From Bryobacterales bacterium (GTDB lineage: Bacteria; Acidobacteriota; Terriglobia; Bryobacterales; Bryobacteraceae), in the NCBI GenBank assembly GCA_009697455.1, contig SHUI01000008.1:1-37822 (forward strand): a DNA stretch of 37,822 nt, read 5' to 3'. A program made the translations under genes and the position numbers. Numbering within the stretch: position 1 is the first letter of the stretch; every line of letters begins with the position of its first letter. The notes beneath the pieces are model-generated. The model saw nothing but the letters and a program-made list of their open reading frames with translations. It was not told where the DNA came from and made no database searches. Shown here one piece after another: positions 1 to 37,822 of this stretch.

Positions 1-2
1 AC

Positions 3-137
3 AGGCACGTGTCGCCCCAGCGGAAAATCGATCCGGCATCCGCACTCCGATTCGCGCAGATCGAGATGCTCCGCTCGGGCAACTGGCGCGCCGCGCCGAA
101 ATACTGGGGTGCCTATTTTGTTTTAGGCAATTATTAG
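3..137 (+). CDS. CHAT-domain protein, C-terminal end (partial)
   Basis: This is an open frame entering from the left edge and ending at TAG 135-137, 44 residues long. The visible sequence has the look of the end of a CHAT (caspase HetF associated with TPR) domain: an ALRFAQIEMLR helix, then a basic stretch and KYWGAYFVLGNY at the very end. CHAT proteins commonly finish with an 'ALR-AQ--LL' helix followed by 'YYWGAFVL-G'. CHAT is a caspase/separase-like peptidase fold, often fused to TPR repeats. The catalytic His and Cys would lie outside the window, so activity cannot be judged. It sits 14 bp before the sigma-factor start at 152, which suggests one transcription unit. Only the tail is visible, so the call rests on one short motif. 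Confidence 0.5.
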   Translation, partial: RHVSPQRKIDPASALRFAQIEMLRSGNWRAAPKYWGAYFVLGNY

Positions 138-151
138 CAGATAATGTTGCC

Positions 152-817
152 GTGGAGGAAAATTTTTCGCCATCGTCTTCCGAGAATGCCGTCGAATTAC
201 GTCCGGCTGAAACGGATCAGTCCGACAAGCTCGATTGTGCCGGGCTGGTGCGGCGCATTCAGTCGGGTGAGGATTCGGGTGCCGAGGAACTCTATCGCGT
301 ATTTTCAAGAGGTGTACGCTTTTACCTTTTCAGGCAGCTCGGCCCCCAGGATCTCGACGATAAGGTACATGACACGTTCCTGATCGTCCTCCAGGCGATC
401 AGGCGGGGCGAACTCCGGGAACCGGAGCGGCTAATGGGATTCGTGCGGACGATTACGCACCGGCAGGTAGCCGCGCACATCCACGAGGCGGTGAAGGACC
501 GCAACGAGATGGCGGCGCTAGACTCCGGAATGACGGTATCGGACATGCGGCACGATCCGGAAGCCGCTGTGATCGCCAGTCAGCGAGAAGAGCTGATTCT
601 AAAGGTCTTAAATGGAGTATCGCGCCGGGACAGGGAAATTCTTACGCGTTTCTATTTGCAGGAACAGAGTCAGGAAGATATCTGCGCGGAGATGAATCTT
701 ACCGACACTCAGTTCAGGCTGCTGAAATCAAGGGCGAAAGCCAGGTTCGGCGAGTTGGGGCGAAAGCGGTTCGCGACGAAAAATGCTCGAATTGGTTTGA
801 GAACTGCCGGAGCATGA
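152..817 (+). CDS. ECF-type sigma-70 family RNA polymerase sigma factor
   Basis: The product has 221 residues. Residues about 30-108 look like sigma region 2 (helix ending DDKVHDTFLIVLQAI, then the FVRTITHRQVAAHI segment), and residues about 150-200 look like region 4 (SRRDREILTRFYLQEQSQEDICAEM, then a helix TDTQFRLLKSRAKARF). No region 3 is present, as expected for an extracytoplasmic-function sigma factor. It should direct RNA polymerase to a small regulon. The start is GTG at 152; no good Shine-Dalgarno precedes it, and ATG 144 is in another frame, so the exact start is unsure. An anti-sigma-like gene follows after 55 bp and the CHAT-protein end lies just upstream, so the three are probably co-transcribed and functionally linked. 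The first ~28 residues are acidic and unassigned. Confidence 0.88.
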   Translation: MEENFSPSSSENAVELRPAETDQSDKLDCAGLVRRIQSGEDSGAEELYRVFSRGVRFYLFRQLGPQDLDDKVHDTFLIVLQAIRRGELREPERLMGFVRTITHRQVAAHIHEAVKDRNEMAALDSGMTVSDMRHDPEAAVIASQREELILKVLNGVSRRDREILTRFYLQEQSQEDICAEMNLTDTQFRLLKSRAKARFGELGRKRFATKNARIGLRTAGA

Positions 818-872
818 ACGCACTACACGGTTAAGGGTGGATGCGGCCCGACTGAAACACTGGGGTATTTAT

Positions 873-1508
873 ATGCCGTTTGGGACCGGAAATCACATCG
901 AATCGGAGGCTCTGGAGCAGTACTCAATGGGTACACTGCCCGAGCCGCATATGGCGGATTTTGAAGAACATCTGCTTATCTGCGCTGGCTGTCAAGACCG
1001 GCTGGAAGAGACGGACGCCTATATTCGGGCGCTACGGGCCGTTGCGCCGCAATTACGAAACGCGCGGGCTCCGCTGCTCGAGAGACTCATCCCCGGAGTG
1101 ATGAGTCCGCTCAGATGGCGCTTGCCGGTTTGGGCGGGCGCTGCCGCCATGGTTGCCTTGGTTGCAGTCACGGGAACGGAGTGGTCCAGGCAGCGCGGCA
1201 CGCCGAGAGAGCCGGTGGTTGTAGTGCTTGAGGCTTCCCGCGGCGCGGACGCGATTTCTCCAGCCCGTGCGGCGGCGGGATCTCCGCTTGTGTTGTCTTT
1301 CGAGCTGAGTGAGTTACCCTCCTATACTTCCTATCAACTGGAAATCGTCGATTCCACGGGACGGAAGGTGTGGGGCTCGTCCGCCGAGGCCCGCAACGGC
1401 AAGCTTCTGCAGAACGTGGACCGGGTTCCCGGCAAGGGAAACTATTTCGTGCGTCTCTACGCTCCGACCCGAGAGTTGCTGCGGGAGTACGGTCTGCGCG
1501 CCGAGTAG
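873..1508 (+). CDS. Zinc-finger (zf-HC2-like) anti-sigma-type membrane protein
   Basis: From ATG 873 the product is 211 residues. A GGGG at 862-865, seven bases upstream, supports this start over the in-frame GTG 837. The N-terminal part carries FEEHLLICAGCQDRL, the H-x3-C-x2-C pattern of zinc-binding anti-sigma factors (zf-HC2). A single hydrophobic segment (WAGAAAMVALVAV) follows near residues 86-98. The remaining ~100 residues, predicted outside the membrane, end in a beta-rich region (SYQLEIVDSTGRKVW ... GNYFVRLY) resembling an Ig-like or secretion-associated sensor fold. Known zf-HC2 proteins hold their cognate ECF sigma inactive, and position after the sigma gene fits that role. The stop is TAG. 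The inhibitory role is inferred from motif and context. Confidence 0.75.
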   Translation: MPFGTGNHIESEALEQYSMGTLPEPHMADFEEHLLICAGCQDRLEETDAYIRALRAVAPQLRNARAPLLERLIPGVMSPLRWRLPVWAGAAAMVALVAVTGTEWSRQRGTPREPVVVVLEASRGADAISPARAAAGSPLVLSFELSELPSYTSYQLEIVDSTGRKVWGSSAEARNGKLLQNVDRVPGKGNYFVRLYAPTRELLREYGLRAE

Positions 1509-1637
1509 GGGGCCGTCTTCGCTGTTTGCGAGCACCGGGCCTTCCTGATTTGATCCAAGCTGCGGCCGATCCGTGCGCGGGAGGCACTTCTTACTGTCCC
1601 TGTCTCTTGCCTAAGCCGGACCGGCCCGCCCCAGTTT

Positions 1638-1985
1638 CTATTTCATCCTCCGAAGATAATGTCCGATCGGTGTCTGGTCACGATGCAAGGAATGAGCGGC
1701 CAATCGGAGTAGCGCCCAGCCCGGTTCCTGGTCCGCCGCACCCCTCGCCACAGCACTTTCCCTCCGCTGATGTCGTTGTCCGGGCACAATCCCAACCGCA
1801 ACACGATATGCGCCGCAGTCGGCCATTTAGACATATCCCGCGACACTTCGCTGAACAGTGGCAACACCAGTGTCATCAGCCCCGGGGATCTGCGTCAGAT
1901 CCACTCCGATCAGCTTGTACGCCTCGCATCGCATGGCGAAATTCGGTTCCCCGCTCTTTTTCAAAATGTGTAAGAGGCCAGCAGA
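1638..1985 (-). pseudogene. Decayed IS110-family transposase, C-terminal remnant
   Basis: On the minus strand three frames in succession carry pieces of one protein. The first is AYKLIGVDLTQIPGADDTG (about 1976-1870). The second is MSKWPTAAHIVLRLGLCPDN followed by DISGGKVLWRGVRRTRNRAG. The third is RLAAHSLHRDQTPIGHYLRRMK, ending at TAG 1638-1640. This series matches the conserved C-terminal (Transposase_20) part of IS110/IS1111 transposases, including the 'W-GLCP....SGGKV...R.R...NRA..ALRLAA.SL..S...G.YLRR.K' pattern. At least two frameshifts separate the pieces, and the N-terminal DEDD catalytic half is not recognisable upstream. The element is dead. IS110 elements lack classical inverted repeats, so its borders cannot be placed. 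The rest of 1509-2295 holds no gene that I recognise. Confidence 0.75.
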
Positions 1986-2069
1986 AAGAGGCATCGGCGA
2001 GAAATGTGCGTGGCATGCCTTTTCACACTGTCGGAGAATGAACGAAACGGGTGTGATAGGAGACAGTTG

Positions 2070-2120
2070 GGTGTACGCTGGCCGTATAAGCTCGGAATTC
2101 TGAACAGAGCCAGCGTGCAC
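2070..2120. repeat. Repeated 12-mer with an inverted partner
   Basis: GGTGTACGCTGG occurs at 2070-2081 and, identically, at 8100-8111 and 12833-12844. At 2110-2120 an inverted copy of the 11-base core appears with one mismatch (CCAGCGTGCAC). TATAAG follows the first copy at 2085-2090. The role is unknown. At 12833 the same 12-mer lies inside the spacer of a good promoter-like sequence, so a regulatory or promoter-associated element is possible. Confidence 0.4.
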
Positions 2121-2236
2121 AACAACCGCGACAACCTTACCGAGGAAACAAAGCGAACGATCGCATCTCGCGTCGGAAGTGTTTGCTCGAACCCTGCTTG
2201 CGGAGCCCTTACGAGTGGTCCTCAAGAACGGCATTC

Positions 2237-2265
2237 TTGATGGTTTAACTACGTGACCATATATG
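2237..2265 (+). promoter_or_regulatory. Possible sigma-70-type promoter
   Basis: TTGATG at 2237-2242 and TATATG at 2260-2265 are separated by 17 bases and lie about 30 bp before ATG 2296. Each hexamer matches four of six consensus bases. Acidobacterial promoter rules are not well defined, so this is only a candidate. Confidence 0.3.
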
Positions 2266-2295
2266 AACCGCTCGCAGTGATATCGTAGACGAAGC

Positions 2296-4248
2296 ATGAA
2301 GCTCCCATCACGATTCGCCGCCCTGCTCGCCGCGCTCGCGTGCGCCACGCTCGACGCGCAGACGGTCCGTCCGGATCTCACCATCCACGTCAGGACCCCG
2401 ATGCCGCCTCCAGCCTGGGCTCTGCTTGAGCGCGAGGTGCTCCGCTACAACTCTATCGCCGTCGAACGCTTCGCCGCGAAGTACATCGACGAACGCGGCT
2501 ACCTCGCGCACACGCCGCGGTGGGGCACGCTCGACGGTCCGGACGACGCCATTGAAACCCTCTGGAACTGGACCCTGCTGCATGCGCTCGGCGGCTCGAA
2601 TTCCGTTCTCGACCTCTACAAGAAAGGCTATAACGGGCACTTGCGACAGTACGGCGAACTTCGCACCACGTTGACCAAACTTGCCGCCAATGGCGCTTAC
2701 AGCAAGGAGTTCATTACTCAATCCGACTGGTTCCACACCGGCGAAGGCATGCGCTCCTTTTTCCTGCAAGGCCTCTCCGATCCCAACAACGAAATCTACC
2801 GCGAGCGCTCCCGCCGCTTCGCCAACATGTATACGGGCGACGATCCGGAAGCGCCCAACTACGATCCCGTCAATAAGGTGATCAGGAGCATCTGGAACGG
2901 CAGCAAGGGTCCGATGATGCACAAGGCGACCACCTATGATTGGGTCGGCGACCCGGTGCCCGGCACTTTCCATTTGCTCCATAGCCCGGCCGGACGCGGA
3001 AAACTCCTCGACCTTCAGGCGAATTACAAGAAGATGCTCGCGCACTGCGACGAATATCTGGACAGCGTTGGTGACCACCCGCTCAATCTTTCCTCAACCA
3101 TCCTTGGACTGAACGCCTACATGCTCACCGGCGAAGAAAAATACCGCAAATGGGTTCTTGACTACGCCGGCGCGTGGAAGCAGCGCACGGCGGAAGCGGG
3201 GGGCAACATCCCGACGAACGTCGGACTCAACGGCAAGCCCGGCGGCGAATACAACGGGCAATGGTGGAAAGGCACCTACGGCTGGAACTTCACCATTTTC
3301 GACGGGGAACTGGAGCAGGTGGCACACCGCAACAGTTTCACGAGCGGCGCGTGGCCCGGATTCGGAAACGCGTTCCTTCTCAGCGGCGATCCGTCGTTTG
3401 TGCAAGTGCTGCGCCGGCAAATGGACAATCTCTACGCCCAGAAAAAGGTGGAGAATGGCCGCACTCTGCTGCCGCATGGCTATGGCGATCCGCGTGGATA
3501 CAAGTACAATGGTCCGCCGAGCTGGTATCAGTATTCGCCCAATCTCTTTCTGGACCGTCTCGTCGAAATCTATCTCTGGTCGATGGACCGCAAGGACCTT
3601 GAGCGCATCCCCGTCGCCGCGTCGTTCAACTCAGCCGTGGGAGCGCGATCGGGCGGTTATGGCGAACCGGACCGCTCGCTTCCGTGGCTCGGGTTCCTCG
3701 AAGGCAAGATCCCCGACTTCCCGGAAAAGGCCTTGCAGGCGGATCTCGCCCGCATCCGCCACAGGCTGGATGATATTCGCAACGACGCAACCACAGCCGA
3801 CTCCCGTCTTGCCGATTACCTCCTCGATTTCAATCCCGCTACGACGGACGTGCTGGCGCACCTCACGCTCGGCGCGTACATGTCTCCTGCGCGGATCTGG
3901 GTTCTGCACAGCCGCTTCCGCTACTTCGACCCCGTAAAGCGTCGCGCGGGCCTGCCGGAAGACGTCAGCGCGCTGGTGGAGAAACTCGGACCGGATTCAG
4001 CCACTCTGACTCTGGTCAACACCAACCCCGCGGAGCCGCGCGAGATTTCGGTGCAGGCCGGCGGATACGGCGAGCATCGCTTTGACGCCATCACCATCGG
4101 CGGGAAGGCCACCGTGTTTAACGGGCCGGTCTTCACGGTCCGTCTCGACCCCGGCGCGGGCTCGCGTTTGGAATTCAAGATGACCCGCTACGCGAACCTT
4201 CCCACGCTCGCGTTTCCGTGGGACCGTGGCTGGTATCCGGCGAAGTAG
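2296..4248 (+). CDS. Secreted protein of unknown function, probably helical-toroid fold
   Basis: This 650-residue protein begins with a classical signal peptide (MKLPSRFAALLAALACATLDAQ, cleavage near residue 21). I do not recognise a named family. The body is rich in aromatic residues and paired helices (for example WNWTLLHALGG, LGLNAYMLTGEEKYRKWVLDYAG, GNAFLLSGDPSFVQVLRRQMDNLYAQ). Such patterns are common in alpha/alpha-barrel carbohydrate-active enzymes. The C-terminal ~100 residues, from about SALVEKLGPDSATLTLVNTNPAEPREISVQAGG, look beta-rich, like an accessory sandwich domain. The next gene, a secreted PQQ-type propeller, follows in the same direction after about 155 bp. A polysaccharide-lyase-like or glycosidase-like role is a guess from fold impression only. 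The stop is TAG. Confidence 0.75.
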   Translation: MKLPSRFAALLAALACATLDAQTVRPDLTIHVRTPMPPPAWALLEREVLRYNSIAVERFAAKYIDERGYLAHTPRWGTLDGPDDAIETLWNWTLLHALGGSNSVLDLYKKGYNGHLRQYGELRTTLTKLAANGAYSKEFITQSDWFHTGEGMRSFFLQGLSDPNNEIYRERSRRFANMYTGDDPEAPNYDPVNKVIRSIWNGSKGPMMHKATTYDWVGDPVPGTFHLLHSPAGRGKLLDLQANYKKMLAHCDEYLDSVGDHPLNLSSTILGLNAYMLTGEEKYRKWVLDYAGAWKQRTAEAGGNIPTNVGLNGKPGGEYNGQWWKGTYGWNFTIFDGELEQVAHRNSFTSGAWPGFGNAFLLSGDPSFVQVLRRQMDNLYAQKKVENGRTLLPHGYGDPRGYKYNGPPSWYQYSPNLFLDRLVEIYLWSMDRKDLERIPVAASFNSAVGARSGGYGEPDRSLPWLGFLEGKIPDFPEKALQADLARIRHRLDDIRNDATTADSRLADYLLDFNPATTDVLAHLTLGAYMSPARIWVLHSRFRYFDPVKRRAGLPEDVSALVEKLGPDSATLTLVNTNPAEPREISVQAGGYGEHRFDAITIGGKATVFNGPVFTVRLDPGAGSRLEFKMTRYANLPTLAFPWDRGWYPAK

Positions 4249-4402
4249 TCCAGGTGCCCCAATGGATACCGTTCAACTGAAAGCCCGAAGTCACGAAGGC
4301 GTTTACCGCGGCAATTGGGGCAGCGCAGAATGGGAGTCGCGCGGAATTACTCTGGCCTTAATCGTAGCACTGCGCCGCTCGCGGAATAACCCTGTTGTGC
4401 CT

Positions 4403-5749
4403 ATGCTAATTGCCTTCTCTCTCCTGTTTCCGATCGCCGCCGCGGCAGCCGATTCCCACAACTGGCCCATGTTCCGCGGCGACTCCGCGCTCGGCGTGGC
4501 CGATGGTTCAGCCCCGCTCTCCTGGAACGCTGACCCCGATTCAGGTCCGCTGCGGAACATCAAATGGAAGACGCCTATTCCGGGCCTCGGCCACTCAAGT
4601 CCGGCGATCTGGGGGAATCGGCTTTTCGTCGCCACGGCGTTGAGTGCCGCTGGAACCGCTCCGCTGCGCGTCGGCCTCTACGGCGATGGAGGTTCCGCCA
4701 ACGATAACGGGGAACAGAGTTGGAATCTCTACTGCCTCGACAAACGCACGGGAAAGATTCTGTGGGAACGCACCGCATATAAGGGCGTTCCCCGTTCGAA
4801 GCGCCACACGAAGGGTACTCACGCGAATACAACGGTCGCGGTGGACAGCAAGCGCGTAATCGCTTTCTTTGGCTCTGAAGGTCTCCATGCCTACGATCTC
4901 GACGGCAAGCAACTCTGGAGCAAGGATCTCGGCGTCATCGATCAAGGCCCCAAAGGCTACGACCTTTCCTGGGGCTTTTCGAGTTCCCCGGTGTTGTTCG
5001 AGGACAAAGTGATCGTGCAATGCGACGACCGCAATCAGCCCTTCGCCGCCGCGCTCTCGGCGGCAGACGGCAAAGAACTGTGGCGCACGTCGCGCGCGGG
5101 CGTCTCGAATCACGGCTGGGCGACGCCCGGAGTCGTGCGTGCCGGCGGCCGTGGGCTCGCGGTATTTAACGCATGGCCTTTCATCGCGGCTTACGAACTC
5201 GCAACAGGCAAAGAGCGATGGCGCTTGCGGTCCGAAGGCGACATCCCGGTGCCGACGCCGATCCTTGCGCACGGCCTGATTTTCGTGACGAACGCGCACG
5301 GCGGACCCGCGCCGCTCTACGCGATCAAACCGGATGCGGAAGGCGACATTACACCCGCGGCTGGCTCACGGACAAGCGCCGGCGTCGTCTGGAGCGTACC
5401 GAGGAACGGAGCGTATATGCAGACGCCTCTTGTGGCGGGAGATCTCCTCTATAGCTGCTCAGACCGCGGCGTGTTGAAGGTGTATGACGCCGCGACCGGC
5501 AAGTTGCACTACGAGCAGAGGCTCGGCTCGGGCACCACGGGCTTCTCGGCATCGCCGGTCGCCGCCGGCGGGCGAGTCTACTTCACAAGTGAAGAGGGCG
5601 AGGTCTACGTCATCAAAATGGGACGGCAATTCGAATTACTGGCGGAAAACAGGATGGGCGAGATCTCGATGGCGTCACCGGCTGTGTCCGAAGGCGTGCT
5701 CTTCTTCCGTACGCGCGGACACATGGTCGCAATCGCCGAAACGAAATAG
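4403..5749 (+). CDS. Secreted PQQ-binding-like beta-propeller protein
   Basis: ATG 4403 gives a 448-residue protein with a short signal peptide (MLIAFSLLFPIAAAAA). The frame is open back to 4226, but that would overlap the previous gene and lacks a signal peptide at its start. Mature residues begin HNWPMFRGD, the typical opening of secreted PQQ-like WD propellers ('WP-FRG'). Repeating blades follow, with patterns such as LYCLDKRTGKILWERTAY, LHAYDLDGKQLWSKDLG, LSAADGKELWRTSRAG, AYELATGKERWRLRSEG and VYDAATGKLHYEQRLG. These 'Y.LD..TGK.LW' repeats define the BamB/quinoprotein-dehydrogenase-like propeller. No dehydrogenase catalytic motif is evident, so a binding or scaffolding role in the periplasm is as likely as an enzyme. 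Confidence 0.85.
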   Translation: MLIAFSLLFPIAAAAADSHNWPMFRGDSALGVADGSAPLSWNADPDSGPLRNIKWKTPIPGLGHSSPAIWGNRLFVATALSAAGTAPLRVGLYGDGGSANDNGEQSWNLYCLDKRTGKILWERTAYKGVPRSKRHTKGTHANTTVAVDSKRVIAFFGSEGLHAYDLDGKQLWSKDLGVIDQGPKGYDLSWGFSSSPVLFEDKVIVQCDDRNQPFAAALSAADGKELWRTSRAGVSNHGWATPGVVRAGGRGLAVFNAWPFIAAYELATGKERWRLRSEGDIPVPTPILAHGLIFVTNAHGGPAPLYAIKPDAEGDITPAAGSRTSAGVVWSVPRNGAYMQTPLVAGDLLYSCSDRGVLKVYDAATGKLHYEQRLGSGTTGFSASPVAAGGRVYFTSEEGEVYVIKMGRQFELLAENRMGEISMASPAVSEGVLFFRTRGHMVAIAETK

Positions 5750-5797
5750 GTGGGCCGGGCCATCGCCTTTTGTGGCCTGCCGGGTGTCCGCCACGAC

Positions 5798-6547
5798 TTA
5801 AGATTCGCCGAACACTCCACTGGCAGTCCCGTAGAGAACTTGACGCTTGTCCTCATCCGGAATGTCGAGCGTCAGCACCTTTCCGATCTCGATTCCGGCG
5901 CTTTCCGGCAGGTCCGATCCAATCATGAGACGGCTGGGCGCGACGTGCCCAAGCACCTCAAGTACGTGATGCGGCATCAGGCTCGATAACTCCAGCATAA
6001 TGTTCGAACAGAAGGTCGCGGCGACAATTGCATCGTGCACGAAGAGGCCGCCGCCGCAATGCGCGACGACAATAGTAAGATTCGGAAATTCGCGCGCGGG
6101 CATCATGCAGAGCGATGGCAGCGAGAAGGGCAGTCCGGCACCCGTGTGACAGATTACAGCCATGCGGTTCTCGAGCGCTGTTTCGAAGAAGAAGTTGCTC
6201 GAATTCAGGGACGGATTTAGCCCGTGATACTGCGGCTGGAGCTTGAGCGCGCGGAAACCAAACTCTTCGCGACAGCGCCGCACCTCGTCCTTGAACTCTC
6301 CCAGTGGCATGTAAGGATCGAGGCAAGCGGCGCCCACGAAGCGGTTCGGATGGTCCTTCACCGCCTTGCCGATGAGGTTGTGCTCGCGGCGATGATCGGT
6401 CACCACGGGATACGGGATAACGACGGAGCGCTCGACTCCGTGGCGGTCCATGCTTCGCAGCAGGTCATCGGCTGCGACGACACGGCCGTTGTGCCGCGCC
6501 GTGCCCATGTGAGTATGCGTGTCGAAAATCTGGAATCCGTCTCTCAC
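5798..6547 (-). CDS. Amidohydrolase-family (Amidohydro_2) metal-dependent hydrolase
   Basis: The start is GTG 6547-6545, which overlaps the TGA of the upstream gene in a GTGA arrangement and indicates translational coupling. The frame is open further upstream to 6673, but that part lies inside the neighbour. The 249-residue product starts with FQIFDTHTHMG, the metal-binding H-x-H motif (His11, His13) at the end of strand 1 of a TIM barrel. Further typical elements are ICHTGAG, a later histidine in IVVAHCGGG, and MIGSDLP with the conserved aspartate. The size suits PF04909-type amidohydrolases. Substrate is unknown; members include decarboxylases and lactonases. It has no signal peptide, in contrast with its exported GH5-like neighbour. 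Confidence 0.82.
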   Translation of the reverse strand: MRDGFQIFDTHTHMGTARHNGRVVAADDLLRSMDRHGVERSVVIPYPVVTDHRREHNLIGKAVKDHPNRFVGAACLDPYMPLGEFKDEVRRCREEFGFRALKLQPQYHGLNPSLNSSNFFFETALENRMAVICHTGAGLPFSLPSLCMMPAREFPNLTIVVAHCGGGLFVHDAIVAATFCSNIMLELSSLMPHHVLEVLGHVAPSRLMIGSDLPESAGIEIGKVLTLDIPDEDKRQVLYGTASGVFGES

Positions 6548-7626
6548 GCCCCGGTCACTTCCTTCACCTTCGAGAAAAATTCCCGCTTGCGTTCCGTATT
6601 GATTCCCCAGTTGACCGGCGGGCACTGGTACCCATCGGAGTAGTCGCTCTTGCCCGGGTCGAAATACCCCCACGAGACATACTCGGAGAGCGCCGTATTC
6701 ATGTGGTTGTCCGCATCGCCGAAACGGAAATGGTCGTCTTCATTGATCACTACGGGCATCGGCCTCCACGTTTCGACCTTACGCGAGGTTTGGATCATCC
6801 GGCGAATCCGCGCGGGATCGTCGGGACCGTTGCCGTGCAGCAGCAGGAAATCCGACGCCTTCACAACATTCGCCTCAGCCGGCGCTCCGCCGCCGTAGCT
6901 TGTGCCAACCAGCATTCGCCTTCCCTCACGCTTCAATCCCTTGGCAATTTCGATCAACTCGTGCACGCGCGCTGGCTTCAGGATGTCGTGGTCGAACGCT
7001 TTGACGTTGCACTCGTTGTCGATCTCGACCAGCACATTGCGATATTCGCGTTCGAGCAGCCAGTTCGTCGCGTTGACCGCTCCGCGGATTACAGCGGTCT
7101 CGCTCTTGACCCGCTGATCCTGCCCGAAATAGAAATATCCGATGATCGCGGCCATTCCCAATTCGTCAGCCCGGTCGAGAATGCGTTCGAGGCGTTTCAT
7201 GTAGGCCTCGCGCAGGTTGCCGTCCGGATCGATCGCGGAATTTTCCCAGGGCTGCGCCTTCGAATATCCCTCAGGGCTGCCGCCCTGCAGGTTGATCGTG
7301 AAAGCGAGCACCCCGTGACGCCTCCATTCCGGCATGGCGGCGATAAACTCGCGGGAATTGCGTTCGGGGTCCCACTGTTTCGTGTCCGGGTACGCCCATT
7401 TTCCGCGGGTCTCGGGATTGAGATCGTCGAAAATGCCCTGCACTACCCGGATGTTCATGAGCAGCCCTTCGATCTTCTGGCTCTTGTAGGACCGGCCCGC
7501 GTAGGTGGGCTTGCCGTTGATGAAGAACTGTTCTCCGCGAATGGAGATTTCGGTGTGGCGCGCCTGCGCTAAAGCGCGCGAGGCGGGCACCGCGCCCGCC
7601 ATTGCCAGTAAGGTTCGACGGTTCAT
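6544..7626 (-). CDS. Tat-exported GH5-like glycoside hydrolase (putative)
   Basis: This 360-residue protein starts MNRRTLLAMAGAVPASRALAQ, a twin-arginine-style signal (NRRTLL followed by an alanine-rich core). The rest looks like a TIM-barrel hydrolase. NVLVEIDNECN places Asn204-Glu205 where GH5-type enzymes carry the acid/base 'NE', and PVVINEDDH offers Glu296 as a candidate nucleophile. FFINGKPTYAGRSY near residue 34 resembles the 'F.INGKP....G' opening of many glycosidases. The start ATG 7626 overlaps the stop of the small upstream ORF in an ATGA, and its own stop overlaps the amidohydrolase start. Catalytic residue assignments are inferred from motif position. Confidence 0.72.
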   Translation of the reverse strand: MNRRTLLAMAGAVPASRALAQARHTEISIRGEQFFINGKPTYAGRSYKSQKIEGLLMNIRVVQGIFDDLNPETRGKWAYPDTKQWDPERNSREFIAAMPEWRRHGVLAFTINLQGGSPEGYSKAQPWENSAIDPDGNLREAYMKRLERILDRADELGMAAIIGYFYFGQDQRVKSETAVIRGAVNATNWLLEREYRNVLVEIDNECNVKAFDHDILKPARVHELIEIAKGLKREGRRMLVGTSYGGGAPAEANVVKASDFLLLHGNGPDDPARIRRMIQTSRKVETWRPMPVVINEDDHFRFGDADNHMNTALSEYVSWGYFDPGKSDYSDGYQCPPVNWGINTERKREFFSKVKEVTGA

Positions 7627-7865
7627 CGCGAGATCCTCTCAGTCACCGTAACTCCTTCGAGTCCGGCGGAATTGAGCCAGTTGCTCATCGTCAGGGGAGG
7701 GCTGTCCGAGTAATCAATATCGGAATCGCCGCCGGCCGCCTTCCGCTTCGCGATCCGGGAAAGGACAGCCTTCTGCATCCTATCCGGCGGCTTGCTGAAT
7801 ATGGATTCGGATCTCAAGCTTATTACGTTCGCGGGCCGAGAAGATGCGGATAGTTTTTTCACCAT
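7623..7865 (-). CDS. Small antitoxin-like ORF
   Basis: The 80-residue ORF ends in an ATGA overlap with the GH5-like gene. Its middle, VLSRIAKRKAAGGDSDIDYSDSPPLT, resembles the 'RIAARQAAGDDSDIDTSDIPPLTD' segment seen in many small BrnA/CopG-like antitoxins. The usual C-terminal DNA-binding helix pair is missing and is replaced by GLEGVTVTERISR, so it may be a truncated or repurposed relative. A PIN-toxin remnant lies about 100 bp upstream on the same strand. No strong ribosome-binding site is visible. The overlap favours translation, but it could be a decayed gene. Confidence 0.4.
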   Translation of the reverse strand: MVKKLSASSRPANVISLRSESIFSKPPDRMQKAVLSRIAKRKAAGGDSDIDYSDSPPLTMSNWLNSAGLEGVTVTERISR

Positions 7866-7965
7866 GCGGTTATACGAACCTCGTTAGCGTTGCTGCCGGA
7901 CGTCAAGACGGTGCTACAGTAGCCCGACAATAGCCGAATTGGTTTTCCGGTAACCATTCTTACCA

Positions 7966-8055
7966 TTACCACGTTTCCAGCGGCAAACCCGGCACGATCT
8001 GAAAGCGCTGGTCCCTGGTCACGAGTTTGAGATTCCAACGCAAACCAATTGACGC
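7966..8055 (-). pseudogene. PIN-domain (VapC-like) toxin remnant, disrupted by IS630
   Basis: The minus strand reads ASIGLRWNLKLVTRDQRF, then QIVPGLPLETW and a TAA at 7966-7968. 'LVTRD..F..(V/I)PGL..E.W' is the standard end of PIN-domain RNase toxins. The IS630 element sits immediately upstream at TA 8056-8057. Joining the flanks after removing the element and one TA keeps the frame open across the junction (…VRPIHCAEGILVWIL then ASIGLRW…) back to a TAG near 9340. The gene therefore existed before insertion and was probably already decayed. About 50 codons remain of a usual 130. Confidence 0.5.
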
Positions 8056-8057
8056 TA

Positions 8058-8084
8058 GTGTAGTGTCCGACAAATAACTGGACA
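8058..8084. repeat. IS630 left terminal inverted repeat
   Basis: Twenty-four of 27 bases match the inverted right end. The mismatches are the three bases after GTGTAGTGTCC. The outer flank is TA. Confidence 0.92.
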
Positions 8085-8114
8085 CGCGCCCCCCCTTCAG
8101 GTGTACGCTGGGAT

Positions 8115-9226
8115 ATGGCGTTATCCACCGGTCTTTCCGCTTCCGAGCGGCAGCAGATTCAGCAGTGGGTAGCGGCCCATGGCACCCTCAGCAGGTCGCC
8201 CTGCGGTGCCAGATTGTGCTGGCCGCTGCGGACGGACAGTCCGACGGGGCTATCGCGCAGCAGTTGTCCATCAACCGTAAGACCGTCATGCTGTGGCGCC
8301 AACGCTTCGCCGAACAGCGCTTGGACGGACTGTGGGAGATTGCTCCAGGGCGAGGACGCAAACCCCACTACGACAGCGACAAGATCGCCGCCATTGTGGA
8401 TGCGACGCTGCAAACCAAGCCCGAAGGCATGACCCATTGGAGTTGCCGCACGATGGCCAAGAGTCAGGGCGTGAGTAAGTCTACCATCAACAATATCTGG
8501 CAGGCCCACCAACTGAAGCCTCACCGGGTGAAGACGTTCAAGCTGTCGCGCGAGCCGAAGTTCCTCGAGAAAATGACCGACGTGATCGGGTTGTACTTGA
8601 ATCCGCCCGAGCAGGCCATCGTATTGTGTGTGGATGAGAAGAGTCAAATCCAGGCGCTGGATCGCACCCAGCCTGGCTTGCCGCTCAAGAAGGGCCGCTG
8701 TGGGACCATGACCCACGACTACAAGCGCAACGGGACCACGACGCTATTCGCCCCCCTGGAGGTCTTACAAGGTAAGGTGATCGGCCAATGCCACCAGCGC
8801 CACCGCCATCAGGAGTTCCTCAAGTTCCTACGAACTCTGGACCAGGAGTTCCCTGGCGAGGTCCCGCTCCATCTGGTCATGGACAACTATGGAACCCACA
8901 AGCATGAGAAGGTGCGCAACTGGCTGAAACGTCACCCTCGCTTCGCGCTCCATTTTGTCCCCACCAGTTCCAGTTGGCTGAACCTGGTGGAGCGGTGGTT
9001 TGGACACTTGGATGAAAAGGCGATCCGGCGGGGCGTGTTCCGAAGCGTGGAGGATCTGAAGGCGTCCATCGGCGCATTCCTCACGGCGTGGAACAAAGAT
9101 CCAAAGCCGTTCGTTTGGACCGCCATGGTAGAATCCATTACACAGAAACTCTCCCGTTGCCGGCAGACGTTGGAACAGATCCAACCCGGCTGCACCAGCC
9201 CCCGGAGTCGGAAACGAAAGAAATAG
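8115..9226 (+). pseudogene. IS630-family DDE transposase with a one-base frameshift
   Basis: The natural start is ATG 8115 (MALSTGLSASERQQIQQWVAAHGT). The frame must shift by -1 at about 8184-8188 to continue as PQQVALRCQIVLAAADGQSD and run to TAG 9224. The second copy at 31208 reads the same region in one frame with one extra base, so a single-base deletion here is the simple explanation. Downstream of the shift the protein is intact: a helix-turn-helix (AIAQQLSINRKTVMLWRQRF), a second HTH near KSQGVSKSTINNIW, then the DDE core with VLCVDEKSQIQ, LVMDNYGTHKH and SSWLNLVERWFG (D, D, E). The local sequence CACCCTC is not a classic slippery heptamer, so programmed frameshifting is unlikely but not excluded. 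Confidence 0.88.
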
Positions 9227-9227
9227 C

Positions 9228-9254
9228 TGTCCAGTTATTTTGTGGACACTACAC
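9228..9254. repeat. IS630 right terminal inverted repeat
   Basis: This is the inverted partner of 8058-8084. It starts two bases after the transposase TAG stop (9224-9226) and is followed by the TA target duplication. Confidence 0.92.
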
Positions 9255-9364
9255 TAGGATCCAAACCAGGATTCCTTCGGCGCAATGAATCGGCCTGACG
9301 ACTGCTGGGACGAGTTGCTTGATGCACCCCGCCGGTGATGCGCCCTACAGTCGATGCGCGAGCC

Positions 9365-12049
9365 CTAATCGGCGCGCAAGGCTTCGATCGGGTCCACCGA
9401 AGCCACCCGGCGTGCCGGCAGCCAACTGGCCAGTAAAGCCGCAACCGCAACGAGGGCCGGCATCGCCGTGTACGTCGCCAGGTCGACGGGGCTCACGCCG
9501 AGCAGAAGCGATTGCATGAGCCGGGTCGCGCCGAAGGACGCAAGCAATCCCAGCACCGCGCCCGTCCCCGCCAGAGTCATTCCCTGCCGCACGAACATCC
9601 TCGTCAAGGCTTGCAGAGACGATCCCAACGCGATCCGAATTCCGATCTCTTTCCGGCGCTGCGCGACCGAGTAGGCGATCACCCCGTAAATCCCCACAGC
9701 TCCGAGAATCAACGCCATCGACCCCGCCACGGCTAACAGAACCAATATGAATGAAGTGCGCGCCATCGATTTCCTATAGATCGCCCCCAATGTCCGCACA
9801 TTGGCCAGAGGCAGGTTCGCATTCACTCCCTGCAACGCCTGCCGCAACTCCTGAACGAATTGCGCCGAACCCGCTCTCGGACTCCGAATGACGAGATCCA
9901 CGTTTCGCGGCACGCCGAAGGCCCCCGTGGGCCCCTTCTGCAGCAGGGGCCAGTAGACGATTGTGGGCGCGCTCCGGGCGACCCCATCGTCGCGCATGTC
10001 CGCGACCACGCCGATCACTTCCCGCCACTGTTGATTCAGCGAAGCGCGAATTCGTTTGCCTAACGCGGCTTTCGGCTCTCCCCACAATTCGCGCGCCATG
10101 TTTTCGGATATAAGGGCTACTGGCGAGCCGTTGTACAACTCGTTCCAAGTCATATCTCTTCCGGCAAGAAAGCGGCTCCCCGTAGCCTTGAAGAATTCCG
10201 GCGACACGTAGCGCGTGCGTCTCACCGGAGCAATCTTCCCCGGACCCGGGTCGTGATCGGCGGAGTATACCGGGTTGCTGCTGCCTCCCTCCATCGGAGC
10301 CGCCGTCGTGATGGCAACGGCGGAGACCCCTGCGATACCCGAAAACTTCCGCAGTATTGCTTCCTCCAGGCGCATCACTTGTACTGGATCCGCTACTTGC
10401 GATGGAACCGAGACGCGCACAATCTGTACTTCCCAGGGATCTCTAAACCCGGGATCCACGCTCCGCAGGACCTGGAACGTCCGTAACATCAACCCCGAGC
10501 CGACCATCAGCACCATCGCAAGCGCGACCTGCAAAACCAGCAGCGTGCGCTGGGCCGCGTTCCGCTCCCGGCTCTGGCTCATGGATCGCCCGCTACCGCG
10601 GAGAGCGCCTTCGGTCTTGCGGCTCGCGCACCTCCAGACGGGAACCAATCCAAATAGAATGCCCGCCGAGATCGAAGTTGCCAGAGTGAAGGCCAGAGTT
10701 CTGGCGTCGATCGAAATGTTCGTTGGGCGCGGCAGAGAGCTCAGGCCGGAATAGGTCACCCATTCCAAGGCACAGAAGCAGAATGCCAAACCAAAGACGC
10801 CGGCCACAACGCCCAACAACACGCTTTCGCCAAGCAGATCCCGCACGATGCGCCCCCACCCGGCGCCGAGGGCCTCGCGAAGCGCTAACTCGTGCTGTCT
10901 TCCCTCGGCCCGCACTAGCAGGAGGCTCGCGACATTCGCGCAGGCGATGAGCAGCAGGATGCCCACGGCCCCCATCAGAATCCAAAGGGATTTGCCGGTA
11001 TCGCCCACCAGATGATCCTTGAGCGAGCGTAGACTCGGGCTGATGCGAGCGTCCGTGAACGCATTCGCGGCAAAGCCGCTATTGAGCGGGAACTTCGCCG
11101 GTGCCATGGGCAGGCAACGGGCGATATCCGCGTTCGCCTGCTCCAAGGTGACGCCAGGCTTCAGCCTGGCGATTCCGTCCTCGCTGAATTCAATCAGGCG
11201 AACCTCCTCCGGCCGTAACCGCCGGGGAATGAGCAAAGACACCTTCTCATCGAGAAATTCGAAGGCGGCGGGCAGCACTCCGATAATCTCGTGCGCGTTC
11301 CCGTCGATCAGAATCCTTCGTCCAAGTACGGTCCTGGAAGCCTCAAATCGCTGCTTCCAGTAAGCGTCCGATATCAGCGCCGTGCGCGCGCCCTGCTAAT
11401 CCGCGTCGGCCTCGGTAAACCCGCGGCCCATGGCCGGTTGCACTCCCAGCACGTTCAGGAACCGGTGTGTCGCGAAAATCGTTGGCACTTCCTCCGGGTC
11501 GCCCAAGCCTGTCACTGTCGACCGGTTCCCGTTCCACATCGCGATCTCCTCAAATACGCGGCTCTCCTCGCGATACGTAAAGTAGAGCGATGGCGACATC
11601 CTGAGGTCTTTGATGTTGATTCCCGGCGCGGTGTGCCGGAGTGCGATCAACCGTTCCGCGTCCGGATAGGGCAGCGGCTTCAGCAGCACGCCATCGGTCA
11701 CGGCGAAGATCGCTGCAGCCGCCCCGATTCCCAAGGCCAGTGTGAGGATGGCCGCGGCTGCGAACCCAGGGCTTCGTCCGAGCCGACGGGCCGCGTACCG
11801 GCAATCGTCGATGATCCCGGACGCCCAATTCTCCCAGCCCGCATCCCGCACCTGTTCGCGCAGAGCGAGCGAACTGCCGGTCTCCATGCGGGCGGCCCGC
11901 TCGGCTGCGTCGCGGGAAAGTCCTTTGGCTTCAAATGAAACGGTGAGTTCTTCGAAGTAGTGACCAGCTTCCTCCTCCACTTCGCGGTCCGCGGCGGCCC
12001 GGTTGGTCAGAACCCTCAAGCCGTGCCGGAGATGCCTCCACAAGGACAT
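9365..12049 (-). pseudogene. ADOP-type duplicated FtsX/MacB-like ABC permease, broken by an amber codon
   Basis: One frame runs from ATG 12049 to TAG 9365 (895 codons) but carries an in-frame TAG at 11396-11398, so two ORFs of 217 and 637 residues remain. Sequence on both sides joins smoothly: GRGFTEADAD, stop, QGARTALISDAYWKQRF, then GRRILIDGNAHEIIGVLPA. This is the normal periplasmic (MacB_PCD) continuation. The N-terminal ~90 residues form the acidobacterial cap (LRHGLRVL...), then a transmembrane helix (FAAAAILTLALGIGAAAAIF). Two FtsX domains follow (LLLIACANVASLLLVRAEGR; GAVGIYGVIAYSVAQRRKEI), ending IEALRAD. The product would be an inner-membrane transporter lacking its own ATPase. The codon was probably CAG before mutation. 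It lies four bases after a PadR gene. Confidence 0.85.
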
Positions 12050-12052
12050 GGA

Positions 12053-12394
12053 TCAGGCCTCCGCCTGCAAGAGCCGTCCGATCGCCGCGGCTCGGCGGTT
12101 CCAGTTCGCGGTCTCGACATCGAGTTGTTTCCTGCCCCCGCTCGTAAGCCGGTAGTACTTAGCCCGGCGCGAGTTGCCGGTCTGGCTCCATTCCGAATCC
12201 AGCCATCCTTCGCGTTCCAGTCGCTGAAATGCCGTCAGAAGCGACCCTGGATTCATTTTGAATACTCCACCGGACACCTGCTCGATGCGGCGCGCAATAC
12301 CGAAGCCGTGCAGCGGCTCCAGGCTGAGAGTCTTCAGGATGAGCATGTCGAGAGTGCCTTGAATCACGCCGGTATTGGGTTCTTCCACTGCCAT
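12053..12394 (-). CDS. PadR-family transcriptional regulator
   Basis: The 113-residue protein is a compact winged helix: GVIQGTLDMLILKTLSLEPLHGFGIARRIE, then NPGSLLTAFQRLEREGWLDSEW, the wing RRAKYYRLTSGGRKQL, and a C-terminal dimer helix. 'G.LD.L.L..L...P.HGY.I' and 'Y..L.RLE..G.L...W' are PadR hallmarks. It ends three bases before the start of the ADOP permease. This regulator-permease pairing is very common in Acidobacteria and implies control of that transporter. With the permease broken, the regulator may now lack its main target. Confidence 0.9.
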   Translation of the reverse strand: MAVEEPNTGVIQGTLDMLILKTLSLEPLHGFGIARRIEQVSGGVFKMNPGSLLTAFQRLEREGWLDSEWSQTGNSRRAKYYRLTSGGRKQLDVETANWNRRAAAIGRLLQAEA

Positions 12395-12822
12395 ATGTCA
12401 GCCAGAATAACGTTCTTCCATATGATTGTCAAGATGTGAGCGTCAGGAGTGCGCGGCATGAATAGTGATAGATTCAGGGAAGCATTGGTCAAACGATCAA
12501 AGCCTTGCGTAGGGATACGTTAAAATTAAACTGAGCCGCGACTGTGAAGAGCGGTACGGCACGCCCACTATGATATAAGGTACTTCATTACTTTCGCTTG
12601 CTATGGGGCGCATCTTCACGGCGATGAATCCGGTGCTGTCGGGCAGGCCGCTGTCTGGTCAACGCCATATGACAAGAGGCGGCAACGCTATAGCGCGAGC
12701 CTAACCGGCTATTGCGAAGCCGCACTGTTTCAGGCAGATAACAATATCGCGACTCTCAAGTCCCCTAAACGCGCTCAACCTGACACATCTATTTGGTAAC
12801 ATTGTAGTTACATGACCTTTCC

Positions 12823-12851
12823 TTGACAGCGTGGTGTACGCTGGTTATAGA
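12823..12851 (+). promoter_or_regulatory. Strong promoter-like sequence containing the repeated 12-mer
   Basis: TTGACA at 12823-12828, a 17-base spacer and TATAGA at 12846-12851. The spacer contains GGTGTACGCTGG (12833-12844), also found at 2070 and 8100. Transcription from here would start near 12858, only a few bases before the GTG at 12863. The following gene may therefore be nearly leaderless, or AGAGGG at 12849-12854 may serve as the ribosome-binding site from another promoter. The rest of 12440-12822 shows nothing recognisable. Confidence 0.45.
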
Positions 12852-12862
12852 GGGTGTCCTGC

Positions 12863-13480
12863 GTGACTTCTCAACAAATACTACTGGCGTGCGGTGCCAA
12901 CAGCGCGCTCGCCCTGGGACGTATGACCCCCGCCGGAACCGCGCGCTCCGCTCAAAACGCCCTCCGCCGCGGCCTCTGCACCCAGTCCGGGCTGCTCACC
13001 GGCGAATCCTCGGTACCCTGTCTTGAATTGCCAAGCCAGTTTTCCCGCTTCCTTGGCGTTGATGTGGCCGAGGAGCTAATGATCGGCGAAACGACGCTGT
13101 TCTCGTGGCGGATTCGCCAGGCGACAGCTATCGAGCACGGCACCATGCGGTCGGCGCGGGAATCTGCCGGGGAAACGGTACCGGACGCTGACGCCGCCGC
13201 CGGTATCGCCGCCACGTTCGTTTCGCCCGACGTCACGCAGAGCGTCAATCTTGCCAACCGTTGCGAAGGTCGCTTCCAACGTGAATTCCAGCGGGCGTTG
13301 AACAGTTTCCTGGTGCCGCGAGAGAAAAATCGGCGGAACGACCCTAACTCCACCTCAGAACCTGCCGTCGGCCCTGATCTCTCTAGCGTACGCAAGAACC
13401 GCCTACAGATGCTTAGGCGCGATCTGACCGCTCTGACCGCCGCTAATCGGAAGGCTCAGGCTCATCTTGTATCAGAATAG
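12863..13480 (+). CDS. Diverged member of a small acidobacterial 'QNALRHGL'-type protein family, function unknown
   Basis: Starting at GTG 12863 the 205-residue product begins TSQQILLACGANSALALGRM and continues TPAGTARSAQNALRRGL. This resembles the opening 'NR.NA..STGPRTPEGKARSAQNALRHGL' of a protein family abundant in Solibacter-like genomes, for which I know no function. The C-terminal part (ANRCEGRFQREFQRALNSFLVPREKNRR) fits that family's 'YE.RL.R...RALHEL..L' helix. The middle is poorly conserved, and the key glycines and prolines of 'STGPRTPEGK' are changed (ALGRMTPAGT), so it may be drifting. The RBS may be AGAGGG at 12849-12854. The GTG nine bases upstream (12854) is the alternative start. 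Confidence 0.5.
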   Translation: MTSQQILLACGANSALALGRMTPAGTARSAQNALRRGLCTQSGLLTGESSVPCLELPSQFSRFLGVDVAEELMIGETTLFSWRIRQATAIEHGTMRSARESAGETVPDADAAAGIAATFVSPDVTQSVNLANRCEGRFQREFQRALNSFLVPREKNRRNDPNSTSEPAVGPDLSSVRKNRLQMLRRDLTALTAANRKAQAHLVSE

Positions 13481-13509
13481 ACTGCCGTGAGACCATCTAA
13501 GACGTGATC

Positions 13510-16224
13510 ATGAAGCTTGGTCTCCGTGTGGCGCTCGCGCTGGCCGTGGCTAGCCTTCTTCTTGCGCAAGCGCCTGCTGGACCGGTGGATTTCTACAAGA
13601 CCCGCGTACAGCCCCTGTTGGCATCGAAATGCTATGCCTGCCACACTCAGCAGGCACTGGGCGGGCTCCGGCTGGACACCCGCCAATCCGTCGCCAAGGG
13701 CGGCAATTCAGGACCGGCGATCATTTCCGGGCGCGCCGCCGACAGCCTCCTGATTCAGGCCGTGACCCATACGCATCCAAGGATCAAGATGCCTCCGAAC
13801 GGCCGGTTGAGCGATCCCGAGATTCAAGACCTGCGTCTGTGGATTGAGTCCGGCGCGCATTTTGACGCCGCTGAAACGCCCTCCGCCGCGGAAGCCGGCA
13901 TCGCCAAGCGGCGTAGTTTCTGGTCATTTCAGCGCCCACAAAAGTTCGCACCGCCTTCTGTAAAGAACGAATCCTGGGCGCGCACACCCATCGACCGGTT
14001 CGTCCTTGCCGGTCTCGAAGGGAAGGGACTCGCGCCTGCGCCTCCCGCCGGACGAGCCACGCTCCTTCGCAGAGTCACGCTTGATCTCACAGGCCTTCCG
14101 CCCACGCCGGAGCAATACCGCGCTTTCGTCATGGACTCCTCGCCTGATGCATTCGCCAAGATCGTCGACCGCCTGCTCGCGTCCGAACAATACGGCGAAC
14201 GATGGGCTCGCCACTGGCTCGATGTCGCGCGCTACGCCGATGCCGATGGGATCAGTCTGGCGCCGGAACCTTTCGTGAATGCGTGGCGATACCGTGACTG
14301 GGTCATTCAGGCATTCAATTCCGACATGCCGTTCGACCTGTTCGCCAAGGCCCAAATCGCCGGGGACATGTTGGACAAGCCGGGAGAAAAGCGCCTGACG
14401 CCTGGTCTCGGCTATTTGGCGCTCGGCCCCTGGTACTACACGATCGTCGAACCGCCCAAGGCACGCGCCGACGAACTTCAAGACCGGATCGACGTCATCA
14501 CGCGAGGATTACTCGGCCTCACGGTCGCTTGCGCCCGCTGCCACGATCACAAGTACGATCCCATTCCGACCCTGGATTATTACGCTTTGGGCGGCGTCCT
14601 TACTTCGACGGAAGCGAAGGAGGACCCGCTTGCCCCACGAGCCGTAGTCGAATCCTATCGCGCTGCCGAGAAACGGATCAGCGGCCTCGAACAGCAGATC
14701 AAGGAGTTGCTCGACACGGAGCGAAAGCGTCTGGGCGAGAAACTCGCGCGCGATTCCGGACGCTACCTGTTCGCGGCCTGGGAGCGGAGGCGGGCGCCGC
14801 GCGAAGTGGGCCACGGACTCGATCCACGGATTCTCGATCGCTGGTCGGGATATCTCGATCAAACGCACGATCACTCGTTTCTCCGATTTTGGCCCGCCCT
14901 CTCCGCGTCCGGCACCCATGAGAAGGCCGAGGCTGCGGCCCACGATTTCCAACGAACAGTCGACGCGCTGATCGAAGAGCACCGCGACTTGACCGCGTAT
15001 AACGAGCGCGTTATCGAGGCGTCAAAGAAGTCCACCGACCCCTATGACATCTACTGCAAAGGCTGCCGCGCGGAAACGCGATCGCTCACCCGCGACAAGT
15101 ATGTCTTCTGGGGCGATCTGTTCGACGCCAAACGCAAGACGGATGGCGAATCGCGCCCATCCGGCGTCCTCTACTTTGACGATAAGGAAATCCCGCCATA
15201 TCTCGATGCCGCGGCCGGTTTCCGCCTCGAACAACTCCGCAAGGAACTGGACATCGCGAAGGCGGCTCTGCCGGAACGCTATCCTTTCCTGCACGTCTTG
15301 TCCGACATCAGGGAACCGCGCGATATGCCGCTTCATAAACGCGGCGACCCTTACAGCCTGGGCGATCTCGTTCCCCGCCGTTTTCTTTCCGTGCTTGGCG
15401 ATCCCGAGCCCGCGCCGCTCACTACCGGAAGCGGCCGCCTTGATTTGGCCAACCAGATTGCAAGCCCCGCCAATCCGTTGACCGCGCGCGTGATCGTGAA
15501 CCGCATCTGGAGCCAGCACTTCGGCGGGGGCATCGTGCGCAGCCTGAGCAATTTTGGCGCGGCGGGTGACCGCCCCAGCCACCCGGAGTTGCTCGACTAT
15601 CTGGCGGTCCAGTTCATGGAAAACGGCTGGTCCATCAAGACGCTTCAGCGCCAGATCTTACTTTCCTCGGCGTACGCGATGAGCAGCCACGGATCAGCCG
15701 AGGCCTTGGCTGCCGACCCCGATAACCGCCTGCTTTCGCGTTTCAACCGCAGGCGCCTCGATGTCGAGGCGCTGCGCGATTCCATGCTCTTCGTGTCGGG
15801 TCAACTCCAACTCGCCTCGGGCGGGCCGCCCGTTAAGTGGGACAAGGATTTTCGGAAACGAACTATCTATGGAGAAGTGAGCCGCTTTCGGACTGAACGG
15901 TTGCTGACCCTCTTCGATTTCCCGGACCCGTCCATTCACGCCGAGAAGCGTGTCGCCACGAATACGTCCGTTCAGAGGCTCTTTTTTCTTAACAGCGAAT
16001 TCATCAAGAAGCAGTCGTCAAGTCTTGCGGAGCGCATTCGAGCGGGAGCGCCGGGCGGCGTTGAAGAACGAGTGCGCGCCTGCTACGAAACGCTTTTCGG
16101 ACGCCCGCCCGAGCCGCGTGAATTGGCGGCCGCTTTGCGTTTCCTGGCAGACCCCGCCGAAGACGCCTGGCTCGAATTCTCACAAGCGCTTCTCAGCTCG
16201 AACGAGTTCAGTTTCGTGGATTGA
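13510..16224 (+). CDS. PSD1/DUF1549-DUF1553 secreted protein with planctomycete-type cytochrome c motif
   Basis: ATG 13510 gives 904 residues with a signal peptide (MKLGLRVALALAVASLLLAQ); the in-frame GTG 13504 is less likely. Residues 41-45 are CYACH, a c-type heme motif within a PSC1-like domain (FYKTRVQPLLASKCYACH ... GGLRLDTR ... MPPNGRLSD). The PSC2/DUF1549 domain follows (TPIDRFVLAGLEGKGLAPAP, then RRVTLDLTGLPPTPEQYRAF, then YGERWARHWLDVARYADADG), including a second CARCHDHKYDP near residue 340. The last third is PSD1/DUF1553 (ANPLTARVIVNRIWSQHFGGGIV, SNFGAAGDRPSHPELLDYLA, TNTSVQRLFFLNSEF). The family is always paired with DUF1501 genes and has no settled function. Its stop is three bases before the DUF1501 start at 16227. 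Confidence 0.9.
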   Translation: MKLGLRVALALAVASLLLAQAPAGPVDFYKTRVQPLLASKCYACHTQQALGGLRLDTRQSVAKGGNSGPAIISGRAADSLLIQAVTHTHPRIKMPPNGRLSDPEIQDLRLWIESGAHFDAAETPSAAEAGIAKRRSFWSFQRPQKFAPPSVKNESWARTPIDRFVLAGLEGKGLAPAPPAGRATLLRRVTLDLTGLPPTPEQYRAFVMDSSPDAFAKIVDRLLASEQYGERWARHWLDVARYADADGISLAPEPFVNAWRYRDWVIQAFNSDMPFDLFAKAQIAGDMLDKPGEKRLTPGLGYLALGPWYYTIVEPPKARADELQDRIDVITRGLLGLTVACARCHDHKYDPIPTLDYYALGGVLTSTEAKEDPLAPRAVVESYRAAEKRISGLEQQIKELLDTERKRLGEKLARDSGRYLFAAWERRRAPREVGHGLDPRILDRWSGYLDQTHDHSFLRFWPALSASGTHEKAEAAAHDFQRTVDALIEEHRDLTAYNERVIEASKKSTDPYDIYCKGCRAETRSLTRDKYVFWGDLFDAKRKTDGESRPSGVLYFDDKEIPPYLDAAAGFRLEQLRKELDIAKAALPERYPFLHVLSDIREPRDMPLHKRGDPYSLGDLVPRRFLSVLGDPEPAPLTTGSGRLDLANQIASPANPLTARVIVNRIWSQHFGGGIVRSLSNFGAAGDRPSHPELLDYLAVQFMENGWSIKTLQRQILLSSAYAMSSHGSAEALAADPDNRLLSRFNRRRLDVEALRDSMLFVSGQLQLASGGPPVKWDKDFRKRTIYGEVSRFRTERLLTLFDFPDPSIHAEKRVATNTSVQRLFFLNSEFIKKQSSSLAERIRAGAPGGVEERVRACYETLFGRPPEPRELAAALRFLADPAEDAWLEFSQALLSSNEFSFVD

Positions 16225-16226
16225 AC

Positions 16227-17612
16227 ATGCAACCCTTCGTCAAACCCTCCCGCCGCCGACTGCTCGGCAGTCTTGGAGCGGGGTTCGGCCTCCTAGGCCT
16301 CAGAGATCTCTTCGCCTCAACGGTGAATCCCTTTGCGCCCAAAGAGCCGCATTTCGCCCCGAAGGTGAAGCGCGTCATTTTCCTGTTCATGAATGGCGGC
16401 ATGTCCCAGGTGGATACGTGGGACCACAAGCCCATGCTCGACCGCCACCACGGACAGCCCGTGCCCGGCGGCAATCCGCAAACCGAGCGCAAGACCGGCA
16501 ACCTGATGCGTTCGCCATTTGAGTTTCGCCGCTGCGGACAGAGTGGAATCGAAGTCAGCGAAATCTTTCCTGGCATAGGCGATCGCATCGACGACATCTG
16601 CGTCATCCGGTCCATGTACTCCGACATCCCAAACCATGAGCCGTCGCTGCAGATGATGAACTGCGGCGAGAATCTGCAAAGCCGCCCCTCGATGGGATCG
16701 TGGCTTCTCTATGGCCTTGGCACCGAGAATCAGAACCTTCCCGGCTACATCGTCATGTGCCCGGGGATGCCCGTTGTCGGCACTCCGCTGTGGAATTCGA
16801 GCTTTCTGCCCGCCGTCTTTCAGGGTGTCCACATTCCAAACAACGTGAAGGATCCGCTGGAAATGATCCAGTACCTTCGCGACGCCGGCCGCGCGCCCGC
16901 TTCGAAGCGCCGCGAACTGGACCTGCTCGCCGAACTGAACCGCTTCCATGCTGAAACCCGCCGTGAAGACACGCAGCTTGAGGCCGCGATTGAGTCCATG
17001 GAAGTCGCCTTCCGCATGCAGACTGAAGCGCCGGAAGCGTTCGACATCGCACGAGAGCCCGAGGCTACGCGTGCCCGCTATGGCGATTCCGATTTCGGCC
17101 GCGGCTGCCTGCACGCGCTGCGACTCGCGGAGCGTGGAGTTCGCATGGTACAACTTTACTTCGGCAACGGACAGCCCTGGGATAACCACGACGACATTAT
17201 GATTCACAAGAGGCTTGCGGGTCAGGTAGACAAGCCCGTGGCCGCGCTGCTCGACGACTTGAAATCGCGCGGCCTGTTCAAAGACACGCTCGTCATCTTC
17301 GGCAGCGAGTTCGGACGCACGCCTTCGGTTGAAACCAGTTCCCGCGTCAAGGTGCAGAATGGCCGTGATCACAACCCATTCGGTTTCTCAGTCTGGCTCG
17401 CCGGCGGCGGAATCAAAGGCGGCACTGCCTACGGCGCAACCGACGACTTCGGCTTCAAGGCGGAACAGAACCGCGTGCATGTCCACGACCTCCACGCGAC
17501 GGTGCTTCATCTTCTGGGGCTCGATCACACGCGCCTGACCTACGCCTACAGCGGCCGCGAGTTCCGGCTGACGGACGTCCACGGCAAGGTAATTCGCGAG
17601 ATCTTGAGTTAG
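16227..17612 (+). CDS. DUF1501 protein (sulfatase-like fold), Tat-exported
   Basis: ATG 16227 gives 461 residues starting MQPFVKPSRRRLLGSLGAG, a twin-arginine signal (SRRRLLG). TTG 16221 overlaps the previous stop and is less likely. Typical DUF1501 blocks are present: VKRVIFLFMNGGMSQVDTWD, EVSEIFPGIGDRIDDICVIRSM, GRGCLHALRLAERGVRMVQL, TLVIFGSEFGRTP, GRDHNPFGFSVWLAGGGIKGG and VHDLHATVLHLLGLDH. These correspond to the alkaline-phosphatase/sulfatase superfamily metal site, but a catalytic Ser/Cys cannot be assigned. It is translationally linked to the PSD1 gene; the two products probably form one cell-envelope complex. The stop is TAG. Confidence 0.9.
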   Translation: MQPFVKPSRRRLLGSLGAGFGLLGLRDLFASTVNPFAPKEPHFAPKVKRVIFLFMNGGMSQVDTWDHKPMLDRHHGQPVPGGNPQTERKTGNLMRSPFEFRRCGQSGIEVSEIFPGIGDRIDDICVIRSMYSDIPNHEPSLQMMNCGENLQSRPSMGSWLLYGLGTENQNLPGYIVMCPGMPVVGTPLWNSSFLPAVFQGVHIPNNVKDPLEMIQYLRDAGRAPASKRRELDLLAELNRFHAETRREDTQLEAAIESMEVAFRMQTEAPEAFDIAREPEATRARYGDSDFGRGCLHALRLAERGVRMVQLYFGNGQPWDNHDDIMIHKRLAGQVDKPVAALLDDLKSRGLFKDTLVIFGSEFGRTPSVETSSRVKVQNGRDHNPFGFSVWLAGGGIKGGTAYGATDDFGFKAEQNRVHVHDLHATVLHLLGLDHTRLTYAYSGREFRLTDVHGKVIREILS

Positions 17613-17625
17613 AGGAAACGCAGCC

Positions 17626-18654
17626 ATGAGTGAAACCCAGATTCACACCGATATCGACTTCAGCCAGCCGCACGGCAAACAGTGCGGCCACCTGGCGATT
17701 CCCTATTCGCACAATCTGGGCGGATGGGCCAATCTGCGAATCCCACTTTGTTTGATCCGCGGCGGCCCGGGTCCAGCCGTTCTCCTGATGGCGGGCAATC
17801 ATGGCGACGAGTATCCCGGGCAGGTCGCGATTCTCAAGTTGTGGCGTGAATTGACCCCGGAAGACGTGATGGGTACGCTGATTCTCATCCCGTGCCTTAA
17901 TCCGCCTGCGTCGAAAGCAGCCACGCGCCTTTCGCCGCTCGACGGGCGCAATTTCAACCGCTGCTTTCCGGGCAATCCAAACGGCACGGTGAGCGAGATG
18001 CTGGCGCATTACCTCTCGACGGTCCTGTTTCCGATGGCAGAGTACGTAATCGACCTGCATACCGGCGGGCGGAGCATGGGCTTTCTCCCGTGCGCGCACA
18101 TGCACTTGGTGCCAGACCTGACGCAGAGGGCGCGGATGCTGGCTGCCACGGAGGCTTTCCTCACCGAAACGGCTTTTCTCTACGCCGACGTAGCGGGCGC
18201 GGGGTTGCTGCCGACCGATGCGGAACGCCAGGGCAAGATCGTGATCACGACGGAGATGGGCGGGGGCGAAACAGTTCCCGCTGCTATTCACCGCCAATGC
18301 CAGGCGGGCTTGCACAACGTGCTGATCCATTGCGGCGTGCTTCGTGGCAAGGAGAAAACGCGCGCGGAGGCGGGTCTCGGGCCCGCGCGCTGGGTGCAGG
18401 CGCTTGACCGCGCTGACTACCGCTTCGCTCCCGAGTCGGGGTTGTACGAGAATTGCGTGGAACTGGGCGAGCCGATCAGGAAAGGCGATCTACTCGGCCA
18501 GGTCCACTTCATCGAGCAGCCGGACCGCGAACCAATTCGCGTCGAGGCTCATGCGGATGGCTTAGTCGTTGCGAATCGAGGGCCGTCGATGGTGGGGCAG
18601 GGAGACTGCGTCGCCTGCGTCGCGCACGACGTTGACCCGCGCGAGTTACCGTGA
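17626..18654 (+). CDS. AstE/AspA-family zinc deacylase (succinylglutamate desuccinylase/aspartoacylase-like)
   Basis: The 342-residue cytosolic protein has the zinc-carboxypeptidase-like signature AGNHGDEYPGQ (His59, Glu62), the substrate-binding GRNFNRCFPG (Arg108-Asn109) and the third zinc ligand in VIDLHTGGRS (His145). The C-terminal beta domain (YENCVELGEPIRKGDLLGQVHF, then HADGLVVANRGPSMVGQGD) resembles the biotinyl-like tail common in the ectoine-degradation DoeB branch. It would remove an acyl group from an N-acylated amino acid or diamine; the substrate cannot be told. AGAGG just after the DUF1501 stop is a plausible ribosome-binding site, and a 13-bp gap implies co-transcription with the DUF1501 gene. 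The start ATG 17626 is well supported. Confidence 0.85.
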   Translation: MSETQIHTDIDFSQPHGKQCGHLAIPYSHNLGGWANLRIPLCLIRGGPGPAVLLMAGNHGDEYPGQVAILKLWRELTPEDVMGTLILIPCLNPPASKAATRLSPLDGRNFNRCFPGNPNGTVSEMLAHYLSTVLFPMAEYVIDLHTGGRSMGFLPCAHMHLVPDLTQRARMLAATEAFLTETAFLYADVAGAGLLPTDAERQGKIVITTEMGGGETVPAAIHRQCQAGLHNVLIHCGVLRGKEKTRAEAGLGPARWVQALDRADYRFAPESGLYENCVELGEPIRKGDLLGQVHFIEQPDREPIRVEAHADGLVVANRGPSMVGQGDCVACVAHDVDPRELP

Positions 18655-18889
18655 GAAGCTGCCCATGTGGGACAGGCCTCCCGGCCTCATGGACGTTAGA
18701 CACCAAACCGTCGCCTTTTCCGATCGCTGACTGAAGGCAGACCATATTCTCATTCGAAGATGAGCCTGGAGGAAGGGAGCGAAGCGATCCGCCCGCCAAG
18801 CCTCCTTTTCTTGATTTACATGCGTGTTCTGATCCTTCCCACCCGGCGTACAACTCCCGGGGCCGACCAGCGGAAAGCGGGATACTCTA

Positions 18890-19240
18890 CCGCCGCCCGG
18901 TGTATTTGGTTTTTCTTTCATAGAAAGGTCTTGGTCCTCTATGTTCACAGCGCTCTGCCTATTCCAGACCGGATCGAACAATTTCTCCTTGGCCGCCTGC
19001 ATTTGTGTTGCCGACTCCATGTCGCTCTTCGCTCCAGCCTCCCTCTCCAACTGCTCCATCGTCACATCTTCCTTTAGATACCGTGCCAGATCCCGCAACT
19101 GCCGCAGGATCTCATACGGCGTCGCCACCACAGGTTCACTCGCTTCTCCTTCCCTTTCCCGGTAGAACTCACCACTTCATCCGCCTGCGACGCCTCGAAA
19201 TACCCGTACCTCATATGCTCCCTCACCAGCCGGTGCTTTC
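18890..19240 (-). pseudogene. Degenerate coding region of unknown family
   Basis: Two minus-strand frames join to a sensible protein. The first is KHRLVREHMRYGYFEASQADEVV (about 19235-19170). After a frameshift the second reads EFYREREGEASEPVVATPYE and continues ILRQLRDLARYLKED, VTMEQLEREAGAKSDMESAT and QMQAAKEKLFDPVWNRQSAV (down to about 18900). The helical, charged composition looks like real coding sequence, but I do not recognise the family. The 161-residue ORF that contains the second part runs on into sequence that does not look coding. Interval 18655-18890 holds nothing that I can name. Confidence 0.3.
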
Positions 19241-19405
19241 ATTTCGATGATCATGTCCCAGCTTGACCGGCCGCTTCTCCCCAGGCTCTCCTTGCGTGAG
19301 AAACCGGCCTTTCCTCCAGGCGCATCTTCCTTGAGACAATTCTGGCGGTTGCAATTAAAGTCCGTATCGGAGACACTGATAGGTTTTCGGCGTCTCGAGC
19401 ATTTC

Positions 19406-20362
19406 ATGCGGATACGAGTCTTCTACCACGATCACTGTTTCGACGGCGCCGCCTCGGCCGCGTTCTTTAGCCGTTTCATTGAAGGCGCCTACCATCCCGG
19501 TGCCGAGTTCGTTTTTACCGGCTTGGCTCATAAGGCGTCGCAACTGTTCGAGGACGAACTCTTTGACGGCGACGTGAACGCCATCGTCGACTTTAAATAT
19601 TCGAATAACCCCAGGCTCACCTGGTGGTTTGATCACCACCAGAGCGCGTTCCTGACCCGGGAAGACGCGGAGCATTTCCGCCGCGATACAAGCGGGCGCA
19701 AGTTGTATGACCCGAGTTTCAAGTCGTGCACGCTATTCATCAGTAAAGTCGCGCAACAGAAGTTCGGGTTCGAGGCTCCCGATCTCGCGGATCTTGTAAA
19801 ATGGGCCAACATTATTGACGGGGCCCAGTATGCGGACGCAAAAACCGCGGTTGAGCTTGGCGCGCCGGCCATGAAACTGACGCTGGTTATCGAAGGTTCA
19901 AAGGGATCTGACACCGTTCTGAAGATCATCCGCTGGATGCGCCACGAACCGCTCGACGCGATCATCGCGAAGCCGGAAATCCAAGCGCTTTATGAGCCAC
20001 TCTACCAGCGTCACCTGGCGTCGATCGGCATTATCAAAGAGCGCGCGACAATGGAGGGGGGCGTGATTTTCTTCGATCTCATTGGATGCGATATCGAGGG
20101 ATACAACAAATTCATTCCCTATTACCTGTTTCCGGACAGCACCTACACGGTGTCGGTCAGCGCGTCAAGTTTCCGGACGAAAATCTCGGTGGGGTCAAAC
20201 CCCTGGCCGCCCGTCGAGCCAGTGCACAACCTTGCGTCGATCTGCGAGCGCTACGGGGGCGGCGGTCACGCAAGAGTGGGCGCAATCAGTCTCGAGCCCA
20301 ACGAAGTTGAGAAGGCGCGGTCGGTAGCGGCGGAGATTGCGGCGGAATTGCGACGTTCGTAA
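19406..20362 (+). CDS. DHH/DHHA1-type phosphoesterase
   Basis: ATG 19406 (MRIRVFYHDHCFDGAASAAF) is chosen because the domain starts there; the frame is open upstream to 19247 but that stretch is not domain-like. The 318-residue protein has the N-terminal metal motif HDHCFDG (residues 8-14), IVDFKYS, the name-giving FDHH motif (residues 75-78) and, near residue 285, the DHHA1-type GGGGHARVGAISL loop. DHH proteins hydrolyse phosphodiesters such as nanoRNA or cyclic dinucleotides. This one lacks CBS or GGDEF domains, and its substrate is not predictable. The neighbour on the right is convergent. No clear ribosome-binding site precedes the start. Confidence 0.85.
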   Translation: MRIRVFYHDHCFDGAASAAFFSRFIEGAYHPGAEFVFTGLAHKASQLFEDELFDGDVNAIVDFKYSNNPRLTWWFDHHQSAFLTREDAEHFRRDTSGRKLYDPSFKSCTLFISKVAQQKFGFEAPDLADLVKWANIIDGAQYADAKTAVELGAPAMKLTLVIEGSKGSDTVLKIIRWMRHEPLDAIIAKPEIQALYEPLYQRHLASIGIIKERATMEGGVIFFDLIGCDIEGYNKFIPYYLFPDSTYTVSVSASSFRTKISVGSNPWPPVEPVHNLASICERYGGGGHARVGAISLEPNEVEKARSVAAEIAAELRRS

Positions 20363-20380
20363 AGGCGCCCGTTCCGCCTT
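20362..20380. terminator. Small hairpin between convergent genes
   Basis: AAGGCG (20362-20367) and CGCCTT (20375-20380) form a 6-bp stem with a 7-base loop, exactly between the DHH stop and the end of the minus-strand membrane-protein gene. There is no clear T-tract, so its function as a terminator is uncertain. Confidence 0.3.
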
Positions 20381-20683
20381 CTAATTTCCTGCCACTGCCC
20401 TGAAGAACCGCAGGCCCAGCCCGAAAGGCAAGCTTGCAACGCGAAGCCCGAGGAGAAACGCGATGCTTACCGCCGCCATCCCGGCGGCCAACGCCCCAGC
20501 CGTTGCGTCCACCAGACCGGAATCAGGGGTCCGCGACTGCGACTGCGGAGGGGCCGCTGTAACGGCCACGGCCGGCTGGGGTTCCGTCCTGTACACCCAG
20601 CCCGCCTGAGACGACGAGAGGACCTCTTCCGGAACGCTAAACGACGGCTTCCGCCTTACGGGTGATTTCTTGTGTTGATCCAT
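20381..20683 (-). CDS. Small membrane protein encoded with ParA
   Basis: ATG 20683 gives 100 residues; the frame is open back to 20743 inside parA, but MDQHKKSPVRRKPSFSVPEE looks like a natural start. The N-terminus is basic (KKSPVRRK), the middle is Pro/Gln/Ala-rich, and the C-terminal third is a long hydrophobic stretch (AGALAAGMAAVSIAFLLGLRVASLPFGLG). It overlaps the 3' end of the ParA gene by 47 bp, so the two are translationally coupled. No family was recognised. A basic N-terminal tail is reminiscent of segments that stimulate ParA-type ATPases, so a membrane-bound ParA partner is a reasonable but unproven idea. Confidence 0.6.
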   Translation of the reverse strand: MDQHKKSPVRRKPSFSVPEEVLSSSQAGWVYRTEPQPAVAVTAAPPQSQSRTPDSGLVDATAGALAAGMAAVSIAFLLGLRVASLPFGLGLRFFRAVAGN

Positions 20684-21431
20684 ATGCCTCCACGAAATCG
20701 ATAAACCGAGTGTAATCTTCCGCAGCCCGGCTGCGGGGCGCATACTCCCATATCGTCTGTCCCTGCGAAGTTGCGTAGTTTAAATCTATGCATTGGCGGA
20801 TGCCAGCGCGATACAGGCTCCGGCTGAGCTGCGCGTCGGCTTCAAGCGCCTCTAGCGCCGCCCGTGTCGCATTTGTTTGGGTGTTAGCGAACGTCGGGAT
20901 CACAGCCATCAATTCGATCGGACGGTCCGGCCACAACTCCCGCACTTCAGCAACGCCGTTAAGAGTTTGGCGGGCGCCGATGATCGCCATCAGATCCATT
21001 GCCACCGGTACGATGACCTGGTCCGCGTAGAGCAGGGCGTTGTACGTCAGCAGATTCATCGCTGGGGAGCTGTCGATAATCACCGCGTCGTAGCCGTTCG
21101 CGGAGCGCAGCCTGCGAGCGAGAATCGTCTCCCGTTGCGTTTCGCCGGCCAAACGCCGCTCAAGCGAAAACGCGGATGTCGAGGATGCAATCACGTCGAG
21201 TCCCGGGCGCACGCCGCGCACGATCGCCTCTTCCACGGGGGCCTCGCCCATCATCACTTCCTGCATCGTGTGACTCGCTCGAACCCGAAGTGCGTGGCCT
21301 ACGTTTCCCTGCGGGTCGGTATCGATGAGCAGCACTTTTCTGCCCCTCATGGCGAGGCCCGCCGCCAGATGGATAGCGGTCGTCGTCTTTCCGACTCCGC
21401 CCTTCATGTTGGCCACCGCGATTTTTCGCAT
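20637..21431 (-). CDS. ParA/Soj-family ATPase (orphan)
   Basis: ATG 21431 gives a 264-residue protein starting MRKIAVANMKGGVGKTTTAI; the deviant Walker A motif KGGVGKTT is at residues 10-17. Walker A' (LLIDTDPQGN) and the Walker B region (YDAVIIDSSPAMNLLTYNAL) follow, with the ParA-like VIVPVAMDLMAI and RAAEDYTRFIDFVEAYG end. The upstream in-frame ATG at 21458 adds nine residues that are not family-like. ParA ATPases bind DNA non-specifically and position cargo. No ParB gene is visible. Its partner is more likely the overlapping downstream membrane protein, so cargo positioning other than plasmid or chromosome partition is possible. Confidence 0.9.
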   Translation of the reverse strand: MRKIAVANMKGGVGKTTTAIHLAAGLAMRGRKVLLIDTDPQGNVGHALRVRASHTMQEVMMGEAPVEEAIVRGVRPGLDVIASSTSAFSLERRLAGETQRETILARRLRSANGYDAVIIDSSPAMNLLTYNALLYADQVIVPVAMDLMAIIGARQTLNGVAEVRELWPDRPIELMAVIPTFANTQTNATRAALEALEADAQLSRSLYRAGIRQCIDLNYATSQGQTIWEYAPRSRAAEDYTRFIDFVEAYGSTQEITRKAEAVV

Positions 21432-21460
21432 AAACCTGATTTTTCCGGTCTGCGCCAATT

Positions 21461-22294
21461 ATGGCACAATACGAGAAGATGATCGAACACCTTCGCCCGG
21501 GCGCCTCGGCTGAGCGCGCCCGGGTCGTTCTTTTCGACTTTGACGGCACAATTTCCCTGATTCGCTCCGGCTGGATGGAAGTGATGGTCCCCATGATGGT
21601 GGACCTTCTTCTCGAAACCAAGACCGGTGAAAGCGAAGCGGATTTACGCGCCATCGTCGAAGAGTTTGTCGGACAACTCACCGGCAAGCAGACCATGTAT
21701 CAGATGATCGAACTAGCGGACCAGATACGGTCGCGCGGCGGCACTCCGCTCGAACCGCTGGTATACAAGACCATGTATCTCGACCGCCTGCATGAAAAGA
21801 TCAAAGACCGCCTCGACGATCTGGAATCGGGACGCGTTTCGAAGGAACATTATATGGTTCCGGGGGCGCGGGCGTTGCTCGAAGCGCTGCGGGCACGCCG
21901 TTTGAAGCTCTACCTCGCGAGCGGCACGGACCACGTTTACATGAAGCGCGAGGCGGACCTGCTCGACGTCTCACAATACTTCGACGGCGGCGTCTATGGC
22001 GCTCTCGACGACTACAAGAGCTTCTCGAAGAAGATTCTCGTGCAGCAGGTGATCGCGAAGTCGGAATGCCGCGGCGAGGAGTTTCTCGGCTTTGGCGACG
22101 GCTACGTCGAAATCGAAAACGTGAAAGAAGTGGGGGGCATTGCCGTCGGCGTGGCAACCGAGGAGCCCGATTGCCTGAAGGTCGACGAATGGAAACGAAA
22201 GCGGCTTGCCGGAGTGGGAGCGGACTTTATTATTCCCCATTTTGGCTGCCACGATGAGCTAATTCAGGCGCTTTTTCCGCGCAATGGGCAGTAA
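21461..22294 (+). CDS. HAD-superfamily phosphatase
   Basis: This 277-residue protein has the HAD motif I VVLFDFDGTISLI (Asp26, Asp28), a helical cap (residues about 40-130), motif II in LYLASGTDHVYM, a likely motif III lysine in DDYKSFSKK, and motif IV in FLGFGDGYVEIENVKEVGG. It should hydrolyse a small phosphorylated metabolite, likely a sugar phosphate given its neighbours. It is first in a four-gene operon and overlaps the next gene by 11 bp. ATG 21461 is only 29 bp from the divergent parA start; ATG 21479 is an alternative that would leave more promoter space. Confidence 0.85.
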   Translation: MAQYEKMIEHLRPGASAERARVVLFDFDGTISLIRSGWMEVMVPMMVDLLLETKTGESEADLRAIVEEFVGQLTGKQTMYQMIELADQIRSRGGTPLEPLVYKTMYLDRLHEKIKDRLDDLESGRVSKEHYMVPGARALLEALRARRLKLYLASGTDHVYMKREADLLDVSQYFDGGVYGALDDYKSFSKKILVQQVIAKSECRGEEFLGFGDGYVEIENVKEVGGIAVGVATEEPDCLKVDEWKRKRLAGVGADFIIPHFGCHDELIQALFPRNGQ

Positions 22295-23252
22295 ATACGA
22301 AACGTTCGACCGCTCGCGGCTGCTGATAAAGCCTCTTGCCGAACGAACGCACGACTTGCAACTCGATCGCTGGCTCGCGCTCGACGATCCAACCCCGGCC
22401 TTCGAGCATCCTCAATTGACGGATCTGGCGCGGCGTCTCGGCGGCGCACGCGAGCATGGCGCGGCGCGGATTCTCATGATGGGCGCCCACGTGTTGCGCG
22501 CGGGCATCAACAGGCACCTCATCGATCTGCTGGAGCGCGGCGTCATCGCGCACCTCGCGATGAACGGCGCGGGTGCGATTCACGATTACGAAATCGCGCG
22601 CATTGGGGCCACCACAGAAAGTGTCGCGCGCTACATCAAGAGCGGCGAATTCGGGCTGTGGCGCGAAACGGGCGAACTCAACGATTGGATTCACCAGGCC
22701 GCGGATCTGTCGCTTGGGCTTGGAGAGAACGTGGGACGCCGCATCGAGGAGAGCGATTTCCCGTACCGGGACTTGAGCGTGTTCGCCGCCGCCTACCGGC
22801 TGGGCGTGCCCGTGACGGTGCACGTTGGCGTCGGCTACGACATCCTCCACGAGCATCCGAACTGCGACGGCGCGGCGCTCGGAGCGGCGAGCTACCGCGA
22901 TTTCCTCATCTTCGCCCGCGGCGTCGAGAATCTGGAGGGAGGCGTGATGCTCAGCTTCGGCTCTGCCATCATGGCTCCGGAAGTGTATCTGAAGGCGCTT
23001 GCCATGTCTCGCAATGTCGCCCACCAGGAGGGCCGCGAAATCCGCCGGTTCACGACAGCCGTTTTCGATGTCGTGCCCATCGCCGGCGATATTCACCACG
23101 AGCTGCCGAAGTCCGACCCGGGCTATTACTTCCGCCCCCACAAGACCATCCTCGCGCGCACCGTAGCCGACGGCGGGGAGAGCTATTACTTTTGCGGCGA
23201 TCATCGCGCCACGCTTCCCGCGCTACGGAAGGCGATGCTCGAACTGGCATGA
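22284..23252 (+). CDS. Deoxyhypusine-synthase-like (DHS family) protein
   Basis: This 322-residue protein looks like the bacterial branch of the DHS fold (NAD-dependent Rossmann-like). The signs are ILMMGAHVLRAGINRHLIDLL, AHLAMNGAGAIHDYEIARIG, VTVHVGVGYDILHEHP, then NCDGAALGAASYRDFLIF and GGVMLSFGSAIMAPEVYLKA. True DHS carries a catalytic Lys in a 'KVYADA(T/S)' motif near the C-terminus. Here the corresponding stretch appears to be SYYFCGDHRATLPAL, without that Lys, so aminobutyl transfer is doubtful. Bacteria lack the eIF5A substrate, and some DHS relatives make homospermidine. Its place between a HAD phosphatase and two sugar kinases suggests a sugar-related substrate. The start overlaps the HAD gene by 11 bp and the end overlaps PfkB in an ATGA. 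Confidence 0.78.
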   Translation: MGSKYETFDRSRLLIKPLAERTHDLQLDRWLALDDPTPAFEHPQLTDLARRLGGAREHGAARILMMGAHVLRAGINRHLIDLLERGVIAHLAMNGAGAIHDYEIARIGATTESVARYIKSGEFGLWRETGELNDWIHQAADLSLGLGENVGRRIEESDFPYRDLSVFAAAYRLGVPVTVHVGVGYDILHEHPNCDGAALGAASYRDFLIFARGVENLEGGVMLSFGSAIMAPEVYLKALAMSRNVAHQEGREIRRFTTAVFDVVPIAGDIHHELPKSDPGYYFRPHKTILARTVADGGESYYFCGDHRATLPALRKAMLELA

Positions 23253-24226
23253 CGGCGGCCGCGATCCTCTCCGCGATTCCGAAGCTTTCCGCGCTTGTGG
23301 TGGGCGATATTTGTCTCGACCGCTGGTGCACATACGATCCTTCGGAAGCCGAACCCTCGCGTGAGACGGGCATTCCGCGCATCGCCGTTACCGCGGTCGA
23401 AGTAACGCCCGGCGCGGGTGGCACGGTTGCAAGCAATCTTGCGGCGCTCGGCGCGTCGCGGGTGGCTGTGCTCGGTGCGGCCGGAGACGACGGCTTCGGA
23501 TATGAGCTGGAGCGCGCTCTGGCGGCTCGCGGGATCTCCGCGGAACTGCTCGTAAAAGCGCCCGGAATGCGGACCTTCACGTACACAAAGGTCATCAACG
23601 GCCTAACCGGCGGCGAAGACTGCCCGCGCCTGGACTTCATCAATAACGTTCCGCTCGCGCCGGCGGTGGAGCGCCGGCTTCTCGATCGCTTGCAATCGGC
23701 AGTGGAACAGTTCGACGTGATTCTGGTTTCCGATCAAGCCGAGACCGGCCGTGGCGGAGTGATTACGCCGGCCATTCGCGATCTGCTCGCGGACCTGGCC
23801 GCGGCTTACCGCGAGAAAGTCTTCTTTGCCGACTCGCGCAGCCGCATGGAACTGTTCCGCGGCGTCATCGTAAAGGGAAACGAACAAGAGGCAGGTGAGG
23901 CGTGCGCGAGGATCGGCGCCGCGGACGCACAAGCTCTGTTTGAGACGCTTGGAGCGCCGCTTCTCATCGTCACGCGCGGGCCTAAAGGGGTCTCGCTTCA
24001 CGAACGGTTAGGAGAAGTGTGGGTCGCTGCGAGCCCGGTGGAGCATCCGGTCGATATCTGTGGGGCGGGCGACAGCTTTTCGGCGGGTGCCGCGCTGGCT
24101 TTGGCCGCGGGTGCGAACCCTCTGCACTCGGCGCGCTTCGGAAACCTGATCGCGTCCATCACGATCATGAAGAAGGGTACGGGTACCGCTTCTCCGGAGG
24201 AAGTCCTTGCGAACGCTTGCGATTGA
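23249..24226 (+). CDS. PfkB-family sugar kinase (RfaE1/HldE kinase-like)
   Basis: ATG 23249 overlaps the DHS-like stop (ATGA); a longer open frame back to 22658 is only a shadow of that gene. The 325-residue product opens like the kinase half of RfaE/HldE: LSALVVGDICLDRWCTYDPSEAEPSRETGIP, then PGAGGTVASNLAALGASRVAVLGAAGDDGFG. The PfkB signature DICGAGDSFSAGAALAL near residue 268 contains the catalytic Asp. FADSRSRMELFRGVIVKGNEQEA fits the 'D.R.....Y.G...ITPN..E' region. RfaE1 phosphorylates heptose 7-phosphate at C1. No nucleotidyltransferase domain is fused here, so the acceptor could be another sugar phosphate. It overlaps the ROK gene by 20 bp. Confidence 0.85.
   Translation: MTAAAILSAIPKLSALVVGDICLDRWCTYDPSEAEPSRETGIPRIAVTAVEVTPGAGGTVASNLAALGASRVAVLGAAGDDGFGYELERALAARGISAELLVKAPGMRTFTYTKVINGLTGGEDCPRLDFINNVPLAPAVERRLLDRLQSAVEQFDVILVSDQAETGRGGVITPAIRDLLADLAAAYREKVFFADSRSRMELFRGVIVKGNEQEAGEACARIGAADAQALFETLGAPLLIVTRGPKGVSLHERLGEVWVAASPVEHPVDICGAGDSFSAGAALALAAGANPLHSARFGNLIASITIMKKGTGTASPEEVLANACD
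24196..24200 (+). promoter_or_regulatory. Ribosome-binding site fixing a TTG start
   Basis: GGAGG lies six bases before TTG 24207, inside the end of the PfkB gene. It supports TTG as the start of the ROK gene, since the family motif begins at once after it. Confidence 0.7.
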
Positions 24227-25055
24227 CATCGGCGGGTCTAAGTTCTCGATGGCCGTATTCGAAGGCGGCCGAATGGCGCGCCGCGAAAGCCGCGAAACCG
24301 ACAAGGAAGGCGGCCGGGAGTGGATGTTAAAGCAAATCATTCCCTTGGCACGCGCGTGGCGGGACGAAGCCGCGTTCGACCGCTGCGGGATAGGATTCGG
24401 CGGCCCGGTGCGGTATCCGGAGCAGCGGATCGCGCTTTCGACGCACGTCGGCGGCTGGCGGGACTTCCCGCTCGCGGCATACGTCGAGAAAAATCTCGGT
24501 GTCCCGGCCATCATGGACAACGACGCGAATGTGGGCGCGCTTGGCGAAGGATTCCATGGAGCCGGGAAGTCCCTATCTCCTTTCTTCTACATGACCCTTT
24601 CGACGGGAATTGGTGGAGGCATTCTCGATAACGGAGCGATTTGGCGCGGAGCGGACTCCTATGGCGGCGAGATCGGTCATCTCACCATCCGTCCCGATGG
24701 CCCTGAGTGCCTCTGCGGGGCGCGAGGATGCTTCGAGCGGATGTGCTCCGGGCTTTGGCTTGAGCGCGACTACGGCAAGCCCGCGAAGGAGTTGCTTGAA
24801 GATCCGGCGTTCGTGGATCGGTACGTGGTGGATCTCGCCCTTGGTCTTAAGGCGTGTATCATGTTGTTGAATCCGGCACGAATCGCCGTAGGCGGCGGCA
24901 TTGGAAAGGCGGGCGAGCGCTTGTTCGTCCCTCTACGGGCCGAGCTTCGGCGACAGATTACGGCGTGGTCCGGCGCGCGCATTGATGTGGTACCCGCCGC
25001 TCTTGGCGACGACAGCGTGCTCTGGGGCGCGCTTGCGCTTGCGGAAGCGTTGTGA
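24207..25055 (+). CDS. ROK-family sugar kinase
   Basis: TTG 24207, preceded by GGAGG, starts RTLAIDIGGSKFSMAVFEGG, the N-terminal ATP-binding phosphate loop of ROK kinases. Later blocks are GIGFGGPVRYPEQRIALSTH, the catalytic PAIMDNDANVGALGEG (Asp in DND), YMTLSTGIGGGILDNG, and the zinc-binding EIGHLTIRPDGPECLCGARG followed by CFE (ROK pattern H...C.CG..GC.E). No helix-turn-helix precedes it, so it is a kinase rather than a repressor. At 282 residues it is a bit short of the usual ~300. It closes the four-gene operon; HAD, DHS-like, PfkB and ROK genes all overlap. Substrates are probably hexoses or amino sugars. Confidence 0.87.
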   Translation: MRTLAIDIGGSKFSMAVFEGGRMARRESRETDKEGGREWMLKQIIPLARAWRDEAAFDRCGIGFGGPVRYPEQRIALSTHVGGWRDFPLAAYVEKNLGVPAIMDNDANVGALGEGFHGAGKSLSPFFYMTLSTGIGGGILDNGAIWRGADSYGGEIGHLTIRPDGPECLCGARGCFERMCSGLWLERDYGKPAKELLEDPAFVDRYVVDLALGLKACIMLLNPARIAVGGGIGKAGERLFVPLRAELRRQITAWSGARIDVVPAALGDDSVLWGALALAEAL

Positions 25056-25080
25056 GCTCGAATGCCCGCCCCGGGAACCG

Positions 25081-25326
25081 TCACGCCGCTTGGATCTCCA
25101 CGGCTTCGGCCACCGTCCCCGGCTCGGGCAGTTCCTCACGCCGTCGCATTCCTGCGATGTGAGACGCAGGCTCCTCAATCAGCCGGCGCGTTTCCTCAAG
25201 GGACGGGCCCGTCGTCACACACTCAGGAAGGTCTGGCACGCAGGCCGCCCAGTTGTGATCCGCCCGAGTTCCGGCCGGCAGGTCTGAACGAGTTTCGGGT
25301 AATGCCGCGACCTTGCGTAGAAGCAC
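25081..25326 (-). CDS. HicB-like antitoxin, orphan and probably degenerate
   Basis: The 81-residue ORF contains NWAACVPDLPECVTTGPSLE, then ETRRLIEEPASHIAGMRRR and PEPGTVAEAVEI. This matches the HicB fold ('YAAYVPDLPGC..TG.T.EEA......A...H...LR..G...P.P......V'). The N-terminal strand normally before this is replaced by an unrelated MLLRKVAALPETRSDLPAGT, and the supposed GTG start lies within a palindrome. No HicA toxin gene is adjacent. It is probably a leftover of a HicAB pair. Confidence 0.5.
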   Translation of the reverse strand: MLLRKVAALPETRSDLPAGTRADHNWAACVPDLPECVTTGPSLEETRRLIEEPASHIAGMRRREELPEPGTVAEAVEIQAA

Positions 25327-25346
25327 GTGGAACAGTTGCTTCTACG
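25316..25346. promoter_or_regulatory. 9-bp palindrome at the HicB-like gene start
   Basis: CGTAGAAGC (25316-25324) and GCTTCTACG (25338-25346) are perfect inverted repeats with a 13-base loop. They overlap the 5' end of the HicB-like ORF. Antitoxins of this class often bind palindromes at their own promoter, so this may be an operator; a hairpin is the alternative. The stretch 25347-25426 shows nothing else. Confidence 0.4.
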
Positions 25347-25426
25347 ATCATTGGGCTCGTTCAGTAATATCCGCCTCAATCAAGACATGGCGAGGGCTGC
25401 GGGAGTTGAGATTTCGCCTTCGCGCT

Positions 25427-26812
25427 TCAGCTCAAGGCCGCGCGGATCAACTGCCCGTGGACGTCCGTCAGCCGGAAGTCCCTGCCGCCGAACCGGAACG
25501 TCAGCCGCTCGTGATCCACTCCGAGCAGGTGCAGAACGGTGGCGTGCAGATCGTGTATGGTGAACGGACTCTCCACGGTTCGATATCCGTATTCGTCCGT
25601 CGCGCCGATGATGCTTCCGCCCTTCACCCCGCCGCCCGCCAGCCACAGACTGAAGCCGTATGGATTGTGGTCGCGCCCGTCCTTGCCCTGAGCGAAAGGC
25701 GCGCGCCCGAACTCGCCGGACCATATCACCAGCGTCTTTTCGAACAGGCCGCGCGCCTTCAGATCTTTGATGAGGCCCGCAATAGGCTGGTCCACGTGGA
25801 ACGCATTCGCCTCGTGCCCTTCCTTGAGTTTGTCGTGCTGATCCCACGAATTGCCGCCGCCCAATCCCTTTGGCGGAACGATGGTCAACTCCACGAATCG
25901 AACGCCGCGTTCAATCAGCCGCCGCGCCATCAGGCACTGCCGCGCATAGGCGGCTTTGCCGGCATTGTCCGAATCGAGCCCGTAGAGTTTCTTCGTCGCG
26001 TCGCTCTCGCCGCGCAGGTCCACCAACTCCGGCACGGCTGCCTGCATGCGGTAGGCAATCTCGTAGTTGCGAATCGCCGCGTCCACTTGCGTGTCGCGGC
26101 CGGTCGATTCCAGAAACTCACGGTCCAACTTGCCGATAAACCCCAACCGCCGCCGCTGTTTCTCGTCCGTCTCTTTCGGGGTCACGTTTTCGAGCGGCTC
26201 GCCGCGCTCCGGGTAGAGGAACGATCCCTGATGGATAGCCGGCAGAAAGCCGTTTCCAAACACGTTGATGCCCCCGAGCGGGATCTCGCCGCTACCCAGC
26301 ACTACGTATCCTGGCAGGTTCTTTGACGGACTACCCAGCCCGTAGGTGATCCACGCGCCCATGCTGGGAAAGCCCGCGAACGGCTGCCCCGAGTGATAGT
26401 AGAAATTCGCCTGCGCGTGCTCCATGAACTTCACCGTCATCGAGCGGATGACGCATAGATCGTCCACGCAGGAGCCCATATGGGGAAACAGCGCGCTGAC
26501 GGGGATGCCGCTCTGGCCGTAGTTCTTGAACTCCCACGGGCTCGGAAAAATCGCCCCGTTCTGGTTGAACATCGTGCGGTCGACCGGCACCGGCATAGGC
26601 TGCCCGGCCTCTTTGGCCAGACGCGGCTTCGGGTCGAACGAATCGATGTGCGATACGCCGCCCGACATGAAGCAGAAGATCACGTGCTCAATTTTCGGCG
26701 CGTGATGCGGCTTTCCTTCCTGAGCAAGGAGACTGGAGAATGCCATGTTCCCGAAGCCCATGGACGCGGTCGCAAGCAACTCCCGCCGCGACAAAAACCT
26801 CCTACCGGACAT
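25427..26812 (-). CDS. DUF1501 protein (sulfatase-like fold), Tat-exported (second copy)
   Basis: The 461-residue protein begins MSGRRFLSRRELLATASMGF, a twin-arginine signal (SRRELL). It has the DUF1501 blocks IEHVIFCFMSGGVSHIDSFD, SALFPHMGSCVDDLCVIRSM, ARQCLMARRLIERGVRFVEL, TLVIWSGEFGRAP, GRDHNPYGFSLWLAGGGVKG and IHDLHATVLHLLGVDH. It is the same length as the copy at 16227, but the two differ throughout, so they are not a recent duplication. It overlaps the upstream PSD1 gene by 11 bp and must be co-expressed with it. Both 'GEFGR' and 'DHNP' metal-site-like motifs are kept. Confidence 0.9.
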   Translation of the reverse strand: MSGRRFLSRRELLATASMGFGNMAFSSLLAQEGKPHHAPKIEHVIFCFMSGGVSHIDSFDPKPRLAKEAGQPMPVPVDRTMFNQNGAIFPSPWEFKNYGQSGIPVSALFPHMGSCVDDLCVIRSMTVKFMEHAQANFYYHSGQPFAGFPSMGAWITYGLGSPSKNLPGYVVLGSGEIPLGGINVFGNGFLPAIHQGSFLYPERGEPLENVTPKETDEKQRRRLGFIGKLDREFLESTGRDTQVDAAIRNYEIAYRMQAAVPELVDLRGESDATKKLYGLDSDNAGKAAYARQCLMARRLIERGVRFVELTIVPPKGLGGGNSWDQHDKLKEGHEANAFHVDQPIAGLIKDLKARGLFEKTLVIWSGEFGRAPFAQGKDGRDHNPYGFSLWLAGGGVKGGSIIGATDEYGYRTVESPFTIHDLHATVLHLLGVDHERLTFRFGGRDFRLTDVHGQLIRAALS

Positions 26813-29723
26813 ACAGGAACTCCTTCAGGCTGAAAATCGCCTGCGCCAGATCGCCGCGGTTTGACCCGGCGAGCCCAGACGCAGCGAGGTAAGACGCAGC
26901 TTCATCCCGCTCCCGCGTCGTAGCCTTGCGCCCAAGGGCGCGGAGAAACATCGCATCCACGTCCTCTCCGCGCTCTCCCCATTTCGCCGCCTGCTCGATC
27001 ACGAACGCGCTGTTCATCAGGGCGAGCGATTGCGCGGGCACATTTGTTACGTCCCGCTGGCCGCGCGTCGTGGAAGGCTTGGGGGCGTCGAAGACTTCGA
27101 GAAATGGATTCGTGGCGTTGCGGCGGATCTCGAGATACAACGTGCGACGCCTGTTCCCGTCAAGCGGTCCCTTCGGTTTGTCGCCCTTGGTCTTGCCCGT
27201 TTCGTGGGAGTAGTAAACCGGCACGGATGGACCGTACATCGCGGGATCGAGTTGCCCCGAAACGGCGAGAATCGCGTCGCGAATTTCTTCGGCTTCCAGG
27301 CGCCGCATGGGCATCTCTTCGCTTGCCGCCATGCGGTAGGCGCGGGAAGTAGCAAGCATTCGCACGAGCTTCTTGATCGACCACCCGTCGTCCACGAACC
27401 GCGCGGCGAGCCAATCGAGCAGTTCCGGGTCCGAGGGCCGTTCTCCCAGTTTTCCAAAGTTATCCACGGTCCGCACTATTCCTTTGCGGAACAGGTTTTG
27501 CCAGATGCGGTTCACCATCACACGCGCCGTCAACGGATTTGCCGGGCTCGCGACTTCATCGGCCAGCCGCAGCCGCATATGCGCGGGGTCCGTGTATGGA
27601 TGGCTGCCGAGCGCGGTCAAGTACCGGCGCGGCACGGGATCCCCGGGTCTCTTGAAGTCCCCGCGAACAAGAAGCGCCTGATCGCCGCCCGCTTCTTCGA
27701 GCACCCCCGGAGCTCGGCGCGGAACGGGAACCTCTCTCTCGAGTCTTCGGTACTCCGCCAGGAGCGCCGCCACCCCCTGTACGGATTCCTCGTTGTTGGG
27801 AAGCGCTCCGTCGCGCACCAGATGATCGAGCAGCGCCGCCTGTTCATCCGACGCGCGCCCAAACCGCCAGGCTTCAACGGCCTGCGCAACGGTCGTGCTG
27901 GCCACGCGGGGCTCTGCTTTCGGCGTCGCTTCGTCATTGTGAAACACAACCTCCCGCGCGCCGAACCACGACCGTCCATTGCGAAGCGGTTTCGCGTCCT
28001 TCCCGTCGGCCTGGAAATGGGTAACGTCATCCATGGTCGCGAACTCGATATAGCCGGTGAAGCCTTTCCAGAACTTCGCATCCCAGCGAAACCAGTCGAG
28101 CGAGTCCTTCTTGGGGCTGAAACGGAGGTTGTAAATTCCGCCCCGAGGCACGGCGTAATTCTCGATGATGAGCTGCGCAAAGCTGAAATTTGCGCCTGCC
28201 ATCCGCACGCTGATGAAGTCCGTATCGATCTTGAATCGCGGTGAAGTCGCAACGCCGCTGTGCTTGCTTGAAAGCAGATGCGTGTAGACGGCGGCGGGAT
28301 AGAGACCGCCGATGACGCGCTTGCCTTCGGTTTCAACGGCAAATTCGCCAGGCGCGGAAGGCCCCTGGGCGAGACCTGCGCCGTGTACCCGCCAGTTCTT
28401 CCACTCCGCCGCCAGATCCCATCCGCCGCGAACGCTCGAAGCGGCGAATTTCCAATCGGGCGCGGCCGTTGTTCTTGCGGCGTTCGCCCAGGCTGACGCG
28501 AGACGTTCTTTGATCTGCCCTTTTAAGCGGGCGAGTTCCGCCCTGTTGGTGTTCAGATAGGCGTCGTCGTCGATGGCGGTCTGCGTGGGCCGCGCGTTCG
28601 CGAAGATGCCGAAGAGCGCGTAGAAATCGTTCTGGCTGATGGCGTCGAACTTGTGGTCGTGACAGCGCGCGCAGGAAACCGTCAGTCCCTGGAAAGCCTT
28701 GGAGAAAACGTCGATCTGATTGTCCGTCCACTTGATGCGGTCTTCCCATGGATCCACGGGCTGAAATCCGTGCTCGACCATGCGAAGGTTGGCGACGCCA
28801 ATTCTGGATTCATTGATGTGCTCGGCGGCATTGATGCGGGGCTTCGGGAGTAGGTCGCCCGCAAGGTGCTCGCGGATTAGCTGGTCGTACGGAAGGTCCG
28901 TGTTGAAAGCGCGGACCAGATAGTCGCGATAGCGCCAGGCCTCTGGAATGTCGGGGTCTCCCTCGCTCCCGTGAGATTCGGCGAAGCGCACCAGATCCAT
29001 CCACCGGCGCGCCCAGCGCTCCCCGAAACGCGGTGAGGCAAGGAGACGATCCACCACGCTCTCATAGGCGCCACTTTCCCGCGCATCGCTTTCAAACGCG
29101 GTGATCTCCGCTGGCGTGGGCGGCATTCCAGTAAGGTCGAAGGTAACCCGGCGAAGCCAGGCCGAACGCGTGGCCGGAGCGGCGGGCATCGCCCCTCGAG
29201 ATTCCATGCGAGCAAGAACAAAGACATCGGTGGGTTGAAGGGGCCAACGGGCGTCGCGAACCGCTGGCGGCTTTACCGGGCGCACGGGCTGCCACGCCCA
29301 ATGCTCGCGCTTGCGCTCTTCCAGGTTGAAAGCCGACAGCGTGGCTGGCGCCGTTTCCTCCGGCCACGGCGCGCCCATCTCGACCCACTTCGCAAGCGCC
29401 GAGATTTGATCCTCTCCCAGTTTGCCCGAGGGCGGCATCTGCTTGGGAAGTTCGCCCCGCAGCGCCCGTATCAGTTTACTCTCCGAGGGCCGTCCGTTCA
29501 CGACAACCGGTCCGGCATCACTGCCCTTGATAACGCCGTCGCGGCTGTCGAGACGTAATCCAGCAAACGCCGCTTTCACGCGGCTGCTGTGACAGGCATA
29601 GCAGTGCCGGGCGAGAACTGGCCGTACCTGCCGCTCAAAGAAATCGACCTGCTCGGCGGTCGGATCCGCGACGAGAATCCCGCCTGCCGAAAGCGTCAGC
29701 GCCATCAACCACGACGATTGCAT
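26802..29723 (-). CDS. PSD1/DUF1549-DUF1553 secreted protein with an extra inserted domain (second copy)
   Basis: ATG 29723 (MQSSWLMALTLSAGGILVAD) gives 973 residues and a signal peptide; GAGAGG lies four bases upstream. The frame is open to 29846, but those 41 residues are Cys-rich and unlike the family. Visible are the heme motif HCYACH, LRLDSRDGVIKGSDAG, the DUF1549 block (RRVTFDLTGMPPTPAEI; FGERWARRWMDLVRFAES) with CARCHDHKFD, and the DUF1553 block (ANPLTARVMVNRIWQNLFRK; DNFGKLGERPSDPELLDWLA; VTNVPAQSLALMNSAFV). Between the halves sits a ~160-residue beta-rich segment (WKNWRVHGAGLAQG ... FKIDTDFISVRMAGANFSFA ... WKGFTGYIEFATMDD). It resembles a lectin- or CBM-like sandwich and is absent from the 13510 copy. 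Confidence 0.9.
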   Translation of the reverse strand: MQSSWLMALTLSAGGILVADPTAEQVDFFERQVRPVLARHCYACHSSRVKAAFAGLRLDSRDGVIKGSDAGPVVVNGRPSESKLIRALRGELPKQMPPSGKLGEDQISALAKWVEMGAPWPEETAPATLSAFNLEERKREHWAWQPVRPVKPPAVRDARWPLQPTDVFVLARMESRGAMPAAPATRSAWLRRVTFDLTGMPPTPAEITAFESDARESGAYESVVDRLLASPRFGERWARRWMDLVRFAESHGSEGDPDIPEAWRYRDYLVRAFNTDLPYDQLIREHLAGDLLPKPRINAAEHINESRIGVANLRMVEHGFQPVDPWEDRIKWTDNQIDVFSKAFQGLTVSCARCHDHKFDAISQNDFYALFGIFANARPTQTAIDDDAYLNTNRAELARLKGQIKERLASAWANAARTTAAPDWKFAASSVRGGWDLAAEWKNWRVHGAGLAQGPSAPGEFAVETEGKRVIGGLYPAAVYTHLLSSKHSGVATSPRFKIDTDFISVRMAGANFSFAQLIIENYAVPRGGIYNLRFSPKKDSLDWFRWDAKFWKGFTGYIEFATMDDVTHFQADGKDAKPLRNGRSWFGAREVVFHNDEATPKAEPRVASTTVAQAVEAWRFGRASDEQAALLDHLVRDGALPNNEESVQGVAALLAEYRRLEREVPVPRRAPGVLEEAGGDQALLVRGDFKRPGDPVPRRYLTALGSHPYTDPAHMRLRLADEVASPANPLTARVMVNRIWQNLFRKGIVRTVDNFGKLGERPSDPELLDWLAARFVDDGWSIKKLVRMLATSRAYRMAASEEMPMRRLEAEEIRDAILAVSGQLDPAMYGPSVPVYYSHETGKTKGDKPKGPLDGNRRRTLYLEIRRNATNPFLEVFDAPKPSTTRGQRDVTNVPAQSLALMNSAFVIEQAAKWGERGEDVDAMFLRALGRKATTRERDEAASYLAASGLAGSNRGDLAQAIFSLKEFLYVR

Positions 29724-29846
29724 CGAACCTCTCGCGGCCATGCGTGCCGCCAAATCATGACAAGCGGCTTCAGAATACGACTGCCGGATCATGCAGCCTT
29801 CGTACTTGCCGTCGCACGGTCCGCACCATTGCGCTTCAAAACTCAC

Positions 29847-30117
29847 TGAGCTGAGCCGCGATAGCCGTCATTATACAACGCCGCGATCGGCCCTTCGAGG
29901 CAAATGAGTCGGCCCGGCAGGCCAGGCCAGCCAAGCGCCCCGCGGCATGATCGGAATTCTGAAACAAGTGAATGGGCCTCTCATTCACAAATAATTCTGG
30001 CCGAAAACCACCGCGTTGGTGGCGATGCACCGGCTACTCACAAGCCAGATGCTTGCGTTTCAATCATTTAGCGATGGCATTGGACTTGCTTCTTCCACGT
30101 CGAAGGGAGTGAACCAA
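29847..30117. other. Intergenic region between divergent genes
   Basis: No gene is seen. GTGAATG (29968-29974) and CATTCAC (29982-29988) form a 7-bp inverted repeat with a 7-base loop, roughly midway between the divergent PSD1 and glycine-zipper genes. AAGGGAG near 30103-30109 is the likely ribosome-binding site for ATG 30118. Confidence 0.35.
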
Positions 30118-31056
30118 ATGACCTTATACAGAAAATCAATATACAGAAAATCAATCGCAGCGGGGGCGATCGTGGGCTTCCTGAGTGCGGCCTTACCCCT
30201 TTTCGCCCAGGAGACCGCCGCCGAACCGCAACCGCAACCCTCTGGCGGTTGGCGCAAGTTCAGCGAACCGCGCCAGGAAGCGCACCCGCTGCCTCAAATT
30301 GTTATGCCTGCCGGCACGTGGATCACGATCAGGGTGAACCAGACGTTGTCGAGCGATCACAGCCAGCCAGGCCAGGTTTTCACAGCCACGCTTACCGAAC
30401 CGTTGGTAGCGAACGGCGTCGTGGTCGCCAGGCGCGGACAGACTGTCGAAGGGCGGATCTCCGAAGTCTAGAAAGCGGGACGAGTTAAGGGAACCTCGCG
30501 ACTCGGTATTGAACTCACGGAGATTGGCTTGGTCGATGGTCAGCAGATGCCCGTGCGGACCCAGTTGATGGAATACGCGGGCGGTACGTCGAACGGTAGA
30601 GACGCGACGGCCGTCGGCACTTCGGCGGGCCTCGGCGCAGCCGTTGGCGCGGCCGCGGCTGGAGGGTTCGGAGCCGGGGTGGGAGCGTTGGCGGGAGCTG
30701 CGGCCTCGACCGTCGGAGTTCTGGTCACGCGCGGACGGGCCACGGAAGTTTATCCGGAGACTCCGGTGACTTTCCGAACGCTCGCGCCGATCACGATTTC
30801 GACCGAGCGCTCTGAGCAGGCCTTCCAACCGGTTGGACGCGAGGACTACCAGCAGACGGAGTTAAAGCGCCGCGCAAGCGCGCCTTCGCTCGAACGGAGG
30901 ACGCCCTATCTCGGTTTTGGTTATCCGTTTTACTCGCCGTACTTTTACGGTCCGAGCTTCTTCTACTATTCCGGGCCCCGATACTACGGCGGCGGAAGCT
31001 TCTACGGTGGAAGGGGATTTTTCGGCGGACGGGGCCATTACGGACGCCGCCGGTAA
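30118..31056 (+). pseudogene. Secreted glycine-zipper / Gly-Tyr-rich protein, broken by an in-frame amber codon
   Basis: From ATG 30118 one frame of 313 codons runs to TAA 31054-31056, with a TAG at 30469-30471. The reading is continuous across it: RRGQTVEGRISEV, stop, KAGRVKGTSRLGIELTEIGL. A CAG to TAG change is the simple cause. The N-terminus is basic, then a signal-peptide core (AAGAIVGFLSAALPLFAQE). The middle (MPAGTWITIRVNQTLSSDHS ... VFTATLTEPLVANGVVVARR) is a soluble beta domain common in Acidobacteria. A glycine-zipper helix follows (GTSAGLGAAVGAAAAGGFGA then GVGALAGAAAST). The end is Gly/Tyr/Arg-rich (GPRYYGGGSFYGGRGFFGGR). It probably sat in the cell envelope. A downstream restart within the frame at 30529 lacks a signal peptide. 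Confidence 0.75.
30126..30155 (+). repeat. 15-bp perfect tandem duplication
   Basis: ATACAGAAAATCAAT is repeated twice in direct succession and adds five codons in frame (YRKSI YRKSI) at the start of the signal peptide of the amber-broken gene. Confidence 0.9.
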
Positions 31057-31207
31057 ACGGACTGTCCCGCTGCCGCCTTTGACCTGGTCATTCGCTGCAA
31101 TCGACGCCAACACTTCGGCGCAGCATCCCTGACTCATCAAGAGTCCTACCGGCACTTACACACTCTGGGAGATGTGGAAAGTCAAGCCGAGGTCGGGCTT
31201 AGGTTGC

Positions 31208-31693
31208 ATGGCGTTCTCCGTTGCTCTTTCCGCTCCCGAGCGGCAGCAGATTCAGCAATGGGTGGCGTCCCATGGCACTCCTCAACAGGTCGCCCTTCGG
31301 TGCCGGATTGTGCTGGCCACCGTGGACGGGCAGTCCGACGTGGCCATCGCCCAGCAGTTGTCCGTCAACCGCAAGACCGTCATCTCGTCGCGCCAACGCT
31401 TCTCCGAACAGCGCCTGGACGGATTATGGGAGATTGCGCCAGGACGCGGACGCAAACCGAACTACGACAGCGATAAGATCCCCTCCATTGTGGATGCAAC
31501 CCTGCAGGCCAAGCCCGAAGGCAGGGCGTGGAACAACGATCCGAAGCCGTTCGTCTGGACCGCGACGGTAGAATCCATCATTGAGAAATCTCCCGTTGCC
31601 GACGGACGCTGGAGAAGATCCAGCCCGGCTGCACCAGCCCCCGGAGCCGAAAACGAAAGAAATAGTTGTCCATCTATTTCGTGCACACTACAC
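31208..31693 (+). mobile_element. Internally deleted IS630-family remnant
   Basis: From ATG 31208 the protein MAFSVALSAPERQQIQQWVA, followed by SHGTPQQVALRCRIVL, is homologous to the transposase at 8115 and has no frameshift at the point where that copy is broken. After KPEG, about 219 codons (the whole DDE core) are missing and the frame resumes in AWNNDPKPFVWTATVESI, so the deletion is in frame. A further one-base loss near 31587 shifts the end. The right end keeps a diverged terminal repeat finishing CACTACAC-TA (TA 31694-31695). No left terminal repeat is found before the ATG, so the element cannot move by itself. Confidence 0.85.
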
Positions 31694-31763
31694 TAGATCA
31701 CTAGCGAGGGGCTCAGTCTTCTTCTCCAGTCAGCCCACTTGTCGTCTTCCGGGATGGGCGATC

Positions 31764-32984
31764 TCATTTCGCTCGCTCCAGGATCGCGGAGATCTCGCGG
31801 TTCGCCTTCTCCATCGCTTGGGCCGCGCCAAGCTTGCCCGCGTTCGCCTGCGAAAGATAAACGCCAAACGCATTCTCGATTTCGTTCCACAGCGCCGTTC
31901 GCGGACGGGGACGCGCGGTTTCGAGAGACGCCAGTTGCGCCGGAAAGGCGCGGTACCGCTTGCGGAGGTCTTCGTCGAGAAAGACGCTGCGCCGCGTCGG
32001 TGGATTGCCGAGCAGCGCGGCCGCCCGCATCTGCTTCGCGTCCGTAGCCCACACAATGAACTCCCGCGCGAGTTCCGCATGGCGCGAAGCCCTCGGTATC
32101 GCCAGCAGCCACGCGCCGAGGCTCGCCACTCCGGGCCGCTTGGCGGAAGGCATCGCGGTGAACTCGATCTTGCCAACGATCTTCGATTTCGCGGGGTCGT
32201 CCATCGCCGAGATCCACGACGGCCAGTTGATGCTCATCACGCCGGAGGATTGAAGAAGATGCGCGGCCACTTCGTCGGCATTGAAACCCGCGTAGCCCGG
32301 CGGCGTGTACTTGCCCAGTTCCAGCATGAAGCGCAACGCTTCCGCGCCCTCTGCGCTCGCGACCGTCGGCGCGCTATCGGGAGAGAACATCTCCGCACCG
32401 AACGCCCAGAACAGCGCCATGAAATCGGTGACAGCGGCATTCCCCGGAGCGGCGCGCATCACATATCCGAACATCCCCTCGGCCGAGCCGATTTTCCGGG
32501 CGGCGTCGAGAACATCCTGCCATGTACGTGGCGCGGGAAGCAAATGCTTCTTGAACAGGTCCCCGCGATAGAAATACAACTGCGAATTTCCCACGTACGG
32601 CAGAGCGTAGTAAGGGCCCGTGCGGTAGGGTTCGCGGCAAACGTCGAGGCAGCTTTCGAGGAAATCCGGATCGGGCGTCTGGTCTAGCGGCAGCAGGTTG
32701 CCATTCCCGGCGAGCCGGGGGAACCAGGGATCGTCGATCATCACTACGTCGTAAGCGCCGGTGCGGCTGGTGAGATCGAGCAGCAGTTTCTCGAAGAGGC
32801 TGGTGTAAGGCAGTTCGACCAGCTCGACGGGCACGGCGCGCAACGCGGCCCACTCCCGCGCCGCCGATTTTAGAGCATCACCCTCGACGCCGGAGTTGAT
32901 GGCGATGGTGAGTGAAGGCACGTGGCGCGATGGCGTACAACTGAGCAGGGCCGCGAGACTCAGAACGGCGAAACACGTGCGCAA
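31764..32984 (-). CDS. ABC-type extracellular sugar-binding lipoprotein (family 1, UgpB/MalE-like), orphan
   Basis: TTG 32984 (MRTCFAVLSLAALLSC) gives 406 residues with a lipobox LLSC at 13-16; the longer open frame to 33206 runs into the neighbour and lacks a signal. The mature part has the family features LTIAINSGVEGDALKSAAREW, AYDVVMIDDPWFPRLAGNGN then LLPLDQT, YYALPYVGNSQLYFYRGDLF, PRTWQDVLDAARKIG and a C-terminal WNEIENAFGVYLSQANAGKL. Such lipoproteins present oligosaccharides to an ABC importer, but no permease or ATPase gene lies nearby. It follows the DUF1080 gene by about 100 bp on the same strand. The start codon is unusual and has no clear Shine-Dalgarno. Confidence 0.83.
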   Translation of the reverse strand: MRTCFAVLSLAALLSCTPSRHVPSLTIAINSGVEGDALKSAAREWAALRAVPVELVELPYTSLFEKLLLDLTSRTGAYDVVMIDDPWFPRLAGNGNLLPLDQTPDPDFLESCLDVCREPYRTGPYYALPYVGNSQLYFYRGDLFKKHLLPAPRTWQDVLDAARKIGSAEGMFGYVMRAAPGNAAVTDFMALFWAFGAEMFSPDSAPTVASAEGAEALRFMLELGKYTPPGYAGFNADEVAAHLLQSSGVMSINWPSWISAMDDPAKSKIVGKIEFTAMPSAKRPGVASLGAWLLAIPRASRHAELAREFIVWATDAKQMRAAALLGNPPTRRSVFLDEDLRKRYRAFPAQLASLETARPRPRTALWNEIENAFGVYLSQANAGKLGAAQAMEKANREISAILERAK

Positions 32985-33085
32985 GCCACGGACAGGCGCT
33001 TGTGGGAACGCGTTGCAGGCCTCTGACGAGGCCTTCGACGGGCAGGGAAGCCCGTCACGCAGACAAGGAACGCGGGATCCCGCAT

Positions 33086-34291
33086 TCAACGCTTCGCCGG
33101 CGCCAGGATCTCGATGCCGCGATAGTAGACTTCCAGGTTGTCGCGCGGATTGATCTGCAAAGCCAACTTGCCTTTCAGGCGGCCCGGATCGTCCTTGATC
33201 TCCCACGTTTTCACCCCGTTTACCTGAACCGCTATGCGCTGGCCGTGCGCGGAGATGGTCATCCGGTTCCAGTCACGCGGCTTGTAGATCGACTCGTGAT
33301 CCTTCGGTTCGGTGTGTTTGAGCCAGCCGCGCTTGCCCGGTTCCTGCATGCCACCGGCGTCGCGCGCCGGGTCTACTTCCACCTCGAAGCCCATGATGCC
33401 GGGTTCGCGGTTGACGGGATCGCCCATGCGGAAGAACACGCCGCTGTTGCCCTCCAGCGCTTTGTAATCCAGGCGAACGGTGAAGTCGTCGAGGTCGCGA
33501 TCGGCGATGAGGAACCCGCGCTCGGCCGGTTTGTTGATGCCCCTGAGCGCGCCGTCAATGACAGTCCATTCGCCGCCGCCCCATTTCGTCCAGCCCGCCA
33601 GCGTCTTGCCATCCGTTAGGGGCTTCCATTCGTGCCTGCCCATGTCTTGCAAGCGGATGTTCCGCCAGCGAACCTGGCGCGGTTTCTCACCCTTGTACTG
33701 ATGGACCTGAAGAGCGATGAAGCCGGTGAGGTCCATCGAATCGACCAGGTCGGCGACGGGCATTCCGTTGATCCAGGTCTTGATGGAATCGCCTGAAGCA
33801 ACGACGCGGTACTTGTTCCATTCGTTGTCGCGCAGGGCTGTAGTCCGCGGGTTGTCTATCCAGCCGCGGCGGGCTTCGTCGTAGATACCGCCCGAAACGC
33901 CGCTCGCCGCGGTGGCGATCTCCACCTGGTACCCGTGAACGCGGCCGGCCTCGTGCTTCCGTTTCGCGAGGCCACGATTCTCCGTGAGCACTTCGGTCTC
34001 GCGCTCGTAGCGGTGGCTGCGAATCTGAACGCCCGAGTTCAGTTCGGGATCGTGTTTCTCCTCAAACTCAAGGATGAAATCGCCGTACTGCTTCTTCGTG
34101 CAGAGAAAGGAATTCGGACTGCCCTCGACGGTGGTACCGACGATGACGCCCCCTTTCTCGACCGCATACTTCGCCGTGCCGTTACATTGCTCCCATCCGT
34201 TGAGGGTCTTGCCGTCAAAGATAGGGCGCAGGCGTTCCGCGCCTGACGCCTGCCCCACCAAAAAGGCAAGAACACAACAGAGGCGCGGCAT
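33086..34291 (-). CDS. Secreted protein with two DUF1080 (3-keto-glycoside hydrolase-type) domains
   Basis: This 401-residue protein has a signal peptide (MPRLCCVLAFLVGQASGAE) and two tandem DUF1080 sandwiches. Domain one begins LRPIFDGKTLNGWEQCNGTA and contains FILEFEEKHDPELNSGVQIR. Domain two begins WKPLTDGKTLAGWTKWGGGE and contains FTVRLDYKALEGNSGVFFRM. 'F.DGK.L.GW' and 'D..LR.E......NSG...R' are the diagnostic motifs. Each copy ends with an 'F.IQ..D..V.YRNI.I' strand (FIALQVHQYKGEKPRQVRWR then NIRL; LALQINPRDNLEVYYRGIEI). DUF1080 proteins are concanavalin-like, and some cleave 3-keto-disaccharides. It starts five bases after the TonB-receptor stop, so the two are one unit. Confidence 0.9.
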   Translation of the reverse strand: MPRLCCVLAFLVGQASGAERLRPIFDGKTLNGWEQCNGTAKYAVEKGGVIVGTTVEGSPNSFLCTKKQYGDFILEFEEKHDPELNSGVQIRSHRYERETEVLTENRGLAKRKHEAGRVHGYQVEIATAASGVSGGIYDEARRGWIDNPRTTALRDNEWNKYRVVASGDSIKTWINGMPVADLVDSMDLTGFIALQVHQYKGEKPRQVRWRNIRLQDMGRHEWKPLTDGKTLAGWTKWGGGEWTVIDGALRGINKPAERGFLIADRDLDDFTVRLDYKALEGNSGVFFRMGDPVNREPGIMGFEVEVDPARDAGGMQEPGKRGWLKHTEPKDHESIYKPRDWNRMTISAHGQRIAVQVNGVKTWEIKDDPGRLKGKLALQINPRDNLEVYYRGIEILAPAKR

Positions 34292-34296
34292 CAGAA

Positions 34297-37200
34297 TCAG
34301 AAAATGAAGCGACCGCCGAGCTGGATCTGGCGCGGATTCCCAACGGTTGACGTAATAGTGCCGACGCCACCCGCGCCAATGGTCGCGGCCGGTTGGCCGA
34401 ACTGCGGGTGGTTGAAGAGATTGAAGATCTCGGCCCGGAACTCAAACCTCATCTTCTCCGAGAAGTTGAAGTTCTTGAACAGCGACGAGTCGTAATTCCA
34501 ACGGCCTGGCCCGTACAGAGTATTGCGGCCGACGTTGCCGAAGGTGTAAATGGCCGGGGTGTTGAAGGCAGTTGTATCGAACCAGCGGGAAAGCGAGCGC
34601 TGGTCGGAGGGCAGCGTGGCCCCGCGCAGATAGTCCGGCCGGCTGCCGCCGGCTCCGCCCGTGTTGGCTCCGGCGTGGCCGACGGTAAAGGGGAGTCCGC
34701 TTTGAATCGTAAGGATACCGTTGGTCTGCCAGCCGCCGATCAGAAGATCCGCGGCTCGGCTGGAGAGGTTGATCGCGCGGCCCTTACCGATAGGCAGATC
34801 GTAGAGGAAGCTGACGGTCATGCGGTGGCGGATGTCGAAGGACGAATTACCGCGGTCGGCGCGGCGGTTTCGGATATCCTGCGGCGTTCCGGTACCGCCG
34901 CCGAACTCGGTTCCGACGTCGTCGATGCCGTGGGCAAGGGTGTAGCCGAGCATGAACTGCAGGCCACGGGACATGCGCTTCTCAACGGAAAGCTGGCCGG
35001 AGTAATAAGCGCTCAAGCCGTCGGAAACAGCATAGCTGATGCCTGCGAGTCCCGGACGAGCGGCGAAGAAGGCGCGCCGCGGGTTGACCGCGCCCGCGCC
35101 GGGGAGCGGCTGGTTCAGGTCGATGGTGGTGCCCAGGCGCCGGCCGAGGTTCCCCACGAGGGCCAGCTTGACCACGATCTGCTCGGGCAGTTCGTGCTGA
35201 ATGCCGAGGTTGAATTGCTGGGCGTAAGAACTGCGGTATCCGGGGAAGACGCCGACGACACCGCCGGAGGGGTTCTTCACCGAGTCGAAATTCACGCTGG
35301 GAGCGGCGGGGAACCCGGCGCTCACCCGAGTGCCGAGGGTGGTATCGGGGTTTGTCTGGTTGTAGATGGGCCCAAAGGGAACGTGACGCTGGAGGCGCAG
35401 GAGCGCGCCACCATTTCCGTTGGGGTTATAGAATAGTCCGAAGCCGCCGCGGACGACCGTTCTCTGGCCCATTTGGTAAGCGAAGCCAAAGCGGGGCGCC
35501 CAATTGCGGAAATCGCGGCTGACACCGGCACGGCTGTCGACGCCATCGCGGCCGGCAACCTTCACGGTATCGGAATCGAAGTTTGCCCAGCGGTTGGCCA
35601 CTTCGCTGAAGGGGCTGTAGTAATCCCAGCGCATGCCGATGTTCAAAGTGAGCTTGCGATTGACGCGCCAATCGTCGGCTACATAAAGACCGGACTCGAT
35701 TCCGCGCGCGCCAACCCACGCCAGGGTGAAATCCTGTTCAACGAGGCTGGCATAACCCAGAAGGAAGCTGGCAAGCTCGTTTCCGGTTGCGGCCCCGGAG
35801 CCGATCTCGGTGGTAAAGCCGCGGCCGAAATTGAAGCGGCCGTTGCCGCGGTTGGTCTGATATTCGGTAATTTGGCGGCGGCGGAGGTCGCCTCCGAACT
35901 TCAGGGTGTGCGAACCACGCACCCAGCTAACGTTATCGATGTACTGAAATGTATTGCTGCGGCGGAAAATGGGCAGCGACCGCGAATGGCCCACGCCCGT
36001 ATAGGTGCCGAGGTTGAAGATGGGCAGCACGCCGTGCAACGGGTGAGCATTCGAGTTGGGGATACCGAGGAGGTTACCGAGATTCGGGCCGCCAGGCAGG
36101 AAGCCATCGCTGGTGTAATCGAGAACGAAGCGGTTGAAGCCGACCCGGAAATCGTTCACGAGCGCGGGGGTGATCACCTTGGTGTAGCTGACGACGGCGT
36201 GCTGGACGGGGTTGAAGGCGGGTCCGGCGAAAGAATCTTCGTTACCGGTGCCGACGGGCTTGGGGAGGCCGTCAATGGTCGCGAGCGGAAACGTGTGGGG
36301 CGCGGTCGTGGTGGTGTGTTGGATCGACCAGCGGGCGAAAATGTTGTCGTTGGGCGTGATCTGGTGATCCACGCGTACGTCGCCCTGATCCCAATTTTGA
36401 GTTAGGCTCAGGTTGGCGAGGTAGTTGTTCACGCGACCGGTGTTGGTGGGGAGCGGGAACGCGGTCAGCAAGCGCGAAGTAGGCAGATCCCAGCGGCTGC
36501 GCGGGATGATGTTGCCCGGGAACTGCGTGCGGCGGACTCCGGTAGCGCTGGTTGTGTCCGCGCGCTGGGTCAGCGGGTCGAAGATGGCCTGTTCATCGGA
36601 GAAGTCGCCGGTTCGGATCTTGGGAGTGGCGACTGTCCGCACCGAACTCTGGATCTGATTGCGGCGGTACCCTTCGAAATCGACGAAGAAGAAGGTCTTG
36701 TTGCGACCGTTGTATTTTGGTAGCACGACCGGACCGCCTAAGGAAAAGCCGTATTGATTGAAGCGGAAGGGAGGGAAGGTGGTGCCTTTAGGGCTGAAGA
36801 AGTTGCGGGCGTCCATGGCCGAGTTGCGGTGGTACTCGAACAGGCTGCCGTGCAATTCGTTGGTGCCGGACTTGGTGACGACGTCGACGACCGCGCCCGA
36901 ATTGCGGCCGAGATCGGCGCTGAACATGTTGGTCTGCACCTTGAATTCGCGGATGGACTCGATGGCCGGGCGAAGCACGATGAGCTGAATGAGGCGCTCG
37001 TTGTTATCGGTTCCGTCGTAGAGGAAATTGTTTGATCCTTCGCGGTTGCCGTTCGAGAAGATTTCAGTGCCGGGGCGGCGGTCGTCGGGGCGGGCACCGC
37101 TCTGGATGGTGCCACCGACGGAGAAGCCTGCGCCGTTGACGCCGGGCGACAGGATGGCGAGTTGGACGAAGTTGCGGCCGTTCAGGGGAAGCTCGCTGAC

Positions 37201-37626
37201 ATATTGCTGGCTGACGACCGCGCCGAGCGAAGAAGACTGGCTTTCGAGTTGAGTGGCTACGGCCGTGACTTCGACGGTGTCGCTGACTTGGCCCACCTGC
37301 ATGGCGAGATCGACCTTAGCACGCTGGTTGGTCTGGAGTTCGAGACCGCTTTGCACCAGTTTGCGGAAGCCCGAAGCTTCGACGCTTATAACGTAAGTGC
37401 CCGGTTGCAGCAGGGTAATGACGTAGCTGCCGTCGGGCAAAGTGGCGACTTCGCGAGCCAAGACATTGGTCGCGGTGTTGGTGACGGTAACTTTGGCTTG
37501 CGGAATTCCGGCGCCGCTCTGATCCGTGACGAGGCCGACGAGTTCGGCTGTAGCGACTTGGGCGGAAACGGGCAGCGCTGCGAACGCAAGCGCGGAAACG
37601 AGAAAAAGGCGAGAAACGAGCAACAT
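34297..37626 (-). CDS. Oar-like TonB-dependent receptor with N-terminal carboxypeptidase-regulatory domain
   Basis: This 1109-residue outer-membrane protein has a signal peptide (MLLVSRLFLVSALAFAALPVSA). A CarboxypepD_reg domain (residues ~25-105, LVGLVTDQSGAGIPQAKVTV then TNTATNV) and a plug (VSQQYVSELPLNGRNFVQLA; VVDVVTKSGTNELHGSLFEY then HRNSAMDARNFF) follow. The beta-barrel ends in GRFIF, the expected aromatic C-terminus. 'LPLNGRNF..L..L.PGV' and 'GTN..HGS.FE..RN...DARNFF' are hallmarks of the acidobacterial Oar family. No TonB box is obvious. It presumably imports large oligosaccharides or similar ligands. A GAGGGAG at 37637-37643 gives a ribosome-binding site. It is first in a probable operon with the DUF1080 and sugar-binding genes. 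Confidence 0.93.
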   Translation of the reverse strand: MLLVSRLFLVSALAFAALPVSAQVATAELVGLVTDQSGAGIPQAKVTVTNTATNVLAREVATLPDGSYVITLLQPGTYVISVEASGFRKLVQSGLELQTNQRAKVDLAMQVGQVSDTVEVTAVATQLESQSSSLGAVVSQQYVSELPLNGRNFVQLAILSPGVNGAGFSVGGTIQSGARPDDRRPGTEIFSNGNREGSNNFLYDGTDNNERLIQLIVLRPAIESIREFKVQTNMFSADLGRNSGAVVDVVTKSGTNELHGSLFEYHRNSAMDARNFFSPKGTTFPPFRFNQYGFSLGGPVVLPKYNGRNKTFFFVDFEGYRRNQIQSSVRTVATPKIRTGDFSDEQAIFDPLTQRADTTSATGVRRTQFPGNIIPRSRWDLPTSRLLTAFPLPTNTGRVNNYLANLSLTQNWDQGDVRVDHQITPNDNIFARWSIQHTTTTAPHTFPLATIDGLPKPVGTGNEDSFAGPAFNPVQHAVVSYTKVITPALVNDFRVGFNRFVLDYTSDGFLPGGPNLGNLLGIPNSNAHPLHGVLPIFNLGTYTGVGHSRSLPIFRRSNTFQYIDNVSWVRGSHTLKFGGDLRRRQITEYQTNRGNGRFNFGRGFTTEIGSGAATGNELASFLLGYASLVEQDFTLAWVGARGIESGLYVADDWRVNRKLTLNIGMRWDYYSPFSEVANRWANFDSDTVKVAGRDGVDSRAGVSRDFRNWAPRFGFAYQMGQRTVVRGGFGLFYNPNGNGGALLRLQRHVPFGPIYNQTNPDTTLGTRVSAGFPAAPSVNFDSVKNPSGGVVGVFPGYRSSYAQQFNLGIQHELPEQIVVKLALVGNLGRRLGTTIDLNQPLPGAGAVNPRRAFFAARPGLAGISYAVSDGLSAYYSGQLSVEKRMSRGLQFMLGYTLAHGIDDVGTEFGGGTGTPQDIRNRRADRGNSSFDIRHRMTVSFLYDLPIGKGRAINLSSRAADLLIGGWQTNGILTIQSGLPFTVGHAGANTGGAGGSRPDYLRGATLPSDQRSLSRWFDTTAFNTPAIYTFGNVGRNTLYGPGRWNYDSSLFKNFNFSEKMRFEFRAEIFNLFNHPQFGQPAATIGAGGVGTITSTVGNPRQIQLGGRFIF

Positions 37627-37669
37627 AGCGGTAAAACTCCCTCTAACTTACCATATCATGACGGCACGC

Positions 37670-37686
37670 CTTGTATCCAATACAAG
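37670..37686. promoter_or_regulatory. Operator-like palindrome upstream of the TonB receptor
   Basis: CTTGTAT (37670-37676) and ATACAAG (37680-37686) form a perfect 7-bp inverted repeat around CCA. It lies 44 bp before the receptor start. The TTGTAT...ATACAA form is typical of GntR/LacI-class repressor sites. It could alternatively belong to the end of a mobile element. Confidence 0.45.
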
Positions 37687-37732
37687 ATGATCCTGAAAGG
37701 AGAATGGATTCCAATACAAGATGATCCTGAAA
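37676..37732. repeat. 23-bp direct repeat, 34-bp period
   Basis: TCCAATACAAGATGATCCTG plus AAA occurs at 37676-37698 and again at 37710-37732, with an 11-bp gap (period 34). The first copy includes the right arm of the palindrome at 37670; the second keeps only that right arm. Paired half-sites one helical-turn multiple apart suggest cooperative protein binding or a mobile-element end. Confidence 0.7.
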
Positions 37733-37772
37733 ACGGAGAGGCAAGGCGGTCTGCGGCCGGGTGCAAATACAA

Positions 37773-37822
37773 ATGCGGAACGCCGAAGGGCTAAACGAGA
37801 AGCAGATCCAGGAATTTCTGGA
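37773..37822 (+). CDS. Start of a possible transposase gene (partial)
   Basis: ATG 37773 opens MRNAEGLNEKQIQEFLE and runs off the window. This resembles the beginning of ISNCY/integrase-type transposases common in Solibacter-like genomes ('...LT.EQIR.FLEAS'). Only 17 residues are visible, so the call is tentative. If right, the direct repeats at 37676-37732 could be part of its end. Confidence 0.3.
   Translation, partial: MRNAEGLNEKQIQEFL

Follow-up and report, generated by a model that had tools for sequence, protein, structure and literature searches.

A conserved Acidobacteria operon joining a GSU2086-family protein of deoxyhypusine synthase fold to heptose-type sugar enzymes: a proposed sugar-phosphate module

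A four-gene operon on a 37,822-nucleotide contig of a Bryobacterales bacterium (GenBank assembly GCA_009697455.1, contig SHUI01000008.1; the whole stretch is referred to below as the window) is real and widely conserved. It encodes a HAD-superfamily phosphatase, a protein resembling deoxyhypusine synthase (DHS), a PfkB-family kinase and a ROK-family sugar kinase. We read it as a divergent module for heptose phosphates (NDP-heptose-type) whose DHS-fold member would epimerise or isomerise a sugar phosphate by NAD-dependent internal redox chemistry, a combined interpretation that we consider evenly balanced between right and wrong. Its assignment to a heptose-type module is well supported, while we infer the reaction and product, along with the substrate, the order of steps, the dependence on NAD, the epimerisation chemistry and what the ROK kinase does.

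The outer membranes of many Gram-negative bacteria contain heptose as a core sugar, and ADP-heptose is also established as a signal of bacterial origin. Where a genome carries GmhA and HldE but not HldD, a gap is left unexplained; the mutual exclusion described here names a candidate gene for it, making the question testable with one purified enzyme. The most valuable outcome of this analysis is a testable proposal, namely that the GSU2086 family may supply sugar epimerases built on the DHS fold.

The operon, its conservation and its heptose-type enzymes

A sequence-only reading of the window had described four overlapping, tightly packed genes, and this is borne out: all four open reading frames (ORFs) are intact and, read from the sequence, successive genes overlap by 11 bp, 4 bp (ATGA) and 20 bp (Table 1). 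Motifs of the partner enzymes are also intact, including DFDGT in the HAD protein, GAGD in the PfkB kinase, and DIGG together with the zinc motif CLCGARGC in the ROK kinase.

Table 1. Features of the operon in the window.
Feature	Position	Strand	Supporting evidence
HAD-superfamily phosphatase, 277 aa	21461..22294	+	PF00702, 49.6 bits
GSU2086-family DHS-like protein, clade A, 322 aa	22284..23252	+	NF052581, 383.4 bits
PfkB-family kinase, 325 aa, closest to HldE/RfaE domain I	23249..24226	+	Pfam 1e-30; TIGR02198, 144.7 bits
ROK-family sugar kinase, 282 aa, TTG start	24207..25055	+	PF00480, 180 bits, 8e-53
GGAGG, likely ribosome-binding site of the ROK TTG start	24196..24200	+	sequence reading; six bases upstream

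Upstream of the operon, the window contains a DUF1501 gene (16221-17612), an AstE/AspA-type deacylase (17626-18654; 286 bits to the DoeB model of ectoine degradation, under its cut-off of 402.7) and an ORF of 371 aa whose sole match, to DHHA1, is weak (19247-20362), followed by a ParA-like gene; the neighbourhood of these last two is kept in locus L233, from the same genus, and in L002. Downstream, a second ORF resembling DUF1501 (25427-26812) lies beside a large PSD1-like ORF (26802-29846), a pair judged by eye.

With the DHS-like protein as query, 80 loci were retrieved, nearly all of them from Bryobacterales or related Acidobacteria. The DHS-like gene is immediately preceded by an HAD gene in 76 of the 80 and immediately followed by a PfkB gene in 78 of 79 testable loci; a ROK gene is found downstream in 53/76, and an SIS gene within the same gene run in 37/73. 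The genes are associated far more often than chance would allow, and the HAD and PfkB counts refute the possibility, raised in the sequence-only reading, that they are rarely adjacent in relatives. Its picture of a four-family operon needs partial revision: the HAD, DHS-like and PfkB genes stand as a core, and ROK does not stand as a fixed member. The core comprises HAD, DHS-like, PfkB and SIS genes, with ROK as an optional member, and the usual fifth gene of the operon is a GmhA-like SIS isomerase, unlinked in the window genome.

The HAD-DHS-PfkB order also occurs in other Acidobacteriota families and on a Chloroflexota plasmid, where it is followed by SIS. A Solidesulfovibrio plasmid (L155) and genome G005 (L177) combine a DHS-like gene of clade A (the window type) with an SIS gene and a nucleotidyltransferase-PfkB fusion, in glycan clusters that also hold a two-part transketolase. 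The plasmid collection contains two clade-A records and no clade B member, and no member of the GSU2086 family was found in phages.

The window genome has its SIS gene next to dapF on contig C158, and contig C198 carries a stand-alone HldE-type (rfaE-domain-II) nucleotidyltransferase (TIGR02199, 179.2 bits, just under the cut-off of 181.5). The steps that had seemed to be missing are therefore not missing: the earlier statement that no isomerase or nucleotidyltransferase is present holds for the operon in the window but not for the genome. Likeness of the PfkB protein to the RfaE1 heptose kinase, also noted at that stage, is confirmed by its proximity to RfaE/HldE domain I, and among PDB entries a heptose-7-phosphate kinase (4e84) comes nearest to it. 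Genes of glycosyltransferase family 9, the family of heptosyltransferases, are present as well.

Matches to the models that define the classical enzymes nevertheless stay below their cut-offs. The best GmhA score in the window genome is 124 bits (TIGR00441, cut-off 209), the PfkB kinase falls short of the 345 bits of the HldE kinase model (TIGR02198), and HldD (TIGR02197, cut-off 274.6) was found neither in the window genome (74% complete; best score 129 bits) nor in G261, a genome of the same genus that is 96% complete. We therefore think the system best described as a divergent NDP-heptose-type biosynthesis, outside the ADP-heptose pathway in its defined form.

In alignment with GmhA of E. 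coli, SIS proteins of the operon replace E65 by D and Q172 by E in 43/44 sequences, carry mostly G or N at R69 and mostly G at T120, and retain H180, N93, D94 and S55. These active-site swaps hold in all three phyla seen and indicate another substrate or stereochemistry than that of GmhA; judged by these residues, the SIS partner is not GmhA.

Clades of the GSU2086 family and their relation to GmhA and HldD

The family tree separates clade A from clade B, and a third, longer type, clade C, has a C-terminus unlike either (examples are L224, 6445-8538; L226, 6297-8425; and L228). Clade C genes are convergent with, and directly adjoin, HldD in seven genomes (G217, G219, G231, G247, G260, G268 and G279), and several clade C genomes have SIS and PfkB homologues close together elsewhere. 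Clade B loci often contain gmhA, hldE, gmhB or waaF-like genes, as in the gmhB-B-hldE-gmhA cluster of G176. The Geobacter gene GSU2086 is flanked by hldE (GSU2085) and gmhA (GSU2087), and electrode growth suffers to a similar degree from insertions in GSU2085, GSU2086 and GSU2087 (-3.1, -3.2 and -3.7; PMC5585712).

In Bryobacterales, clade B adjoins uvrA, often with mtnA on its other side (the set comprising L241, L242, L245, L246, L247, L142 and L184), and this uvrA neighbourhood recurs in another Acidobacteriota family. A further gene family lies near or next to HldD in L248 (G055:C94), L240 (G114:C9), L249 (G181:C24) and L254 (G228:C198); its G055 member is a low-scoring match to PF01916 (DHS family), and its presence near HldD in several families suggests that DHS-fold genes recur around heptose genes.

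Counted within Acidobacteriota only, and with statistics that ignore phylogeny, 61 of 199 genomes carry a GSU2086 member, 50 carry HldD and two carry both; since these two have clade A only, the overlap between clade B and HldD is 0/199. Among Acidobacteriota genomes with a strong GmhA match, the GSU2086 family and HldD likewise show no overlap and occur in 47 and 46 genomes, and among 90 Bryobacterales (clades assigned by match length and sequence-checked on a subset) clade B occurs in 53, HldD in 13 and both in none. Swaps within genera are the stronger argument, because the co-occurrence p-values ignore phylogeny: both states are found inside genera g126, g127, g128 and g133, and inside g41 of another family. 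An in-place exchange of HldD for clade B was not found at these loci, where the flanks differ and clade B stands beside uvrA/mtnA in Bryobacterales.

A second pattern involves GmhA. Of the 60 genomes with clade A or C and the 17 with strong GmhA, two belong to both groups (p 3e-7, uncorrected for phylogeny), and clades A and C never share a genome among the 90 Bryobacterales. Clade A is found together with clade B in 27 of these 90, and with neither clade B nor HldD in 20, mostly of one family. The idea that clade A itself replaces HldD was rejected, since clade A occurs with HldD (G024, G050, G221, G272 and G274) and with clade B. These distributions suggest two modules, one opposing GmhA to clade A or C plus the SIS variant, the other opposing HldD to clade B; clade B, a sister group of the window clade, apparently takes the place of HldD, the classical heptose epimerase. 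Literature searches returned no paper joining deoxyhypusine synthase with heptose and, on HldD loss in Geobacter, nothing relevant by title or abstract.

The apparent substitution for GmhA also bears on whether the operon might serve salvage or catabolism, in which case a rare sugar, once imported, would be phosphorylated by ROK, converted by SIS together with the DHS-fold enzyme, and made by PfkB into a bisphosphate for cleavage. Neither this substitution nor the nucleotidyltransferase-PfkB fusions of L155 and L177 fit such a route well, an HAD phosphatase is a core member, and aldolases and transporters are not regular parts of the Acidobacteria operons. Some probability nonetheless attaches to salvage from the catabolic surroundings of the Chloroflexota homologue (an ABC sugar importer, Gfo/Idh and deoC) and of L152 (LarA, xylose-isomerase-like and Gfo/Idh genes), and two kinases within one operon, an MFS-type symporter after the operon in G024 and G050, and a PFK gene in L135 would agree with it; on balance we think it unlikely.

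Family, fold and conserved residues of the DHS-like protein

The DHS-like protein is a full-length member of NF052581, the 'GSU2086 family protein' (residues 8-316, cut-off 250), a family already catalogued by NCBI without an assigned function. It falls in no Pfam family above cut-off, PF01916 matched it neither in the Pfam scan nor in the whole-genome scan, and a PDB sequence search gave no credible relative. Its AlphaFold2 model (pLDDT 95.8) comes closest to the C-terminal ornithine cyclodeaminase domain of AgrE/ArgZ (Z about 20, ~220 residues, 16-19% identity), followed by LOR/SDH (Z 19) and by DHS, which matches with a Z of about 18 and an rmsd of 3.8 A across 251 residues at ~11% identity, and hhalign aligns its profile to DHS with 97.5% probability over 276 columns.

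The sequence-only reading had pointed to the Lys of 'KVYADA', which needs correcting: this is not the catalytic residue of DHS, the catalytic Lys being that of the SWGK motif. The profile alignment pairs NGAGAIHD of the window protein with the segment TGANLYHD of DHS and R292 with the SWGK Lys, with low confidence at the C-terminus; the proposed comparison at the catalytic position thus finds an Arg and no preserved Lys, at that level of confidence. R292 is near-invariant, being Arg in every sequence that covers the position in a set of 85 family members, throughout which H69, H100, D101, E103, D186, E233 and K237 are invariant. About 20 polar residues, including D262, are invariant or nearly so across clades that are 35-47% identical.

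Conservation of this kind would indicate catalysis, and the exclusion between clade B and HldD suggests the same type of reaction; both argue against a protein that acts as a dehydrogenase with net turnover of NAD(P), or that regulates or scaffolds heptose enzymes without catalysing a reaction. We consider that quite unlikely, although gene neighbourhood alone cannot separate an enzyme from a partner protein. A very unlikely alternative is amine transfer, by which the protein would create a C-N bond with the sugar and yield an amino-heptose: its fold, its remote homology to DHS/homospermidine synthase and the invariant K237 would accord with this, but R292 aligns to the catalytic Lys position, the operon has no polyamine or aminotransferase genes, and the enzyme with which clade B alternates among genomes, HldD, epimerises its substrate rather than aminating it. 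The sugar-amine conjugate suggested earlier is not supported, given the same aligned Arg, the lack of a polyamine gene with the operon, and a separate DHS-family gene of the window genome, located on contig C50 by the whole-genome PF01916 scan; a polyamine conjugate was rejected because its partner genes are absent from the operon.

That an ordinary deoxyhypusine or homospermidine synthase sits by chance inside a sugar operon is barely conceivable and was rejected, distant similarity being all that favours it against the lack of a PF01916 match, 383 bits to NF052581, strict operon conservation and the C50 gene. The claim of a DHS-fold protein that is not DHS is upheld by NF052581 membership and the same lack of a PF01916 match; as far as its sequence tells, it is neither a deoxyhypusine nor a homospermidine synthase.

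A proposed route and its place among known systems

DHS and the NAD-binding ornithine cyclodeaminase domain of AgrE use NAD+ and return the hydride within the same reaction, with no net redox change, which fits the need of an epimerase. In the heptose-type module that we propose, the SIS isomerase would turn a ketose phosphate, probably one of seven carbons, into the corresponding aldose phosphate, and the GSU2086 protein, with tightly held NAD+, would produce an epimerised or isomerised sugar phosphate by transient oxidation and re-reduction. The PfkB protein may act as an anomeric kinase, phosphorylating C1, after which the HAD phosphatase would remove the distal phosphate of the sugar bisphosphate and a separate or fused HldE-type nucleotidyltransferase would activate the sugar for a surface glycan; where present, ROK could feed the route by phosphorylating free sugar. 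The undescribed phosphorylated-sugar route envisaged from the sequence is supported.

The module reading draws on a PfkB kinase nearest HldE domain I and a fifth gene homologous to GmhA; on Geobacter GSU2086, whose mutants resemble those of its two neighbours, hldE and gmhA; on clade A in the L155 and L177 glycan clusters; and on the clade B/HldD exclusion, the substitution of clades A and C for GmhA, the SIS residue swaps and the fold shared with DHS and AgrE. Counting against it are the 20 clade A genomes without clade B or HldD, the catabolic surroundings in Chloroflexota and L152, p-values that ignore phylogeny, the location of clade B away from the HldD locus, the adjoining of clade C to HldD, and the ROK kinase, for which we know of no counterpart in known heptose biosynthesis.

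More tentatively, and with somewhat greater expectation of being wrong than right, we suggest that the GSU2086 family represents a class of sugar epimerases not recognised before, NAD-dependent and built on the DHS fold, in which clade B would replace HldD in bacteria resembling Geobacter and in many Acidobacteria that make heptose but have no HldD, and clades A and C, together with the active-site-swapped SIS, would replace GmhA through a two-step route to heptose phosphate. If true, the DHS/ornithine-cyclodeaminase fold, known for amine chemistry, would reach into sugar chemistry, and the electrode-growth phenotype of Geobacter GSU2086 mutants would gain a biochemical basis.

Within NF052581, the window protein belongs to clade A, apart from the gmhA/hldE-linked clade B. 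With DHS and homospermidine synthase it shares the fold and the TGANLYHD-like segment, but differs in the Arg that aligns with the catalytic Lys position and in its gene partners. The ArgZ/AgrE ornithine cyclodeaminase domain and LOR/SDH are its best structural matches, yet the operon contains no arginine-related genes. Set against ADP-heptose biosynthesis (GmhA, HldE, GmhB and HldD), the window proteins all score below the family cut-offs, the SIS active site differs, the HAD phosphatase is not GmhB, and HldD is lacking while a DHS-fold protein and ROK are added; what the window genome shares with that pathway is a GmhA-superfamily isomerase, an HldE-like kinase, an HAD phosphatase and a nucleotidyltransferase.
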